Both the position numbers and the translations under genes were made by a program. The notes below the pieces were generated by a model, which ran no database searches, was not told the DNA's origin, and worked only from the letters and a program-made list of their open reading frames with translations. Of a stretch of DNA of 64,000 nt, positions 1 through 64,000 are shown in pieces (position 1 is the first letter of the stretch; each line of letters starts with the position of its first letter). Source of the DNA: Aquificaceae bacterium (GTDB lineage Bacteria > Aquificota > Aquificia > Aquificales > Aquificaceae); contig JANWWY010000004.1 in assembly GCA_025057455.1 (NCBI GenBank), positions 1-64,000 on the forward strand. The letters are read 5' to 3'.

Positions 1-256
1 CACATGCGCAGAATACACTTCCTGTGAATTCGCAAAATTTTGTGCTTTTCGGTGCGGGCTCCTTTACCTTGACGGCGACAACGACGGCATTCCCTGTGAG
101 TGGGGACCTTGTTAAGTTCCATTGTTTTAGTCATCCGTGTCTCTACACTAATGTGCTTTTCGGAAGGTTCTACCATTTGCCCTTAATCCCACCAACTCAA
201 AAGCTTCTGGTGTTTTATGTCTTTTTGAAGTTTTATAGCTTCTTCTGAGAAGGTAA
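1..256. other. left-edge region without a convincing gene
   Basis: No frame here looks like a known protein. On the minus strand a frame opens at ATG 176 and runs off the left edge (58 codons, rich in Arg, Lys and Cys). On the plus strand a 74-codon ORF at 24-248 lacks a good ribosome binding site. Either could be the edge of a degraded gene or mobile-element remnant, but nothing diagnostic is present. Confidence 0.3.
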
Positions 257-262
257 TATATT
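257..262 (+). promoter_or_regulatory. -10 box (TATATT) of the first plus-strand operon
   Basis: TATATT ends 7 nt before ATG 270 and no Shine-Dalgarno sequence intervenes, so the transcript would start at or next to the start codon. No convincing -35 is visible. Confidence 0.4.
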
Positions 263-269
263 TAAAGTT

Positions 270-527
270 ATGGAAAAGGAGGAAAAGGTAGAACAAGAAA
301 GCTTAGAGGGTCAAGTGGAAGAACTAAGGAAGGAAACCCTTAAGTTTTTTGAGCTTTTGCTACCACCTAAGGAGGTAAGAAGGGAAGTACTCAAAAACAT
401 CTACACCATGGAGCTATCCTTCTGGAGAATAATAAAAACCCTTGTGGACTACGAAGTAAGCAAATTGGAAAGGAAAGTAGAAAAGGGAAAGGGTAGTGAA
501 AGGGTCAAAAGGATAGAGGTGGAGTAA
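270..527 (+). CDS. small Glu/Lys-rich helical protein, unknown function
   Basis: This 85-residue protein is not recognised. It is highly charged, with no signal peptide, membrane segment or cysteine. Residues 3-35 look like an amphipathic or coiled-coil helix, the middle (about 33-67) is more hydrophobic and could be a helical bundle, and the C-terminus is basic. ATG 270 is chosen because it follows a TATATT box by 7 nt and is the only sensible start. It heads a run of same-strand genes, followed 9 nt later by a membrane protein, so the two may act together. It resembles the many small lineage-specific Aquificales proteins. Confidence that it is a gene is good; function is unknown. Confidence 0.65.
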   Translation: MEKEEKVEQESLEGQVEELRKETLKFFELLLPPKEVRREVLKNIYTMELSFWRIIKTLVDYEVSKLERKVEKGKGSERVKRIEVE

Positions 528-536
528 AATATTCCC

Positions 537-1388
537 GTGTTTAGGGATGTAAGTTTAATCTTTTTAGGATACAGAGTTTTGACATTTGCCTTTTTTCTAG
601 CTCTGTCTTTAGGCAAACCTATAACTGAGCAGGCACTTTTAGTGGTTCCCTCTGTCCTCTATCTTCTTCTAAGCATATATCTTTTCCTGTACCCAGGTCG
701 TTTAAGGCTGTTTAAAAACTACGGAGACCTTCTTTTTATTCCTGCCCTTGTCCTTCTCTCTGGTCAGAAGGAAGCCATCTTCTCACTAATGGCACCCATG
801 GCACTCTATACCAGTAGAAGGGTCTTTAATGGAATGCTCTTTTTGTGGCTTTCTGTAGGCTTTGGTTTTTACTACTACGGAAAGATAGGGCTTGTCCTTC
901 TACCCCTTTTTACTGCAATATTCTTGGCATCTTTACATCCAGATTTGGTAGAGGCTCTCAGAAAGGAGAGATTTTACGTAAGAAGTCTAAGAAAGTCTTA
1001 CTCAAAGCTTGCCTCCGAATACGCAAGGTTGGAAAAGGAGATGGAAAATTTAAAGACTGTATCAGCCTTGCTCTCTATACTGCACCAAAGCCAAACTCTT
1101 GAGGACTACCTTAGGGCTTTAAAGGAAGAGTTTAACCTCAAGTCCATAAGTATAACCCCATTGACCGAAGGCTCTTACGAGAAGGTGGTTCTGGACAGGA
1201 CAAACTGCACATTGCAAATGCCTATAAAGCTTGAAAGGGGTAATGCTCTTATTACTTTTTATCTAAATAATCCCTTAGAACTTTACGATGAGAAGCTCAC
1301 AAAAAATCTTGAAAGAGCTGGAAAGTTGATAAATTTATACCTTGAAGGCTTTGAGGTCAAAGCTCAGGTGAAAACCATAGCTGTGTGA
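537..1388 (+). CDS. membrane protein with coiled coil and GAF-like C-terminus
   Basis: Not recognised as a named family. The 283-residue protein has about five hydrophobic membrane segments in residues 5-135, a charged coiled-coil stretch at about 140-180, and a cytosolic alpha/beta region at about 185-280 that has the general look of a small GAF-type sensory domain. No GGDEF, HisKA or HTH output domain follows, so it would need a partner protein to signal. The start is GTG 537, with a distant GGAG in the preceding gene's stop region. It lies between an unknown small gene and the TusA fusion gene (9 nt downstream), so a role in the same sulfur-related or sensory unit is possible but unproven. 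Confidence 0.6.
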   Translation: MFRDVSLIFLGYRVLTFAFFLALSLGKPITEQALLVVPSVLYLLLSIYLFLYPGRLRLFKNYGDLLFIPALVLLSGQKEAIFSLMAPMALYTSRRVFNGMLFLWLSVGFGFYYYGKIGLVLLPLFTAIFLASLHPDLVEALRKERFYVRSLRKSYSKLASEYARLEKEMENLKTVSALLSILHQSQTLEDYLRALKEEFNLKSISITPLTEGSYEKVVLDRTNCTLQMPIKLERGNALITFYLNNPLELYDEKLTKNLERAGKLINLYLEGFEVKAQVKTIAV

Positions 1389-1397
1389 GGTAATGGC

Positions 1398-1985
1398 ATG
1401 AAGACGGTAGAAGAAGTAAAGGAGGAGCTTTTAGACCTAACAGGTCTTATGTGTCCCTTGCCAGTTGTCATAACATCAGAAAAGATGAGAAAGTTAAAAT
1501 ACGGTCAAACTTTGACCGTAATATCCACAGACCCAGGCTTTGAAAGGGATATATACAACTGGTGCTCTCAAACTGGTAACGAGCTCCTAAGCCTAAAGCG
1601 TGAGGATGGCAAGGTGGTTGCGGTTATAAGGAAAAAGCCAGAGGCCAAAGAGCCAGGGCTATGGTATTGGATTAAGTTTCACTCTCTTGGTGTAAGGCTT
1701 CATATAAGGCAGTTTCTCATACAGATAAACCCCTTTATAAAAAAGCCTGACCACTTTATAACCTTCACCGCCATATCTGAGGGCACGAGAGCGGAAAAAT
1801 ATCTAAAAGGAAAGGCAAAGCTCATTCCCATACCCGACGAAATAGACCCAAGGTGCGGTGTAGTCTTGGCAATTCACGGATACAACAGAGCAAAGGAAAT
1901 ATACGAAGAACTAAAGAGGGAAGGATTTGGCGTAGAAGCCATATACAAAAAGGAAGGTAAAACCTACAGGAGGGTCTATCCATAG
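1398..1985 (+). CDS. TusA-family sulfur carrier fused to a DUF3343-like domain
   Basis: Residues about 10-78 are a TusA/SirA domain, with the sulfur-accepting cysteine in LMCPLP near the start of its first helix. These small proteins carry persulfide sulfur in tRNA thiolation, molybdenum cofactor synthesis and dissimilatory sulfur oxidation. A linker containing HSLGVRLHIRQF leads to a second domain at about 115-190 with the DUF3343 pattern: an acquired-residue helix (GTRAEKYLK), IPIP followed by the cysteine in DPRCGV, and a final strand. DUF3343 is a proposed Se/S carrier-like fold. Both cysteines are present, so sulfur could pass between domains. The gene overlaps the apparent trpC start at ATAG. 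Family assignment of the first domain is firm; that of the second is good but from memory. Confidence 0.8.
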   Translation: MKTVEEVKEELLDLTGLMCPLPVVITSEKMRKLKYGQTLTVISTDPGFERDIYNWCSQTGNELLSLKREDGKVVAVIRKKPEAKEPGLWYWIKFHSLGVRLHIRQFLIQINPFIKKPDHFITFTAISEGTRAEKYLKGKAKLIPIPDEIDPRCGVVLAIHGYNRAKEIYEELKREGFGVEAIYKKEGKTYRRVYP

Positions 1986-2761
1986 GAGTTCTTGACAAGA
2001 TATTAGAACAGAAAAGACGGGAAATAAACCAATCTAAGGAGTACGTAAGAAAACTGGAAGAAATGTCTCTGGAGAGGGATGGGGTTTACCCCTTTGAGAA
2101 GACTCTTTGCTCCTGCAGGACGAGAATAATAGCAGAGGTAAAGAGGGCATCACCCTCTGAGGGTCGCATAAGGGATGTATCCGCAGTAGAGCAAGCAAAG
2201 TTATACCAAGAGGCTGGAGCCATTGCCGTCTCAGTGCTAACTGATGCTAAGTTCTTTGGTGGTTCTTTGCTGGACCTTCTTGAAGTAAGAAAGGCGGTAA
2301 AAGTGCCGCTTTTGAGAAAAGACTTTATCCTTCATCCAGTTCAAGTGCTTGAGGCTAAGGCTTACGGCGGTGATGTGGTGCTTCTCATAGTGAGGATTCT
2401 GGATGAGAATTTGCTTAGAGACCTTTTGGACTATTCTACGGAGCTTGGGCTTTCCCACATAGTGGAAGTTTTCAGCCTTGAAGAGGCAGAAAGAGCACTA
2501 AAGGCTGGAGCGAGGATAATAGGCATAAACAACAGAGATTTGGACTCTCTTAGGGTAGATGTTAGTCTATCTGAGAAGCTTGCACCAGAGATAAAGTCTA
2601 TGGGTGCACAATTTGTGATAGCGGAAAGTGGCATAGAAAATCGCCAGCAGATACTTAAATTAGAAAACCTTGGGGTAGATGCTTTTCTTGTCGGAACAAG
2701 CTTGATGAAAAGTCAAGACCCAGCCAGAAAGCTCAGAGAGCTTCTGGGTTATAATTTCTAG
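1982..2761 (+). CDS. trpC: indole-3-glycerol phosphate synthase (probable AUA start)
   Basis: TrpC closes the indole ring in tryptophan synthesis, converting CdRP to indole-3-glycerol phosphate. The (beta/alpha)8 barrel is complete: EVKRASPSEG (catalytic Lys), LLRKDFIL, IVEVF, GINNRDL and IAESGI. The ORF track starts at ATG 2063, which would give 232 residues and delete the N-terminal helix that all TrpC proteins carry. The same frame continues upstream as IGVLDKILEQKRREI, exactly where the family begins, and opens with ATA 1982, placed 8 nt after a strong AGGAGG (1968-1973) and overlapping the previous stop as ATAG. That gives about 259 residues, the usual length. The start is therefore inferred to be AUA, or an ATG mutated or misread. 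Confidence 0.88.
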   Translation: MGVLDKILEQKRREINQSKEYVRKLEEMSLERDGVYPFEKTLCSCRTRIIAEVKRASPSEGRIRDVSAVEQAKLYQEAGAIAVSVLTDAKFFGGSLLDLLEVRKAVKVPLLRKDFILHPVQVLEAKAYGGDVVLLIVRILDENLLRDLLDYSTELGLSHIVEVFSLEEAERALKAGARIIGINNRDLDSLRVDVSLSEKLAPEIKSMGAQFVIAESGIENRQQILKLENLGVDAFLVGTSLMKSQDPARKLRELLGYNF

Positions 2762-2776
2762 AAAGGAGGTAAGCCC

Positions 2777-3109
2777 GTGAAAAACACCCTTGACCTAAAT
2801 CTTATGGAAGAACTATCAAACCTTGAATACTTTATAGTTAAAGCACCGGTCAGCAGTCAAGAGTTTTGGAAAGAGTGGCAGGAGAAATACTCAAGGGCTT
2901 TTGTATCAAGGATAGCCATAAAAAAACTCCTTAAAACCAGAAAGTTGGGATACGAGGATATAAAAAGATACAAAGCCATGTTGGAAATATACGAAGATAT
3001 AGTCTTCTATCTGGAAAACTTGAAAAAGCTTGCCCTTAATTTAAGGGGTATCTTTGAAGTAAGTGAAAGTCCGGAATTTGACGATGAAGATTTAGACTTT
3101 GACCTTTAA
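2777..3109 (+). CDS. hypothetical helical protein with acidic tail
   Basis: This 110-residue protein is not recognised. It is predominantly helical without membrane segments or cysteines, contains a basic middle (KKLLKTRKLGYEDIKRYK) and ends in an acidic tail (EFDDEDLDFDL) that could mediate protein contacts. The start is GTG 2777, preceded at good distance by GGAGG. It sits 15 nt after trpC and its stop overlaps the ribosome binding site of pgk, so it is surely cotranscribed and translated with these genes. No function can be assigned from sequence or neighbours. Confidence 0.65.
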   Translation: MKNTLDLNLMEELSNLEYFIVKAPVSSQEFWKEWQEKYSRAFVSRIAIKKLLKTRKLGYEDIKRYKAMLEIYEDIVFYLENLKKLALNLRGIFEVSESPEFDDEDLDFDL

Positions 3110-3119
3110 GGAGGAGGTC

Positions 3120-4310
3120 ATGGCATTCAGAAAGAAAACATTGAGAAGCGTGGATGTAAGGGGTAAGAGGGTTTTGGTAAGGGTGGATTTTAACGTACCC
3201 ATGGATGAGCTGGGTAACATTGAAGACGATACGAGGATAAGGGCAAGCCTTCCCACCATTGAATACCTTCTTGACGCAAAGGCGAAGATTATTCTCGTGT
3301 CCCACATGGGAAGACCAAAGGCAAGGGACGAAAGGTATAGCCTTGTTCCCGTAGCAAAGAGGCTTTCCAGATACCTTAACCGTGATGTGAAGATACTACC
3401 TGACTGCGTGGGGGAGGAGGTAGAAAAACATGTTCAGAACATGAAGGAGGGGGACATAGTCCTTTTGGAAAACTTAAGGTTCCACGAAGGGGAAACGAAG
3501 GGCAGTGAAGAGTTTGCAAAAAGCCTTGCAAAGCTCGGTGAAGTATACGTGAGCGACGCCTTTGGCACATGCCACAGAAAGCACGCTTCTGTATACTTGG
3601 TTCCTCAGATTTTAAAGCCTGCGGTCATGGGCTTTTTGCTTGAGAAGGAGATAAGCTACTTTGAAAGGGCTATGATAAGCCCTCAAAGACCCGTAGTTGC
3701 CTTGATTGGGGGTGCAAAGGTTTCCTCCAAGCTGGGAGTTATAAAAAATCTTCTCAAGAGAATGGACAAGCTCTTTATAGGTGGTGCCATGGCTTTTACC
3801 TTCATAAAGGCTATGGGTTATAAGGTAGGCAACTCTCTGGTTGAAGACGAGCTTCTGGACACAGCCAGGGACATAATAGACATAGCCAAAAAGTTGGATG
3901 TCAGTCTTTACTTTCCCGTGGACTTTGTCGTAGGAAAAGAGATATCGGATAACACACCCACCAAAGTTGTCCCGTGGCAGGAAATACCCGAAGGTTGGAT
4001 GGGTTTGGACATAGGTCCTGTTTCCGTAAGCCTACTTAAAGAAATTGTGGCTGACGCCCAGACCATAGTCTGGAACGGACCCATGGGAGTTTTTGAGCTT
4101 GATAGGTTCAAGGACGGCACCTACGAGACTGCAAAAATTCTGGCTCAGTCGCCTGCACTTACCATAGCGGGTGGCGGTGATACGGACCATGCTATCCACA
4201 GAGCGGGCGTTTACAATGCCATAGACTTCGTGTCCACTGGAGGGGGTGCCTTCTTGGAGCTTTTGGAAGGCAACAGTCTTCCTTGCATAGAAGTGTTGGA
4301 CGATGCATAA
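3120..4310 (+). CDS. pgk: phosphoglycerate kinase
   Basis: Pgk interconverts 1,3-bisphosphoglycerate plus ADP and 3-phosphoglycerate plus ATP in glycolysis/gluconeogenesis. The 396-residue length is normal. Hallmarks are RVLVRVDFNVP near the N-terminus, SHMGRPK, ENLRFHEGE, the Gly-rich ALIGGAKVSSK, WNGPMGVFE, and the C-terminal GGGDTDHAI and STGGGAFLELLEG. The track begins the ORF 7 codons earlier, but ATG 3120 directly follows AAGGAGGAGG and matches family N-termini. In an autotroph using the reverse TCA cycle this enzyme would run mainly in the gluconeogenic direction, which fits the downstream sugar/inositol phosphatase gene that overlaps it by 8 bp. Confidence 0.98.
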   Translation: MAFRKKTLRSVDVRGKRVLVRVDFNVPMDELGNIEDDTRIRASLPTIEYLLDAKAKIILVSHMGRPKARDERYSLVPVAKRLSRYLNRDVKILPDCVGEEVEKHVQNMKEGDIVLLENLRFHEGETKGSEEFAKSLAKLGEVYVSDAFGTCHRKHASVYLVPQILKPAVMGFLLEKEISYFERAMISPQRPVVALIGGAKVSSKLGVIKNLLKRMDKLFIGGAMAFTFIKAMGYKVGNSLVEDELLDTARDIIDIAKKLDVSLYFPVDFVVGKEISDNTPTKVVPWQEIPEGWMGLDIGPVSVSLLKEIVADAQTIVWNGPMGVFELDRFKDGTYETAKILAQSPALTIAGGGDTDHAIHRAGVYNAIDFVSTGGGAFLELLEGNSLPCIEVLDDA

Positions 4311-5103
4311 CTTAGATTTTTTACTTAGGATTGCGAAAGAGGCGAGCCTTTTGGGTGGTCTGGTGCTAAAGGAGTTTTACAGGAGGGAGGACAACCCAGT
4401 TATGGAAAAGGGTGAAAAGGACATATACAGCCTTGCGGACAAGCTCTCAGAGGAAAGAATAAGGGAACACATACAAAAGCACTTCCCAGACCATAAGGTT
4501 GTAGGCGAGGAGGACGGTGGCTCTGCTGATGGTGACTATGTGTGGTACATAGACCCATTGGACGGAACGAAAAACTACATAGCTGGCTTTCCCATGTTTG
4601 GCACTTCTGTAGGCCTCCTGTACAAGGGGAAACCTCTCGTAGGTGCTGTTTACATGCCCTTTTTTGATGACCTTTATTGGTCTGCGGAGGGCATGGGTGC
4701 CTACAAAAACGGAAGGAAGTTGCACATAAGGCAAAAGGAAAAGCTAAAGCAGTGCTATGTGGCTTACGGTTATCCCTCAAGGGCAAAAAGAAATCTGAAC
4801 ACTTACTGGAACATATTCAAGGAAATCTTTGATAAGGTGGGTGCCATGAGGCGACCTGGTGCCGCCGCAATAGACCTGTGTCTTTTGGCTGAAGGTGTGT
4901 TTGACGGCATGTTAGAGTTTGAGCTAAACCCTTGGGATGTGGTAGCTGGAGCTCTCGTAGCAAAGGAAGCTGGCGCAAAGGTGGCTCTTACCAAGGGATT
5001 TACCATGGGGACCGATGTCTACGCAGGTAACGAGCTTTGCTTTCCCTTCATAGAAAAGGTAATTAAGATAAACCTTGAGACCTTTGACGAGCTCAGCCTT
5101 TAG
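4303..5103 (+). CDS. suhB: inositol monophosphatase / fructose-1,6-bisphosphatase family phosphatase
   Basis: This is a Mg2+-dependent phosphatase of the IMPase superfamily. All metal-site motifs are visible: VVGEEDGG (about residue 67), DPLDGTKNY (about 86-94, the family signature) and WDVVAGALVAKEAGA (about 210). The 266-residue length is typical. Thermophile members often hydrolyse both inositol-1-phosphate and fructose-1,6-bisphosphate, and its overlap with pgk by 8 bp makes a gluconeogenic FBPase role attractive, but sequence alone cannot separate the two. The ATG 4303 start lies inside the pgk C-terminus, consistent with translational coupling. A universal stress protein gene follows 10 nt later. 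Confidence 0.9.
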   Translation: MHNLDFLLRIAKEASLLGGLVLKEFYRREDNPVMEKGEKDIYSLADKLSEERIREHIQKHFPDHKVVGEEDGGSADGDYVWYIDPLDGTKNYIAGFPMFGTSVGLLYKGKPLVGAVYMPFFDDLYWSAEGMGAYKNGRKLHIRQKEKLKQCYVAYGYPSRAKRNLNTYWNIFKEIFDKVGAMRRPGAAAIDLCLLAEGVFDGMLEFELNPWDVVAGALVAKEAGAKVALTKGFTMGTDVYAGNELCFPFIEKVIKINLETFDELSL

Positions 5104-5113
5104 GAGGTGAGTT

Positions 5114-5992
5114 ATGAAATTCCTTGTTCCAGTGGACTTCACAGATATAACCAACCCGCTAATTCGACTTGTAAAGACACTTGCACAACCTCACGAGGCG
5201 GAGATCACCTTGCTTCATACCATATCTCCAGTTCTCTACCTTCCATATCCAGAGAGCTTTGGTATGAGCCCCCTTGATTTACAGATTCTCGTTGAGCTTC
5301 AGGAGAAGAAAAAGGAAGAGGCAAGGGAAAAATTGAGAGGTCTTATGGAATTTCTTAAACCTCTTAAGGCAGACATACTGGTAGAGGTTGGAGAGCCTGC
5401 GGAGGTAATCCTCGAGAAGGAAGCCTCCTACGACCTCCTTTTTCTCGGAAGTCACAAAAAGGGTTTGGTGGAAAGGATACTTGTGGGTTCTACCACAGAA
5501 AAAGTGGTTAAGTACTCTCGTAAACCCATTATGGTTCTCAAAGGAAAGGAGCCTCAGAGCATACAGAAGGTGCTTTTTGCCTACGACTTTTCTGAACATG
5601 CAAGGAAAGCAATGGATTTTGCGGTGAGGCTTTTAAGACCCTTTAAACCCTATATCTTTATCTTGCATGTGGAGGAAACCATAGAAATACCTGTAGTAGA
5701 GGGCATAAGGGATGTGCTGAGTGAAAAGTACAAAGAAGAAAAGCTAAAGAATCTCAAAGAGTTGGAAGGTATGCTTAGGGCTGAAGGCTTTCAGGTGGAG
5801 GCTTACATGGTTGAGGACAAATCCCCAACGGAGGGAATAAAGAAGTTTATTCAGGAAAACCCTTCCCTTGACCTCATGGTTTTGGGAAGTAGAGGCTTGT
5901 CGGGATTAAAGAGGGTGCTTCTGGGAAGCACCTCCTCGGAACTGCTAAGGCTTGTGGAGATACCAATGCTAATACATAGGGAAGAGGTATGA
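5114..5992 (+). CDS. tandem universal stress protein (two UspA domains)
   Basis: The 292-residue protein is two UspA folds in series, residues about 1-140 and 145-290. Each begins with a hydrophobic strand followed by an acidic residue (LVPVDFTD; VLFAYDFSE) and each carries the ATP-binding G-x2-G-x9-G-S/T motif (GSHKKGLVERILVGST in the first, GSRGLSGLKRVLLGST in the second), so both halves probably bind nucleotide. UspA proteins are cytosolic and linked to stress survival and energy depletion. AGGAGGTGAGTTATG gives a clear start. The gene overlaps the next one by ATGA, implying coupling with the secreted TPR protein. Confidence 0.92.
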   Translation: MKFLVPVDFTDITNPLIRLVKTLAQPHEAEITLLHTISPVLYLPYPESFGMSPLDLQILVELQEKKKEEAREKLRGLMEFLKPLKADILVEVGEPAEVILEKEASYDLLFLGSHKKGLVERILVGSTTEKVVKYSRKPIMVLKGKEPQSIQKVLFAYDFSEHARKAMDFAVRLLRPFKPYIFILHVEETIEIPVVEGIRDVLSEKYKEEKLKNLKELEGMLRAEGFQVEAYMVEDKSPTEGIKKFIQENPSLDLMVLGSRGLSGLKRVLLGSTSSELLRLVEIPMLIHREEV

Positions 5993-7623
5993 AGTTTTTC
6001 CTAATATTGCTAATCTTCGCCTCGGCCTTTGCCTACAATCCTTACATGGATTACGTGCTATGCAGGTTCTATCAGGAAAAAGAACCTTCAAGAGCGGAGG
6101 CTTATTGTTTGAGAGCAATTGAAAAAGCCCCCACACCTACGCTTTACGCAGATGTGGTCAGGCTACAAATAAGGCTTGGAAAGAAAGAAAAGGCTTTTAA
6201 CATAGCCAGTGAATTCAAAAAGAAGCATCCAGACACACCGGAGCCTTACCTTTTGCTCCACAGCATCTACACGCTCAACAGAGAACAGGATAAGGCTCTA
6301 AAGGTGCTTGAAGAAGGCTATGCGAAAAATCCAGACTCTAAGGAAATATCCCTCTTCTTGGCAGAGGAATACTTTAAAAGAAGGGAGCTTTCCAAAGCCA
6401 GCAGTGTGCTACAGGGCTTGGCAAAACTGAGCCCAGATAATCCACTACCTTACTTTATGCTGGCAAGAATAGCAATCCTCGAGGGCAAACGGGAAAAGGC
6501 AATAGAGTATTTAGAAAAGTCCATAAAGATAAGCACAACTTTCGAGGCAGGTTTTATAACACTTGGTAGCATATACGAGCAGAGGGGGGAGTACTCTAAG
6601 GCTGAAGGTTTATACAGGGACATACTTAGACAGGACCCCAACAACAGGAGTGCCTTGGAGAGGCTCGCAAACCTCTACGCCATAACTGGGCGTTATGAAG
6701 AAGCGGATGATGTTTACAAGAGACTAACAGAACTCTATCCCGAGGGAGGCTACCTTTATCAACGCAGTCTAATACTCATAAGGGCTGGGAAGACAAAGGA
6801 GGCAAGGGATATACTGGAAAAGCTATACGCCGAGAACCCCGATAATCCAGACTTGGCATACACTTATGCCTTGGTGTTGGAGATGTTAAGAGAAACGGAA
6901 AAAGCTCTTTCCGTGTACTTAGACCTTCAAAAGCGGGTGGGCAACAACCCAAAGCTTATAGAAAGGCTTGCAAGCATATACACAGACAAAAAGGAATACA
7001 AAAAAGCGGAAGAGCTCTTAAGGGTTGGTCTTGCTCTTGAGCCTAATAACTACCAGCTAAACCTTCTCATGGGACATCTCATGAGTGAAAAGGAGGAACA
7101 CCAGGAAGCCATAAAATACTTAGATAAGGCAATCCATATAAACCAGAAGGACTACAGAGGATACTTTTTAAGGGCCATTGTCCACGACAGAATGGGTAAG
7201 ATAGTGCTCGCAGAGAACGACCTAAGAAAAGCCTTGGAGCTTAATCCCGACGACCCAGAACTCTTAAACCATTTGGGTTATTCTCTTCTTCTATGGTACG
7301 AAGGAGCGAGGCTTGAAGAAGCGGATAGCCTAATAAAAAGGGCCTTGGAAAAAGAACCAGAGAACCCCGCCTACATAGACAGCATGGCATGGGTGCTCTA
7401 CTACAAAGGAGAGTACCAGAAGGCATACGAGCTTCTCCTAAAGGCTCTTGAAAAAGAAAAGGAGGACCCAGTCCTTTACGAGCACATGGGTGATGTGCTC
7501 TCAAAGCTTGGAAGGGAAAAGGAGGCACAAGAGTACTACCAGAAGGCTTACCAGCTTCTTCTGTCAGGGAAGAAGGGTGAACCCAATCAGAAAGAGAGAT
7601 TAAAAGGCAAGTTGAAAAGGTAG
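5989..7623 (+). CDS. exported tetratricopeptide-repeat protein
   Basis: The protein starts with a short signal peptide (MKFFLILLIFASAFA) and the remaining 530 residues are a continuous array of about 13 TPR units, recognisable by repeated patterns such as A-x-x-x-L-x-x-G-x-Y-x-x-A and P-D-N-P. It is probably a periplasmic or outer-membrane-associated scaffold of the sort that organises envelope complexes. The C-terminus is very basic. It overlaps the uspA stop (ATGA) and is followed directly by the LptF/G-like permease, with the next ATG adjoining the TAG stop, so a role in lipopolysaccharide or lipid export is a reasonable but unproven idea. Confidence 0.85.
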   Translation: MKFFLILLIFASAFAYNPYMDYVLCRFYQEKEPSRAEAYCLRAIEKAPTPTLYADVVRLQIRLGKKEKAFNIASEFKKKHPDTPEPYLLLHSIYTLNREQDKALKVLEEGYAKNPDSKEISLFLAEEYFKRRELSKASSVLQGLAKLSPDNPLPYFMLARIAILEGKREKAIEYLEKSIKISTTFEAGFITLGSIYEQRGEYSKAEGLYRDILRQDPNNRSALERLANLYAITGRYEEADDVYKRLTELYPEGGYLYQRSLILIRAGKTKEARDILEKLYAENPDNPDLAYTYALVLEMLRETEKALSVYLDLQKRVGNNPKLIERLASIYTDKKEYKKAEELLRVGLALEPNNYQLNLLMGHLMSEKEEHQEAIKYLDKAIHINQKDYRGYFLRAIVHDRMGKIVLAENDLRKALELNPDDPELLNHLGYSLLLWYEGARLEEADSLIKRALEKEPENPAYIDSMAWVLYYKGEYQKAYELLLKALEKEKEDPVLYEHMGDVLSKLGREKEAQEYYQKAYQLLLSGKKGEPNQKERLKGKLKR

Positions 7624-8472
7624 ATGCTTTTCCGATGGTTTCTCTGGAAATTCATAAGACTTGCTTTCTTCATAAGCTTTACGCTCACTTTCGTATTTCT
7701 CATATTCCAAATAGTAAGGTTTGACCAAATAATTCTTCAGTTGCCCATAAGGGAATCTTTGCCTTTCTTATCCCTCTGGTTTTTCTATTACCTTTTTTAC
7801 ATGTTACCCGTTTCCCTTTTCATATCCTTTGCCATAAATCTGTTTGAACTGAAGGAGAGTAAAAAGCTTCACATAATTCAATCCTTTGGAATTGAACCAG
7901 CGAAGGTATACACAAAAAGTTTATTGCTTGCCTTTCCTTTTTTTGCTTCCCTTTTCGTGGGTTCCTCCATTCTAAAGGAAGAAGACGTAAGCTACATAAG
8001 AAAACAGCTAATGATTAAATACTACGCTTACATAATAACTTCCATACCACCCAAAAGTTTTCACAGTTTTGGGCAGTTTACTCTTTATGTAGAAGAAAGG
8101 GACGGAAACAGGCTTGGGGGTGTATTCTTTAAATTCCAGGAAGGGGTTGTTATTGCTAAGAGGGCACAGGTAAAAAAGGAGGAAATCATCTTTGAAAAGG
8201 GTTCTCTCCTTACACACAAGGAGGGAAAGACCTTTTCAACAGATTTTAGCACCTACAGGCTTAGCCTAAACACCGTTATCACGCAAAGGGAAAAAAGCTC
8301 AGAGAAAGCTTACATAAGAGCCTTTGTAAACCTTTCTTTATCAATCCTGCTTATGGGGATTGCATACCGGCTTGTATGGATTGTAGAGCACCATCATAGG
8401 TTTTACTATGTGGTGGCTCTCTTATCTGTTTTCCATCAAGCTCTTCTTTTTTTCCTAAAGCAAAGGCTCTAA
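7624..8472 (+). CDS. LptF/LptG-family (YjgP/YjgQ) permease
   Basis: The topology is that of LptF/G, the inner-membrane halves of the LPS-extracting ABC transporter LptB2FG: a first helix at about 12-34, helices at about 48-70 and 95-115, a periplasmic beta-rich domain at about 120-225, and closing helices at about 230-275. The N-terminal pattern around FQIVRFDQI and FAINLFELKESKKLHIIQSFGI (the coupling-helix region contacting the ATPase) fits the family. At 282 residues it is shorter than E. coli LptF/G (about 360), with a reduced periplasmic domain. ATG directly abuts the stop of the TPR gene. Which of LptF or LptG it is cannot be told. Confidence 0.8.
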   Translation: MLFRWFLWKFIRLAFFISFTLTFVFLIFQIVRFDQIILQLPIRESLPFLSLWFFYYLFYMLPVSLFISFAINLFELKESKKLHIIQSFGIEPAKVYTKSLLLAFPFFASLFVGSSILKEEDVSYIRKQLMIKYYAYIITSIPPKSFHSFGQFTLYVEERDGNRLGGVFFKFQEGVVIAKRAQVKKEEIIFEKGSLLTHKEGKTFSTDFSTYRLSLNTVITQREKSSEKAYIRAFVNLSLSILLMGIAYRLVWIVEHHHRFYYVVALLSVFHQALLFFLKQRL

Positions 8473-8502
8473 ATTTTAATGAAATTTTCATCTTCAGTCG
8501 TT

Positions 8503-8508
8503 TATACT
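8503..8508 (+). promoter_or_regulatory. -10 box (TATACT) upstream of the Lys/Glu-rich exported protein
   Basis: TATACT in the 69-nt gap after the permease gene, with a loose -35 (TGAAAT) 17 nt earlier. The transcript would have a leader of about 28 nt with a strong AAGGAGGT site. Confidence 0.4.
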
Positions 8509-8541
8509 CTTAAGTATCAAAAATCTTAAGGAGGTAGCAAC

Positions 8542-8755
8542 ATGAAGAAGTTGCTCGCATTACTGCTTGCGGTAGGTTTCACTGGTGCCGTAATGGCACA
8601 GCAGGCACAGCCAAAAGCTCCAACCACTGAGCAGAAGCAGGAGCAGAAACAGGAACATAAGAAAGAAGAGAAAAAGGCTAAGGAAAAGGGGCACGAGAAA
8701 GAAAAAGGAAAAGGAAGAAAAGAAAGAAGCCGCTCCAGCAGAGCAAAAGAAATAA
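8542..8755 (+). CDS. small exported Lys/Glu/Gln-rich protein, frame broken in an A-run
   Basis: ATG 8542 follows TTAAGGAGGTAGCAAC. The product begins with a clear signal peptide (KKLLALLLAVGFTGAVMAQQ) and continues as low-complexity Gln, Lys and Glu. In the track frame the composition changes abruptly after residue 60 into Arg/Ser and then reads through a GC-rich terminator and deep into the convergent gene, which is not credible. One base ahead, the next frame reads KKEKEEKKEAAPAEQKK and stops at TAA 8753, just before the terminator. The natural product is therefore about 71 residues, and the A5 run near 8702-8706 probably holds one base too many, by real mutation, phase variation or sequencing error. 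Function unknown. Confidence 0.6.
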
Positions 8756-8763
8756 TATCCTTT

Positions 8764-8778
8764 GGGGGCTTTGCCCCC
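8764..8778 (+). terminator. GC-rich hairpin between convergent genes
   Basis: GGGGGC-TTT-GCCCCC forms a 6-bp GC stem with a 3-nt loop, 8 nt after the TAA of the Lys/Glu-rich gene and touching the stop of the convergent DUF3108 gene. The following TATTTCC is only weakly T-rich. It may serve both directions. Confidence 0.65.
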
Positions 8779-9539
8779 TATTTCCTAAAGGCAAAAAAGG
8801 TATTCAAAAGGTTTTTATCTCCCTCAAGTCTTTCAAGCTTTGCGGAGGCGGAACCTATAACAAATTTAAGCTCCATCCTAACCGGCAGGTTGGTCTCTTC
8901 GTCTATCCACAGGTACCATACCCCCTTTGGCTTTAAAAGCCCTTTTGTTTCAATGTTTGGCTGGACTTCCACCTTCCTTGCGTAATAGGAACCGGAGGGT
9001 GTTTCTACCTTTTCCCTGCCCTTTACGCTGTAGGGAAGCCAGTATTCTTTATCGTCGTAAAACATCCTTATGGTTCCTTGCTCGCTTTTGGCACTGTCCC
9101 TGTAAAGAATTAGGCTTGCGGTGTACGGGTCAACAAAACCCCTGTATTCGTATTCCTTTTCCTCCCTCCTTTCCACCTCATCGCTCAGCTTTACGTAGTT
9201 TATTTCCAAAACCTTTATCCTGCTATTTAAAAACTTGTATTCTTGATACCTTTTAAACTCGCCCTCTTCCTGATAATAAACAAAATGTTTGGGTTTTAAC
9301 TCTGGTAGCTCTACGGTTGCTCCACCCTTGTTGTAAACTCGTTTTACTATCTTCCCCACGTTTATGGTACGCACAAAGCTATCTGTCCTTAGATGTTGTC
9401 CCTCCCTTTTGTAGGTTATGCATGTCTCAGCCACTGGCATAAACAGAAGGTATGCCCTATAGCATGCCTTAAGCTCTCCAGAAAAAGCGAGAGAAAAAAG
9501 CCCTAAAAGGACTGCAAATACCTTAAATGTTCTACCCAA
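8778..9539 (-). CDS. DUF3108-family exported protein
   Basis: The 253-residue protein starts with a signal peptide (FKVFAVLLGLFSLAFSG) and is otherwise beta-rich. The C-terminal pattern KGLLKPKGVWYLWIDEETNLPVRMELKFVIGSASAKLE matches DUF3108, a periplasmic or outer-membrane-associated family of unknown function. Two cysteines (KACYRAYL, ETCITY) sit near the mature N-terminus and could be disulfide-bonded. The start at ATG 9539 overlaps the upstream TPR gene by 37 bp, longer than usual, but no later start keeps the signal peptide. Its stop lies in the shared terminator hairpin. Confidence 0.8.
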   Translation of the reverse strand: MGRTFKVFAVLLGLFSLAFSGELKACYRAYLLFMPVAETCITYKREGQHLRTDSFVRTINVGKIVKRVYNKGGATVELPELKPKHFVYYQEEGEFKRYQEYKFLNSRIKVLEINYVKLSDEVERREEKEYEYRGFVDPYTASLILYRDSAKSEQGTIRMFYDDKEYWLPYSVKGREKVETPSGSYYARKVEVQPNIETKGLLKPKGVWYLWIDEETNLPVRMELKFVIGSASAKLERLEGDKNLLNTFFAFRK

Positions 9540-9826
9540 TTCTTAAACTCCTCCGCCATGGTAGGGTGGTTGTGCTTCAGAGCCTTTTGTATACCTTCCT
9601 CGAGTGTGCTTATAGCCTTTTCGTACTCACCGATTTCCTCGTAGCACTTTGCTAGCATGCGGTAGGCAGCACCCTCATCTTCCTTTAGGCTGAGGTATTT
9701 AATGAGGTGTTCAATGGTGTTTTTGCAGTCCCCTATTTTGTAATATTCCATTGCTAAGGAGTAGTGAACCATGGGATTGTCCGGCATCTTCTGAAGAAGA
9801 TTCCTAAAGTACTCAAGCCTGTCCAT
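9503..9826 (-). CDS. small TPR protein
   Basis: This 107-residue cytosolic protein is about three TPR units (YSLAMEYYKIGDCKNTIEHL; RMLAKCYEEIGEYEKAISTL). ATG 9826 has GGAGAG at the right distance. The gene overlaps the disulfide oxidoreductase gene upstream by 14 bp and the DUF3108 gene downstream by 37 bp, so the three are translated together. Such small TPR proteins act as adaptors; the partner here is not known. Confidence 0.75.
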   Translation of the reverse strand: MDRLEYFRNLLQKMPDNPMVHYSLAMEYYKIGDCKNTIEHLIKYLSLKEDEGAAYRMLAKCYEEIGEYEKAISTLEEGIQKALKHNHPTMAEEFKNWVEHLRYLQSF

Positions 9827-10484
9827 TTTCTCTCCTCATCTTCTCGTAGGCGGATATTACATAGCCCAAGAAGCTGTTCTCAGGTTGAGCACCCACGAAC
9901 TCAACCAGACCCCTATTTATAACTATCTTGGGCACTCCCACAACCTGAAACCTCTCCGCTAGGTCCATGTTTTCACTAGCATCCACAATTATGGCTTTTA
10001 TGTAATCGCTTGCCATGGCAAAGTTCATGGCTGTTATTGCAGCGGCAGGACAATAACCGCAGGAAGTGGTGACAAAAACCATAATCTCCATGGGTGTGTC
10101 TATACCCTTTAGCATCTCTATAGTATTGCTTGAGAGCTTTGGCTCTTTTTTGGAAACCTGCACTATACCCTGCACCAAAGTAGTAAACTCAAGCCCAGCA
10201 GGAAGCCCTATGTATCTTATACCGTAATCTTTTTCACCTTCTATGACGATGGTGGGAACCCTCTCCACCTCGTACTTTTGGCTAACCTCCCTGTCTATTA
10301 GTGGGGAATAAACCTCCAGCCTTACCCTCTCATCCAAATCCGCAAGCTCCTTAAGGAGGTCTTCCGCAACTTGACAAGTTTCACAGCCTATAGCCTGGGA
10401 GAAAAGCTTCATGGTTACAGTATCCCTTAATTCCTTTGAAAAAATATCCTTTAGCTGAGCTCTGACATCAAGGTTTAGAAGCAT
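9813..10484 (-). CDS. protein disulfide oxidoreductase, two thioredoxin folds
   Basis: The 223-residue protein fuses two thioredoxin/glutaredoxin folds, as in the PDO family of hyperthermophiles that forms and reshuffles cytosolic disulfides. The N-terminal unit carries CETC at about residue 34 and the C-terminal unit CGYC at about 143. Each has the cis-Pro loop (VERVPTIVI; VVGVPKIVI). Thermophiles of this type stabilise intracellular proteins with disulfides, so a cytosolic PDO is expected. AAGGAGGTAAAGCATG gives the start. It leads a three-gene minus-strand unit and is divergent from an SDR gene, with a 44-bp intergenic region. Confidence 0.9.
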   Translation of the reverse strand: MLLNLDVRAQLKDIFSKELRDTVTMKLFSQAIGCETCQVAEDLLKELADLDERVRLEVYSPLIDREVSQKYEVERVPTIVIEGEKDYGIRYIGLPAGLEFTTLVQGIVQVSKKEPKLSSNTIEMLKGIDTPMEIMVFVTTSCGYCPAAAITAMNFAMASDYIKAIIVDASENMDLAERFQVVGVPKIVINRGLVEFVGAQPENSFLGYVISAYEKMRRENGQA

Positions 10485-10528
10485 GCTTTACCTCCTTAAG
10501 CTTCTTGTTATATTCTAAAAATATAGTC

Positions 10529-11212
10529 ATGAAAAGTAAAAGAGCTATCATAACTGGTGGAAGCAGAGGAATAGGAAGGGCTATTGTGGAAAGGCTCCTA
10601 AGGGATGGCTGGCAGGTATGCACATGCTCAAGAAAGGAGGAAGACTTAAAAAAGTTATGGGAAGACCTAAGAAAGCCGGAGAACCTACTTACCAAAGCCT
10701 GTCATGTAGAAGATAAACAAAGCGTAAAGGGCTTTGTAAACTTCTGTATGGAGAATATGGGCGGTGTTGAGCTTCTTGTGAATAATGCCAGCATTCTCGG
10801 TGAGAGGGTTTCAGTAATGGATTACCCCGAAGACATCTGGGATGAAGTTATTAGGATAAACGTAAACGGCGTTTTTTATGTGACCAAGTATTGCCTTCCA
10901 TACATGGGGAATGGCTCTTTTATAGTGAATATGTCTTCGGGAGCTGGGAAAAGACCGGCACCTTACTGGGGGGCATATGCGGTATCCAAGTTTGCGGTAG
11001 AAGGCTTTAGCCTCCTACTGGCTGAAGAGCTAAGGGATAAAGGTATAAGGGTATATGCATTAAACCCTGGAGCTACGAGAACCCAGATGAGGGCAAAAGC
11101 ATACCCTTTTGAAGACCCTATGACCTTAAAGCCACCAGAAAAGGTTGCAGAATTCTTGCTTAGATTGATAAACTCTAAACTTCCGAGCGGTTCTTACGAT
11201 TATATAGATTAA
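10529..11212 (+). CDS. short-chain dehydrogenase/reductase
   Basis: A classical SDR of 227 residues: nucleotide-binding TGGSRGIGRA at the N-terminus, NNAS after strand 4, and the catalytic Ser-Tyr-Lys in NMSSGAGKRPAPYWGAYAVSK (Tyr and Lys four apart). Substrate is not predictable; closest in style to 3-oxoacyl-ACP reductase or sepiapterin-reductase-like enzymes. The track begins at a TTG eight codons earlier, but ATG 10529 is the family start. There is no Shine-Dalgarno and an A/T-rich TATTCTAAAAATAT lies just before, so it is probably read from a leaderless mRNA. The next gene follows 5 nt after its stop. Confidence 0.85.
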   Translation: MKSKRAIITGGSRGIGRAIVERLLRDGWQVCTCSRKEEDLKKLWEDLRKPENLLTKACHVEDKQSVKGFVNFCMENMGGVELLVNNASILGERVSVMDYPEDIWDEVIRINVNGVFYVTKYCLPYMGNGSFIVNMSSGAGKRPAPYWGAYAVSKFAVEGFSLLLAEELRDKGIRVYALNPGATRTQMRAKAYPFEDPMTLKPPEKVAEFLLRLINSKLPSGSYDYID

Positions 11213-11217
11213 ATAGG

Positions 11218-14175
11218 ATGGGACGTTCTTTAGGGTACACGCTCATCATCCTTGGCTTTGTGCTTGCCATCCTCGCTTATCTCTTTCAAGACCATTTAGT
11301 TCTGAGTAAACAGGGGTTTGCCATAAGTATATCCATACTTAGGATAAGCACCTTTTTTCTCCTTCTTTTTACGAGCGTTACTTTAATAGCTCTTGGACCA
11401 AATGTAGTTAGCAGAAGGCTTTATTTAATGGGTTTGTTTTTAGTGCCAGCTCTGATTCCCGACATGTTTCACATTCTTTCTTTTTCCTTTTTCCCTGACT
11501 TTATAACAGAAAACAAAAGACACAAAACCGCTTACCTTTACCTTTTTTCTAGGCTTATGGTTCTTCTTGCCCTATATCTTTCCGTTTTTGGTGAAAAGTT
11601 TTTCTTCAGAAGATACACGGAAATAAGGATAACTGCAATACTTTCGCTAATTTCCCTCCTCGTATCCTTAGGGATAGTTTTTTACTACCCTCTACTTCCA
11701 CCCATATTCCTCCAGATGGATGTAGTAAAGCCCGCATGGTACAAATTGGTTTATGATTTCATAACCGCATTCCTCTTTGCCCTTATTGCACTTTACGTAC
11801 ACAAAAGGAAGGTTTTCGGCGATAAGATATCACCATACGTAAGCTTGTCTGTTAGCTTTTTGTCTCTTTCCGTTTTCACCTTTAGCCTTGCCCTTCATAG
11901 GCATGCCTTTGATTTCTTGTTGCCATTGTCATCTTCTTACAGGCTTATGGGTTACAGTCTGCTTAGTTTTACCATTCTATACCTTGGTGTAAGGAAAGAG
12001 GCGAAAGCCATAATGGAATCTACCAGAAAACTCCTGTATAAACTCATGAAAGAAAAACCAGTTAATGAAAAGGGGATATTTTACTTAGAAATAGCAAAGG
12101 ATTATACCTACGGCATAGAAAACCTTTACATATACGACCTAAAGCTTAAGAGGTATGTGGCTCAGGTTTATTCTGAAAAAAGAAAAGAACCGCCCGTGTT
12201 AGACGTAGGTGGCATAAGGGACTTAGTAAAAAGTTTAGGGGGTCTATACCTTGGCAGGGATTACCATTACAGTCTTTACGAAGATTACATGGTGGTTGCG
12301 GAGGTGACATCAGAATACAGCATGGATGCGGAAAGTCCTTTGAAGAGGTTACACATCCTTAACATGGAAAGATTGTTACTGAGCTACATGCTAAACTGGA
12401 TAAACTTTTATAAAGTTATAGAGGAAAAAAGTAAGGAACTACAAAGGTTATACCTACTCTTGGAGACCTCTGAGTATGCCACGCAGGCTTACAACAACAT
12501 AGATACCTTTTCCAAGCAGGTTATTGAAAGGTTAGACCATGTACTAAAGGCCGACGGTAGCATTTTCTATGTGTGGAACAAAAACGCAGAACTTCCAGAA
12601 AGGGTTATTTTCTCTGTGGGGTTTTTGCAAAACTTTCCAGAGTTGAAAACTAATCAACTTCTTGAAAGTGTGATGTTAAGCCCCAATACGCACGGGTCTG
12701 GGGATAAGTACATATACTGTAAGTTTGAAGGTGAGGGCTATCAGTCTGGTATAGTAACTCTAAGAACCTCGAGAGATTTTACACAGGAAGACCTTCTTTT
12801 TCTAAAGACGGTGAGCAATCAGCTCTTTCATGTAATAAGGCTTATGAAGGTTATAGAAGACCTTGAAAAGGCCCAAACAAGCATAAAGTATCTTTCTGAA
12901 TACGACCCACTCACCTCTTTGTATAACAGAAAGAGCTTTGAAAAACTTCTTATGGAGGAAATTGAAAGGTCTGACAGGTATAAGGAACCTTTATGTACGC
13001 TCTTCATAGACATTGACAACTTTAAGGTAATAAACGATACCTACGGATACAGCGTGGGCGATGCTCTACTAAAACACATGGGTGAGTTAATAAGGAGGAA
13101 TGTAAGGCGACTTGATGTTGTTGGGAGGCTCGGGGGTGATGAGTTTGGTGTAATACTCCCTAAGGCAAACAAAGCTGTTGCGGAGTATATAGCAAACAGG
13201 CTAAGACAGGAAATCATACAAAAGCCCACCATTTTAGGTGACTTGGAAATTCATCCAAGCGTGAGCATAGGCATAGTTTGCTGTCCCTTGGACGCAGACA
13301 ATCTTGAAGAGCTTATATCCATGGGCGAGGCACTAATGTATACCATAAAGAAGGAGGGCAAAGGTAGAGTAAAGACAGTGGACGAATCAGCCACGGAAGT
13401 ATACAAGACCTTTAGAAAGGTAGAGAGGGAAATATTAGACAGTCTTGAGAAAAGTCTCATAAGCGTGTTTTTGCAGGAAATAGTGGACTTACGCAAGGAA
13501 AGGGTTGAAGGGTTTGAGGTTCTGATGAGGCTCTCCGTGAACGGTGAGCTATTACCGGCAAGTAAGTTTATACACATAGCGGAGCAGATGGGTCTGGTAC
13601 AAAAGCTTGACCTTGTTATCGTAGAACAACTCTTTCATAACCTGTCTTCTCTAAAAATTCAGGACAATTTCTTGCTCTTTATAAACCTTTCGCCTCAAGA
13701 TTTAAACCACGAATTTATGGATAGTGTTCTGTCAACAGCTATGGCATACGGAATCAGACCCGAGAGAATAGTTTTTGAAGTTACAGAAAGGGAGGCTATT
13801 CAAGATATATTCAAAGTTAGCAATTTCATAAAGGATATTAAGAAAAAGGGTTTTAAATTTGCGATAGATGACTTTGGCTCCGGCTATGCCTCCTTTTTGT
13901 ATCTTAAGTATCTACCTGTAGACTTTTTGAAGATAGAGGGTGAATTTATAAAGAGCATGAAAAGGTCACGAGTAGATAAAACCTTTGTCAAGAGCATGGT
14001 AGATGTGGCTAAAGGTTTAGGTATAAAAACCGTAGCGGAATATGTGGAGGACGAGGAAACCTTGAGCTTACTCTTGGACTTAGGGGTGGATTATGCTCAG
14101 GGTTATTTTATAGGCAAACCAGGACATGCCCAGGAAAAGCTTAAAAACCTCTTCTCCAAAGGAGAAAGCCTATAG
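11218..14175 (+). CDS. membrane GGDEF-EAL cyclic-di-GMP protein with MASE-like sensor
   Basis: The 985-residue protein has about eight membrane helices in residues 5-265, containing DMFHILSF and HRHAFDFLLP, patterns that suggest a MASE3-type sensor. A GAF-like region (about 300-545) follows, then GGDEF (about 560-715) with the intact RLGGDEF site and an inhibitory RxxD just before it, then EAL (about 730-980). The EAL motif reads EVL, keeping the metal-binding Glu; the other sites INLSPQ, FEVTER, DDFGSGY, KIEGEF, AEYVED and QGYFIGKP are mostly conserved. It could therefore make and degrade c-di-GMP. The gene converges on a DUF1461 gene with a 35-bp overlap. Confidence 0.9.
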   Translation: MGRSLGYTLIILGFVLAILAYLFQDHLVLSKQGFAISISILRISTFFLLLFTSVTLIALGPNVVSRRLYLMGLFLVPALIPDMFHILSFSFFPDFITENKRHKTAYLYLFSRLMVLLALYLSVFGEKFFFRRYTEIRITAILSLISLLVSLGIVFYYPLLPPIFLQMDVVKPAWYKLVYDFITAFLFALIALYVHKRKVFGDKISPYVSLSVSFLSLSVFTFSLALHRHAFDFLLPLSSSYRLMGYSLLSFTILYLGVRKEAKAIMESTRKLLYKLMKEKPVNEKGIFYLEIAKDYTYGIENLYIYDLKLKRYVAQVYSEKRKEPPVLDVGGIRDLVKSLGGLYLGRDYHYSLYEDYMVVAEVTSEYSMDAESPLKRLHILNMERLLLSYMLNWINFYKVIEEKSKELQRLYLLLETSEYATQAYNNIDTFSKQVIERLDHVLKADGSIFYVWNKNAELPERVIFSVGFLQNFPELKTNQLLESVMLSPNTHGSGDKYIYCKFEGEGYQSGIVTLRTSRDFTQEDLLFLKTVSNQLFHVIRLMKVIEDLEKAQTSIKYLSEYDPLTSLYNRKSFEKLLMEEIERSDRYKEPLCTLFIDIDNFKVINDTYGYSVGDALLKHMGELIRRNVRRLDVVGRLGGDEFGVILPKANKAVAEYIANRLRQEIIQKPTILGDLEIHPSVSIGIVCCPLDADNLEELISMGEALMYTIKKEGKGRVKTVDESATEVYKTFRKVEREILDSLEKSLISVFLQEIVDLRKERVEGFEVLMRLSVNGELLPASKFIHIAEQMGLVQKLDLVIVEQLFHNLSSLKIQDNFLLFINLSPQDLNHEFMDSVLSTAMAYGIRPERIVFEVTEREAIQDIFKVSNFIKDIKKKGFKFAIDDFGSGYASFLYLKYLPVDFLKIEGEFIKSMKRSRVDKTFVKSMVDVAKGLGIKTVAEYVEDEETLSLLLDLGVDYAQGYFIGKPGHAQEKLKNLFSKGESL

Positions 14176-14776
14176 ACTGGATAAGCATGTTCAAAAGGAT
14201 AACAGCCCCAGCGGTGTATAAGGTAGCCTCATACCAAAAGTCTAAAGGGTAAACCCTCAGGAGCATATCTTGGTCTGAAAACCTCCAAGAATATGGGTCA
14301 AAGAAGAGGTTGTGGAAGGCTTCAAAAAGCCATTGGTAATTGGCAAAGGAAGCCAGAAGGACAAAAACTGCAAAGAGCTCCAGCAGAAGGCTACCCCAAA
14401 AGAGAACTTTACCTATCTCTTTAAAACTTCTTAGACTAATAAGCCCGAAAAACCAAAGGGGAAGTCCGACATATAGAAAACCAAAAAGGAAACTCAAAAG
14501 CCTCTTTACATCTTCCATGTGAGCTATTTCCCTATGGTTAAAAAGCCCAGAATTCTTAAACTCTTCCATACCCTTATCCGACACAACAGACCTTAAGCCC
14601 ATCTTGGCTATGCTTAGCCTGAGTTGGAAAGGCATAGGGTCTGGTGTTAGTTCTACCCTTGGATAGAGAAATTCTACAAAGGCTTCAGTAAAAGCAAAAC
14701 GCACAGCTAAGAATGTCAAAAGAAAAGGGAAGAGGGCAATGAGCATAAGGCTCAAAACCCTTTGCTTAGTTATCAT
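14141..14776 (-). CDS. DUF1461-like integral membrane protein
   Basis: A 211-residue protein with about five hydrophobic helices and a soluble stretch between the first and second (residues about 35-85) containing FNHREIAHMEDV, the hallmark seen in the TIGR01906/DUF1461 family of unknown function. The later FDPYSWRFSDQDMLLRVYPLDFW segment also fits that family. Start ATG 14776. It lies 15 nt downstream of the diheme cytochrome gene and so probably shares its transcript, which hints at a respiratory or envelope role. Its 3' end overlaps the convergent GGDEF-EAL gene by 35 bp. Confidence 0.75.
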   Translation of the reverse strand: MITKQRVLSLMLIALFPFLLTFLAVRFAFTEAFVEFLYPRVELTPDPMPFQLRLSIAKMGLRSVVSDKGMEEFKNSGLFNHREIAHMEDVKRLLSFLFGFLYVGLPLWFFGLISLRSFKEIGKVLFWGSLLLELFAVFVLLASFANYQWLFEAFHNLFFDPYSWRFSDQDMLLRVYPLDFWYEATLYTAGAVILLNMLIQSIGFLLWRRGF

Positions 14777-14791
14777 AAAACTATAGTATAA

Positions 14792-15760
14792 TTACTTGTA
14801 TCCTCTTATGTTGGTATTACCTGCGTGACAGGCTACGCAAGATTTTTCAGCACCTACAACTTTTACGAGGCCAAAGCTCTCCGCTATCTGCTGATGTTTT
14901 GCATGTATGGCTTCTACGGGCTTAAACTTTCTCACTTGTGGCACGCCTATGCCCTGATGACATTGATAACAGGTGAGCATAGCCTCTTTCCATAGGTTTA
15001 CAGCCCTTTCCTTATCCTTTGCTTCCAAAGCCTTTGGAAGCTCATTATAAAGTATGCTGTTTCTATGTCTTACTACCGCCTTTAGGTCTTCACCCCATTG
15101 AGCTACCATAGGACCAGCCAGAGCCATGTTTTTACCGCATGCGGACAGTCCCATAGGACTCCTTACGAGCCTAAGAGCGGAGTCAAACTCACCCTTTTCT
15201 ACGTACCCTCTTAGAGCAACGAAGGCAAAGAAGGTTCTGTACGCTCCTGCCTTAAAATTTAACCTTACATCCGCTAAATACCTACCCGCTTGTATTACTT
15301 GTTCTTTGTTGGCACCGCCTACTACTAATATTTGTTTGCCATCTTTCTGCACCAGTTTTACCGTAGGTTTGTCAAAGCTTAAACCTAATTCCTTTACTAA
15401 ATCATTGTTAGTCCCTACCACTATCAGGTTTTGGTATTCTATGTTTTTAACTCTCTGGTCGCTCACGAGAAGTTCTGGCATTCTTGACTGCCTTACATCC
15501 TCTGCGGTAAAACCTATGTCCTCCGTCCACTGACCTAAGTAATAAGCTATCCTGCCCGCAAGGGCTACCACTTCAGGGTCCTCTTTTAAGCCGTAGACTA
15601 CAAAGGTGTTGGGCACAGTTGCGTCTCTTATTACTGCTGGCGTGCCAGTCCATACCTCTCCATACTTTACGTAGGGAAACAATCTGTCCGCAAAGGGTGG
15701 GTCTATAACGGGCTGGGCAAAAGCCACGCTTATGAGTGCGAAAGGTATCAAACTTTTCAT
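14792..15760 (-). CDS. exported diheme cytochrome c with a novel N-terminal domain
   Basis: A signal peptide (MKSLIPFALISVAFAQ) directs the 322-residue protein to the periplasm. Two heme c sites, CYQCH (about 264) and CVACH (about 308), lie in the last quarter, with HAKHQQ between them that could supply distal ligands. The first 170 residues are alpha/beta, with the strands NLIVVGTNNDLVKEL and KQILVVGGANKEQVIQAGRYL, reminiscent of the S-layer/BcsB-like domain whose signature is VVG followed by N. This combination is not one I recognise. A TGCTTA/TAAGCA element upstream is shared with the flavoprotein operon, suggesting joint control and a sulfur-respiration role. Confidence 0.8.
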   Translation of the reverse strand: MKSLIPFALISVAFAQPVIDPPFADRLFPYVKYGEVWTGTPAVIRDATVPNTFVVYGLKEDPEVVALAGRIAYYLGQWTEDIGFTAEDVRQSRMPELLVSDQRVKNIEYQNLIVVGTNNDLVKELGLSFDKPTVKLVQKDGKQILVVGGANKEQVIQAGRYLADVRLNFKAGAYRTFFAFVALRGYVEKGEFDSALRLVRSPMGLSACGKNMALAGPMVAQWGEDLKAVVRHRNSILYNELPKALEAKDKERAVNLWKEAMLTCYQCHQGIGVPQVRKFKPVEAIHAKHQQIAESFGLVKVVGAEKSCVACHAGNTNIRGYK

Positions 15761-15822
15761 TTTCTACACCTCCACCTTTTGAGTAGATTTTACTTTCTCC
15801 CCCTCGTAAGGTATGTAAAAAG

Positions 15823-15861
15823 TGCTTATATGGAGTATTAAACCTGTTTATTTAAGCATAT
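15823..15861. promoter_or_regulatory. candidate operator (TGCTTA ... TAAGCA), upstream of the cytochrome gene
   Basis: The half-site TGCTTA (15823-15828) and the word TTATTTAAGCATAT (15848-15861) lie 63-101 nt before the minus-strand cytochrome start. The same 14-mer occurs at 26922-26935 before the flavoprotein/Rieske operon. A shared transcription factor site is inferred. Confidence 0.4.
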
Positions 15862-15876
15862 AAGAATTCTCCTACA

Positions 15877-15949
15877 TCGGGGTGAGGGGACTTGAACCCC
15901 TGACCTCCTGCTCCCGAAGCAGGCGCTCTGCCACCTGAGCCACACCCCG
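15877..15949 (-). tRNA. tRNA-Pro (anticodon CGG)
   Basis: All arms fold: acceptor CGGGGTG/CACCCCG, D arm GCTC/GAGC, anticodon stem CCTGC/GCAGG with loop TTCGGGA (anticodon CGG, reads CCG), T arm AGGGG/CCCCT with TTCAAGT. The 73-nt gene includes discriminator A and CCA is not encoded. Its 5' end directly abuts the TGA of the upstream amidohydrolase gene, so it is probably cut from that transcript. Confidence 0.97.
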
Positions 15950-17245
15950 TCATGTATAAATTCTATGCCTTAAAAAGTTCTCTATCCTCTCCTTCCACTT
16001 TTGGGCAATAAACAGCACCTCCTGGTAATCTATGGTTTTTAGCTCTCTCTTTTCCATAAGAACCCTTCCTTTGCATATTACCGTGTCTATGTCTGAGGAT
16101 TTTGCGGAGTACACCAGTTGAGCTATGGGGTCGTAAAGGGGTTGCATGTGTGGACCCGTTGGGTCAAGAAGAATTAGGTCTGCCTCGTATCCCACCTCAA
16201 TCTTTCCAGCCTTTATGTTTACAGCTCTAAAACCTTCCTCGGTGGCTATCTTTAAGGCTGTTTTTGCGTCCATTGACCTTGCATCGAGGTTTGCACCCTT
16301 TTGTAGCTTTACCATGAGGCTGAGCTCCTCAAGCATGTCAAGATTGTCGTTGGAAGCGGGACCATCCGTCCCAAGGCATACATGTATCCCAGCCTTTACG
16401 TAGTCACTTATGGGTGCTATGCCGGATGCTAACTTTAGGTTGCTCTCTGGACAGTGTAGCACCTTTGCACCGCTTTCTTTTATAAGTTGTCTTTCTTCCT
16501 GCGTAGTCCAGACTACGTGTGCCATAAGCGTTTTTTCTGTTAAAAGCCCAAGGCTATTAAGATGCTCTACTGGCCTTTTGCCAAAGTTTTCAACGGAGGC
16601 TTCTACTTCTTGCTGTGTTTCTGCGGTGTGGGTATGAATGTATACATCTTCTTCTTGGGCAAGCTCAAGAGCTTTTTTTAGCGTCTCTGGGGAACATGTA
16701 TAGACCGCATGGGGACAGAGCACGGGAAAAAGGAGGTCTTCACCCTTGAAGGTTCTTATAAAATCCTTTGCCCTTTTTAAGTATTCCTCTGGGCTTTTTG
16801 CAACCTTAGTAGGAAAGTCAAGGATGCCAAAACCAAGCCCTGCCCTTATGCCCGCCTCTTTGGCAACTTCTGCCACAGCTTCCTCAAAAAAGTACATATC
16901 CATAAAGAGGGTAGTTCCAGACCTTATGGCTTCCGCCACGCCTATTAGGGCTCCATCCCTCACAAACTCAGGTGAGACAAACTCACCTTCCAAAACCCAT
17001 ATAACCTTCTGAAGCCAGTCCATAAGGGGCAGGTCCGCACCTAAGCCTCTCAAAAGGCTCATGGATATGTGCGTATGCATGTTGGCAAAGGAGGGAAAGA
17101 TTATTTTCCCATTTGCGTGTATGGTGTATTTTGCCTCTTGCTGAATGTTTGCGGATATGTCTACTATAATACCATCCCTTATTCCTACATCCACAGGTCT
17201 TCCTTTCTCTGGTAAGTATGCGGACTTTATCAAAAGGTCAAGCAT
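15950..17245 (-). CDS. mtaD: amidohydrolase, MTA/SAH (S-adenosylhomocysteine) deaminase type
   Basis: A metal-dependent amidohydrolase of 431 residues. Metal ligands are visible: NMHTHISM (about residue 55), HTAETQQE, HVVW/HCPESN and the catalytic Asp in LGTDGPASNDNLDM. The motif set SLLRGLGADLPLMDWL and SNLKLASGIAPI is that of 5'-methylthioadenosine/S-adenosylhomocysteine deaminases, which turn SAH into S-inosylhomocysteine in methyl-donor recycling; relatives deaminate other purines. A TATAAT box (17253-17258) lies 7 nt before ATG 17245 with no ribosome binding site, suggesting a leaderless mRNA. The gene runs straight into tRNA-Pro. Confidence 0.88.
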   Translation of the reverse strand: MLDLLIKSAYLPEKGRPVDVGIRDGIIVDISANIQQEAKYTIHANGKIIFPSFANMHTHISMSLLRGLGADLPLMDWLQKVIWVLEGEFVSPEFVRDGALIGVAEAIRSGTTLFMDMYFFEEAVAEVAKEAGIRAGLGFGILDFPTKVAKSPEEYLKRAKDFIRTFKGEDLLFPVLCPHAVYTCSPETLKKALELAQEEDVYIHTHTAETQQEVEASVENFGKRPVEHLNSLGLLTEKTLMAHVVWTTQEERQLIKESGAKVLHCPESNLKLASGIAPISDYVKAGIHVCLGTDGPASNDNLDMLEELSLMVKLQKGANLDARSMDAKTALKIATEEGFRAVNIKAGKIEVGYEADLILLDPTGPHMQPLYDPIAQLVYSAKSSDIDTVICKGRVLMEKRELKTIDYQEVLFIAQKWKERIENFLRHRIYT

Positions 17246-17252
17246 GGCTTAT

Positions 17253-17258
17253 ATTATA
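17253..17258 (-). promoter_or_regulatory. -10 box (TATAAT) of the amidohydrolase/tRNA-Pro unit
   Basis: A perfect TATAAT on the minus strand, 7 nt from ATG 17245; predicted transcription start is at the start codon. The -35 is poor. Confidence 0.5.
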
Positions 17259-17288
17259 TTCTTTGTGAGGTCCGATAAGTTCCACAAA

Positions 17289-17972
17289 ATGCTACGCATT
17301 CAACAGGTAGAATTGGAAATACAAAGGACAAAGGATTCAATACAAAGGCTACAAAATCAGGCTGAAGATATTTTAGGGAATATGGGGAAAATCAAAGAAA
17401 GGAGGGAGTCCATATTAAAAAGGATTGAGGAGATAAAAAGGGAAATGAAAAATCATAGAGAGTTAATAGAGGAATGCAAGCGAAAAACAAAGATTGCTGA
17501 AGAGAGGTTAAACTCTGTAAGAAAGGTAGAAGAATACAAGGCTCTACTTAGGGAAAAAGCTAAGAACGAAGATTGTGTTATAAAGCTCACAAGAAGTTTA
17601 AAGAATCTGGAGGAAGAACTAAAAAGTTTGGAGCAGGAAAAGGATAGCAAAAAGGTGGTAAAGGAATTGCAAAACCTTGAAGAGGAACTGCAAGACATAA
17701 GGTATTCACAGTCAAGGCTTCAAGACAGGCTCGCAGAATTGGAGAACATCCTGAAAACCCTAAAAGAATCTACAGAGGAAGATATTTTAAGGGAATACCA
17801 AGCCTTAAAGAAAAAGTACGGAATACCTGCAATATTACCCGTGGATTCCCTTGGGGCGTGCACCGGCTGTGGCACAAAGTTGCCCTCCGCTCTTTACTCA
17901 AGGGTTATATCGGGGGAAGTGGTAGCCTGCCCCTCGTGTGGAAGACTTTTATACTATGAAGAAGTCACTTAA
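17289..17972 (+). CDS. coiled-coil protein with C4 zinc ribbon (CT398-like)
   Basis: A long antiparallel coiled-coil hairpin (residues about 3-165) is followed by a C4 zinc ribbon, CTGCGTKLP and CPSCGRLLYYEE. This architecture is the CT398/zf-RING_7-type family, often annotated only as zinc ribbon domain protein; members in other bacteria have been linked to flagellar or secretion chaperoning, so the role here is open. The track start (17145) lies in the divergent gene; ATG 17289 begins the typical IQQVELEIQ helix, though GTG 17267 is possible. The stop overlaps rodA. Confidence 0.85.
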   Translation: MLRIQQVELEIQRTKDSIQRLQNQAEDILGNMGKIKERRESILKRIEEIKREMKNHRELIEECKRKTKIAEERLNSVRKVEEYKALLREKAKNEDCVIKLTRSLKNLEEELKSLEQEKDSKKVVKELQNLEEELQDIRYSQSRLQDRLAELENILKTLKESTEEDILREYQALKKKYGIPAILPVDSLGACTGCGTKLPSALYSRVISGEVVACPSCGRLLYYEEVT

Positions 17973-19065
17973 AGAGTTTATTTCTGAGTATGACCCATAC
18001 ATGGTTTTTGCCCTTTTTTTGCTTTTCCTTCTTGGGCTTTTGGGTGTTTACAGTGCCACATATAAAGGGGGTGTATCCTCTCTTTTTATAAAACAGCTCC
18101 TCTACCTTGCTGTTGGTGGGTTTATCATGCTTCTTCTCTCAAGGTTGAGCTTTGTAAGGTTCTACGACCTTTCACCTGCAATATATTCCTTAAACCTGTT
18201 TCTTCTCGCACTTGTGCCCCTATTGGGAAAAACCGTTTACGGTGCAAAAAGGTGGCTTGACTTGGGACCGGTTAACATACAACCCTCGGAGTTTTTCAAG
18301 TTTTCGCTACTGATGTTCTCCCTGTATACTCTCAGCCATACGAAGAGAGTCTTCAGCAAGGAAAGCATAATACTCATTACAGGATTTGCGGTGCCTTCTT
18401 TGCTTACTCTAACACAACCAGACTTGGGCACGACCATAACTTATGGTGTTGTGTTTAGCCTTTTGCTCTTTTTCTGGGGTGTCCCTATAAGGTACTTTGT
18501 GCTGAGCGGTGTTATTCTTTTGCTATCTTCGCCCGTTCTTTGGCATCTGCTAAAGGATTATCAGAAGGATCGCATCTTGGCAGTTGTAGACCCTTATGAA
18601 GATTACCACGGCACAGGATACCAGCTTATTCAATCTATGATAGCGGTAGGTTCTGGTGGCTTTCTGGGAAAAGGTCTATTGGAAGGCACGCAGTCTCATC
18701 TCCTATTCCTGCCAGAGAAGCACACCGATTTTATATTCTCCGTCCTATCAGAAGAATGGGGTTTCTTGGGTGGAATGCTCTTGGTACTGGCAGTCTTGAC
18801 CATTTTCCACAGGCTTATGACCTACGCAATACGAATACCTAACAGGTTGGAGAAAGTCTATCTTGCCACCTTTGCAGGACTTTGGATGTTTCAAACTTGC
18901 GTTAACCTTCTCATGACTATGGGTTGGGCTCCGGTGGTAGGAATACCCCTACCCTTTGTTAGCTACGGCGGTAGTAGCATACTTACCTTCTCTGTGCTTT
19001 TAGGTTTAGCCCTTTCCATCATAAGGGACTACAGGAGCAGACCTATAAAGTTTGAAGATGGTTAA
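17956..19065 (+). CDS. rodA: rod-shape peptidoglycan polymerase RodA
   Basis: A SEDS-family glycosyltransferase that builds lateral-wall peptidoglycan with a partner PBP2 (not in this window). The 369-residue protein has about ten membrane helices and the family motifs RWLDLGPVNIQPSEFFK, QPDLGTT (catalytic Asp region), GTGYQLIQS, PEKHTDFIFSVLSEEWGF and GIPLPFVSYGGSS. RodA is preferred over FtsW from overall pattern and the absence of division genes nearby. ATG 17956 is chosen over the track's GTG six codons earlier. It overlaps the zinc-ribbon gene by 17 bp and hemW by 8 bp. Confidence 0.93.
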   Translation: MKKSLKEFISEYDPYMVFALFLLFLLGLLGVYSATYKGGVSSLFIKQLLYLAVGGFIMLLLSRLSFVRFYDLSPAIYSLNLFLLALVPLLGKTVYGAKRWLDLGPVNIQPSEFFKFSLLMFSLYTLSHTKRVFSKESIILITGFAVPSLLTLTQPDLGTTITYGVVFSLLLFFWGVPIRYFVLSGVILLLSSPVLWHLLKDYQKDRILAVVDPYEDYHGTGYQLIQSMIAVGSGGFLGKGLLEGTQSHLLFLPEKHTDFIFSVLSEEWGFLGGMLLVLAVLTIFHRLMTYAIRIPNRLEKVYLATFAGLWMFQTCVNLLMTMGWAPVVGIPLPFVSYGGSSILTFSVLLGLALSIIRDYRSRPIKFEDG

Positions 19066-20155
19066 GGGTCTATACTTTCACGTGCCCTTTTGCTCTTACA
19101 AGTGCCCTTACTGTGATTTTGTTTCTGTTGTGGATGCCCCCGTGGGTCATGAGGAGTACTTTTCTTTGCTTTTGAAGGAGCTGTCCTTGTACCAAGACCT
19201 CAACTTTTACCTAAAGACCCTATACTTTGGTGGTGGGACACCATCTTCTGTGAGCCCCGTCCTATATGAAAAGTTTCTCGGCGGGCTTTCTACCCTGGTG
19301 GATTTATCCCGTGTGGAAGAGGTTACCATAGAGTGTAATCCTGAAAGCTATGGTCTTGAAGACTTTAGAATTCTAAGGAGTTTGGGCTTTAACAGAGTTA
19401 GCATAGGCGTCCAGAGCCTAAGAGAAGAAGGCTTGAAAACACTGGGTCGAAAACACAGCGTCAGGGACGCCATAATGAGCATAAAAAACGCCCAGAAGGC
19501 GGGTTTTGAAAACATAAACATAGACCTAATATACGGCTATCCGGGGCAGGGACTTGAAGAGTTAAGAGAAGAGATTGAAATCTTGAGTTGCTTGGGGGTA
19601 AGTCATGTTTCCTTCTACCTGCTTACACCCTACGAAGATACGCAGTTTGGACAACTTTACCAAAGGGGTCTTCTTTCCTTGCCAGACCAGGATACGCTTG
19701 CAGATATGTATCAACTAATATGCGAGAGTTTAGAATCTATGGGCTTTTTGCACTACGAAATCTCCAATTTTGCTCTTCCGGGCTTTGAATGCAAACACAA
19801 TCTTATTTACTGGACTCACGAAGAATTTTTCGGGCTTGGCGTATCCGCTTGGAGCTTTGTCCAAAATGAAAGGTTCGGGAACACAAGAAACATAAAGCTC
19901 TACATACACAAGGTAAAACAAGAACAAAAACCCATAGAATATTGGGAAAAGCTAAAAGACAAAGAAAAGATATACGACTACATCTTTGTGGCACTTAGGA
20001 CAAGTTTGGGGGTGGATAAAAACCTCATACCACAGCTACCAGAGGGATTGGAGGAATTTTTTACAGAAGAAAAGGGGAAGCTAAAGCTAAACAAAAGGGG
20101 TATGCTTTTGATAAATGAGATACTGTTGAAGCTAAGGCAAGAAATTTTCACATAG
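19058..20155 (+). CDS. hemW: HemW-like radical SAM heme chaperone
   Basis: A 365-residue radical SAM enzyme with the 4Fe-4S motif CSYKCPYCDF at about residue 10, then FGGGTPS, IECNPE, RVSIGVQS and GLGVSAWSF. It lacks the extra N-terminal residues of genuine oxygen-independent coproporphyrinogen oxidase HemN, so the HemW branch, which inserts heme into respiratory enzymes, fits better, though the older name HemN-like is common. The start ATG 19058 overlaps the rodA stop. Heme delivery suits a genome rich in c-type cytochromes. Confidence 0.88.
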   Translation: MVKGLYFHVPFCSYKCPYCDFVSVVDAPVGHEEYFSLLLKELSLYQDLNFYLKTLYFGGGTPSSVSPVLYEKFLGGLSTLVDLSRVEEVTIECNPESYGLEDFRILRSLGFNRVSIGVQSLREEGLKTLGRKHSVRDAIMSIKNAQKAGFENINIDLIYGYPGQGLEELREEIEILSCLGVSHVSFYLLTPYEDTQFGQLYQRGLLSLPDQDTLADMYQLICESLESMGFLHYEISNFALPGFECKHNLIYWTHEEFFGLGVSAWSFVQNERFGNTRNIKLYIHKVKQEQKPIEYWEKLKDKEKIYDYIFVALRTSLGVDKNLIPQLPEGLEEFFTEEKGKLKLNKRGMLLINEILLKLRQEIFT

Positions 20156-20173
20156 CTTATATTCTATACTTAA

Positions 20174-21460
20174 ATGGTTAGCAGAAGGACATTCTTAAAA
20201 TCAGCGTGCCTTTTGGCTACGGGTATTTATCTTCCCTCTTGTGCTGTTGCTTCAAGGGGAAGCACTTTTCTAAACCTTCTACCGGAAGAAAAGGAAATAG
20301 AAATAGGAAAAGCGTACGTGCCCTATGCAATAGAAGAGTTTGACGGTCTGTATCCGGACAAGGATGTTCAAAATTACGTGAGAAATTTGGGAAATTTTCT
20401 TGCCAGAGGGGTAGAGAGGAAGCTTCCCTACCAGTTTTATGTGGTCAACTCTTCCCAGATAAACGCCTTTGCCCTGCCCGGTGGACCTGTGATGATTACG
20501 AGGTCTTTGCTTTCAAGGCTTGGTTCGGAAAGCGAGCTGGCAGCGGTGCTCTCTCACGAGTTGGGACATATAAACGCAAGGCATCATGCAAGGTTCTTAG
20601 AAAAGCAATTTGGTCTTAGCTTACTACTTAACCTTGGTTCTTTTCTTTTGGGGGACAAACCCTACGGTAGAGCTCTCCTACAGTTCGGTCAGATAGGTGC
20701 AGGACTTCTTGCACTAAAGTTTAGCAGGGACCAGGAAAGAGAGGCGGACAGGTACGGTATAGTCTATGTCTATAGAGCGGGCTATGACCCATTGGGTATG
20801 GTAAGGGTCTTTGAGCTTTTTAAGTCTATGGAAAGAGGAGGAAGACCGCCAGAGTGGCTCTCTACGCACCCCCTCCCAGACAGCAGAATAGCGGAGGTAA
20901 AAAGGGAAATAGAAAGGTTGAAACCGCATGGGTCACTTGTTACAGATACACAAGACTTTCAAACGATAAAGGCTAAACTGCTTAAAACACAACCCTCCTT
21001 TGAACTGTTTGATAGGGGTAAAAAAGCCTTCGGCGACAGAAACTATAGGACTGCCCTCGAACACTTTCAGAGAGCCTTGGAACTCTATCCAGATAATTAT
21101 GTGGCAAGGGCTTACATGGCCTACATACTTGCTACAGAAAACAGGCTTCTGGAGGCGGAAAGAAGCTCAAGGTTGGCACTTGGTGTGATGCCCCACGTTT
21201 TCCTTACCAATTACGTTCATGGTTATGTAAAGTTTTTCCAAAGGGATTATCAGGAATCCCTCCAGTACCTACAAAAGGCAAACCAACTTATTCCAGACCA
21301 TGCCTCCACCCACTACTATCTTGGTAGAAACTATGAAGCTCTTGGTCAGATAGCCAAAGCAATAGAGCATTACAAAACAGCCTTAGAACTCTCACAGGGA
21401 AAGGCATCTTGGGCAGAGGACGCAAGGGAAAGGCTCAGAAGATTGGGAGGTGTGTGGTAG
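20174..21460 (+). CDS. exported M48 zinc metallopeptidase with TPR domain (BepA/YfgC-like)
   Basis: The N-terminus has a twin-arginine motif (SRRTFLK) followed by a lipobox-like LPSC, so it may be a Tat-exported lipoprotein. The M48 domain spans about 40-260, with HELGHINARH as zinc site and the third ligand Glu in READRYG. Four or so TPR units fill about 275-425. The layout matches E. coli BepA, the periplasmic protease/chaperone that checks outer-membrane assembly (BamA, LptD). A TATATT box (20158-20163) sits 10 nt before the ATG with no clear Shine-Dalgarno, so it may have its own promoter just after hemW. Confidence 0.9.
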   Translation: MVSRRTFLKSACLLATGIYLPSCAVASRGSTFLNLLPEEKEIEIGKAYVPYAIEEFDGLYPDKDVQNYVRNLGNFLARGVERKLPYQFYVVNSSQINAFALPGGPVMITRSLLSRLGSESELAAVLSHELGHINARHHARFLEKQFGLSLLLNLGSFLLGDKPYGRALLQFGQIGAGLLALKFSRDQEREADRYGIVYVYRAGYDPLGMVRVFELFKSMERGGRPPEWLSTHPLPDSRIAEVKREIERLKPHGSLVTDTQDFQTIKAKLLKTQPSFELFDRGKKAFGDRNYRTALEHFQRALELYPDNYVARAYMAYILATENRLLEAERSSRLALGVMPHVFLTNYVHGYVKFFQRDYQESLQYLQKANQLIPDHASTHYYLGRNYEALGQIAKAIEHYKTALELSQGKASWAEDARERLRRLGGVW

Positions 21461-21463
21461 AAT
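21455..21463 (+). promoter_or_regulatory. extended -10 (TGGTAGAAT) before argJ
   Basis: TGn plus TAGAAT ends 6 nt before ATG 21470. The TAG inside it is the stop codon of the preceding peptidase gene. No ribosome binding site lies between, so argJ mRNA may be leaderless. Confidence 0.4.
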
Positions 21464-21469
21464 TTTACC

Positions 21470-22603
21470 ATGGATATTTTGATGGGAGTTGGAAGGGCGG
21501 GGCTAAAATCCGGTGGTAAGCCTGACATCCTTGTGGTGCTTTTGCCTAAAACATGCAATGCATCCTTTGTATTTACGGGAAATCACTTTAAGTCCGCAAG
21601 CGTGCTGTACTCTCAAAGCATCTTTAAAGGTAAAGTAAGAGCTCTGGTTATAAACAGCGGAAATGCCAACTGTGGCGTGGGCAAGGATGGGCTTTTACAC
21701 GCAGAGCTTATGGCTAAAAAGGTTGTTGAAAGGTTGGAACTGGAGGAGGATGAGGTGCTCGTCTTTTCAACGGGTGTGATAGGCAAGCCCATGCCTATAG
21801 GGGATGTGCTCTCCGCCATAGATTCAGCCTGTGAAGTTCTTGAACCCTTAGACCTAAAGAGGGCAAGCGAGGTCATATCCACCACAGACAGATTCCCTAA
21901 GTACGATTTTGTTAAAAAGGACAAGCTTGAAGTATTTGGTTTTGCAAAAGGTGCAGGTATGATACATCCCAACATGGGCACCATGTTAGCCTTCCTATTC
22001 ACAAATGCGGACCTAAGCGTTGATGTCCTGGAGATGCTTCATAGAGAGGTTACAGAAAGCACTTTCAATTCCATAAGCGTAGATGCCTGCACCAGCACCA
22101 ACGATAGCTTTGGGCTAATAAGCCTCGGCGTATACAAAGAAGAGGATGTTCAGAAGGTAAGACAAGCGGTGGAAGAGGTATCCTTAAACTTGGCAAAAAA
22201 GATTGTCCAGGATGGCGAAGGGGCTACAAGGGTCATAAAGGTCACGGTCAAGCACGCATCCATAAAGCTCAAGGCAAGGCTTATAGCTCAGTCCATTGCC
22301 ACATCAAACCTTGTAAAAACCGCCATCTTTGGGAAGGACCCCAATTGGGGTAGAATCGTGGCAGCAGCTGGCTCCACACCCTTTCCCATAGACCAGTTTA
22401 AACTAAAGGTTTACGTAGGTAACCACCTCCTCTACGATGGAAAGGTACACCCAAGGGCTGTGGAGGAAGCCAGAAAATACTTGCAGGAATCCACAGAAGT
22501 AGACATAGTTGTTGACCTTATGGAAGGCAAAGAAAGTTGGACCTACTATAGCTCAGACCTTACTTACGATTACATTAGGATAAACTCAGAATACACCACT
22601 TGA
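21470..22603 (+). CDS. argJ: glutamate N-acetyltransferase / amino-acid acetyltransferase ArgJ
   Basis: ArgJ transfers acetyl groups from N-acetylornithine to glutamate in the cyclic arginine pathway, and bifunctional forms also use acetyl-CoA. The precursor cleaves itself before the Thr in MIHPNMGTMLAF (about residue 172), which becomes the N-terminal nucleophile of the beta chain. Other family blocks are INSGNANCG, FSTGVIG, SVDACTSTNDSF, DGEGATR and FGKDPNWGRIVAAAG. At 377 residues it is slightly shorter than mesophile versions. Whether it is bifunctional cannot be read from sequence. Promoter and start are as in the adjoining -10 entry. Confidence 0.96.
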   Translation: MDILMGVGRAGLKSGGKPDILVVLLPKTCNASFVFTGNHFKSASVLYSQSIFKGKVRALVINSGNANCGVGKDGLLHAELMAKKVVERLELEEDEVLVFSTGVIGKPMPIGDVLSAIDSACEVLEPLDLKRASEVISTTDRFPKYDFVKKDKLEVFGFAKGAGMIHPNMGTMLAFLFTNADLSVDVLEMLHREVTESTFNSISVDACTSTNDSFGLISLGVYKEEDVQKVRQAVEEVSLNLAKKIVQDGEGATRVIKVTVKHASIKLKARLIAQSIATSNLVKTAIFGKDPNWGRIVAAAGSTPFPIDQFKLKVYVGNHLLYDGKVHPRAVEEARKYLQESTEVDIVVDLMEGKESWTYYSSDLTYDYIRINSEYTT

Positions 22604-22635
22604 AAAGGTTTAGCTCTCCGATAAATTAGTAATCC

Positions 22636-23151
22636 ATGAAGTACATTCCCTACCTTCTCGCCGGCGTGCTTTTGCTAATGCTCCTGTTTTTCGGACTCAG
22701 ACAAAAGCAGGAAGATATCCTCCAAAGTTCCTACAAACCACCAGTGGAACAGTCTTTGCCAGATTTCACCTTTAAAACCTCCGACGGAAAAGACATAAAG
22801 TTGTCAGATTTTCGTGGAAAAGTGGTTCTGGTCAACTTCTGGGCAACGTGGTGCCCTCCGTGCAAGGAAGAAATGCCTCTCTTTGAAAGGGAATACAGAA
22901 GGTGTAAAGATAGGGGTTTTGAAGTTCTGGCTGTAAACATGGATAGTTCAGATGGGGCTTTTGAAAAGTTTCTCAGAGAAAACCCTTATTCCTTTAGAGT
23001 GGTGCGTCCCTCGGGTGACTTAGAAAGAGAGTTAAAACTTATGGGGTTTCCCACCTCTTACCTTTTAGATAAGGAGGGCAAAATATACAGAATAAAGTTG
23101 GGCGTATACAGGGAGTTGGAAAAGGACTTGAAAGAACTTCTCAACTGTTAA
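22636..23151 (+). CDS. membrane-anchored TlpA/ResA-type thioredoxin
   Basis: The 171-residue protein has one N-terminal membrane anchor (YLLAGVLLLMLLFFGL) and a thioredoxin domain in the periplasm with the active site WATWCPPCKEEMP and cis-Pro loop MGFPTSYLLD. ResA/TlpA proteins keep apocytochrome c heme-binding cysteines reduced before CcsA-dependent ligation, or reduce other periplasmic disulfides. This suits the cytochrome c gene at 14.8 kb and ccsA at 51 kb. A TAAATT box ends 8 nt before ATG 22636 with no Shine-Dalgarno, so the mRNA may be leaderless. Confidence 0.9.
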   Translation: MKYIPYLLAGVLLLMLLFFGLRQKQEDILQSSYKPPVEQSLPDFTFKTSDGKDIKLSDFRGKVVLVNFWATWCPPCKEEMPLFEREYRRCKDRGFEVLAVNMDSSDGAFEKFLRENPYSFRVVRPSGDLERELKLMGFPTSYLLDKEGKIYRIKLGVYRELEKDLKELLNC

Positions 23152-23155
23152 AGTG

Positions 23156-23164
23156 TGTTATAAT
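23156..23164 (+). promoter_or_regulatory. extended -10 promoter (TGTTATAAT) of rpmI
   Basis: TGn followed by perfect TATAAT, 19 nt before ATG 23184, with GGAGG in between. No -35 match is apparent, as is common for extended -10 promoters. Confidence 0.6.
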
Positions 23165-23183
23165 AGCGGTTGGAGGTTTGAAA

Positions 23184-23387
23184 ATGGCGAAGGTAAAGAT
23201 GAAAACCAACAGGTCAGCAAAAAAGAGGTTTAAGATAACAGCTACGGGAAAAATCAAAAGGCAAAAAGCTGGTGGTGCCCACTACAACACACACAAAGCA
23301 AAGGACAGAAAAAGAAGACTTAGAAAGGCTACCCTCGTCCACCCGAGCTGGGAGGACAAGGTAAAGGGTATGCTCAAAGAGTTTTAA
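23184..23387 (+). CDS. rpmI: 50S ribosomal protein L35
   Basis: The 67-residue basic protein has the L35 signature KMKTNRSAKKRFKITATGKIKRQKAG near the N-terminus and an AHYNTHK segment. ATG 23184 follows TTGGAGGTTTGAAA; the track's TTG two codons earlier is less likely. In most bacteria rpmI sits between infC and rplT; here it is alone, with its own extended -10 promoter, and a convergent gene follows immediately. Confidence 0.97.
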   Translation: MAKVKMKTNRSAKKRFKITATGKIKRQKAGGAHYNTHKAKDRKRRLRKATLVHPSWEDKVKGMLKEF

Positions 23388-24640
23388 CCAAAGAGGTCTC
23401 TCCAGAGACCTCTTGCCCACTCATCATACCTCTTTGCGGTGCTTTCCTTCCTCTGATTGTCTTCTCTGTAGGTGGGTATGAACCTTTTGCTTACCGCATC
23501 GTACCTGAAAGCTGTTTCCGTCATTATAGCCTCTTTATCGCTTACCATAGCATAGCAAATCATCTGTAGGTATTCTTCCTTGACTTCTTTACCCCTTATC
23601 CTTGCGTTTATTATCTTGGCTATTAACTTACCTTCCGAATGTGCTGCGTATCCACTCTTAGGTAGATAGCTTTGGGAAGCATCACCTATCACGAAAACAT
23701 TCTTAACCGAAGTTTCAAAAGTTAGCGGGTTTACTTCTACCCACTTCTGACCTCTTTTGAGAAGCCCAGCCTCGTCTAATAGTTTGCTTGCCCTCATGGG
23801 CGGTATTATGTTGGCAATGTCATACTTAAATTCCCCGTGGGAGGTTCTTACAACCTTCTTATGAACGTCAATGTCCCTGACTTGGGCAGAAGTTATGTAG
23901 GTAGCAACATCCCTATAAAGGTCATAGTATGCGGAGAGAAAGCCTTCAGAGTTTATTATTGGTCTTTCGTTGGCATCTATAAAATACATATGAGCTTTCA
24001 GTTTGTTTCTCTTTATCATGCTGGCTATAAGGGCTGCACGCTCATAGGGTGCCGGAGGGCATCTGAAAGGTGGGGTAGGCACGCTTATAACAATATCCCC
24101 ACCCTCAAAATCCTCAATTAGCCTTCTTAGGTATATGTGCTCGGAGCCTGGCTTAAAGGCTGGCGGGTTGTAAATTAGTGAATCTCTGTAAAAAGGTTTG
24201 TCCTCTATGTCATAGTCTATGCCGGGAGAGAGCACGAGGTAGTCGTAGGCTATGTAGCCAGAGGACGTTCTTACAACCCTTTTGTCAAGCTCCACACCAA
24301 GAACCTTATCGTTTATCACCCTTACACCGTGTTTGACCTCTAACACATTGTAGGAAAAGCAGAGGGATGAAAGCTCCATAAGACCAGCAAGAAAGTGGTT
24401 GGACATGGGACAGGACATGAAGAAGGGTCTTTCCTCAATGAGCACCACATCAAGGTTTGGGTTTTCCCTTTTAAGATATTTGGCGGTAGTTACACCGCCG
24501 TAGCCACCACCTACCACTACCACCTGAGCCTTCTGCCTTTTTTGAGGTACTGAGTAGGCTAAAAGGGGCGCACTAAGACCTACCGCTACTGCACCAGATA
24601 AAAGCTCCCTCCTGTTAACACTTAACCACTGCTTGGACAT
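23384..24640 (-). CDS. flavocytochrome-c sulfide dehydrogenase flavoprotein subunit homologue (second copy)
   Basis: A Tat signal (NRRELLSGAVAVGL) precedes a FAD/NAD-type fold: VVVGGGYGGVTTAKYL dinucleotide site, FFMSCPMSN (Cys that anchors FAD covalently in FccB), FRCPPAPYER, VIGDAS, and a C-terminal FCSD flavin-binding domain with MICYAM. The cysteines in RCPPAPYER and ICYAM match the FccB redox disulfide, so sulfide or polysulfide oxidation in the periplasm is plausible. The track starts at 24661, but ATG 24640 has GGAGGTGG upstream, giving 418 residues and a 26-bp overlap with the Rieske gene. No FccA heme subunit is adjacent. Confidence 0.88.
   Translation of the reverse strand: MSKQWLSVNRRELLSGAVAVGLSAPLLAYSVPQKRQKAQVVVVGGGYGGVTTAKYLKRENPNLDVVLIEERPFFMSCPMSNHFLAGLMELSSLCFSYNVLEVKHGVRVINDKVLGVELDKRVVRTSSGYIAYDYLVLSPGIDYDIEDKPFYRDSLIYNPPAFKPGSEHIYLRRLIEDFEGGDIVISVPTPPFRCPPAPYERAALIASMIKRNKLKAHMYFIDANERPIINSEGFLSAYYDLYRDVATYITSAQVRDIDVHKKVVRTSHGEFKYDIANIIPPMRASKLLDEAGLLKRGQKWVEVNPLTFETSVKNVFVIGDASQSYLPKSGYAAHSEGKLIAKIINARIRGKEVKEEYLQMICYAMVSDKEAIMTETAFRYDAVSKRFIPTYREDNQRKESTAKRYDEWARGLWRDLFG
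23391..23414. terminator. 11-bp perfect stem hairpin in the 3' end of a convergent gene
   Basis: Arms AAGAGGTCTCT and AGAGACCTCTT are separated by CC. It starts 4 nt after the rpmI stop and encodes the last residues of the convergent flavoprotein. There is no U-tract, so termination may be factor-assisted or the hairpin may protect a 3' end. It can form in both transcripts. Confidence 0.6.
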
Positions 24641-25334
24641 ATTTATCCACCTCCATAACAATGCATTTATCTACAAGTTCTCTGGCTTTTGCGGTAGAGC
24701 CATACTGTTGTCTTAGTTCAGTTCTGAAGTTGTCAAAGAACTGTTGAAACTGGTCTTTTCCGAGTACACCTGTTGCGAAAAATCTTCCTCCCTCTTCCTG
24801 TAATACTATGGAGGCAAGGGGAAAGTCTGCAGGACCGTCTATTACGCTACCACCCTGTTTTGGGTCATAGAGGGCAAGGTGGGCACAGCACTGGATTATG
24901 CCGGCTTTTTTGGTAGTCTCGGATGGCTTGTCTGGTGGGTAATAGTTTATAAAAGAGTACTGAGGTGTTGGATAGCTCCACTGGTGGGCGCATATGGCTG
25001 AATAGGCTACGATGCTTTTTTTAGAGCCTATGCCACCCATCCACTTGTAGCTCTTACCATCCTTTAGTTTTACATCTACTGGAGGGATGGTCTCACCAAG
25101 GTTTATCAAATAACAGGGGGTTGAGGCATATGGGTAGAAAAAAACATAGTTAACATGAGGTTTTATATCCTCTTCCTTTATGGGCGTACCGTCCGGTTTT
25201 ACCAAAAGGGCTTTTTTGTATGCCTGAAACATGCCATCCTGCTGCTGGGCAAGCACCCGAGAAAATAAAGAGGGTTCCAACATAGAGGCTACCGCCATGG
25301 TTCCACATGTCATTATAAAGTCTCTTCTATCCAT
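24615..25334 (-). CDS. Tat-exported Rieske iron-sulfur protein with long insertion
   Basis: The protein begins MDRRDFIMTCG, a twin-arginine signal or anchor, and carries Rieske ligands CAH (about residue 115) and CCAH (about 149) that bind a 2Fe-2S cluster through two Cys and two His. The spacing between the pairs is about 31 residues, much more than the usual 15-20, because of a Pro/Tyr-rich insertion (SFINYYPPDKPSE). ATG 25334 follows AGAGGTG and is preferred over GTG 25343. Flanked on both sides by FccB-like flavoproteins, it may accept their electrons in place of a cytochrome subunit. A standalone cytochrome bc role is less likely because no cytochrome b gene is near. Confidence 0.85.
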   Translation of the reverse strand: MDRRDFIMTCGTMAVASMLEPSLFSRVLAQQQDGMFQAYKKALLVKPDGTPIKEEDIKPHVNYVFFYPYASTPCYLINLGETIPPVDVKLKDGKSYKWMGGIGSKKSIVAYSAICAHQWSYPTPQYSFINYYPPDKPSETTKKAGIIQCCAHLALYDPKQGGSVIDGPADFPLASIVLQEEGGRFFATGVLGKDQFQQFFDNFRTELRQQYGSTAKARELVDKCIVMEVDKYVQAVVKC

Positions 25335-25354
25335 CTCATTCACCTCTCTTCTAT

Positions 25355-25383
25355 ATCTTACAGCTTTTTCTTATCCTCTGCAA
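25355..25383 (-). promoter_or_regulatory. promoter upstream of the Rieske gene
   Basis: On the minus strand TTGCAG and TAAGAT are separated by 17 nt, with the predicted start about 15 nt before the Shine-Dalgarno. It could give Rieske and the second flavoprotein extra expression independent of the first. Confidence 0.45.
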
Positions 25384-25463
25384 GTAATATGCCAATCAGA
25401 AAGCCTTGAAAGGCCTTTCTAAGGATTTTTCTGGGTGTTTCTCTATGCATCATGTGTTGCAAC

Positions 25464-25481
25464 GGGGAGGTGCACCTCCCC
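25464..25481 (-). terminator. 18-bp perfect palindrome after the first flavoprotein gene
   Basis: GGGGAGGTGCACCTCCCC lies 8 nt past the stop of the upstream flavoprotein. The GC-rich stem suits a terminator or attenuator, but no T-run follows, so partial read-through into the Rieske gene is likely. Confidence 0.5.
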
Positions 25482-25489
25482 AAACCGCT

Positions 25490-26824
25490 TTAGGAGAACA
25501 TATCCCTGTACATAGCCCTTGCCCATTCGTAGGTGGACTTTGCCAGAGCCTCTGACCTGTCGTTGATGGTTCTTGCCCTTGGCGTTATCTTGTTTTCCTT
25601 TTCGTTATATTCGTAGTTGACACTTATGACTATGGCTTCTTGAGGAGAGCCGTTTACCATAGAGTAGCAGACGTTCTCTGGCATGAGGCTTCCGGGCTTT
25701 ATTTCTTTGCCCGCTATCCTTGAGGCTATTATCTTTGCCACTATTTTGCCCTGGGAGTTTGCATGATGACCGCTCTTTGGATAGGCTACACCCAAAGCAG
25801 GAGAAATTACATCACCTAAGAGGAAGACGTTGGGGTCCGCCTTTGCCTGGAAGGTAAGCGGGTCTTGGTCTGCCCAGCCTGTGGGCTTTCCTTCCTTGTC
25901 CTTTGCTATGAGGTCTGCCATCCACACCAACTCACCAGCTTGCTGTGGTGGGATTATGTTAGCATCCGCAAACTTAAAATCTCCGGCGGTTGTCTTTATT
26001 ACCTTTTTCATTGGGTCTATTTCCTTTATGGATGCCTTGGTAACCACCTCCACTATGCCCAGGTAAACTTGTTCGTATGCCATCCTAAAGCCAGGACCTT
26101 TGGGTGCTATGTCATCCTTGGGGTCAAGGATTATGACCCTGCCTTTTACCTTGTTCCTCTTGAAGACCTCTGCTACCATGCAAGCCCTCTCGTAGGGTGC
26201 TGGTGGACACCTGTAAGCACCCGGTGGCACGGTTATGACAAAGTCGCCTTCTTCAAACTCCCATATTTTTCTCTTAAGTGCCAAGTGCTCGGAGCCAGGT
26301 ATGTAGGCAGGTGGATAGTTTAACTTTGTGTACCTTATAAGTTCCTGATTGTCCCCAAACCAAGGTGCATAGTTATACCTTATACCGGGTGCAAGCACCA
26401 AGTAGTTGTACTCTATATAACCTTTTGTTGTGTACACCCTCCTCCTGTCCCTTTCTATGGCTATGATTCTATCGTTTACAAACCTGTAGCCGTACTTAGC
26501 CGCTGGCTGGTTGTAATCGTAAGAAATAAAGTCTAAGTTCACAAGGTTGGCAAGCCAAGGGTTAGATATGGGGCAAGAGAAGAAATTGGGCCTTTGCTCT
26601 ATAAGGACTACGTCTATGTTGGGGTTTTCCCTTTTCAGGTATTTTGCCACCGTGAGACCTGCCCATCCACCACCGCACACGACTACTCTGTTGCCCTTGG
26701 GGGGTGGCATAAGAGCCTCCATTTTAACTATCTTTTCACCCGCAGCAAAAACCGGCTGAGATGAAAAACCAAGAGCCAGAGCTCCTAATCCTGCGGACTT
26801 TAAAAGGTCGCGCCTTGTAACCAT
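25490..26824 (-). CDS. flavocytochrome-c sulfide dehydrogenase flavoprotein subunit homologue (first copy)
   Basis: The 444-residue protein has a Tat signal (TRRDLLKSAGLGALALG) ending near VFAAG, the nucleotide-binding VVVCGGGWAGLTVAKYL, FFSCPISN (predicted covalent FAD cysteine), YRCPPAPYER, FLLGDVI, and a C-terminal FCSD domain with NVCYSMV. The Cys pair expected for the FccB redox disulfide is present. It is predicted to oxidise sulfide or polysulfide in the periplasm. GGGAGG precedes ATG 26824 and a strong sigma70-type promoter lies at 26860-26889. It is clearly related to the gene at 23.4 kb, an old duplication flanking the Rieske gene. Confidence 0.9.
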   Translation of the reverse strand: MVTRRDLLKSAGLGALALGFSSQPVFAAGEKIVKMEALMPPPKGNRVVVCGGGWAGLTVAKYLKRENPNIDVVLIEQRPNFFSCPISNPWLANLVNLDFISYDYNQPAAKYGYRFVNDRIIAIERDRRRVYTTKGYIEYNYLVLAPGIRYNYAPWFGDNQELIRYTKLNYPPAYIPGSEHLALKRKIWEFEEGDFVITVPPGAYRCPPAPYERACMVAEVFKRNKVKGRVIILDPKDDIAPKGPGFRMAYEQVYLGIVEVVTKASIKEIDPMKKVIKTTAGDFKFADANIIPPQQAGELVWMADLIAKDKEGKPTGWADQDPLTFQAKADPNVFLLGDVISPALGVAYPKSGHHANSQGKIVAKIIASRIAGKEIKPGSLMPENVCYSMVNGSPQEAIVISVNYEYNEKENKITPRARTINDRSEALAKSTYEWARAMYRDMFS

Positions 26825-26859
26825 TTCTTACCTCCCTTGCTAAAAAATCCTTGAATAAA

Positions 26860-26889
26860 ATCATAATTCTTAAAGGATAAGCAGGTCAA
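26860..26889 (-). promoter_or_regulatory. sigma70-type promoter of the flavoprotein/Rieske operon
   Basis: On the minus strand TTGACC and TATGAT are 18 nt apart. Predicted start is near 26853, giving a leader of about 28 nt. The spacer itself holds another TGCTTA half-site (26878-26883), so a bound regulator could act here directly. Confidence 0.65.
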
Positions 26890-26918
26890 TAAGTTTTTTT
26901 TCATATAATTATTAGAAA

Positions 26919-26935
26919 TGCTTATTTAAGCATAT
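26919..26935. promoter_or_regulatory. candidate operator TGCTTA-TT-TAAGCA
   Basis: A 14-bp near-palindrome centred about 72 nt upstream of the predicted flavoprotein transcription start. It contains TTATTTAAGCATAT, repeated at 15848-15861 upstream of the cytochrome gene. The position suits an activator; it could also influence the divergent ilvB. Confidence 0.45.
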
Positions 26936-26992
26936 GCACATACACTCCACACTAAGAAAACTTAACCAAATTTTAAAGAAATGCGTATATTT

Positions 26993-26998
26993 TATACT
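26993..26998 (+). promoter_or_regulatory. -10 box (TATACT) before ilvB
   Basis: TATACT lies 26 nt before ATG 27025, leaving a short leader with TTGGAGGT. An overlapping TATATT (26987-26992) is an alternative. No leader peptide or T-box/attenuator structure is seen. Confidence 0.4.
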
Positions 26999-27024
26999 TT
27001 CACGATTTGCTTTGGAGGTTTAAA

Positions 27025-28779
27025 ATGCCAAGAAAGGGTGCGGACATTGTAATAGAGGTATTAAAGGAAGAGGGCGTGGAGTTTGTATTCGGTCATCCTG
27101 GTGGTGCCATAATGGAAGTCTACGATGCACTCTACAGGGATGGCTCTATAAGGCACATACTTGCAAGGCACGAGCAAGGAGCTGGTCATATGGCGGAAGG
27201 GTATGCAAAGGCTACTGGAAAGGTAGGAGTTGCCATGTCTACATCCGGTCCAGGAGCCACCAATCTGGTAACCGCCATTGCGGATGCTTACATGGACTCG
27301 GTGCCAGTGGTGTTCATAACAGGTCAGGTTCCCACACATCTCATAGGCAACGATGCTTTTCAGGAAGTGGATATAGTTGGTATAACAAGGCCTATCACAA
27401 AACATAACTTTTTAGTGAAAAGTATAGAAGAACTGCCACTTGTGCTCCGTCAGGCATTCTACATAGCGAGGACGGGAAGACCGGGACCTGTGCTGGTAGA
27501 CATTCCAAAGGATATAACTCAGAAGCTGAGCGACGTAAAAATTCCCTCCTCAGAAGCGGTAAAAGAATCTTTGCCCGGCTATAGGCCACACTTAGAGGGC
27601 AACCCTCAGCAGATAAAGAAGGCTGTAAGGCTAATTATGGAGGCCAAGAGACCAGTCCTTTACGTGGGTGGTGGAGCGGTCCATGCGGAGGCTCAGAGGG
27701 AGCTTGTGGAGCTCTCAGAAATGATGAAAATACCCGTTACCACTACCAACATGGGCAAGGGTGCCTTTCCAGAGCTTCATCCCTTGGCTCTTCACATGCT
27801 GGGCATGCACGGCACCTATTATGCTAACATGGCGGTTTACAACTGCGACCTTCTTATAGCGGTGGGTGCAAGATTTGACGACAGGGTAACTGGCAAGGTG
27901 GAAGAGTTTGCACCACAGGCCAAAATTATACACATAGACATAGACCCAGCCTCCATATCCAAAAACATAGTGGTTGACGTACCTATAGTGGGGGATGTGA
28001 AAATAGTGTTAAGGAAGATCATAGAGGAACTAAAAAGAGAAGGAGGTAAGATACTGCATGCGGAAGAAAGGCAAAAATGGATTGAGCAGATAGAAGCATG
28101 GAAGAAAAGACACCCTCTGAGCTACGTAAAATCTGAAAAGGTTATAAAACCTCAATACGTTATAGAGCAGATATACGAAGCCACGAAGGGTGAGGCAATA
28201 ATAACTACGGGGGTTGGTCAACACCAAATGTGGACAGCCATGTTCTACAAGTATTCCTTCCCAAGACAGTTTATAAACTCGGGTGGTCTTGGAACTATGG
28301 GTTTTGGCTTCCCTTCTGGCATAGGTGCAAAATTAGGTAGGCCAGACAAGGAAGTGTTCGTTATAGACGGTGATGGTTCCTTTATGATGACCATGCAGGA
28401 ATTAGTGACCGCAGTACAGTACAAGGTGCCCGTAAAGGTAGCCATAATAAACAACGGCTATCTTGGTATGGTCCGTCAGTGGCAGGAGCTTTTCTACGAC
28501 AGGAGGTACTCGGAGGTTGACCTTTCTGTCCAACCAGATTTTGTAAAGCTGGCGGAGGCGTGCGGTGCTGTGGGCTTTAGAGCGGAGAAGCCTTCCCACG
28601 TGAGAGAGATAATAGAGGAAGCCCTGAAGATTCAGGATAGGCCAGTCATTATGGATTTCCACGTAGATAGAGAGGAAAATGTTTTACCGATGGTGCCAGC
28701 TGGCAAATCTTACAGGGACATGATACTGGAAGATGGCAAAAGGTCCGTGGAAGCGGAGACCATGTATTTGGTAGGATAG
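27025..28779 (+). CDS. ilvB: acetolactate synthase large subunit
   Basis: This thiamine-diphosphate and FAD-dependent enzyme condenses two pyruvates (or pyruvate plus 2-oxobutyrate) at the first common step of branched-chain amino-acid synthesis. The 584-residue protein has the catalytic Glu region [35 protein letters not shown], and the ThDP site [12 protein letters not shown] with [12 protein letters not shown]. The track start at 27007 is set aside for ATG 27025, which follows TTTGGAGGTTTAAA. It is followed 13 nt later by ilvH, so both subunits are made together. Confidence 0.97.
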
Positions 28780-28792
28780 AAGGAGGTGTTCC

Positions 28793-29368
28793 ATGGCTGA
28801 CACTTTATCGGGTGCAGGACTCAACACAGTAAAATCTCCTCTTTTTAGAGAGGTAAGAAAGGGAGAAGTTCGCAAGCACATAATAACCCTTACTGTTCTT
28901 AACGAGCTTGGTGTTTTGGCACGCATAGCAACCCTGATAGCAGGAAAGGGCTACAACATAGAGGGTCTCTCTGTGGGGGAAACCCACGAGAAGGGCATAT
29001 CCAGAATGACCCTTGAGGTAATAGGCGACGATGTGGTCATAGACCAGGTGGTAAAACAGCTCAGAAAGCTCATAGATACCCTAAAGGTAAAAGACCTCAC
29101 AGACGTGCCACATGTGGAAAGAGAACTTGCCCTCATAAAGGTGCACACGGCAACGCCAAGAGCAAGGGATGAAGTCCTCAGGCTGGTGGAAATTTTTAGA
29201 GCAAAGGTGGTAGATGTATCACCGGAAACCTATACTGTGGAGATAACGGGCACAGAGGATAAAATAAACGCCTTTGTGGAGCTTGTAAGACCCTTTGGAA
29301 TAAAGGAAATGGCAAGAACTGGGAAGGTAGCCATGAAGAGAGAAAGCCTTCCTCAAGAAGAAGAATAA
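28793..29368 (+). CDS. ilvH: acetolactate synthase small (regulatory) subunit
   Basis: The 191-residue protein carries two ACT-type domains: residues about 27-100 with HIITLTVLNELGVLARIATLIAGKGYNIEGLSVG, which normally binds valine, and about 105-175. It activates IlvB and confers valine feedback inhibition. An N-terminal extension of about 25 residues precedes the first ACT domain, longer than in E. coli IlvH. GGAGGTGTTCC gives the start. It is placed between ilvB and pepA. Confidence 0.95.
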   Translation: MADTLSGAGLNTVKSPLFREVRKGEVRKHIITLTVLNELGVLARIATLIAGKGYNIEGLSVGETHEKGISRMTLEVIGDDVVIDQVVKQLRKLIDTLKVKDLTDVPHVERELALIKVHTATPRARDEVLRLVEIFRAKVVDVSPETYTVEITGTEDKINAFVELVRPFGIKEMARTGKVAMKRESLPQEEE

Positions 29369-29380
29369 AGGAGGTGCGGA

Positions 29381-30835
29381 ATGCAAGTAAAGCCACTTGC
29401 GTTTAAAGCGGAAGAGATAGAAGAACCTGTTGCTATCTTTGTTTTTGAAGACAGTAAGGAAAATCTTGACTTTCTTGGCAGTCTGAAGGAAAAGTTAGAA
29501 AAGCTACTCTCAGCGGAAAATTTCAAAGGCAAAGAGGAAAGCCTTAGCAAGCTCAGTCTTTTGGTAGACGAGAAAGTAAGAGTCTTTTATGTAGCTGGGT
29601 TGGGCAAAAGGGATAAAGCGGGAGAGGACGCATACAGAACAGCCTCTGGGCTTGTAGCCAAAAGGGCGAGAAAGGACGGGGTGAAAAAGCTGTACGTATA
29701 CGCAGGGCAGTTAGACTACAGGCTTAGTAAGGCTGTAACCGAGGGACTAATCCTGGGCGCGTATCGCTTTGACAAGTACAAGACAAAGAAGGAAGAAGAA
29801 GTTCATATGTTGGAAGAGGTACATGTCTACGGTGCGAACGAAGAGGCAGTAAGGGTAGGGGAGATTCTTGCGGGAGCTCAAAACTTTACCAGAGACCTTG
29901 TTAACGAGCCGGGCAACGTAATAAACCCCATAACTCTCGCACAGATAGCACAAAGCGTAGCCCAAGAGCACGGTCTTGAATGCACTGTATACGATGAGAA
30001 ACAAATCCAGGAAATGGGCATGCAAGCTCTCTGGAATGTAGGCAAAGGCTCTGCCACGCCACCGAGGTTCGTCCATATGGTTTACAGACCGCAGGGAGAG
30101 CCCAAAGATAAGATAGCCATAGTGGGTAAGGGTCTTACCTTTGATAGCGGAGGTCTTAACATAAAGACGGGAGACTACATGAGAACTATGAAAATGGACA
30201 AGTCTGGAGCCTGTGCGGTCATAGGCATTATGAAAGCTATCGCACAGCTAAAGCCGCAGGTGGAAGTACATGGTATCTTCGGAGCTGCAGAGAATATGCC
30301 CAGCGGGACAGCCTACAGACCAGACGACATAATAAGGGCTATGAACGGAAAAACCATAGAGATAGACAACACGGACGCAGAAGGTAGGGTAACTCTCGCG
30401 GATGCCCTTTCTTATGCTTCAAACCTTGGCGTCTCCACTATCATAGACATGGCAACTCTAACAGGTGCCTGTATGGTGGCTCTTGGTGAATACACCGCAG
30501 GTCTCTTTACCAACGACGAAGGCTTGGGAGAGGAGCTTCTGTGCATTTCCAGGCTCACTGGCGAAAGAATGTGGAGGCTTCCCATGGATGACAAGAAGCT
30601 AAGAGAAAAAATAAAGAAGGGAGAGGGTGACCTTCTCAACTCAGGCGGTCGCTACGGCGGTGCCATAACTGCAGCTATGTTTTTGGAGGAGTTTGTAGGG
30701 GAAGGCATAAAGTGGGCTCATATAGACATAGCAGGTCCAGCTCATTTTAGGGAGGAGTTCTCTTACTACTCAAAGGGTGGAAGTGGCTATGGTGTGAGGA
30801 CATGCGTAGAATACATACTTAAGCTGGGCGGATAG
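29381..30835 (+). CDS. pepA: leucyl aminopeptidase (M17)
   Basis: A cytosolic dizinc exopeptidase. The N-terminal macro-like domain (about 1-160) is followed by the M17 catalytic domain with VGKGLTFDSGGLNIK, MKMDKSGACAVIG, and the signature NTDAEGRVTLADAL (about 335). Metal and catalytic residues (Lys, Asp, Glu, Arg) are all in place. Its 484-residue length is normal. A GGAGGTGCGGA site precedes ATG 29381. It lies in the ilvBH transcript, 12 nt behind ilvH. Confidence 0.96.
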   Translation: MQVKPLAFKAEEIEEPVAIFVFEDSKENLDFLGSLKEKLEKLLSAENFKGKEESLSKLSLLVDEKVRVFYVAGLGKRDKAGEDAYRTASGLVAKRARKDGVKKLYVYAGQLDYRLSKAVTEGLILGAYRFDKYKTKKEEEVHMLEEVHVYGANEEAVRVGEILAGAQNFTRDLVNEPGNVINPITLAQIAQSVAQEHGLECTVYDEKQIQEMGMQALWNVGKGSATPPRFVHMVYRPQGEPKDKIAIVGKGLTFDSGGLNIKTGDYMRTMKMDKSGACAVIGIMKAIAQLKPQVEVHGIFGAAENMPSGTAYRPDDIIRAMNGKTIEIDNTDAEGRVTLADALSYASNLGVSTIIDMATLTGACMVALGEYTAGLFTNDEGLGEELLCISRLTGERMWRLPMDDKKLREKIKKGEGDLLNSGGRYGGAITAAMFLEEFVGEGIKWAHIDIAGPAHFREEFSYYSKGGSGYGVRTCVEYILKLGG

Positions 30836-30837
30836 TT

Positions 30838-32223
30838 ATGCGTGTGGTAATCGTTGGAAATGGACCGGCTGCAGCCAGTGCTATAGAAGCCTTTCGCAGT
30901 GTGGATACACATTCAGAAATAATTGTGCTTTCAGATGAAGAATTTCCCACATACGCACCCAATTGCATGGAAAACGTTATTAGGGGGGACATATCTGAGG
31001 AGGCGCTCTTCTACAAAGGTGGCTTTGAGTTTTACCAAAAGTACAAGGTAGACTTTAGACCAAAAAAAGAAGTTGTGGGAATAGACAACAAAAGGAAGGT
31101 GGTGATAGTAAGGGGTGGGGAAGAAATCCATTACGACAAATGCCTTTTGGCTGCTGGAGCTTATGCCTTTATCCCTCCCTTACCAGGTGTAGAACTCGGT
31201 GGTGTTACCACCGCCAAAAATCTCTACGATGCCAGGAAAATAAGGGATTGGATAATCTCTGGTAAAGTAAAGAGCGTGGTCATAGTGGGGGCAGGACCCA
31301 TAGGCATAGAGGATGCGGAGACGCTTAGGCACATGGGTTTGACGGTGCATGTAGTGGAGTTCTTTGACAGGGTGCTTCCCAGAATGCTTGACAAGTATAT
31401 GGCCGATAAATACGTAAAACCTCTGCAAGAGGAAGGGATTAACTTTTACCTGAATCATCAGGTGGTAGCCATTCACGGCGAAGATGGATGGGTGGAGGCT
31501 GTAGAGATACGTCCAAACGGGACAGATAAGAGCAAGTTTATACAGGCACAAATGGTTATACTCTCAACGGGAGTGAGACCAAGAACAAACTTAGTGGCGG
31601 ATACAGACATAAAACTGCATATAAACGAAGCAACGGGTAGAGTTGTAGGAGGTATACTGGTAAACGAGTACCAACAAACCTCAGACCCAGATGTATACGC
31701 AGCAGGAGACATATGCTCGGGCATGGATGCATGGGGAAACCATAGGTGGATAGCCCTATTCCCACCGGCACAGCAAAGCGGTGCCATAGCAGGCTTTAAC
31801 ATGGCAGGTTTAAAGGTGAAAAATCCAGGTCTTGTAGACTACAATGCGGTAAAGACCAGAAGTGTAACTGCCGGAAGCGGTGGCACTTTTGAAGATGCGG
31901 AAGAGTCTTTTAGCCTTGAATGGGACGGGAAACTGGTAAAGGTTTTCCTAAGAGAAGGTAGTGTCTGCGGTTATCAGTTTGTGGGTTTGGAGAGGAAGAG
32001 AAATCTCAACGCTCGTAACCTCTTTTTAAGGAATACAATCATAGGGAGTTGGGCTGAAAAGATAATGAGAGATAGGGGTTTGGGGCTTGAAGCCAGTGGT
32101 GTTCTGTTTCACCATTTTATAAGGTTTAGGGAAAGAAAGGTCAGTCAGGAAGTTGTAAGGGCGGTTAGGGCTGGACTGCTGAGAGCCCTTGCCAATCCAA
32201 CTCACGAAGTGTCTATATTTTGA
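30838..32223 (+). CDS. FAD/NAD(P)-dependent oxidoreductase (NirB/NADH-oxidase-like)
   Basis: A two-dinucleotide-binding flavoprotein of 461 residues: N-terminal FAD site VVIVGNGPAAASAIEAFR, internal NAD site SVVIVGAGPIGIEDAETL, LSTGVRPR and the second FAD motif VYAAGDI. It resembles the flavoprotein parts of NirB, rubredoxin reductase and CoA-disulfide reductase-like enzymes. PTYAPNCMENVIRG holds a cysteine near the position used by NADH oxidases and CoA-disulfide reductases, so a thiol-based activity is possible. Electron partner unknown. ATG follows the pepA stop by 2 nt; the 3' end overlaps the convergent cyclase gene by 22 bp. Confidence 0.82.
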   Translation: MRVVIVGNGPAAASAIEAFRSVDTHSEIIVLSDEEFPTYAPNCMENVIRGDISEEALFYKGGFEFYQKYKVDFRPKKEVVGIDNKRKVVIVRGGEEIHYDKCLLAAGAYAFIPPLPGVELGGVTTAKNLYDARKIRDWIISGKVKSVVIVGAGPIGIEDAETLRHMGLTVHVVEFFDRVLPRMLDKYMADKYVKPLQEEGINFYLNHQVVAIHGEDGWVEAVEIRPNGTDKSKFIQAQMVILSTGVRPRTNLVADTDIKLHINEATGRVVGGILVNEYQQTSDPDVYAAGDICSGMDAWGNHRWIALFPPAQQSGAIAGFNMAGLKVKNPGLVDYNAVKTRSVTAGSGGTFEDAEESFSLEWDGKLVKVFLREGSVCGYQFVGLERKRNLNARNLFLRNTIIGSWAEKIMRDRGLGLEASGVLFHHFIRFRERKVSQEVVRAVRAGLLRALANPTHEVSIF

Positions 32224-33671
32224 TAAAGCTCATATGTTTCTACCCTATTCCTTCCTAACTCTTTAGCTCTGTAAAGGGCTTCGTCAGCTCTCCTTATTAA
32301 TTCGTCTACGCTTTCAATGCCTCGCACAAAGCTGGTAAGGCCACCGCTCACAGTAAATTTAATCTCCTGTCCGTTATACAACACTACAGTATTTTGGATA
32401 TTACTTCTTAACCTCTCTGCCACTATCCTTGCCTGCTGAAGGTTCGTGTTGGGCATCAGAAGCACAAACTCCTCACCCCCCAACCTGGCTGGAAGGTCCG
32501 ACTGCCTTATGCTTTTCTTTAAGACGCCTGCGAAACTCCTTAAAACTAAATCTCCCGCCTCATGACCATAAGTATCGTTTATACTCTTAAAATGGTCCAA
32601 ATCCATCATAAGTAAACTAAGAGGAGTACCGTAGCGCTTTGAGTTCTCAAGAATAAAAGTAGCATGGTCAAAGAAAAACCTCCTGTTGGGGAGCTCAGTA
32701 AGAGGGTCATAGTAGGCAAGCTTTTGTAACTCTTCTCGATTCTTCTCCAACTCCTCAAAGGCGGATTTTAGACTAAGTGCCATGTTATACACACTACTCT
32801 TTAGTTCATAAACTTCATCCAAGCATTTATCTTTAGAGTTGGAAAGGGCTTCTATCACAGAAAAGTCCATTTTCTCTATGCGTGCGGTTACATTTTTCAG
32901 GAATATTATCCTGCTCGTTAGTCGAGATACTATCCTAAAAAGTATGAAGGCTAAGAACGAAGCCATGAACACAGAGTAAAGAGCCAGCACCAAGGATGCA
33001 AAGTAAACCTCCCTGTATATGCCCGAGATATCCTTGACAAGCACTATCTTCCCTACGGGTAGTCCTCCTGCGTCGGTGAAGGGTATTTCCATGAGTAACG
33101 CTTTTTCAAAGGGCTTTCCGTAAAGGGTATAACCCTTAACATTTAATGGCATAAGAAGTAGCTTATCCTTTGATAGTTTGTCTACGACTATATCACCTAA
33201 AACTATCTTCCCTTTCATGAAGGCATCGAGTGGCACTTCCAAAATTTCCTTCAAGAATTTTCTTTCATAGTAGACCACCCATTCCACACCCATCAAATTA
33301 TTCGCGAATTTTAGAATCTCTTCCAAGCTTACGCCCACAAAGTAACATCCATCTGGGTAGCTCTTGTTTATGCCGAAATAAGGTCCTGTGGGTAGCACCC
33401 TATAGTAGGATACTTCTTTACAATCAAGCTCCGATATCTTTTTCTTATAGTAGTAAGTTCCGTATAAAGGTGCATCTTCGGTTAAAAGCTGTAGGTTTCT
33501 TTCTTCAAGCCTTAGTATCTCTTTATAGTTGTTATACACAAGATAATAAGTTTCGTTGATTCTTTTTTCAATAAGCTGAGAAGATATGAGATACAGCAAT
33601 AAAAAAGAAACAAGCAAAGTTAAGATAACAGACAGTAAAAGGCTAAGGTATATCCTTTTTCTTATTGACAT
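32202..33671 (-). CDS. membrane diguanylate cyclase with periplasmic sensor
   Basis: Two membrane helices (about 8-30 and 225-250) bracket a periplasmic sensor, probably a Cache-like fold, then a HAMP-like linker and a GGDEF domain (about 325-485). The active site is RLGGEEF and an inhibitory RxxD (RQSD) precedes it, so the enzyme should make c-di-GMP and be product-inhibited. With the GGDEF-EAL protein at 11.2 kb this gives two c-di-GMP enzymes in one window, alongside flagellar genes. It overlaps pdxA by 10 bp and is probably cotranscribed with it. Confidence 0.92.
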   Translation of the reverse strand: MSIRKRIYLSLLLSVILTLLVSFLLLYLISSQLIEKRINETYYLVYNNYKEILRLEERNLQLLTEDAPLYGTYYYKKKISELDCKEVSYYRVLPTGPYFGINKSYPDGCYFVGVSLEEILKFANNLMGVEWVVYYERKFLKEILEVPLDAFMKGKIVLGDIVVDKLSKDKLLLMPLNVKGYTLYGKPFEKALLMEIPFTDAGGLPVGKIVLVKDISGIYREVYFASLVLALYSVFMASFLAFILFRIVSRLTSRIIFLKNVTARIEKMDFSVIEALSNSKDKCLDEVYELKSSVYNMALSLKSAFEELEKNREELQKLAYYDPLTELPNRRFFFDHATFILENSKRYGTPLSLLMMDLDHFKSINDTYGHEAGDLVLRSFAGVLKKSIRQSDLPARLGGEEFVLLMPNTNLQQARIVAERLRSNIQNTVVLYNGQEIKFTVSGGLTSFVRGIESVDELIRRADEALYRAKELGRNRVETYELYQNIDTS

Positions 33672-34624
33672 AGCTTTTCGGCGAGGTTCTCACAAAGCTT
33701 TAGGGCGTGTAACGAGGGTGTTTCGTCCGCTATACCTTTCCACGCTATGTCGTAGGCTACGCCGTGGTCTGGTGATGTTCGCACGAAGGGAAGTCCGAGG
33801 GTCATGTTTACTCCTTCTTTGAAGGCAAGCAGTTTAAAGGGTATGAGACCTTGGTCGTGATACATGCAAAGGTGCACATCGTAGTCCCTTTTCAAAAAGG
33901 CACTGTCTGGAGAAAGGGGCCCCTCTACCTTGTAGCCTTCCGCCTTTAGGCTCTCTACCGCTGGGGAGATTTCCCTTACATCCTCATCTCCAATGGCACC
34001 TTTGTCCCCAGCATGGGGGTTTAGACCCAGAACACCAATTATTGGCTCTTTGCCAAAGAACCTTATAAATTCCTTATGTATAAGCTTAACCTTTCTTATT
34101 ATGGCTTCAGTCTTTATCCTCTCTGGAACTTCTCTTATAGGTATGTGCGTCGTAAGGGGAACAACCTTTACAGTTTCTGAATACATGAGCATGGCATAGT
34201 CTTTTACATTACATGCCTGAGCCAGAAACTCAGTTTGCCCTTCGTAAGAAAAGCCAGCCAGTTTTGCCCAAAACTTGTTTATGGGCATGGTAAGAAGACC
34301 TTCTATTTTTCCATAGACAGCGTCCACTACAGCCCTTCCTAAGTAAGCCACCGCTACCTTCCCAGAGGTTATGGAGGGTAAAGGTCTATCCGTTTCGCTT
34401 ATGTCAAGGTCCGCCACGTATACGCCCGGTCCTTTAACTTCTTCCACCGTGTATATTTCTTTGGCTTCAAGGTCTACCCCAAACTCCCTTTTAGCGGCTT
34501 CTAATATTTTCTTTTCTCCGTATAGGATGTAAGCCTTCTTTGGGTCAAAATGTCTGTAGATTTTCAATATAAGCTCTGGACCAATACCCGCAGGGTCTCC
34601 TATGGTAATGCCTATTTTAACCAT
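33662..34624 (-). CDS. pdxA: 4-hydroxythreonine-4-phosphate dehydrogenase
   Basis: PdxA oxidises 4-phosphohydroxy-L-threonine in DXP-dependent pyridoxal phosphate synthesis. Recognisable blocks are ITIGDPAGIGPEL at the N-terminus, TMPINK, GHTEFLA-like GQTEFLAQ, LGLNPHAGD and the metal-site YHDQGLIPFK and RTSPDHG. The 320-residue length is normal. The start ATG 34624 is 14 nt from a minus-strand TATTAT and lacks a ribosome binding site. It is divergent from purS. Confidence 0.96.
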   Translation of the reverse strand: MVKIGITIGDPAGIGPELILKIYRHFDPKKAYILYGEKKILEAAKREFGVDLEAKEIYTVEEVKGPGVYVADLDISETDRPLPSITSGKVAVAYLGRAVVDAVYGKIEGLLTMPINKFWAKLAGFSYEGQTEFLAQACNVKDYAMLMYSETVKVVPLTTHIPIREVPERIKTEAIIRKVKLIHKEFIRFFGKEPIIGVLGLNPHAGDKGAIGDEDVREISPAVESLKAEGYKVEGPLSPDSAFLKRDYDVHLCMYHDQGLIPFKLLAFKEGVNMTLGLPFVRTSPDHGVAYDIAWKGIADETPSLHALKLCENLAEKLCQ

Positions 34625-34637
34625 GGTGCTAAAATGA

Positions 34638-34644
34638 TATAATA
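34638..34644. promoter_or_regulatory. overlapping divergent -10 boxes of pdxA and purS
   Basis: The word ATATAATA reads as TATAAT on the plus strand (34638-34643, preceded by TGA as extended -10) and TATTAT on the minus strand (34639-34644). Only 29 bp separate the two start codons, so both mRNAs would have leaders of a few nucleotides and the two polymerases must compete. Confidence 0.55.
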
Positions 34645-34653
34645 CCCACGATC

Positions 34654-34866
34654 ATGAAGGTAAGAGTTCTTATACTTCCAAGAAGAGGGCTCCTTGACCC
34701 AGAAGGTAGGGCTGTTAAGGAAATGCTTCAGGACGAGGGGTTTCCTGTTAGAGATGTTAAGGTAGGGAAAGTCGTGGAACTGGATGTGGAAGAGGGTACT
34801 GACATAAGAGCCATAGCGGAAAAATACTTAGTTAACCCTCTCGTAGAGGAGTACATAATAGAATGA
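34654..34866 (+). CDS. purS: phosphoribosylformylglycinamidine synthase subunit PurS
   Basis: The 70-residue protein matches PurS: ILPRRGLLDPEGRAV at the N-terminus and KYLVNPLVEEYIIE at the C-terminus. PurS joins PurQ and the small PurL in the three-protein FGAM synthase that converts FGAR to FGAM in purine synthesis. It overlaps purQ by ATGA, as expected. purL is not in the window. Confidence 0.95.
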   Translation: MKVRVLILPRRGLLDPEGRAVKEMLQDEGFPVRDVKVGKVVELDVEEGTDIRAIAEKYLVNPLVEEYIIE

Positions 34867-35543
34867 GGTTTGCGGTCTGCGTTTTTCCGGGTTCTAACTG
34901 TGATTATGATACGTACTACGTCATAAGGGACCTTTTAGGGCAGGAAGTTAGGTTTGTTGACCATCATACCCACAAGCTCTCTGGATTTGACTGTGTGGTT
35001 ATACCGGGGGGTTTTTCCTTTGGTGACTACCTTAGGGCTGGAGTGCTTGCCAGCAAGACGCCTCTTGGAAACGCCATAGTGGAATTTGCTCAAAGGGGTG
35101 GCCTTGTACTGGGTATATGCAACGGCTTTCAAATACTAACAGAGCTTCATCTTCTTCCTGGAGCCCTTCTTAGGAACGAGAGCATGAGATTTCTCTGCAA
35201 GGATGTCTACCTTACGGTGGAGAACAGCTCCTTACCCTTTACGAAAAAGTTTGAAAGGGGTGAGGTAATAAGACTACCTATAGCTCATGGAGAGGGCAGG
35301 TACTATGTGCTACAAGAAGACCTCAAGCTTATGGAGGAAAGGGGACAAATAGTTTTAAGGTACTGCGATGAAGAGGGCAAGGTTGGTCCCGATTCAAACC
35401 CCAACGGCTCGGTAGCAAATATAGCGGGCGTGTGTAACAAAGAGGGAAATGTTTTTGGTCTTATGCCTCATCCAGAAAGGGCTTGCGAAGACCTTCTTGG
35501 CTATAGGGATGGCTTACTCCTATGGCACTCCTTGCTTGCTTGA
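34863..35543 (+). CDS. purQ: phosphoribosylformylglycinamidine synthase, glutaminase subunit
   Basis: A class I glutamine amidotransferase of 226 residues that releases ammonia for PurL. It starts FAVCVFPGSNCDYDTYY, has the nucleophile in LVLGICNGFQILTEL (Cys about residue 86) and the His-Glu of the triad in FGLMPHPERA. Length is typical of the stand-alone subunit. It is translationally coupled to purS by an ATGA overlap; the following MCE gene starts 15 nt after its stop. Confidence 0.96.
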   Translation: MRFAVCVFPGSNCDYDTYYVIRDLLGQEVRFVDHHTHKLSGFDCVVIPGGFSFGDYLRAGVLASKTPLGNAIVEFAQRGGLVLGICNGFQILTELHLLPGALLRNESMRFLCKDVYLTVENSSLPFTKKFERGEVIRLPIAHGEGRYYVLQEDLKLMEERGQIVLRYCDEEGKVGPDSNPNGSVANIAGVCNKEGNVFGLMPHPERACEDLLGYRDGLLLWHSLLA

Positions 35544-35558
35544 GACTATAATTAAGAC

Positions 35559-37130
35559 ATGAAGTTTTCTAACGAAGCTAAGGTGGGTTTTCTTGTCCTT
35601 CTGTTTTCCCTTGGCTTTGCCTTCCTCATAATCACCTTTGGTGAGGTGCCTTTCCTTAAGCCTGGGGTGAAGACCTATAGGGTTTACTTTGACAATGTGG
35701 CAGGACTTAGTGAAGGTGCGGAAGTGAGGGTCGCTGGCATAAAGAGCGGTAAAGTTAAATCTGTCTCCCTAAAGGATGGGAAGGTGGAGGTAGTTTTCGA
35801 GTTGGATAAGGATGTATTGCTCTACAGGGATGCACAGGCTGAGATAGGCACTCTTGGTCTTATGGGAGATAAGTACCTGAACCTACACCCGGGAAGTCCT
35901 CAAGCTGGTATTCTGGAAGAGGGTGGCGTAGTGCCCAAATCCTTAGGCTACGCGGATACAGACAAACTCATAAAGGAAATGACCACCGCCTCTGAAAACA
36001 TGAGGCTCATGGTGGAAAGCTTTCAGCTCATACTTTCAGAAAACAGAGAGGATATAAGAAGGGTTGTTCAAAACCTCGAAGCTCTAAGCCACAACCTCAA
36101 CCTCATAGCCTTAGAAAACAGAGAAGCCTTACGGGGCGCCATCCATAACATAAACCTTTTAGCGTACAACCTAAACAGGACCCTGCCTCAGACCATAGAG
36201 AGTATAGACAGGCTGGCAAAAAATCTTGATGGCATAGCAACGGAAAACCGTCAGGATATAAGGGATACTGTAGCGAACATCAGACAGCTTAGCCAGGACC
36301 TGAAAACTACCCTTCCCACCCTTTCTAAAAACCTCAACGACCTGTCTCAAAACCTCAACACCCTCGTAATGGAAAACAGACAGGATATAAGGGCAACCAC
36401 TGGGAATTTGTCAGAGCTTTCCGCATCCTTAAAAGAGAGCTCTGAAAGGCTCAACCGCATACTGGCGCACATAGAGAAGGGAGAGGGAACCCTCGGTAAG
36501 CTCATAAAGGATGAAGAGCTTTACAGAAACATAGCCTCCGGCACCAAGGTCCTTGGAAAAGCCGGTGAGGTGGCGGAAAAGACAAACCTTTACATAGGCT
36601 TTAGAGGGGAGGTTTACAGGGCTGGGGATTCAAAGGGCGTGCTTACGGTGAGGTTGCAACCAGATGCGGAGAAGTATTACCTTCTTGAGGTTGTAGGCGA
36701 CTCAAGGGGTAGGGTCTACAGAGAGGAGTTCATTCCCAATCAGACGGTTATAAAGAAGGAGTTCAAGCCTGAAATTACACTCCAGTATGCCAGAATCTTT
36801 CCCTTCTTTTTTGGAACACAGTTGGTGCTAAGAGGTGGGCTAAAAGAGTCCACTGGTGGCGTGGGTGCGGACCTGCTCTATTCCAACAGACTTAGCATTA
36901 CCTCCGACCTATGGGACTTTGGGAGAAAGGACAGGCCCAATGAAAGAGACTTAAAACCCAATTTACAGGTAGCCCTAAACTACAAAGTGAGTGGACCCCT
37001 TTATGTAAAGGTTGGGGGTGACGACCTTCTAAATGCGAGGTTCAGAGGTGCCTTTGGTGGCGTTGGCCTGATGTTTACTGACAACGACCTTAAGTATCTC
37101 TTAGGTGGGCTTAGACTTCCCTTGCCATGA
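35559..37130 (+). CDS. MCE/MlaD-family lipid-transfer protein with repeats and barrel-like tail
   Basis: An N-terminal anchor helix (about 8-28) is followed by one MCE domain (about 35-115; YRVYFDNVAGLSEGAEVRVAG), the ring-forming unit of envelope lipid transporters. Residues about 145-310 are a long helical region with four copies of an ENRxxIR unit, spaced 25, 43 and 43 residues. The last 150 residues are beta-rich and end in LPLP, with patterns typical of outer-membrane proteins (VALNYKVSGPLYVKVGGDD). It may bridge inner and outer membranes. No MlaE/MlaF genes are adjacent. It is 15 nt behind purQ. Confidence 0.85.
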   Translation: MKFSNEAKVGFLVLLFSLGFAFLIITFGEVPFLKPGVKTYRVYFDNVAGLSEGAEVRVAGIKSGKVKSVSLKDGKVEVVFELDKDVLLYRDAQAEIGTLGLMGDKYLNLHPGSPQAGILEEGGVVPKSLGYADTDKLIKEMTTASENMRLMVESFQLILSENREDIRRVVQNLEALSHNLNLIALENREALRGAIHNINLLAYNLNRTLPQTIESIDRLAKNLDGIATENRQDIRDTVANIRQLSQDLKTTLPTLSKNLNDLSQNLNTLVMENRQDIRATTGNLSELSASLKESSERLNRILAHIEKGEGTLGKLIKDEELYRNIASGTKVLGKAGEVAEKTNLYIGFRGEVYRAGDSKGVLTVRLQPDAEKYYLLEVVGDSRGRVYREEFIPNQTVIKKEFKPEITLQYARIFPFFFGTQLVLRGGLKESTGGVGADLLYSNRLSITSDLWDFGRKDRPNERDLKPNLQVALNYKVSGPLYVKVGGDDLLNARFRGAFGGVGLMFTDNDLKYLLGGLRLPLP

Positions 37131-37162
37131 AATGAATGAGGATAAATTTATGATAAAGAGCC

Positions 37163-38239
37163 ATGTATGAAGAGCATATTCACAGACTTTACAGCGTGAA
37201 CGCTGGACTTAAAAGGGAAGAAGGTCTTCTTTTGCTAACAGACAACGAGAAAGACTACCTAATGGACTTGATGGAAGAGTTTTTAAGCGTGGCTAAAGCC
37301 GTAGCTACGGATGTAAGGTATTTTATTTACGAGTCTGTGGGCTTGCACGGCAAGGAACCACCAGAAGAGGTTTGGAGGTTAACCTTTGGAGATTTGGCGA
37401 TAGAAAAACTCAAGGAAAGGGGGCTGTTTGACAAGGTTCTTCTAAAGGAAGAGTATTCTGAATCTGAGGTCGTTGAAGTTCTTAAGAATTACGCAGATAG
37501 GGTTCCCCATGTAGTGATAGCATTTCCCTACTATTCAACTACACACACCTCTTACAGGAAAATGCTTACAAATGTTTTCGGTAGTAGATACATAAGTATG
37601 CCCCTGTTTGAACCCGATATGTTTCTTGGTCCTATGAATGTGGATTGGAACTATGTGGCAAGCTTGAGCGTGGACGTGGCGGACATACTCTCAGAGGCTC
37701 AGTGGGTGCACATAAAGGCAGAGGGAACGGACTTAGAGTTTTCCCTTGAAAACAGACAAGGTATAGCGGATACTGGTCTTTTTCACAAAAAGGGTCAGTA
37801 TGGAAACCTACCTGCAGGAGAAGCCTTTGTAGCACCGGTGGAAGATTCTGCCTTTGGAAGGTTAACCATACTTTACGGTCCAGACAGAATGCTAGAAAGA
37901 CCCATCACCTTGAAATTTAAGGATGGCGTTGTTGAAGAAATAGAGGGCTATGACCCTTATAGAAAATACCTTGAGGAGGTTTTCAAAAAATACGACGAAG
38001 CCCGAAGGATTGCGGAATTTGGCGTAGGAACAAACCCAAGGGCAAAGAAGGCTGAGAATGTGTTAGAGGCGGAAAAAATCCTCGGCACTGTGCATGTAGC
38101 CATAGGGGACAATCACTCTTTTGGTGGAAGAAACAAGGTTTCCTTTCACACCGATTATGTGGTTTTTGAACCGCAAGTAACCGTAGGAGGTAAGGGATGG
38201 CAAAAGAAGCTTTTAGAGAAAGGCAGGCTCAGGACCTAA
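37163..38239 (+). CDS. M29-family aminopeptidase (AmpS/aminopeptidase T)
   Basis: The 358-residue protein has the M29 metal-site blocks: NLPAGEAFVAPVEDSAFG, GVGTNP, EAEKILGTVHVAIGDN with a His and Glu ligand, and FHTDYVV as the HxD pair. These dinuclear metal exopeptidases from thermophiles remove N-terminal residues broadly. The N-terminal third is more diverged than in Thermus aminopeptidase T. A second aminopeptidase, pepA, is at 29.4 kb. Its 3' end overlaps the Crp-type regulator by 43 bp. Confidence 0.9.
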   Translation: MYEEHIHRLYSVNAGLKREEGLLLLTDNEKDYLMDLMEEFLSVAKAVATDVRYFIYESVGLHGKEPPEEVWRLTFGDLAIEKLKERGLFDKVLLKEEYSESEVVEVLKNYADRVPHVVIAFPYYSTTHTSYRKMLTNVFGSRYISMPLFEPDMFLGPMNVDWNYVASLSVDVADILSEAQWVHIKAEGTDLEFSLENRQGIADTGLFHKKGQYGNLPAGEAFVAPVEDSAFGRLTILYGPDRMLERPITLKFKDGVVEEIEGYDPYRKYLEEVFKKYDEARRIAEFGVGTNPRAKKAENVLEAEKILGTVHVAIGDNHSFGGRNKVSFHTDYVVFEPQVTVGGKGWQKKLLEKGRLRT

Positions 38240-38916
38240 AGCTTGACATGCTCAAGAAGGTTCATCTTTTTGAAGACCTCTCAGAGGAAGAGCTAAAGGA
38301 AGCTCTCAAATACATGCAGGTAAGGGAGTTTAAAAGGAACGAATACCTTTTCTTTGAGGAGGAGGCAGAGCCAGGTGTTTACATACTGATTGATGGACTT
38401 ATAAAGCTTCTAAAAGAGACACATGACGCTAGGATAGTCATAGTAAGGCTTGTATATCCTGGGGACATATTTGGGTGGATAGAGTGGGGCAGGAGGATGT
38501 CCAGAAACACCTACACTGCAAAGGCTATGATAGACAGCAAAACTCTTTATATATCCAACAAGGATTTTATAAACTTAGCCATAAAACAACCAGCCATAGC
38601 GGTCAAGATGACCTGCGAAGCTACATCTCTTTTGCTCCACAGCTACGAGACTCTAAAAAGTATAGCGGGTGGAAAGGTGGAGGAAAGGATAGCAAAGGTC
38701 TTGCTCGAGATAGCAGACCGTATAGGTAAAAAATACGAAGATGTAATAGTTATAGATGCCCCCCTAACAAGGCTTGATATAGCGGAGATGACGGGCACCA
38801 CTGTAGAAACAACCATAAGGGTAATGAGCAAATGGAAAAAGCAAGGCATAATAAACGCTGAAAGGGGATACATAGAAATAATAAAGAGAAGAGAACTTGA
38901 AAGGCTTGCAGTATGA
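38197..38916 (+). CDS. Crp/Fnr-family transcription regulator
   Basis: Residues about 25-140 form a cyclic-nucleotide-binding-type beta roll (VYILIDGLIKLL; VYPGDIFGW) and about 165-225 a winged helix with LTRLDIAEMTGTTVETTIRVMSKWKKQGI. It lacks the Cys cluster of FNR, so direct oxygen sensing through an Fe-S cluster is unlikely; the effector is unknown. GTAGGAGGTAAGGG precedes ATG 38197, inside the aminopeptidase gene. The TTAAGCATAT-type palindromes at 15.8 and 26.9 kb could be sites of some regulator, but no link to this one is shown. Its TGA stop overlaps the end of the opposite tRNA-Lys. Confidence 0.9.
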   Translation: MAKEAFRERQAQDLKLDMLKKVHLFEDLSEEELKEALKYMQVREFKRNEYLFFEEEAEPGVYILIDGLIKLLKETHDARIVIVRLVYPGDIFGWIEWGRRMSRNTYTAKAMIDSKTLYISNKDFINLAIKQPAIAVKMTCEATSLLLHSYETLKSIAGGKVEERIAKVLLEIADRIGKKYEDVIVIDAPLTRLDIAEMTGTTVETTIRVMSKWKKQGIINAERGYIEIIKRRELERLAV

Positions 38917-38986
38917 GCCGGGCGGGAGTCGAACCCGCGACCCACGGATTAAAAGTCCGTTGCTCTGCCGACTGAGCTACCGGCTC
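38914..38986 (-). tRNA. tRNA-Lys (anticodon TTT)
   Basis: Acceptor GAGCCGG/CCGGCTC, D arm GCTC/GAGC, anticodon stem ACGGA/TCCGT with loop CTTTTAA (anticodon TTT), T arm GCGGG/CCCGC with TTCGACT, discriminator A, 73 nt, CCA not encoded. It has its own strong promoter. The 3 bases at the 3' end overlap the stop codon of the convergent regulator gene. Confidence 0.98.
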
Positions 38987-38998
38987 TCAAGTTTTATC

Positions 38999-39027
38999 AT
39001 TATAACATTTTGCAAATGCTCAGTCAA
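38999..39027 (-). promoter_or_regulatory. promoter of tRNA-Lys
   Basis: On the minus strand TTGACT and TATAAT are exactly 17 nt apart, with TATAAT ending 12 nt before the tRNA. The -35 covers the stop codon of glmU. Confidence 0.7.
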
Positions 39028-40405
39028 GAAGCTTTTCTTTGCCCTTACCCTTCAAAAATCTTAATTCAGGCCTGCTTATGGCAAGGTCTCCATCTGGCAC
39101 ATCCTTGGTAATCACAGAACCACCGGCAACGAAGGAGTAGCTACCAATTTTTACCGGCGCAACTATGAGGGAATTACTACCTATAAAAGCCCCCTTTCCC
39201 ACATAGCTTGAGTGTTTTCTTTTGCCGTCAAAGTTAGCGAACACAACACCAGCCCCCACATTAACACCATCCTCAATGGTAGCATCTCCTATGTAGCTAA
39301 GATGTTTAGCCTTTACATCTATGCCTAAGAAGGATTTTTTTACCTCCACAAAGTTACCCACGTGGCTCTTACCACCTATTAGGCTTCCATCTCTCACATG
39401 GGCAAAGGGTCCAACTATTGCCTGGGACTTTATGTGGGAGTTTTTCACAACAGAGTAGGCTTCTATAGTAGCACCGTCCTCTACCACCGCATTTTCTAAA
39501 ATGCTACCCTTTCCAACTACCACGCCCCTTCCAAGCCTTGTGCTTCCCCTCAGCATAACATCGGGGAATATCTCTACATCTCCCTCTAAGACCACATCGG
39601 GTTCTATCCATATGCTCTCTGGCTGGTGGATTGTATTGCCCTTATGCGCCCACTCCTGAAGTATCCTAAGTCTTATTATGTTTTCAGCCACTCCAAGCTC
39701 CCACCTGCTGTTTACGCCAAATATCTCCGTTGGGTCCTCCGCCAGAAAGCTCCTAACCCTGTACCCTAATTGGTGCATTATCCTAAAAACCTCCGTCAGG
39801 TAAACCTCCCCAGTGGCTGGGCTTGGACTGACCTTAAAGAGGGTTTCAAGCAGATGAGGGCAGTAGAAGAGATACACTCCACCGTTCACCTCCCTTATAA
39901 GCCTTTCCTCAAGGCTTGCATCCTTTTCCTCAACTACTTTTATTACGTTCCCCTCGTTATCCTTTACTATCCTTCCATAACCCGTAGGGTCTGGCAGTTG
40001 TGCGGACAGTAGCAAGGCACTTAGCCTTATACCTTCGTAATCTTCTACTATATGTAGGTATCTTTGCATGTTCTTTATGGTCTGAGCCTTTACGAGGGGT
40101 GAGTCTCCGTTCATAACTAAGAGATATCCGTCAAAATCTCTCCAAAAATCCACTGCGGAAAGCACCGCATCACCCGTTCCACCTTTGGGGTTTGATTGAT
40201 AAAAGTAGGCATAAGCATCTCCAAAGTATTCTTTTATTTCCTCCGCTTTGTATCCCACCACCAAGGCAATTTCAGAAATGTTGAGGTCTTTTATGGTTTT
40301 CAGCACGTACCATAGCATGGGCTTGCCAAGAAGGGAATGCATAACCTTTGGCTTTTCGCTTCTAAACCTCGTGCCAAGACCGGCGGAGAGAACAAGGGCT
40401 CGCAT
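39020..40405 (-). CDS. glmU: bifunctional N-acetylglucosamine-1-P uridylyltransferase / glucosamine-1-P acetyltransferase
   Basis: GlmU makes UDP-GlcNAc for peptidoglycan and lipid A. The N-terminal uridylyltransferase has LSAGLGTRFRSEKPKVMH, GGTGDAVLSA and MNGDSPLV. From about residue 250 the left-handed beta-helix of hexapeptide repeats carries the acetyltransferase, with GNFVEVKKS, HLSYIGDA and VGAGVVFANFDG. The 461-residue length is full. It is 9 nt downstream of lpxA, whose substrate it supplies. Confidence 0.97.
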   Translation of the reverse strand: MRALVLSAGLGTRFRSEKPKVMHSLLGKPMLWYVLKTIKDLNISEIALVVGYKAEEIKEYFGDAYAYFYQSNPKGGTGDAVLSAVDFWRDFDGYLLVMNGDSPLVKAQTIKNMQRYLHIVEDYEGIRLSALLLSAQLPDPTGYGRIVKDNEGNVIKVVEEKDASLEERLIREVNGGVYLFYCPHLLETLFKVSPSPATGEVYLTEVFRIMHQLGYRVRSFLAEDPTEIFGVNSRWELGVAENIIRLRILQEWAHKGNTIHQPESIWIEPDVVLEGDVEIFPDVMLRGSTRLGRGVVVGKGSILENAVVEDGATIEAYSVVKNSHIKSQAIVGPFAHVRDGSLIGGKSHVGNFVEVKKSFLGIDVKAKHLSYIGDATIEDGVNVGAGVVFANFDGKRKHSSYVGKGAFIGSNSLIVAPVKIGSYSFVAGGSVITKDVPDGDLAISRPELRFLKGKGKEKLLD

Positions 40406-40414
40406 GGAAATATT

Positions 40415-41206
40415 TTAACCTCTGCCGGCGTCCCTTGCCACACCCCTCTTGGAAGTTTGGATAAATTCCACCAATTTTTTGACTTCCTCTACATCTATGT
40501 ATTCTTTGAGAAGCATTTCTATGGCTTGAACCCTCAGCATACCGCTCCTGAAAAGTATTTTGTAGGCTCTTTTGAGAATTTTGATGGTTTGCGGTGAAAA
40601 GCCTCTTCTTTCCAGCCCTACGGTGTTTATACCATAAAGGCGCGCATGCTGACCTGAGGCTATAGTATAGGGTGGAACATCAAGAGAAACACCAGAAAGA
40701 CCACCTACCATAGCATAAGCACCTACCCTAGCCCATTGATGCACTGCGGAGAGTCCGCCTATGAAGGCATACTCCCCTACCTCCACATGACCCCCAAGTG
40801 TAGCACAGTTGGCCATGATGACGCCCCTTTTTACCGTGCAGTCGTGTGCCACATGCGAGTATGCCATGAGCATAACATCGTCTTCCACTAAGGTTTTCAT
40901 ACTTCCTATGGCTGTGCCCCTGTGTATGGTGGCATACTCTCTTATGATTACCCTGTTGCCTATTATCACTTGGCTCTCCTCCCCAGAGTACTTCAGGTGC
41001 TGAGGTTCCTCCCCTATAATCGCACCGTCGTATATCTTACAGTTTTCACCTATGCTTACCGTGCCCCTTATGGATACTCTCGCACCTATCTTAGTTCCTT
41101 TTCCTATTTTTATCTTACCAGATATAACCGTGTGGGGACCTATTTCTACATCTTCTCCCAACTCTAAATCCCCAGTGATTACCGCCGTTGGATGTATCTT
41201 TGCCAT
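40415..41206 (-). CDS. lpxA: UDP-N-acetylglucosamine acyltransferase
   Basis: LpxA starts lipid A synthesis by acylating UDP-GlcNAc. The 263-residue protein has a left-handed beta-helix of hexapeptide repeats from HPTAVITGDLELGEDVEIGP onward, the catalytic His in LMAYSHVAHDC and the typical GLSGVSLDVPPYTIASGQHARLYGINTVGLERRGF ending. It confirms an LPS-type outer membrane. It starts 1 nt after the pncC stop and leads into glmU, so the operon couples sugar-nucleotide supply with lipid A. Confidence 0.97.
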   Translation of the reverse strand: MAKIHPTAVITGDLELGEDVEIGPHTVISGKIKIGKGTKIGARVSIRGTVSIGENCKIYDGAIIGEEPQHLKYSGEESQVIIGNRVIIREYATIHRGTAIGSMKTLVEDDVMLMAYSHVAHDCTVKRGVIMANCATLGGHVEVGEYAFIGGLSAVHQWARVGAYAMVGGLSGVSLDVPPYTIASGQHARLYGINTVGLERRGFSPQTIKILKRAYKILFRSGMLRVQAIEMLLKEYIDVEEVKKLVEFIQTSKRGVARDAGRG

Positions 41207-41207
41207 T

Positions 41208-41870
41208 TTACAGCTCCATAAGATACTGTCTTAGCATTTCAAGAGCCCACTGCGTAGCCATAAAACGGTTTTCGTTTCTAGTTCCACTAAAGAGAAATTT
41301 TCTAACTAAAACCTCCCTGTCTGTTGCCAAAGCTATGTAGGTAAGACCTACAGGCTTTTCTAATGTGGCTCCACTGGGGCCAGATATACCAGTTATGGCA
41401 AGAGCTATGTCCGCATCGGTCTCCTCTAAGGCTCCCACAGCCATTTGCCTGCATACCTCCTCTGAGACGGCACCAAACCTATTAATAGCCTCTTCTTCTA
41501 CGCTTAGAAGCTTTGTCTTTAGCTCGTTGGCATACACCACAAACCCACCCACATAGTAGGCGGATGAACCTGGTACGTTTACAACTCTTGCGGAAAGAAG
41601 TCCACCCGTGCAACTCTCCGCAGTTGCCAGCTTAACCCCCCTCTCCTTTAAGAGTCTTCCTACAACCTCCTCCATGTCTTCCTTTCCTACAGCATAGACA
41701 AACTGTCGGTATTTTTCCAAGAATTCCTCAAGCTCTTCCTCGGTATTTAGAAAAACATCCAATCCACCCACCCATCTGGTGTATTTGTATCCCTCTATGT
41801 CTTCCAGGCCTATTGTTCTCACCAAGTATCCTTCCCATTCCTTTATATCCTCGCAGATGCCCACCCTCAT
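41208..41870 (-). CDS. pncC: CinA C-terminal amidohydrolase (PncC-like) with short KH-like N-terminus
   Basis: Residues about 68-218 are a CinA C-terminal domain, the nicotinamide-nucleotide amidase that recycles NMN to NaMN: TAESCTGGLLSARVVNVPGSSAYYVGG with the nucleophile Ser, GAVSEEV, and ITGISGPSGATLEKPVGL. The first 65 residues (YLVRTIGLEDIEG) resemble the KH-like middle domain of full CinA. The MoCF-like N-terminal domain of CinA is missing. It overlaps the upstream gene by ATGA and is 1 nt from lpxA. Confidence 0.87.
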   Translation of the reverse strand: MRVGICEDIKEWEGYLVRTIGLEDIEGYKYTRWVGGLDVFLNTEEELEEFLEKYRQFVYAVGKEDMEEVVGRLLKERGVKLATAESCTGGLLSARVVNVPGSSAYYVGGFVVYANELKTKLLSVEEEAINRFGAVSEEVCRQMAVGALEETDADIALAITGISGPSGATLEKPVGLTYIALATDREVLVRKFLFSGTRNENRFMATQWALEMLRQYLMEL

Positions 41871-43447
41871 GCAAAAGCCTCATACCTGTGAAAGGGTTTT
41901 TTCAGAAAGCTTCCAACTCTGTGGCCCGGGTCAAAGGGTTGAAACTCCTCAAACTCTGAAGGCACAAAGATAACCCCATCCGCCAAGTTTTGCGTTATAT
42001 ACAGGTCAAATTCTACATCTCCTATCCTTATACTGCCCTTTAGACCAAGCTTCTTGGCGGTATGCGGATTTACGTAAGCCCTCTGATATCTTTCTATTTC
42101 GTGGGTCCACGGATTCCAATGCCCAAGGTCCTCCACAAGGGTGCTATCCGTGTAAACGTAAAACTCACATTGAGGAATTTGGTAATCTTCTACCTTTTTT
42201 AGCCCCAAATCCTCCATCCTTAACCTTTCGTAGCCTTCTCCTGTGAGTTTCTCATAGCTTACACCATAATCTTGCAAAAACTCCCTAACATCTGCAGTCT
42301 TACAGTAGACCTCTTCTAAAACCCTTTGAGGGTTGTATATGCCGGCCTCTGGTTCACAGGTCTTTTGAGAATAAAGAAGGTAGCCAAAACCATGCCTGTA
42401 GTTTACAAAACTCCTTTCGTAAAAAAGAGTGCTGGAGAAAACCACATTTGAGTAGTGAGCGGTTATGTTGGGAAAGGTTTGAAAACTCACCACAAACTTG
42501 TCCCTTATGTTTTGTAGGTGTTCCTCTTTGAAGTATCTAAATACGTTGCCTACCACAACAAGATTTTCAAACTGGTCAAGTTCTCCTATAAAGTCTTCCA
42601 AGCTTTTAGCGGGAAAGGGCATAAGGTCTCCCACAAAGCTGTAGTTGACACCGTAGCGGTTTCTTAGACTAGAAAGCAAGTAAGCAACTGCGTCCCTAAA
42701 GGGTGAGCTTAGCAAATGAGCTCCCACAAGCACCAAAGAACCACGGAGCAGGAAAAGGCTTCTTTTTACAAATTCTACTTTTTCCTCTCCTTTCTCAGGC
42801 TCCAAGAGGGCTCTCAAAAACCTTATGACTTGGTCTGGTTTTAGAAGAAGTCTATCCTTTGCTTTGGCACATAAGGTTTCATACCTGCTGGAAAGGCAAA
42901 AAAGATAAGCACCACCCTCTACGGCATCCACAAGCCATCTGGTAGCCATAACCTCAGAAAAGACGGGTTCCGCATCCACGGACAATATAAACTTCACCCT
43001 TTTCCAGTCGGTAGGCTCTACTGTGGAGGGCAAAAAGTCAACCACGGGAGCATCCACGAAGACCTCACCAAAAGTTCGTGCAAGCACATACTCTTCCAAG
43101 CCTCCCTGTCTGCCAAGAAGAAAGGCAGTCTTACCCTTAAGCAACCTCTCCCTGAGTAAATTCAAAGCGGTTTGGTAGTCTACGGATATAAAGTCCTCCC
43201 CATTTTTTAGGAAGACACCCTTGAGCCTGAGAGGATTTCTGTGAACCTCCTGTATGTAGGTTATACCTTTCGTGCAGAAACTGCCCACGCACCTTACGTC
43301 TGCCGGGTGACCGCAGAGGTCTACTATTTTACCCTCTTTAAGATAGAGGATGTATCCACAACCACAGCCACAACCTGCACACAAACCAACTACCTGCTTA
43401 TCAAATTCTTTTACGGTGAGGGGCACTTTTGTAGGCTCAAGGCTCAT
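41867..43447 (-). CDS. half-size molybdopterin-oxidoreductase-like protein
   Basis: The N-terminus has an Fe4S4 domain like that of formate dehydrogenase and NapA: cysteines in VVGLCAGCGCGCGY, with the last in FCTKG. The next 330 residues follow the general outline of molybdopterin oxidoreductases (FILSVDAEPVFSEV; LVVVGNVFRYF; FPNITAHYSNVVF). The C-terminal domain fits molydop_binding (AYVNPHTAKKLGL; GVIFVPSEF). At 526 residues it is two-thirds of the usual size and I see no Cys/Ser ligand in the expected Mo position, so it may be non-catalytic. A TATAAT box lies 10 nt before ATG 43447. Confidence 0.75.
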   Translation of the reverse strand: MSLEPTKVPLTVKEFDKQVVGLCAGCGCGCGYILYLKEGKIVDLCGHPADVRCVGSFCTKGITYIQEVHRNPLRLKGVFLKNGEDFISVDYQTALNLLRERLLKGKTAFLLGRQGGLEEYVLARTFGEVFVDAPVVDFLPSTVEPTDWKRVKFILSVDAEPVFSEVMATRWLVDAVEGGAYLFCLSSRYETLCAKAKDRLLLKPDQVIRFLRALLEPEKGEEKVEFVKRSLFLLRGSLVLVGAHLLSSPFRDAVAYLLSSLRNRYGVNYSFVGDLMPFPAKSLEDFIGELDQFENLVVVGNVFRYFKEEHLQNIRDKFVVSFQTFPNITAHYSNVVFSSTLFYERSFVNYRHGFGYLLYSQKTCEPEAGIYNPQRVLEEVYCKTADVREFLQDYGVSYEKLTGEGYERLRMEDLGLKKVEDYQIPQCEFYVYTDSTLVEDLGHWNPWTHEIERYQRAYVNPHTAKKLGLKGSIRIGDVEFDLYITQNLADGVIFVPSEFEEFQPFDPGHRVGSFLKKPFHRYEAFA

Positions 43448-43457
43448 CCAGTTGAGA

Positions 43458-43463
43458 ATTATA
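43458..43463 (-). promoter_or_regulatory. -10 box (TATAAT) of the molybdopterin-like gene / lpxA operon
   Basis: Minus-strand TATAAT ends 10 nt before ATG 43447 and no Shine-Dalgarno intervenes. The four genes down to glmU probably form one transcript from here. Confidence 0.5.
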
Positions 43464-43541
43464 CAACATCTGCATCACAAAGGCATTCTGTAAATTAATG
43501 ACAGTTTAAACATGTTTGACATAAACATTATTTCATATACA

Positions 43542-43569
43542 TTGACATTTTCTGAAAGTGGCGTATAAT
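43542..43569 (+). promoter_or_regulatory. consensus sigma70-type promoter of abrB-flgD-flgE
   Basis: TTGACA and TATAAT are both perfect and lie 16 nt apart. ATG 43577 is 7 nt past the -10, so it coincides with the predicted transcription start. A second TTGACA (43516-43521) lies upstream. This is the best promoter in the window. Confidence 0.8.
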
Positions 43570-43576
43570 CATACCT

Positions 43577-43819
43577 ATGGACGAAGTTGCGAAAATTATG
43601 GCAAGGGGGCTTATAGCCTTACCGAGCGATGTAAGGAAAAAGCTTGGTCTCAAAGAGGGAGACCTCGTTAGGATAGAAGTAAAGGATGACCAGCTCATAA
43701 TAAAAAAGGAACAGAGAGTTTATGACTTAAAGGGTAGTTTGCAGTCCCAACAAAATCAAAACAAGACCTTTGCACAAATATTGGCTGAGGAGTTTGAAAA
43801 ACGTAGGGGAGGTAAGTAG
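43577..43819 (+). CDS. AbrB/SpoVT-type DNA-binding protein at the head of the flagellar operon
   Basis: The 80-residue protein has a swapped-hairpin AbrB domain in residues 1-45 (VAKIMARGLIALPSDVRKKLGLKEGDLVRIEVKDDQLIIKK), found in transition-state regulators and in MazE-type antitoxins. The C-terminal 35 residues are Gln/Asn-rich, then helical, and no toxin gene follows. Instead flgD comes next, 1 nt later. A consensus promoter gives an apparently leaderless message. It probably regulates this operon or others from it, but the target is not shown. Confidence 0.85.
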   Translation: MDEVAKIMARGLIALPSDVRKKLGLKEGDLVRIEVKDDQLIIKKEQRVYDLKGSLQSQQNQNKTFAQILAEEFEKRRGGK

Positions 43820-43820
43820 C

Positions 43821-44468
43821 GTGGCAGAATTCAGAGTTACAAACCCCTACGACATAAAACCTACCCAACCTAAGGTATTACCCAAAAACTACAGTCAAGG
43901 TGTGGACAATCTTTCCTCCGAGGACTTTCTAAGAATCTACATGGAAACCATTAAATACCAAGACCCCTTCCAACCGCAGGATATTTCTAAAATGCTGGAG
44001 GACATCACAAGACTAAACCAAATAAAACATATAAACGATATAAAAAGCTTTATGGAAGGTCTGAAGGGCTGGCTGAACCAGATAACTCTTCTCTCAAGCC
44101 TGAGCTTGATTGGCAGGGAATTTGTGTTTTCCACAGACACGTTGGATACTATAAGGGGCGGCACATATTACCTTCTGTCCTCCGAAGATATAAAGGGGGC
44201 TACTCTTAAGTTAATGGATGGTCAGGAGGTGGTGAAGGAAATTAGGATTGACCTTAAGAAGGGTCTTAATTCCATAGACCTAAAAGACCTGCCCAAGGGC
44301 CAGTTTGAAATAAGGCTTGAAAAGAATGGCATTCCCTTGGATGGGGTAAGCTTGGGCTTTCAAAGCAGGATAAAGTCTGTTAGTGTTTCTGGTAGTGAGC
44401 TTTTGTTTGAACTTGAGGGAGGAGAGCTTGTCTCTCCATCAAAGCTAATATACGCAGGAGGGGTATAA
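43821..44468 (+). CDS. flgD: flagellar hook assembly scaffold FlgD
   Basis: FlgD caps the growing hook and is discarded after hook completion. The N-terminal block LSSEDFLRIYMETIKYQDPFQPQD matches the FlgD family and the rest is a beta-rich Ig-like region (about 95-190). The track start (43770) lies within the previous gene; GTG 43821 follows GGGGAGGTAAG and yields 215 residues. It lies 1 nt after the AbrB-like gene and 2 nt before flgE, so the three are one unit. Confidence 0.93.
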   Translation: MAEFRVTNPYDIKPTQPKVLPKNYSQGVDNLSSEDFLRIYMETIKYQDPFQPQDISKMLEDITRLNQIKHINDIKSFMEGLKGWLNQITLLSSLSLIGREFVFSTDTLDTIRGGTYYLLSSEDIKGATLKLMDGQEVVKEIRIDLKKGLNSIDLKDLPKGQFEIRLEKNGIPLDGVSLGFQSRIKSVSVSGSELLFELEGGELVSPSKLIYAGGV

Positions 44469-44470
44469 CC

Positions 44471-45841
44471 ATGATGAGGAGCTTTTTTAACGCAGTAACA
44501 GGGCTTAACACTTACAGAACGTGGATGGACATAACTGCGGACAACATGGCCAACGTAAACACCATAGGTTTTAAGGGAAGTAGACCCATATTCCAGGATG
44601 TGATATCTTCTGTAACAATTGGGCTAAATACGGTGACAAACACCATGAAGTCTACCACCTACGGAGCTGGTGTGATGGTGGACAGCACTCAGAAAATCTG
44701 GACCATAGGCAACTTTAAACAAACTGGCGTAAATACAGACCTTGCCATACAGGGAAGGGGTCTTTTTATAATAAAGGACCCCATATCTGGCGTTCAGTAT
44801 TACACGAGGGATGGGCAGTTTAGGCTGAGCAGAGATGGATACATGGTAAATTCTGGGGGGCTTAAACTGCAGGGATTTAAAGTGGATGAGAGGGGAAAGA
44901 CTGTAGGCACAGGACTCGAGGACATAAAGGTGATACCACAACTTCCTCCAAAGGCTACTGGTCAGATAAGATTCTTGGGACCTACCAACCTAAACGCCAA
45001 CAGCCCCATTCCAGCTGCTACTTTTGACCCCAATGACCCTTCAAGCTATAACTACAAGTACACTATAACCATATACGATAGCCTCGGTACCTCATACCAA
45101 GCAGACCTATTCTTTAGGAGGTCAGGAACCAACACCTGGGACATATACTTGAGGTCAGACATAGACCCTAATAATGCAGGTTATGAGTTAAGCGGTAACT
45201 GGACTGGTGTGCAGTTTGACCCATCGGGTAAACCCGTGTACGATGGGACAACTATTACGAGGGAACCCACACCCGACGGGAAAAACTTTCTTTACTATCT
45301 TAACCCTAATAATTTGACCGTGCCAACCACAATGCCGAGCGGTGGGAATTTCCCAGCAAATACCGATTGGAGGATATACGTAGGCGAGTCACTGCAAGCT
45401 GTTACAGTCAATACAGGCGACCCTATCCCAAGCCCATACGTAACCCAGTATTCTGCAGACTTTTTGGTAACAGCGGACCAAAACGGCTATACTAAGGGTG
45501 ACCTTGTGGATGTTTATGTTCTTTCGGAGGATGGTGCGGTGGTAGGTGTTTATTCAAATGGTAAGTCTCTTCCTCTCTACAGAGTAGCCTTAGCGGTGTT
45601 CTCTGACCCGGAAGAGCTTGTCAAGAAGGGTGCCAATCTTTATACTTCCATATCTACGCCCACTATCATGACTCCTGGGGGTGCAGAGAAGGTTAGGTCA
45701 GGTATGCTGGAGATGTCCAACGTGGATATAGCCAGCGAGTTTATAAACCTCATATCCGCACAAAGGTCTTATCAGGCAAACACGAGAGTTATCACATCTT
45801 CCAATACGGTGTTGGAGGATACTATAAACTTAGTCAGATAA
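44471..45841 (+). CDS. flgE: flagellar hook protein FlgE
   Basis: The protein forms the universal joint between basal body and filament. N- and C-terminal coils are well conserved: FFNAVTGLNTYRTWMDITADNMANVNTIGFKGS and GMLEMSNVDIASEFINLISAQRSYQANTRVI. Residues about 150-370 form the exposed variable domains, with a Pro/Asn-rich stretch (DPNNAGYELSG). The 456-residue length is within the family range. Only flgD and flgE are here; flgK and flgL lie 16 kb away on the other strand, so the flagellar genes are scattered. Confidence 0.95.
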   Translation: MMRSFFNAVTGLNTYRTWMDITADNMANVNTIGFKGSRPIFQDVISSVTIGLNTVTNTMKSTTYGAGVMVDSTQKIWTIGNFKQTGVNTDLAIQGRGLFIIKDPISGVQYYTRDGQFRLSRDGYMVNSGGLKLQGFKVDERGKTVGTGLEDIKVIPQLPPKATGQIRFLGPTNLNANSPIPAATFDPNDPSSYNYKYTITIYDSLGTSYQADLFFRRSGTNTWDIYLRSDIDPNNAGYELSGNWTGVQFDPSGKPVYDGTTITREPTPDGKNFLYYLNPNNLTVPTTMPSGGNFPANTDWRIYVGESLQAVTVNTGDPIPSPYVTQYSADFLVTADQNGYTKGDLVDVYVLSEDGAVVGVYSNGKSLPLYRVALAVFSDPEELVKKGANLYTSISTPTIMTPGGAEKVRSGMLEMSNVDIASEFINLISAQRSYQANTRVITSSNTVLEDTINLVR

Positions 45842-45844
45842 TAC

Positions 45845-45875
45845 AAGCCCAAGTTAGGGAGGGGGTAGGCTTTTT
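45845..45875. terminator. possible weak hairpin between flgE and bioF
   Basis: AAGCC and GGCTT form a 5-bp stem over a GGG-rich loop followed by TTT; it overlaps the last bases of the convergent bioF. The 12-nt gap allows no other plus-strand terminator. Confidence 0.35.
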
Positions 45876-46978
45876 AGTGCTTCTAGAAGGAGCTGTATGT
45901 CTTCTTCTGAGTAATTTAGGCTTGCGGTCAACCTAAGCCTGGCTTGACCTTTTGGAACCGTAGGATATCTTATGGCTTGAAGCAGTATTCCCTTTTGAAG
46001 AAGATAGTCCCTTATACTTATAGCTTTAGACTCATCATAAACCATGATAGGTATTATGGGTGTGCGGTTGTAAAGAACTTGCAGGTTTACAGCCTTCAGA
46101 CCCTCATATAGTCTCTCGCTCGTGGTTTTTAGCTTTTCAAGCCTCCAATTTTCCGCTTGTATTATCTCTAAGGCTTTTATCGCTCCTGCGCATACCGCTG
46201 GAGGTAAGGACGTGGAAAATATTAGACTTCTTGCTCTGTTTATTAAATACTCGCACAGAACCTTTGAGCCACACACAAAGGCTCCATAAGAGCCTATAGC
46301 CTTGGAAAGAGTGCCCATTAACACAAGGAAGTCTTCCCAGGATTCTTCAAAGGCTTCAAGCCCACCCCTTCCATACTTACCTAAAACCCCCGTTGCATGG
46401 GCTTCGTCGAGGTATAGCATACAGTCATACTCTTTGCACAGCTTTTTAAGCTTAGAAATGTCTGCCACATCCCCATCCATGCTAAAAACGGTATCGCTCA
46501 CCACCAAACACTTTTTGTAGTTTTCACGGTTTTTCCTGAGGAGCTCTTCGAGGTTTTGGTAGTCCCTGTGTTTGTAGACGAAAACCTTTGCCTTTGACAA
46601 CCTGCAGGCGTCTACTATGCTAGCGTGGTTTAGCTGGTCGCTAAAGGCCGCATCACCATCCCCCACAAGGGACTGAATGGTACCAAGATTGGCAAGATAA
46701 CCAGAGCCAAAAAGCACACAGCACTCCACTCTCTTAAAGTCAGCCAATTTCTCTTCAAGCTCCTTATGGTAGAACGTGTAACCAGAAACAAGGGCGGAAG
46801 CACCAGAGCCAAGCCCGTATTCTCTAAGAGCCCTTATAGAAGCCTCTAAAACTTCTGGATGTTTCTTCAGTCCAAGGTAGTCGTTGGAACAAAAGTCCTT
46901 TAGCCCTTCCCTCAAAAACCTTGTGCGATAGAGGTACTGCTCTTTCAGAAAGTCAAGCTCCTTTCTTAGCCAATCCAT
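45854..46978 (-). CDS. bioF: 8-amino-7-oxononanoate synthase (alpha-oxoamine synthase)
   Basis: A fold-type I PLP enzyme of 374 residues that condenses pimeloyl-ACP/CoA with alanine in biotin synthesis. Key blocks are FCSNDYLGL, GSGASALVSGY, FGSGYLAN, HASIVDACRLS, LYLDEAHATGVLG and the Schiff-base Lys in MGTLSKAIGSYGAF. Glycine C-acetyltransferase (Kbl) and HemA1 are close relatives; the length and pattern favour BioF. A minus-strand TATAAT is 37 nt upstream of the start. No other biotin gene is nearby. Confidence 0.88.
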   Translation of the reverse strand: MDWLRKELDFLKEQYLYRTRFLREGLKDFCSNDYLGLKKHPEVLEASIRALREYGLGSGASALVSGYTFYHKELEEKLADFKRVECCVLFGSGYLANLGTIQSLVGDGDAAFSDQLNHASIVDACRLSKAKVFVYKHRDYQNLEELLRKNRENYKKCLVVSDTVFSMDGDVADISKLKKLCKEYDCMLYLDEAHATGVLGKYGRGGLEAFEESWEDFLVLMGTLSKAIGSYGAFVCGSKVLCEYLINRARSLIFSTSLPPAVCAGAIKALEIIQAENWRLEKLKTTSERLYEGLKAVNLQVLYNRTPIIPIMVYDESKAISIRDYLLQKGILLQAIRYPTVPKGQARLRLTASLNYSEEDIQLLLEALKSLPPP

Positions 46979-47015
46979 TGATGTGCCTTACACCCTAACG
47001 CTTCATCCCAACTAT

Positions 47016-47021
47016 ATTATA
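47016..47021 (-). promoter_or_regulatory. -10 box (TATAAT) before bioF
   Basis: Minus-strand TATAAT in the 46-nt gap after the Cys-rich gene, leaving a leader of about 30 nt. Confidence 0.45.
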
Positions 47022-47024
47022 GGA

Positions 47025-49586
47025 CTACTTTTCAGGCTCGCATATGTACTCCATGTCCATTGGTGGTTTCGATGTAGGCTTTTTCTTGACGCTTTTTGGT
47101 TTTTGGGCTACTACATTCTTGCTTGCTGGTTTATTTTCTACATTGGGTTTCTGTTGGAAGTTTTCTTTCCTTTTAACTGTTTTGCCACCAACAGGCTTGG
47201 CGGTTTGTGTTGTTTTTTGCTTTGGTCTCCAGTAGCATCTTTGTTTTGTCTCGGGCAGTATTTGTACTGTGCCATCCTTTTCTACAATCTGTAGCCCACC
47301 ACCGGTGGGTGTTGACGAACCTAAAGTGGCTCCAGCACCACCCTGCGAGGGCAATGGTGTAGGCATAAGTCCAACACCTGCACCCACACCTCCAGAGCTA
47401 CCGGAGGATGGGTTTGCTCCTGAGCCTGTTGGTTGTGTATTCTGTCCTCCATCCCCTTCCGCCATCTTCGGACAATTTTCTGGTTGGGAAAGTTCCACTT
47501 CTGCATTGGGTGGGCTTTCAATGCCTGCAACGGCAACTGTATTCTTTATAGGTCCCTGACCACAGCTGTGCTTACTCTTGAAGCAAAACTCCAAGGGCGA
47601 GGCATGGTAGTATGCTCTTACTTCAAAATTCTGAAGGTTTGCGCCCGTTGCAAGGGTGTATGCTACCTCTACCTTTATGGGTTGTCCGTTTGTCTGACTT
47701 GCTATACTGGATAAGCTTATGATGGTGCTGTTGTTGGCTATACAGTCGTACGTTAGCAGTGTGTTGTTGGAGACGTCTTTGACCTTTATTTCCAGCTTGT
47801 TAAAGTCAGAGAGGCTGGCATTTATAACCTCCAACCTTAGCCAAAGAAAAGGCCTTGGTCCACTACAGTAATCCCAAGGCTTGAAAACCTGCTCAATTTT
47901 ACCATCTTTGTAATCGCATCTGCGTGCAAAGCCTTGCTTATCCGGAGGTTTAGTAGGGTCAAAATACCACATGGCGGGAGCATTATCCCCAAGCACCCAT
48001 ATACATCCCCCGTCGTCTACATTGGTGGTGTAATCCCTCGGGTTACCATTTGACCCATGCGTCCAGCTTTTGTATTCCCATGTGGGCATGCAGGGCGCCC
48101 CAGTAACCCAATCCCAACATAGAACTCTACCAGGGTTGAAACTCCCAGCCTGATACATAAAATCTGTAGAGTAGGTCCTTGAACCAATCGTAACCTCAGA
48201 ACCAAGTCCAGTATTGAGATTTAGAGTACCAAAAAGGGTAGGCGGTGATGCGGGTAAGCCGTTAGAGAGGTTAAAACAATACTGTGAAAACTGATTCAAT
48301 CTTGTGCAAACATACTTTGGACTCATGGTGTTGTCGTAGTATATGAAAGAAGACCATACCCTAGGGTAGGTCATAGTTAAAGTGTGTGTTTGGGAGGATA
48401 CGGTCCACCCTGCGCAGGCGGATTTTGCACCTGCGTCATAACAAAAAGCTCTTATGGTTTTTGGAACTGCGTTTGCGTGGCTGTCGGTTATAAAGTATAA
48501 CTTGTTGCCCACCACCTCTCCAAAAATCCCAGGTCCTACGCTCATGGGCGGTACTAAACTTACACCCACTGCGTTTGGGTCTGTAAATGAAGCAAGGGGA
48601 AAGCTAAAGCCCGTGTAGTAGGAGCTAAGCCCTGTGCAAAAATTTGCAGGATTTGTCGCACTTAAGCAGTATAGCTTCAGGTCACCACCCACCATGTAAA
48701 ACTCGTTGCCCACCTTCCATGGTCCCTTTACATAAGACCAGGTTTTTGTTGGGTTTGTTCCAAGCTTGTAAAATCCACATTCCGTGTCGGTTTCAAGGTT
48801 ATAGCACCCAAGACCGAACTCCATATCGCTCCCAGTAACCGCGTAGTAAAGCCTCCCAGTGCCATCAATAAAATACTCTTCGTCGTACATGCCTGAAGAG
48901 GAGAACTTGCCTGAGTTATCGCCCTTGGGAAGAAGTTTTGGAAAACCAGGACAGTAGTTGCCCGTTGCGGTGTCTACACACTTGAAGATGGTGCCCGTGT
49001 TTGTATTGGCACCCATTGGCTCATGGTGATTTATGAAGTATATTCTAAGCTTTCCGCCCGAGGACATGTGTCTGTATGGGATGGCTCTGTATCCGTCTCC
49101 ACCGCCAGTCACATTAAAGCTGGAAGCCACAGAAGTATTTATGTTTATACTCATGTAGCCATTTACGGGTGGTGCGCTACCAGTCCATGTGGCTATAGTG
49201 TTTGTTGAATTCAAAGCACCGCTCCATCCAAAGGGTTGCTGTAGAGAACCAGGTACTACGGTGTTTATTGGACCCTCTGTTATGGTGATGCCGTTTTGCA
49301 CTGCGTTTGTGTTGTTGGCATAGTAAACTACCCAATCCACTACGTATGTATTACCGCTCTGCGATATATTAAGGGGCTTTTTTTCAAGGGTTGGATACTT
49401 GGGAAGTTCTCCCCTCTCAGTTAATTTTTTGATTATAGCCGGTATAAGCATAAAGGGTATTATTATGGAAGGTCCTACCTTGATACCTCCTCCCTCACCC
49501 TGGGGTGCCGGCCTGCCCTCCTGAGAGAAAGAAGTGCTTACAAAAAGGAAGGGTAGTATTAATAAAGTCGTTGCTTTTCTAAACAT
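47025..49586 (-). CDS. large secreted Cys-rich propeller-like protein, unknown function
   Basis: ATG 49586 follows GAGAGGAGGCTTATC and opens a signal peptide (FRKATTLLILPFLFVSTSFSQ). After a short segment that could be a second hydrophobic helix (SIIIPFMLIPAII), residues about 80-170 look like a beta-sandwich of the DUF11 type. From about 195 to 520 six blocks repeat an inter-strand cysteine pair, C-x8/9-C, each with a TG- or T-containing turn (CVDTATGNYC, CYNLETDTEC, CLSATNPANFC, CYDAGAKSAC, CTRLNQFSQYC, CWDWVTGAPC), as in blades of a PQQ-like beta-propeller. A Gly/Ser/Pro linker and a basic Lys-rich tail end the 853-residue protein. It has 21 cysteines. A DsbC-like gene precedes it. Confidence 0.8.
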   Translation of the reverse strand: MFRKATTLLILPFLFVSTSFSQEGRPAPQGEGGGIKVGPSIIIPFMLIPAIIKKLTERGELPKYPTLEKKPLNISQSGNTYVVDWVVYYANNTNAVQNGITITEGPINTVVPGSLQQPFGWSGALNSTNTIATWTGSAPPVNGYMSININTSVASSFNVTGGGDGYRAIPYRHMSSGGKLRIYFINHHEPMGANTNTGTIFKCVDTATGNYCPGFPKLLPKGDNSGKFSSSGMYDEEYFIDGTGRLYYAVTGSDMEFGLGCYNLETDTECGFYKLGTNPTKTWSYVKGPWKVGNEFYMVGGDLKLYCLSATNPANFCTGLSSYYTGFSFPLASFTDPNAVGVSLVPPMSVGPGIFGEVVGNKLYFITDSHANAVPKTIRAFCYDAGAKSACAGWTVSSQTHTLTMTYPRVWSSFIYYDNTMSPKYVCTRLNQFSQYCFNLSNGLPASPPTLFGTLNLNTGLGSEVTIGSRTYSTDFMYQAGSFNPGRVLCWDWVTGAPCMPTWEYKSWTHGSNGNPRDYTTNVDDGGCIWVLGDNAPAMWYFDPTKPPDKQGFARRCDYKDGKIEQVFKPWDYCSGPRPFLWLRLEVINASLSDFNKLEIKVKDVSNNTLLTYDCIANNSTIISLSSIASQTNGQPIKVEVAYTLATGANLQNFEVRAYYHASPLEFCFKSKHSCGQGPIKNTVAVAGIESPPNAEVELSQPENCPKMAEGDGGQNTQPTGSGANPSSGSSGGVGAGVGLMPTPLPSQGGAGATLGSSTPTGGGLQIVEKDGTVQILPETKQRCYWRPKQKTTQTAKPVGGKTVKRKENFQQKPNVENKPASKNVVAQKPKSVKKKPTSKPPMDMEYICEPEK

Positions 49587-49665
49587 GATAAGCCTCCTCT
49601 CCCCCAGCAACTGGAACTTTCCTGTTAACTAGAGGACCTAATTGATTAGCCCTTCCAATTTATGG

Positions 49666-50409
49666 CTAATTTACCAGTTTGTCAAGGTCTTCTTCTGTAG
49701 GCAATCCAGAATGCATCCTGCCGTTCATACCTATGAAGGTGGGAGTTCCACTAATCCCCAGTTTATTCATAAGTTCAAGGTTTGACTGTATCGCCTTCTT
49801 GCCGTTTTCACATTGATTGTTTGAGGTGTAGCCCTCTGTGTACTCTTTAAAACCCTTTTTATCACAGACCATTGCCACAGACTTGCCAAAAGCCTCTGGA
49901 TGTATTGGCAGAGGGTAAAGGATTAGCCTAACTTGGACGCCCTTTTTCTTTGACCACTCTTCCACTATAGGGTTGCTCCTTTTGCAAAAGGGACAGTCTG
50001 GGTCTGTTATAAAGTATACGTATTTACTACCTTCTCCTAACCTTATGTTTACATGCTTTTCAAGCTCTTTTAGTTGTTCTGCGGAGACCTTCATGAATTC
50101 TTGCTGTCGGTCCCTGGTTACGTTTTTCTTATCCTTTAGACTTATAAGATTCCCAGCGAGCAAATACTGACCTTGGCTATCCATGTAAAACACAAGGGGT
50201 TGTGCGCCCACCTTTACTACCACCTCACACAACCCCTTAATATTCTGAAGCTGGGAAACAGACTCAACGGTAAAATCCTGAGGAATAAGGTCTTTTACCG
50301 ATGTCTTAACCTGTTCCTTCGTAGGACACTTGGCGGAGCCTTGACCGCATGCGCCCACAAGAAATGTTGTTGCAACCACAAAGGATAAAAGACTTAACCT
50401 TTTTAACAT
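49666..50409 (-). CDS. DsbC/DsbG-like disulfide isomerase lipoprotein
   Basis: The signal peptide ends in a lipobox (LVGAC), so the mature protein is probably membrane-anchored in the periplasm. An N-terminal dimerisation-type domain (about 20-110) precedes a thioredoxin fold with the active site DPDCPFCKRSNP (about 155) and the cis-Pro loop ISGTPTFIG. Extra cysteines (MVCDKK, NQCENG) may form a structural disulfide. ATG 50409 has CAGGAGG upstream; the track start is 11 codons too early. It overlaps aroK by proximity (1-nt gap) and is followed by the Cys-rich secreted protein, a likely substrate. Confidence 0.9.
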   Translation of the reverse strand: MLKRLSLLSFVVATTFLVGACGQGSAKCPTKEQVKTSVKDLIPQDFTVESVSQLQNIKGLCEVVVKVGAQPLVFYMDSQGQYLLAGNLISLKDKKNVTRDRQQEFMKVSAEQLKELEKHVNIRLGEGSKYVYFITDPDCPFCKRSNPIVEEWSKKKGVQVRLILYPLPIHPEAFGKSVAMVCDKKGFKEYTEGYTSNNQCENGKKAIQSNLELMNKLGISGTPTFIGMNGRMHSGLPTEEDLDKLVN

Positions 50410-50410
50410 T

Positions 50411-50938
50411 CTAACCTCCTGTCCATAAATTATAAGGTACAAACCCTATGTTTTCAAGCAACTTTTCTACCAAAACCTCAGGCTTCAAAGTGGCATCAAG
50501 AACAAGGTGGGCTCTTTGGTAAACTTCAGCCCTATCCTTGAAAAGCTTTAAAAGCTCTTCTTTACTTCTTTTTAAGAGGGGCCTTGATGGGTCATTACCA
50601 CATCTTTTAAGGAAGGATTGGAAGTCTAAGTTTAACCAAACTACCAGACCCGAGCCCTTCATAACATCCATGGCTAAGAGATTTGCCCCCAGACCACCCC
50701 CTGTGCTTATCACAAGATTTTTTTCCTTTGCCAACCTACTTAGAACTTCCAGCTCTAACCTTCTAAAGTAATCTTCGCCCCTTTTCTCAAAAATTTCGGG
50801 AATAGACGCGCCTTCTAACCTCTCAATTTCCTCGTCTGTGTCCACAAATTTCCACCCAAGCCTCTCAGACAAAAGCCTGCCAAGGGTGCTTTTACCACTG
50901 CACATAAAACCTACAAGAAAAATCCTTTCAAAGTTCAT
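50411..50938 (-). CDS. aroK: shikimate kinase
   Basis: A P-loop kinase of 175 residues that phosphorylates shikimate for chorismate synthesis. It has the Walker A LVGFMCSGKSTLGRLL, the shikimate-binding DTDEEIE and EDYFRRLE, the TGGG core (VISTGGGLGAN) and the lid Arg in DPSRPLL. Start ATG 50938 overlaps the ccsA 3' end by 11 bp; no separate promoter is seen. It shares a transcript with dsbC-like and ccsA. Confidence 0.95.
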   Translation of the reverse strand: MNFERIFLVGFMCSGKSTLGRLLSERLGWKFVDTDEEIERLEGASIPEIFEKRGEDYFRRLELEVLSRLAKEKNLVISTGGGLGANLLAMDVMKGSGLVVWLNLDFQSFLKRCGNDPSRPLLKRSKEELLKLFKDRAEVYQRAHLVLDATLKPEVLVEKLLENIGFVPYNLWTGG

Positions 50939-51686
50939 GCCTTACAAAGAGCAAACCAAGGATTGATAATACCATACCCGTTATGGCTCCGTAGGAAAAG
51001 CTCCTGGGTTTAATCCTTCTAAGTAGGTTGAGGTGAACAAGAAGAGCGTAATAGACCCACAAGAAAAGCACGTATATGAGTTTTGGGTCGTTTATCCAGT
51101 GTTTCCCAAAAAAGCTCCTGCTCCACAAACTTCCAAAGACAAGGGTTAGGGTAAAGAATATAAAACTCATGCCTATGGAGAACCTTTCCGCAGACCTCAG
51201 TATGTTTAGAGGCAGAAAAAAACTCTGAAGTGTCTTGTGTTTGAGCTTGCTTTCTAAAAAAAGCCTAAGAAGGGAAGAGAATCCCCCAAAAAGGGCAAAG
51301 GCATAGGAAAAAAGGGCAAAGGTTACATGAAGAGAGTATAATGTGCTTCTATAGGGTGACGGTTCTGCAGGTATTAAAAGCAAAGTCCACAAAACACCCA
51401 ACATAGCAAAAAGAACTAAAAATCTCCTTATATAGTCCAGCTTCAAAGATAGAAGGGTAAGAAAGAAAAGCATACCATTTCCTAAGAGGGAATAAAAGCC
51501 GTAAACATCTGCAAAGGGGAAGCTTTTTACCTCTATGCCTAACCTTATCACGTAGGTTATGTAAACAAGGAAGGCGAGCATCATAAGAAATGTAGTTAGC
51601 CTTTTAAGAGAACCTAAAAGGTAAGATAGAAGGGAAAGGACAAAAACAAGAAAATAGAGACCTATACTTAGGTAAACTAAGAACAT
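50928..51686 (-). CDS. ccsA: cytochrome c assembly protein CcsA (heme handling)
   Basis: About eight membrane helices over 252 residues, with the heme-handling signature region WSRSFFGKHWINDPKLIYVLFLWVYYALL, a diverged form of the WWD-type motif (typically WxWDPKE), and conserved His in YSLHVTFALFSYAF. CcsA with CcsB (ResB) attaches heme to apocytochromes c in the system II pathway. ResB is not in the window. TAAACT on the minus strand ends 7 nt before ATG 51686, suggesting a leaderless message. Divergent from acpS by 15 bp. Confidence 0.88.
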   Translation of the reverse strand: MFLVYLSIGLYFLVFVLSLLSYLLGSLKRLTTFLMMLAFLVYITYVIRLGIEVKSFPFADVYGFYSLLGNGMLFFLTLLSLKLDYIRRFLVLFAMLGVLWTLLLIPAEPSPYRSTLYSLHVTFALFSYAFALFGGFSSLLRLFLESKLKHKTLQSFFLPLNILRSAERFSIGMSFIFFTLTLVFGSLWSRSFFGKHWINDPKLIYVLFLWVYYALLVHLNLLRRIKPRSFSYGAITGMVLSILGLLFVRHEL

Positions 51687-51687
51687 G

Positions 51688-51699
51688 TATGATAGTTTA
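51688..51699. promoter_or_regulatory. abutting divergent -10 boxes of acpS and ccsA
   Basis: Plus-strand TATGAT (51688-51693) lies 8 nt before the acpS ATG and minus-strand TAAACT (51694-51699) lies 7 nt before the ccsA ATG. The entire gap between start codons is 15 bp, so neither gene has room for a leader and ribosome binding site. Confidence 0.5.
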
Positions 51700-51701
51700 T
51701 C

Positions 51702-52055
51702 ATGGTAGGTATTGACATAGTGAAAAACGACAGGATTAAAGAAGCGGTTGAGAGGTTTGGAGAAAGGTTTTTAAAGAGGGTATATACGGAGGATGAGCTC
51801 CTTTATTGCAGAAGTCAGAAAGCCTTCTACCAATGTCTTTCAGCAAGATGGGCTTGCAAGGAAGCGGTGCTAAAGGCTTTTTATCAGTCTTACGGTGTTC
51901 TTCTCAAATTCTCCGAGATAGAGGTTCTCGGTGATAGGGGTAAGCCTGCGAGGGTAAGAATACACAGAGAGGGTTTTGGAGATGTAAAGATAATCGTATC
52001 CCTATCCCACGAAAAGGATTTTTCTGTAGCTGTGGCCTATGTGCTAAGAGAGTAA
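51702..52055 (+). CDS. acpS: holo-[acyl-carrier-protein] synthase
   Basis: The 117-residue enzyme transfers 4'-phosphopantetheine from CoA to acyl carrier protein. It has the Mg2+ site GIDIVKNDRI at the N-terminus and the second signature LSARWACKEAVLKAF, plus VSLSHEKDFSVAVA. Length is normal. The start ATG 51702 has no Shine-Dalgarno and follows TATGAT. The gene is monocistronic, with a convergent thiD. Confidence 0.95.
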   Translation: MVGIDIVKNDRIKEAVERFGERFLKRVYTEDELLYCRSQKAFYQCLSARWACKEAVLKAFYQSYGVLLKFSEIEVLGDRGKPARVRIHREGFGDVKIIVSLSHEKDFSVAVAYVLRE

Positions 52056-52180
52056 TAAATATATATCTCTTTGTAAGCTTTTAGCTTATCCTCACGTGGT
52101 TTATACTCCCACCTTATTGAAAAATAGCAGGGCGAGGTGTTATTGATGACTGTAGTGTATATACCAGCCTTTCCTTCACG
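52056..52180. other. intergenic segment with an untranslated open frame and small hairpin
   Basis: The 125-bp gap between convergent acpS and thiD has a short TAAGCT-TTT-AGCTTA hairpin (52074-52088). On the minus strand, in frame beyond the thiD stop, 47 codons stay open (GIYTTVINNTSPCYFSIR...) to a stop overlapping acpS. No start codon is available. It may be a gene remnant or chance. Confidence 0.4.
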
Positions 52181-52969
52181 CTAAAGTATACTCCACATGT
52201 GGTTTAAAGGTCCGTGCCCTTTGCCTAGAGGCAGGGAGTGCTCTATGGCTTTCTGTAGGTATTCCTTTGCCATCTTTGCAGACTCTTTTAGGCTGTAGCC
52301 CTTGGCTAAGTAGGCGGTTATAGCCGAAGAAAAGGTGCATCCTGTGCCGTGAGTATTCTTGGTTTTTACATATTTTCCCCTTAAGTATTCAAAGCTCTGC
52401 CCATCGTAGAGAACATCTATCATATCCTTATCCTCTCTATGCCCACCCTTTACGATTACCGCAGAACATCCGTAAGAGTATATAACCTTGCATGCCTTTT
52501 CCATGTCTTCTAAGGTCTTTATCTCAAAACCGCACATTTCCTGAGCTTCTGGTATGTTGGGCGTTACTAACATGGCAAGGGGTAGAAGTTCTTTAAAAAG
52601 AGCTTCTCTGGCAGATTCCTTAAGCAATGGGTCTCCAGACTTTGCCACCATAACTGGGTCAAGCACAAATTTTTCCAGCCTAAACTCCCTTATTGCCTTT
52701 GCGACAGCCATTATAATGCCTTCGTTGGAAAGCATGCCAGTTTTACAGGCGTCCACACCTATATCCTCGACGACCACCCTTATCTGGTCGTAGACTATAT
52801 GGGGTGGCATGTCAACCACACCGTATACGCCGAGGGTATTTTGAACGGTCACGGAGGTTATGGCACTCATCCCGTATACGCCCAGCACGGTAAAGGTTTT
52901 TAGGTCTGCCTGCACACCAGCACCACCACCGCTGTCAGAACCTGCTATGGTAAGGGCTCTTGGTACCAT
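52181..52969 (-). CDS. thiD: hydroxymethylpyrimidine/phosphomethylpyrimidine kinase
   Basis: ThiD phosphorylates HMP and HMP-P in thiamin synthesis. The 262-residue ribokinase-fold protein has [37 protein letters not shown] and the anion hole [20 protein letters not shown]. The ATG start overlaps the bamA stop as TGATG, so the genes are coupled. It ends the long purM-thpR-bamA run. Confidence 0.95.
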
Positions 52970-55302
52970 CAGAAGAACACTCCCAACACAAAGTGTATTC
53001 TGCTCCTTGATGTATCCCCGGGAACCTTTTTAGTCTTTATAGCCCAGTCCAGCTTTATGGGTGCAAAGGGCGTAATAAACCTAAGACCAACACCGTATCC
53101 ACCTCTTAAATTCTGGACTTTAAGCTCGTCCCATTGGTCAAAGCCAAGACCCGTATCGTAAAAAACCGCACCGTAGAGTATGTTTTTATAGAGAGGATAG
53201 TTTGCCTCTATAGAAAATAAAGCTTGCCCTTTTGAGCCTATTGGTTCTTTTGTGTTGGGGTCAAGGGGTCCAGCATAGCCGTACTTGTAGCCCCTTACAG
53301 TAAAATCTCCACCCACAAAAAACCTCTCATCCAAAGAGACTCTTCTGCCCCCATAAGGCTCTACGAGTCCAAGCACACCCTTAAAAGAGAGAATTAACCC
53401 CGTATCCAACCATGTATCCTTGAAAAACTTCTGGTAGGATAGGTTTATTTTGTTGTATTTTTCATCCCCTCCGAGAATAGGCACAGCCAAGGAGTAGCTT
53501 AGCTCGGTAAGAGAGCCACCAGATGGGAAAAGGTAGTTATCTCTTGTGTCTCTTGTAATGCTAAAGGTCAGTTTTCTTAGCTGTCTTGTGCCAGCTTCCT
53601 CTTTAATTAGGTTTGACGCATCGGGTGATATGTCCCTGTAGCGGACTCTCTGAACGCTCACACCGGCACCCACCCTCCAAAACTCCGCAAACTCTCTGGA
53701 AAATACAAAATCCGCACCCGTTCTTTCTACGGTGTAGGTGGTGTATTCTATTCTTCTATCGTATAGAGAGCCTGTTAGGTCTATAGGTCTTCTGAGAAAC
53801 CATTTTTTCGTGTAGGATATGGAGTTATCCCGGTATTTGCTTCCGTATGAAAGGGATATGCCCGCTATGTCTCCTGTACCTCTGAAGTTTCCTTTACGCA
53901 GGGATATGAAACCAGAAATACCAGTTACCTGATTGTAGCCGAGCCCTATGGAGAACTGTCCTGTGAACCTCTCTCTAACTTTTGCTACAAAGTCCCAGTT
54001 TTTGCCTTCCGATGGAAAGGGTTCTATGGATACATCCTGATAGTAACCCAAGTTGAAGATTCTCGTCCTTGACCTTTCTATTTCTCTCTGATTTGCCAGC
54101 TCTCCCTCCTGAAACCTAAGCTCCCTCCTTATGACGTAATCCCTTGATTCGTAGTTTCCTTGCACTTCAATCCTACTTACGTACACAGGTTGACCTTCTT
54201 CTATTTGGAGCAAAAGGCTTACCCCCTTGCCTTCCCTATCTAAGCTTTCCTTTTCCTCCACAGAGGCACCCAAGAAGCCTATCTCTGAATACTTTCTCCT
54301 TATGTTTGCCTTTATCCTTTCTACAACTTCCCTTCTGTAAAAGCCTTTTCTGTTCTTTTTGAACGCATCCCCTACGAGCTCACCGTAGGCAAACAGGGTG
54401 TTTCCTTCTATTCTCAACTCCGTCAACTTGTAGCGAGGACCCTCTTCTATCTTTATCGTAATGTCATACCTATTTCCATCCCTTTTGACCGAGTAATCCG
54501 CCTTTACCTCAAGGAAGCCTTCAGACTTATAAAAATCCACTATTTTCTTCACATCCTCTTTGAGCATATCCTCGCTGAAAGGTGGCTTAAACCTTAAGGT
54601 TACTACACTTGGAGGCTTTGTCTCCATAAGTCCTAAGAGTTTACCTTTGCTGAAGCTTTTGTTGCCTATAAAACTTATGCTACCCACAAACTCTGGCTGA
54701 CCCTCCACTATGGTGTAAACAACCTTGGAAGCACCTTTTTTGGGAACAAGTTCGTAGCTCACTTGTACCTTAGGATAGCCTTCTTTTGCGTAAGCTTCTA
54801 TAATCTTCCTTCCTATGAATTCCAGTTCCTCACGGGTAAGAACTCTACCGAGCCTTAGTCTTCTCTGGATTTCTATCCTTTCCTCTATGGCTGGAGCGGA
54901 AGTAATCCCCTTGGTAAGCTCCTCTGGGTCAATTTTCCCCACTTCAGCTTCTATGCCTATTTTTTTCTCCAGCTCGTCGGATTTTATCTTTCTGTTGCCA
55001 ACAAATTCAATCTTGTATATAACGGGAAGGTCTTTTACCTTGTACGTGAGATTCACCTGCTCCCCTACCCTCTCCTCGTAAACTTCCACCTCATCAAAAA
55101 AGCCCGTTCTGTACATACGCCTTATGCTTTCCCTTACCAAGTCTGGACTGTACAGGCTACCCTGCCTTAGGTTTATAAGCCCAAGAATGACCTCCTCTGG
55201 GACAAACCTTGCGCCTTCTACCCTTATTTGACCTATTACCTGAGCAAAGGAGAAGCTAACAGATAAGAGCAGTAGTACAAAAAGCCTATACAATAACCAC
55301 AT
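52969..55302 (-). CDS. bamA: outer-membrane protein assembly factor BamA
   Basis: Signal peptide ([20 protein letters not shown]) then five POTRA domains in residues about 22-420 (first: [27 protein letters not shown]) and a 16-stranded beta-barrel containing the conserved [15 protein letters not shown], the VRGF/Y-type lid motif, and the terminal aromatic FVLGVFF. It inserts outer-membrane proteins. The track starts 11 codons early; ATG 55302 follows TTGAGGAGGGCAAAAGG, giving 777 residues and a 17-bp overlap with purM. Confidence 0.96.
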
Positions 55303-56293
55303 CCCTTTTGCCCTCCTCAATGTAACCACAAACAAAGGCTGAACTCAACATGTTTAAGATTCTTTCTGCGTCCTGCTTATCCGAGACCAACATAAAACCT
55401 ACACCCATGTTAAAGGTCCTGTACATCTCTTCTGTGGGTATATTACCTAATGACTTTATCCAGTCAAAGATGGGATTTTGTGGTATTTTGTCCTTTTCAA
55501 CCACCGCCCTACAACCTTCTGGAAGCACGCGCACAAGATTGCCAGGTATTCCACCTCCCGTTATGTGTGCCATTCCCTTTATCTTAATTCCAGAATCCTT
55601 TAGTCTTTTTATCTCTTGGCTGTATATTCTTGTGGGTTCAAGAAGGGCTTCCCATACGTACCCTTTGAGGTCTTCCACGTAATCCCTGTAGGATATTCTC
55701 TTTTCTGCCAGAACTTTTCTTACCAGGCTGTAGCCGTTGCTGTGAAACCCACTGGATGGAAGTCCTAGTATAACCTGCCCTGGTCTTATTTCCTCGCCCG
55801 TGACGAGCTCTTCCCTCTCGCAGATACCTACGCAAAAACCCGCAAGGTCATAAACACCTTCTGCGTAAAAATCTGGCATCTCCGCCGTTTCGCCGCCTAC
55901 CAAGCCTACCCCTGCAATCTTGCAACCCTCCACTATTCCGTCCATTACCTTCTTTAACACTTCCAAGTCAATCCTTCCTGTAGCTATGTAGTCCAAAAAG
56001 GCTATGGGCTCAGCTCCCGTTGTAAGAAGGTCGTTTACGTTCATGGCTACCAAATCTATACCCACCGTTTCGTGGATGCCCATATCCTGGGCTATTTTGA
56101 GCTTTGTTCCCACTCCGTCGGTGGTCAGCATAATCACGGGATTTTTGTATCCTTTGAGCTCAATTCCGCTGGCAAAAGACCCAAAAAGAAGACCTTGTAT
56201 GGGCAATGTCTTTACCTTTTCCCTTATGTAGTCCACGAAGGCTTCCGCTCGCTCTATGCTCACACCTGCCTTTTCGTAGGTCCATTCATTCAT
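55286..56293 (-). CDS. purM: phosphoribosylformylglycinamidine cyclo-ligase (AIR synthetase)
   Basis: PurM closes the imidazole ring of AIR in purine synthesis. The 335-residue protein has MTTDGVGTKLKIAQ, GIDLVAMNVNDLLTTGAEP, LVGGETAEMP, GLPSSGFHSNGYSLVR and HITGGGIPGNLVRVLP. It overlaps thpR (8 bp) upstream and bamA (17 bp) downstream. The combination with envelope genes seems to be housekeeping packing rather than function. Confidence 0.97.
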   Translation of the reverse strand: MNEWTYEKAGVSIERAEAFVDYIREKVKTLPIQGLLFGSFASGIELKGYKNPVIMLTTDGVGTKLKIAQDMGIHETVGIDLVAMNVNDLLTTGAEPIAFLDYIATGRIDLEVLKKVMDGIVEGCKIAGVGLVGGETAEMPDFYAEGVYDLAGFCVGICEREELVTGEEIRPGQVILGLPSSGFHSNGYSLVRKVLAEKRISYRDYVEDLKGYVWEALLEPTRIYSQEIKRLKDSGIKIKGMAHITGGGIPGNLVRVLPEGCRAVVEKDKIPQNPIFDWIKSLGNIPTEEMYRTFNMGVGFMLVSDKQDAERILNMLSSAFVCGYIEEGKRDVVIV

Positions 56294-56849
56294 GGAAATA
56301 AAACTCCTCTATGACCGTGTATATGGGTCCAACGGATGTAAGGGAGCTTTTTACAAGAGCAACTCTGTCCACCAAGTCCTCACCAAAATTTGTGCCTTCA
56401 TGCTGACGCAGGAACTCCCTTAGGGACTTTTTCTCAAACTCCTTTATTCTGCACACGGTTACATGGGGATGGAAGGGTTTGCCTTCGTCCTTTATACCCG
56501 CTTGCCTATTGAACCTAACTATTGTCTTTGCAACCTCTATAAGCTGTCTGTGCCCTTCAGAGACGCCTATCCACAAAACTCTTGCCCTGTCAAGACTTGG
56601 GAAAACTCCAATACCCTTGTACTTTACCCTGACGGGCTTTAACCTCTGGGAGGCTTCTTGTAGGCTTTTTAGTATGTCCACGAGCCTCCCTTGCTCCACA
56701 TCACCTATGAACTGGAAGGTCATATGGAAGTTTTGAGGTTCTACCCACTTACCTCTTATAAAGCTCTCACTCTGCGCCTGCAACCTTTCTACCGCCTCCT
56801 GTATTCTTTTGGTTACAAAAAAACCGGCAAACACTCTGACCATTACCAA
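56286..56849 (-). CDS. thpR: RNA 2',3'-cyclic phosphodiesterase / 2'-5' RNA ligase family
   Basis: A two-histidine (2H) phosphoesterase of 187 residues with both catalytic motifs, HMTFQFIGD (about residue 43) and HPHVTVCRIKE (about 127). Members open 2',3'-cyclic phosphates or ligate tRNA halves. Cellular role in bacteria is poorly known. It overlaps both neighbours by 7-8 bp. Confidence 0.9.
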   Translation of the reverse strand: MVMVRVFAGFFVTKRIQEAVERLQAQSESFIRGKWVEPQNFHMTFQFIGDVEQGRLVDILKSLQEASQRLKPVRVKYKGIGVFPSLDRARVLWIGVSEGHRQLIEVAKTIVRFNRQAGIKDEGKPFHPHVTVCRIKEFEKKSLREFLRQHEGTNFGEDLVDRVALVKSSLTSVGPIYTVIEEFYFHE

Positions 56850-57388
56850 TACCTGAAAGCCCCCGTATCAAGATGGACAAACCCAGACCTTGGATAGTAT
56901 CCTACACCTCCAGCCCTCAGGCTAACAGCCAGGTCCCTGAGCGTATCCAGGGATACACCCTCTATGCGTATATCTACCGCTTTGCCCAATGTATGGTAGC
57001 TGTCCTTGGCTACTCCTTTCTTTACCCTATGAAGGTAGGCATTTGTAGAGGGAGACCTGTATCCAGAAATCACCACTATTCTATCCTTTCCCGTTAATTT
57101 TGTAATGAGGTAAAGAAGGTCTAAGAGCTTTACATCTATAGGCGCTACCTCTCCGCTTCTGTAATCTCTAAGAATATGGTTTATTTCTTGCAATGCTCCA
57201 TCTATGTATACACCATCCAGCCAGAATACAGTCTTTAGACTTTCCCCCGTGTTGAGTGAGTATAGATTTAGCCATTTCGCACCTTCAGTTAAACCCCTTG
57301 AACCGTAGAGGGAAGCAAAGGAAACTGAGCCAGTTATAAGCATAAAGCCCATGTATCCTACAGACTTTATAAAATGCCTCCTTGTCAT
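56843..57388 (-). CDS. Tat-exported DUF882 / M15-like peptidase
   Basis: A twin-arginine signal (MTRRHFIKSVGYMGFM) leads to a domain like E. coli YcbK/DUF882, related to M15 D-Ala-D-Ala carboxypeptidases. The zinc ligands are visible: SGYRSPSTNA, SYHTLGKAVDIRI (His-x6-Asp) and the final FVHLDTG. At 181 residues it is a lean version. It overlaps the L,D-transpeptidase gene by ATGA (57385-57388), so the two likely work together on peptidoglycan, as ycbB and ycbK neighbours do in E. coli. Confidence 0.9.
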   Translation of the reverse strand: MTRRHFIKSVGYMGFMLITGSVSFASLYGSRGLTEGAKWLNLYSLNTGESLKTVFWLDGVYIDGALQEINHILRDYRSGEVAPIDVKLLDLLYLITKLTGKDRIVVISGYRSPSTNAYLHRVKKGVAKDSYHTLGKAVDIRIEGVSLDTLRDLAVSLRAGGVGYYPRSGFVHLDTGAFRYW

Positions 57389-58899
57389 ATTCCACCTCCA
57401 GCCTTGAGAATAGCCTGAAGCAAAATTGTATCATACCCATAAAGGTCCTCTCTAAATTGGAGCTTTCCATCCTCTTCAAAAGCAGTAAAGTATAACAGGT
57501 ATATGGGAACGGATTCCTTCAGAGCTATATTCCGAGTCTCACCCTTTTTTATGGTAGATTCTAATCTTTCAATGCTCCAATCTTCCCCCATAAGCTTTAG
57601 GGCTACATCCTTTGCCTTTTCTACTCTTATACAACCTGAGCTAAAGGCTCTTTTTGCTTGCCTAAAAAGGTGTTTGTCTGGAGTATCGTGGAGGTATACT
57701 GCAAAGGGATTGGGGAAGTTGAACTTTATACGCCCAAGAAAGTTTTTAGGTCCAGCCTCTTGCACAAGTTTAAAAGGGAAGTAATCTTCCTTATAGAGGT
57801 TCCAGTTTATATGCATGGGGTCTATCTCCTCACCCATGTAGAATACCTTAAAGCCCTTTCTCTTGAGATAGGTAGGGTCCTTTTTTACCTTGGGAAGTAT
57901 ATCCTTCACAGATATGCTTAGAGGAACATACCACTTGGGGTTTATGGTTATGCTGTTTATTTTGCTCTGTAGCATAGGCGTGGGTCTAAAGTCCTCCTTG
58001 TAGTTTCTACCAACTATCACCTTTGAGGTAAGTACCACGCGCCCCCCTTCAATGTAGAAAAGCTCAAAGGATGGTATGTTTACCAGCACCGCCCTTCTTG
58101 AATCAATGTTTACCCAACGGTGCTTTTCAAGGTTTATGTAAACCTGCCTAAGCCTCTCTTCCGGTCTCATGTTGAGCTCCCTTAGAGTCCTCTGGTCTAT
58201 GCTTCCCGTCTCAGGCAGTCCATGCCTCTTTTGGAAATGCTTCATTGCTCGCTGAAGCTTTTCGTCAAAAAGGTCAGAACCCGTGTATTCTTCAAGGTCT
58301 CCCAGCAAGAAAAGTCTATAACCTATCTCCGTAAGGCATGGGCTTCTATCGCCCAGCTTAAGCTCTCTATTTATTCTTATAGGCTTCCACTCAAGGTAGG
58401 ATAGGTCTTTGAGGAATTTTGACTTTTCAACGAGAAACCAGTAGTCTTTGCTCTTGGGTGCAAGCTCTAAAAACAGGTCTTCTAGTCTGTTTTCTAAGAG
58501 TAGTCTGGAAAGAGTTTCCACCACAGTATCTGGCTTGCTTTGTAGGCTCCAGTTTCCGTAAATTTTTGAAGGGTTGACCTTGCCGTAGTAAAGGTCGTAG
58601 GAAAGTTTTATAAGCCTATCCGTGTAGGAAAGTTCTAAGTCAAGGTCTTCTGGAGGCTCGTAATCCCTTGGGTTTAATCCGTGATGGACTGCCTCCTGAA
58701 GGATTTTTTCAAAGGTCTGTAGGTTGTAAGTAGACAAACCATCACAGAACCAGATGCATCTAAAGCTTATGTTCTTGTATAGCCGGTATACCTTCTGGGG
58801 ATAAGCGAGTTTTTTAGAGTTTGCCCTTATACTTTTCTCAAGGGCTTGCGTGATTTCTAAGCTCAGTATCAGGATAAGGATTGGTAGGGTGACCGCCAT
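57385..58899 (-). CDS. L,D-transpeptidase, YcbB (LdtD)-like
   Basis: This 504-residue protein has an N-terminal membrane anchor (VTLPILILILSLEI), a peptidoglycan-binding-like helical region (HFQKRHGLPETGSIDQRTLREL, about 220-245) and a C-terminal YkuD-type catalytic domain with HDTPDKHLF and the nucleophile in SSGCIRVEKA (Cys about 440). It should make 3-3 crosslinks. The start ATG 58899 lies in the loop of a perfect inverted repeat and 12 nt after a minus-strand TATAAT, with no ribosome binding site. It is 17 nt behind dnaK. Confidence 0.92.
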   Translation of the reverse strand: MAVTLPILILILSLEITQALEKSIRANSKKLAYPQKVYRLYKNISFRCIWFCDGLSTYNLQTFEKILQEAVHHGLNPRDYEPPEDLDLELSYTDRLIKLSYDLYYGKVNPSKIYGNWSLQSKPDTVVETLSRLLLENRLEDLFLELAPKSKDYWFLVEKSKFLKDLSYLEWKPIRINRELKLGDRSPCLTEIGYRLFLLGDLEEYTGSDLFDEKLQRAMKHFQKRHGLPETGSIDQRTLRELNMRPEERLRQVYINLEKHRWVNIDSRRAVLVNIPSFELFYIEGGRVVLTSKVIVGRNYKEDFRPTPMLQSKINSITINPKWYVPLSISVKDILPKVKKDPTYLKRKGFKVFYMGEEIDPMHINWNLYKEDYFPFKLVQEAGPKNFLGRIKFNFPNPFAVYLHDTPDKHLFRQAKRAFSSGCIRVEKAKDVALKLMGEDWSIERLESTIKKGETRNIALKESVPIYLLYFTAFEEDGKLQFREDLYGYDTILLQAILKAGGGI

Positions 58900-58909
58900 A
58901 GGCGGTCAC
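58889..58909. promoter_or_regulatory. perfect 9+9 bp inverted repeat around the L,D-transpeptidase start
   Basis: Arms GTGACCGCC and GGCGGTCAC flank ATA on the plus strand; the minus-strand start codon lies across the centre. It could be an operator or an RNA hairpin that hides the start; as a dnaK terminator it lacks a T-run. Confidence 0.55.
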
Positions 58910-58910
58910 T

Positions 58911-58916
58911 ATTATA
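58911..58916 (-). promoter_or_regulatory. -10 box (TATAAT) of the L,D-transpeptidase gene
   Basis: Perfect minus-strand TATAAT between the dnaK stop (58917) and the inverted repeat. It would place transcription start inside the repeat near 58904. Confidence 0.5.
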
Positions 58917-60782
58917 TCACACGGGCTTTCCTTCTATTACATCACCACCTTCACCAGATTTTTTGGAAGTCTCCTGATAAATATGTCCTCCTATCTTGCT
59001 TGCGGTTTCAAGCACCCTTTCTGTTATTCTTCTTACTTCCTGCGCGTCTTGGGATTCTCTGAACACTCTTCTTGCTTCCTCAAGAGTCCTCTCAGCCTCA
59101 GAAACCAATTCCGCAGGCAGTTTTTCCCTGTTTTCTTTCAAGACCTTCTCAAGGTTGTAGATGTGTTGGTCCAGCTGGTTTTTAGCCTCCACTAACTCTT
59201 TTTTCTTCCTGTCTTCTTCTTCATGAAGCTGAGCATCCTTTATCATCCTCTCTATCTCTTCCTGCGTTAGACCAGAAGAAGCCTGAACCCTTATAGACTG
59301 CTCTTTGCCGGTGCCAAGGTCTTTGGCGGTCACATGGAGTATTCCGTCCACGTCTATGTCAAAGCAAACCTCTATTTTTGGAACGCCTCTTGGTGCCGGG
59401 GGTATGCCAGTTAGATAAAACTTACCGAGGGACTTGTTGTCTTTTGCAAGGGGACGCTCACCCTGAAGAACGTGGATTTCCACCTCTGTTTGATAATCGC
59501 TTGCGGTAGTAAAGGTTTCACACTTTTTGTAAGGTATGGGCGTATTCCTCGGAATAAGCACTGTCATTACCCCACCGTAGGTTTCCACACCCAAAGAAAG
59601 AGGTGTCACATCCACAAGTAGTATTTCTTTGACTTCTCCCGACAGAACGCCGGCCTGTATGGCTGCACCCACTGCTACCACCTCGTCGGGGTTTACACCC
59701 TTGTGGGGTTCCTTTCCAAAGAATTCCCTTATCCTCTGTTGAACCAAGGGTATTCTGGTAGAACCTCCCACCAGTACCACATCATCAATCTCATGAGGCT
59801 TTAGCTTAGCATCTTCGAGAGCCCTCTTAACTATCTCTATAGTCCTATCTACCAAATCCCTTATCATTTCCTCAAGCCTTGCTCTTGTGAGCTTCTTCTG
59901 AAGGTGAAGGGGTTGGTTGGTGGTTGTGTCTATGGTTATAAAGGGCAAGTTTATTTCTGTTTCCAACTTAAAAGACAGCTCCTTCTTTGCCTGCTCGCTC
60001 GCATCCTTTAGCCTCTGAAGTGCAGTCCTGTCTTTTCTGAGGTCTACGCCCGTCTCCCTTTTAAACTCCTCGATGAGCCATTCCATTATCCTTTCATCTA
60101 TATTAGCACCACCCAGGTGGGTATCGCCTGCTGTGGCTTTAACTTCAATGACACCTTCACCACCTTCAAGAATGGATACGTCAAAGGTACCACCACCAAA
60201 GTCGTACACTAGTATTTTCACATCGCTCTTCTTGTCAAGACCGTAAGCAAGAGCTGCCGCAGTTGGTTCGTTGAGAATCCTCAGAACTTCGAGCCCCGCT
60301 ATCTTTCCCGCATCCTTGGTTGCCTGTCTTTGCCTTTCGTTAAAGTAAGCAGGCACGGTAATGACCGCCTTTGTTATCTTCTCGCCGAGGTAAGCTTCTG
60401 CGGCTTCCTTTAACTTTTTAAGAACCTGAGCACCCACCTCTTCAGGACGCACCTTTCTGCCTAGGTTAGGAATTTCAAAGCTTGCATCTCCCTTTTCGTC
60501 TGGCACCACCTTGTAAGATACCCTCTTAGCTTCATCCAAGACTTCGTCGTACTTTCTCCCTATAAACCTCTTAGACTCATACACGGTGTTCTCAGGGTCA
60601 AGTATGGCACGCCTCTTGGCTGGCTCTCCCACCAAAACTTCCTTTTCCTTTGTCCAGGAAACCACGGAAGGTGTCAGTCTTGAACCCTCCTGATTGGCTA
60701 TGACCACTGGCTCATCACCTATCATCACAGCTACCACCGAGTTAGTGGTTCCCAAGTCTATACCTATTATTTTCTCCGCCAT
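58917..60782 (-). CDS. dnaK: molecular chaperone DnaK (Hsp70)
   Basis: The full-length 621-residue Hsp70 has the ATPase domain with [14 protein letters not shown] at the N-terminus, [27 protein letters not shown] and [13 protein letters not shown], the substrate-binding domain ([18 protein letters not shown]) and a C-terminal helical lid, ending [10 protein letters not shown]. It folds nascent and damaged proteins with DnaJ and GrpE, which are not in the window. GGAGGTATAAA precedes ATG 60782, and a TTGACA/TATATT promoter lies above. No CIRCE element is present. Confidence 0.98.
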
Positions 60783-60811
60783 TTTATACCTCCTTGCCCT
60801 TGATTTAAGCT

Positions 60812-60840
60812 AATATAAAACTTTAGCAATGTTTTGTCAA
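60812..60840 (-). promoter_or_regulatory. sigma70-type promoter of dnaK
   Basis: Minus-strand TTGACA and TATATT are 17 nt apart; predicted leader is about 23 nt. GCTAA and TTAGC form an inverted repeat with a 9-nt spacer over the -10, a possible repressor site, but this is not CIRCE. Confidence 0.7.
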
Positions 60841-60885
60841 GTTTTTTATGCAAGATATTTTAAAGTAATACCTTCGGAAAATTCG

Positions 60886-60891
60886 TATAAT
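60886..60891 (+). promoter_or_regulatory. -10 box (TATAAT) of the GxxExxY gene
   Basis: Plus-strand TATAAT 22 nt before the TTG start, with GGGAGG between. The -35 is poor. Confidence 0.45.
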
Positions 60892-60913
60892 TTATGTTGG
60901 GAGGCTTGAAGAA

Positions 60914-61336
60914 TTGCTCGAGAACCTTATAAGGGGTATAGCGGAGGAAGTTTACAGAAACCTTGGCTCTGGTTTTGAAGAACACATATACCAAAGTGCC
61001 TTTGCTTACGAGCTTAGACTTCGTGGCATAAGGTTTCAAAGGGAGGTCCACATAGAAATCTTTTATAAGGGTATCCCCCTTGGAATGGATAGACCAGATT
61101 TTATCATAAGAGCCTGTAGGATACAAGAACTTGAGATTAGAGAGCCGGTAATAGTGGAGCTCAAAACAGCAGAGAAGCTCAGCGACAACCATAGAGCTCA
61201 GGTGAGAGCTTACCTACTTTCCATAAAGCATTCATCCGATGAAAGCCTAAGGATGTGCTCCCAGGGTTTCTTGGTAAATTTCCCCAAAAAGGATGGTAGG
61301 AGCCCCGAAGTTGAGCTTATTACCTTAAGTATCTAA
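60914..61336 (+). CDS. GxxExxY-type protein, PD-(D/E)XK-like fold
   Basis: The 140-residue protein has the family signature GSGFEEHIYQSAFAYEL near the N-terminus and a downstream D-x-x-[E]-L-K-type core, DFII...VIVELKT, that resembles the PD-(D/E)XK nuclease active site. The family is widespread and of unknown function. TTG 60914 follows GGGAGGCTTGAAGAA and is the only start in frame with a good site. The 3' end overlaps flgL by 17 bp. It stands alone, with its own promoter, divergent from dnaK. Confidence 0.85.
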   Translation: MLENLIRGIAEEVYRNLGSGFEEHIYQSAFAYELRLRGIRFQREVHIEIFYKGIPLGMDRPDFIIRACRIQELEIREPVIVELKTAEKLSDNHRAQVRAYLLSIKHSSDESLRMCSQGFLVNFPKKDGRSPEVELITLSI

Positions 61337-62483
61337 GTATGGTCATATCCTTCTGGTCTGCTATAATACGCATGAGGGCTTCGTAGGCAAGTTTGTAACG
61401 CGTATATTCCATTATGCTCTGCGAGAGGTCAGCATCCTCTATATCAGATTTCTGTTTTTCAAGATTGTCCTTTAAGCTTTCTTGGACAGACTGTAGGTTT
61501 TTCAGCTGGGACAGGACACTACCTACCCTTGACCTTCCAAAGCTTATCCTATCAAAGGACCTTTGTAAAATCATAAGGTCTGAATCATCTGGGTATAGAC
61601 TGTTGCTTAGCTTATTACCTATCCTCTTTACAACCTCAAGAACGTTGGGATTGTAAAAACCAATGGAAAAATCTCCACCGCTCGTATCGGATACGGAGAT
61701 ATCCTTACCAAGGTCCACGGACATGAGCATAAGGGAAAAGGTTCCATCGGGGTTTTGGGTAACATCCGCTTTAAGGGTCTGGGAGTAGTTAGTATTTATG
61801 TAGTCTACCAAGTTTCTTAGGTTTTGACCTGCGGAGTAGCTTATGCTTATGCTTGTGTTGCCAACTCTTATGTTCAGTACGCCAGCGTTGGTGAAGCCGT
61901 CATCGGGATTAGAGAAAGAAGCACGAGATATAGCAACATTAAGACCAAAAACCTGAGCACCATTGAGAAATGTATCAACCTGGTAGTTTTCGGAAAGCCA
62001 CACTTTAAAGTTTTCTGAGGAAGCTCTGTACTCAAGAGTGTTTTCATCAAAGGGCTTTTCTGTTAGGCTTGCACCGCCAAAGAGATAGTTTCCGCCAAGC
62101 TGGTCGTTAACCCTATCAAGAAGTGACCTTAAGCTTGAAAGGAAGAACTCACCCATAGCTTTTAACTGGTCTGGCTGAAGCACTTGATTTTTTGCCTGTA
62201 TAGCTTTTGAATACAGAAGGTTTAGGCTGTCCGCTATTTTGCCAAGGTTTAGGTCCGTATAGCTTAAAGACGTATCCGCAAAGAGCCTATTTTTGGCATA
62301 CTGGGAAAGTTGGGATACTTCCCTTTTTAATTCTACGATGTTATAGGTAGCTGAAGGGTCGTCGGATACGTTCTTGTACTTCCTACCAGTACCTATTTCT
62401 AAAGACTTCTCTGCCAACTGTCTCCTTATCCTACTATCCTGCTCTTGAAAAAGGGAAAAGATTAGGTTTTCTGGCACTTTCAT
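61320..62483 (-). CDS. flgL: flagellar hook-filament junction protein FlgL
   Basis: FlgL (HAP3) is the second of two junction proteins between hook and flagellin. The N-terminal coil SRIRRQLAEKSLEIGTGRKYKNVSDDPSATYNIVELKREV and the C-terminal DIEDADLSQSIMEYTRYKLAYEALMRIIADQ are flagellin-like. The middle (about 130-300) is the variable domain. The track start is GTG 62492, but ATG 62483 has GAGGTGAAGGCT before it, giving 387 residues. It is 10 nt downstream of flgK. Confidence 0.93.
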   Translation of the reverse strand: MKVPENLIFSLFQEQDSRIRRQLAEKSLEIGTGRKYKNVSDDPSATYNIVELKREVSQLSQYAKNRLFADTSLSYTDLNLGKIADSLNLLYSKAIQAKNQVLQPDQLKAMGEFFLSSLRSLLDRVNDQLGGNYLFGGASLTEKPFDENTLEYRASSENFKVWLSENYQVDTFLNGAQVFGLNVAISRASFSNPDDGFTNAGVLNIRVGNTSISISYSAGQNLRNLVDYINTNYSQTLKADVTQNPDGTFSLMLMSVDLGKDISVSDTSGGDFSIGFYNPNVLEVVKRIGNKLSNSLYPDDSDLMILQRSFDRISFGRSRVGSVLSQLKNLQSVQESLKDNLEKQKSDIEDADLSQSIMEYTRYKLAYEALMRIIADQKDMTILRYLR

Positions 62484-62493
62484 AGCCTTCACC

Positions 62494-64000
62494 TCATACC
62501 ATATTTAACGTAGTCTGAAGCAATTCATCCATTGCCCTTACAGTTCTGGCCAGAGCTTCATACCCCCTCTGTATTTTCATAAGCTCTATAAACTCGTTGT
62601 CCACGGAAACACCTTGCATTTCTTGGAGCCTTGCGTTCAAAGAGTTAAGCAGTGCACTTTCTATTTCGTATTTGGTCCTAAGGTCTCTCTGTTTTGAAGC
62701 CACATGGTCCACAAGGTCCTCGTAGAGCCTTTTTGCCGTATTCCACCAATCCCTTGAGAATTTCATAAACTCGTCTGCCTTTTCATAGTCCAAGTTTTGA
62801 AGATAATTATGCGTGTTTGGGTTAACATACATGTTCTCTATGTCTTCCCCTACAAAGAGCGGTTCAGACCTATGTATAAGGTTATTGCTGTCCTCTACGG
62901 AAAATTCTGGGTCTGATGAGATTATTACCATGGTATAAGTGCCGTCAGGGTTGCTAATCAGAGAAGCGGAGAAACTTCCTACCAAGCTTGGGTTTGAGTT
63001 TATAGTGTTTATGATATTGCTTAGGCTATCCGTTGGGGAATAATTTAGGGTTATGGGTCCTCCAGGAAAGTTAAAGCTTATGCTACCAGAAAATCCTATG
63101 GGAGTGTTAGGGTCTTCTATGTGTTTGAACCAATACCAACTGTTGGTTGTTTGTGAGTTTAGAGGAATCTTTACACCGCTTATAAGTCCCTTAGCAACAC
63201 CCTTAAGCTTCCCTATGTAGTCTCGTAGCTGAGCTTGAAAGTCAATAAGCCCCTTCAACCTTCCACCGCTCACAAAACCGCCTATTTCTACCTCAGAACC
63301 ATCCTTAGACTTCCACAAAATTTTTCTGTTTCCCGAGTCGTATTTTAGCTCCCAGCTGTACCCTTCCTCAACCAAGAGAAAACCCTTATCTGTTTCCACC
63401 CTCACTCTTCCTATTTCATCCTCCTGAAGCCTCACGCTTATAAGTTCAGAAAGCTCCCTTAGATACTTATCCCTTTCATCTAGTAAGTTTTTGTAGTCTT
63501 TGCCCCTTGCGTAGGTTTGAGCGTAACCAATGAGAATTTCCTGATTTATCTGAGCTATTTTCTTGCTTAGGGTGTTTATCTTGTTTACATACTGTTTCAT
63601 ATCGTAGTCCGTGCTTGCAAGCAATCTATCCATATCTTTCTTTCTATCCTTGAGGTAAGACACAAGGCTTTGAGCCGAACTCAGAAGCTCACTCCTTGCA
63701 CCTTCGTTTGAGGGTTCTTTCATAAGGTCCTGGTAAGCACTAAAAAACCTGTTTATGTACTCAATACCACCAAGCCCCTGCGTGAATTCTTGGAACAGAT
63801 TTTCCACTTGGGAATTGCCTTTTATAGTAGCATCCAAAGAAGAAACCAGAGACAGCTTCTGATTCCTGAGTTCCATGTAATAGAAATTTTGGCTTCTTAT
63901 TATGTCATCTAACTTTATACCAACGGGTGCAAAGCTTTTAACTAAAGGGTCCTCCTGAGCATAGTCTGGATTGCTGGCGTTTATTATGTTTCTGTTTCTT
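62494..64000 (-). CDS. flgK: flagellar hook-associated protein FlgK (N-terminus beyond window)
   Basis: FlgK (HAP1) joins hook and FlgL. The track ORF begins at an internal Met (63876), but the frame stays open to the window edge and reads NIINASNPDYAQEDPLVKSF and DDIIRSQNFYYMELRNQ upstream, as FlgK proteins do, so about 501 C-terminal residues are visible and the first tens of residues are missing. Recognisable parts are QVENLFQEFTQGLGG, the coil INTLSKKIAQINQEI and the C-terminal SVDNEFIELMKIQRGYEALARTVRAMDELLQ. It runs straight into flgL. Confidence 0.93.
   Translation of the reverse strand, partial: RNRNIINASNPDYAQEDPLVKSFAPVGIKLDDIIRSQNFYYMELRNQKLSLVSSLDATIKGNSQVENLFQEFTQGLGGIEYINRFFSAYQDLMKEPSNEGARSELLSSAQSLVSYLKDRKKDMDRLLASTDYDMKQYVNKINTLSKKIAQINQEILIGYAQTYARGKDYKNLLDERDKYLRELSELISVRLQEDEIGRVRVETDKGFLLVEEGYSWELKYDSGNRKILWKSKDGSEVEIGGFVSGGRLKGLIDFQAQLRDYIGKLKGVAKGLISGVKIPLNSQTTNSWYWFKHIEDPNTPIGFSGSISFNFPGGPITLNYSPTDSLSNIINTINSNPSLVGSFSASLISNPDGTYTMVIISSDPEFSVEDSNNLIHRSEPLFVGEDIENMYVNPNTHNYLQNLDYEKADEFMKFSRDWWNTAKRLYEDLVDHVASKQRDLRTKYEIESALLNSLNARLQEMQGVSVDNEFIELMKIQRGYEALARTVRAMDELLQTTLNMV

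Follow-up and report, generated by a model that had tools for sequence, protein, structure and literature searches.

When a gene for a DsbC-like lipoprotein stands directly upstream of the gene for a cysteine-rich exported protein, is the isomerase devoted to that protein or are the two genes merely neighbours? This question is raised by a locus found in a stretch of 64,000 nucleotides from an Aquificaceae bacterium (the window, i.e., the whole stretch that was analysed). The genome of the window is designated G000, and other genomes of the same genus G002–G013. A preliminary description of the locus had proposed that an unstudied cell-surface beta-propeller with a disulfide in each blade is served by its own isomerase. 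As detailed below, the propeller is supported by several approaches, whereas the private isomerase is not borne out. The features of the locus are collected in Table 1.

Table 1. Features of the propeller locus (positions in the window; residues are those of the propeller protein).
Feature	Position	Strand	Basis or remark
bioF-like gene (presumed)	45854..46978	-	downstream of the propeller gene
Propeller gene, exported protein of 853 aa with 21 Cys	47025..49586	-	open reading frame and Cys count
Lys/Pro-rich tail, residues about 776-853	47028..47261	-	conserved in type
Gly/Ser/Pro-rich linker, residues about 708-775	47262..47465	-	conserved in type
C-terminal beta domain, residues about 575-707, conserved C668, C675, C705	47466..47864	-	
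Predicted seven-bladed beta-propeller, residues about 166-559	47910..49091	-	structure model, fold search, repeats
N-terminal Asn/Thr/Gly-rich probable beta domain, residues about 70-160	49107..49379	-	low model confidence
Second conserved hydrophobic stretch, residues 36-54 (GPSIIIPFMLIPAIIKKL)	49425..49481	-	most hydrophobic 17-mer of the propeller protein
Signal peptide, residues about 1-22	49521..49586	-	by inspection; mature protein starts with conserved [FS]xQ[EQ]G
DsbC/DsbG-like lipoprotein, 247 aa, CPFC active site	49666..50409	-	directly upstream of the propeller gene
aroK, shikimate kinase	50411..50938	-	profile matches; neighbour
CcsA/CcsB-type cytochrome c assembly protein	50928..51686	-	profile matches; neighbour

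The propeller gene starts with an ATG at position 49586 and GAGAGGAGG stands just before it. The hydrophobic segment GPSIIIPFMLIPAIIKKL, which contains a proline, comes after the signal peptide in all six homologues and may be a membrane anchor. The Lys/Pro-rich tail is flanked by two conserved cysteines, C784 (QRCYWRPK) and C849 (MEYICEPEK), which are kept in the five complete propeller genes and possibly close the tail by a disulfide into a basic loop.

In the remainder of the protein, six pairs of cysteines are of the C-x8/9-C type (203/212, 261/270, 307/317, 382/391, 427/437 and 490/499), most of them with a TG or similar turn inside. Shuffling of the sequence (20,000 times) gave a mean of 0.77 such pairs, and six were reached in a single one of the 20,000 shuffles. 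All 12 paired cysteines are invariant in a six-member alignment including five relatives that are 55–77% identical over the propeller region, as are C528, C557, C574, C668, C675 and C705. The pairs are thus both non-random and invariant. Their geometry, the export of the protein and their conservation suggest that they form disulfides.

A structure model of the full-length protein is poor (mean pLDDT 48) except in its middle. Modelling of residues 160–580 gave a pTM of 0.73 and a mean pLDDT of 68, with repeated strand units and the Cys pairs lying across an outer hairpin. This strand pattern can be read as seven blades, a division that is our own reading of a model in which some outer strands are short or missing. 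The six pairs are predicted to sit across the hairpin made by the outer two strands of blades 1–6. Blade 7 is atypical, as its cysteines (C528 and C557) are wider apart, and the model is less reliable for blades 1, 5 and 7 than for the others. The leading fold matches in the PDB are nearly all beta-propellers (BamB, WD40 proteins, PilY1, tetrathionate hydrolase and lectin propellers). TM-scores to individual propellers are low (about 0.25–0.5), so that the fold class is supported and no particular propeller family is singled out. When the profile of the family was compared with itself, off-diagonal matches brought the Cys pairs of one blade into line with those of another (the best match with P 1.7e-4, the majority of the rest weak). 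Internal sequence repeats are therefore found together with a predicted toroid of four-stranded blades that is closest to solved propellers; confidence in this propeller model is only medium because the alignment consists of six closely related sequences. Taken as a whole, the preliminary description of the protein stands: its coordinates and anatomy (853 exported residues, 21 cysteines, Gly/Ser/Pro linker, Lys-rich tail) and its six C-x8/9-C pairs were confirmed, with TG turns in most pairs. Structure prediction (residues 160–580), fold search and repeats in register with the Cys pairs all speak for a propeller in which most blades have a disulfide.

The protein had also been presented as unstudied, and the family is indeed absent from Pfam (E<=1), NCBIfam and PHROGs, none of whose profiles matched it; a sequence search of the PDB gave no convincingly related chain and a literature search on Aquificales propellers found nothing. 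Similar propellers with Cys pairs may exist in other phyla. Whole-genome searches of 136 genomes of the phylum located the propeller gene only within the genus, where 6 of 14 genomes have it; the 122 others gave no match, and a profile of the propeller region used at a laxer threshold added chance-level matches only. When bacterial and archaeal genomes, one per species, were scanned with two peptide patterns from the N-terminal domain, a search that could miss distant relatives in other phyla, the only records returned were two from the same genus. No relatives were found among plasmids and phages (tblastn) or viral contigs. One public record, RFFP01000012.1 (L049), is labelled 'Acidobacteria bacterium isolate J001' and looks mislabelled, its apparent counterpart being contig C20 of G008, a genome of the Aquificota genus.

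The identity of the upstream genes is as previously described. The DsbC-like protein carries a lipobox (LVGAC) and has both the DsbC_N dimerisation domain (PF10411, 1.4e-14) and a thioredoxin domain with a CxxC motif (PF13098 Thioredoxin_2, 1.9e-14), both matches being above curated cut-offs; aroK and ccsA, which precede it, were confirmed by profile matches. It shares DsbC_N and the CPFC-bearing thioredoxin domain with the DsbC/DsbG isomerases. It differs from them in being a lipoprotein, in remaining below the equivalog level of NCBIfam (68.8 bits versus 124 for DsbG and 36.5 versus 215 for DsbC) and in being conserved independently of the propeller. Consensus scans of the 79-base gap between dsbC and the propeller gene detected no terminator-like site, and gave one promoter-like match for the propeller gene, which straddles the boundary between dsbC and the gap. 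This match qualifies the earlier statement that both genes belong to one transcript; from the sequence, their co-transcription is plausible. The gene that follows the propeller gene is one that we take to be bioF-like.

A dedicated pair, in which the lipoprotein would have evolved to fold the propeller so that both form one system, predicts that the two genes are kept together. In five of the six propeller genomes they do adjoin and share a strand, and a protein with 21 cysteines is a plausible isomerase substrate. However, clear full-length dsbC orthologues are present in 11 of the 14 genomes of the genus (the 10 others being 77–85% identical to that of the window). Of these 10 genomes, G002, G003, G007, G009 and G013 lack the propeller. 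Nearly every genome of the family, in other genera without the propeller too, has a relative that is about 40–69% identical. The propeller gene can also be found without its neighbour: in G006, dsbC abuts bioF and the propeller gene lies about 0.8 Mb away among unrelated genes, with no dsbC beside it. A homologue without the neighbour is among the findings that the preliminary description had itself named as refuting its proposal. Furthermore, about 20 kb around the two genes are collinear gene for gene in the five genomes where they adjoin; their adjacency is therefore inherited gene order and adds no information. In addition, hairpin cysteines only 8–9 residues apart would be the bonds most easily formed without an isomerase. 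A dedicated pair thus appears scarcely credible and is already largely refuted by the pattern of presence and absence. The proposed co-occurrence of the two genes fails in both directions, and the claim of a dedicated isomerase falls with it. Given the adjacency in five of the six genomes, the propeller may still have a loose functional preference for this DsbC; dsbC and the propeller gene are probably just neighbours.

The same comparison throws light on the history of the propeller gene. In both G013 and G006, ccsA-aroK-dsbC-bioF follow one another in this order, with nothing between dsbC and bioF. In a tree of neighbouring genes, propeller-bearing genomes belong to several clades and are found on both sides of the deepest (midpoint-rooted) split. 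The simplest reading is that the ancestor had the propeller gene at its present site and that several losses, and a move in G006, followed. The propeller gene of G005 is split by an insert of up to ~390 bp (L013:9600-9990) that separates the linker from the tail; dsbC is intact. Both ends of an IS607/TnpB-type element are partly represented in the insert, which is apparently an internally deleted copy of that element. This interruption and the repeated absence of the gene indicate that the propeller is dispensable, whereas dsbC is kept. A longer copy located elsewhere in G005 (L074) is an element of about 3.1 kb with a MerR-type IS607 resolvase and pieces of TnpB. In G007 and G003, which do not carry the propeller, the slot downstream of dsbC is occupied by a convergent block (L044:7802-14320 and L046:7776-14276) encoding two proteins of about 920 aa and one of about 355 aa, TPR-like and glycan-enzyme-like by eye.

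The reading that we consider rather probable is that of an accessory, lineage-specific exported seven-bladed propeller, restricted to one genus of Aquificota, with stapled hairpins that depend on general thiol machinery including a non-private DsbC. The following model can be drawn. The hydrophobic segment and first beta domain would be followed by the propeller, a second beta domain, the flexible Gly/Ser/Pro linker and the basic tail. In blades 1–6, a cysteine of the third strand and another on the fourth strand (or the adjoining turn) are most likely bonded to each other, so that the outer hairpin is stapled by a disulfide, and these staples would stabilise the fold against heat in a thermophile. 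The signal peptide and the composition of the protein suggest a location at the cell surface or in the periplasm. Since the fold is of the propeller class, the linker leads into a tail and the gene is patchily distributed, the protein might be a binding or adhesion scaffold, whose basic tail might serve as a contact or anchor touching an anionic surface. Its disulfides would be made and corrected by the general extracytoplasmic thiol machinery of the organism, and the adjacent DsbC-like lipoprotein would be a part of this machinery rather than a private partner.

Known propeller systems offer other roles, but no feature specific to catalysis or to a complex was found. The protein could be a divergent PilY1-like tip adhesin of type IV pili, as PilY1 proteins have a seven-bladed propeller and 7–30 cysteines in a well-studied set (PMC13190605), and the C-terminal domain of PilY1 (3hx6) came 34th in the fold search (E 4.3e-6). 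The two therefore have in common an exported seven-bladed propeller within a Cys-rich protein. However, many unrelated propellers match equally well or better, PF05567 (PilY1/PilC) has no match in the protein or in 12 of the 14 genomes of the genus, including that of the window, and no pilus or pilin-like gene was noticed in the neighbourhoods examined. Moreover, PilY1 carries its propeller at the C-terminus, after a large N-terminal part, whereas here the propeller is followed by a beta domain, a linker and a Lys-rich tail. This kinship appears unlikely.

An extracytoplasmic enzyme of sulfur or redox metabolism, of the PQQ type or akin to tetrathionate hydrolase, appears quite improbable. It is true that the Acidithiobacillus tetrathionate hydrolase 6l8a matches both models and 7cqy one of them, but the TM-scores are no better than those of WD40 proteins or BamB, no catalytic residue was identified, and there is neither a match to the PQQ or any other Pfam family nor a convincing sequence match in the PDB. 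A periplasmic assembly factor resembling BamB would account for BamB chains being among the best PDB fold matches. Unlike an outer-membrane assembly factor, the propeller gene has been repeatedly lost or broken within the genus, and BamB is not known to have a linker, a basic tail or Cys pairs of this kind, which makes such a role highly improbable. Both BamB (8qpv_B) and the PQQ-type propellers (6l8a) are, like the protein studied here, extracytoplasmic and rank among its best fold matches; they show no sequence match to it, and it differs by the Cys staple of six blades and by its additional domains.

With the accessory propeller, a family of probable propellers that lacks annotation comes to light, built on a regular plan of one staple per blade. 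A propeller with many disulfides is not new in itself, as seen with PilY1; what sets the protein apart is that six blades are stapled in a regular manner. It is conceivable, although rather doubtful, that the family represents a class of surface propellers confined to one genus and combining a hairpin staple in nearly every blade with a disulfide-bracketed Lys-rich tail, in a lineage where a DsbC-like lipoprotein is present and neither DsbB nor VKOR reaches the curated cut-offs. The family could usefully illustrate how a repeat fold is thermostabilised in nature, and its members could be convenient natural substrates for the Aquificota thiol pathway. The failure of the private-isomerase claim spares an experiment built on that premise.

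The thiol oxidation of this lineage deserves a separate comment. Pfam searches of 41 genomes of the family (G000 and 40 others) detected DsbB in none of them and VKOR in none at a score above the curated cut-off, and a literature search on VKOR or DsbB in Aquifex yielded nothing. Despite this, DsbC-like lipoproteins are near-universal in the family, and a divergent oxidant may make its disulfides. Weak sub-threshold VKOR-like matches occur in one other genus only, and a DsbD/CcdA-type protein (DsbD_TM) is present in the genome of the window.
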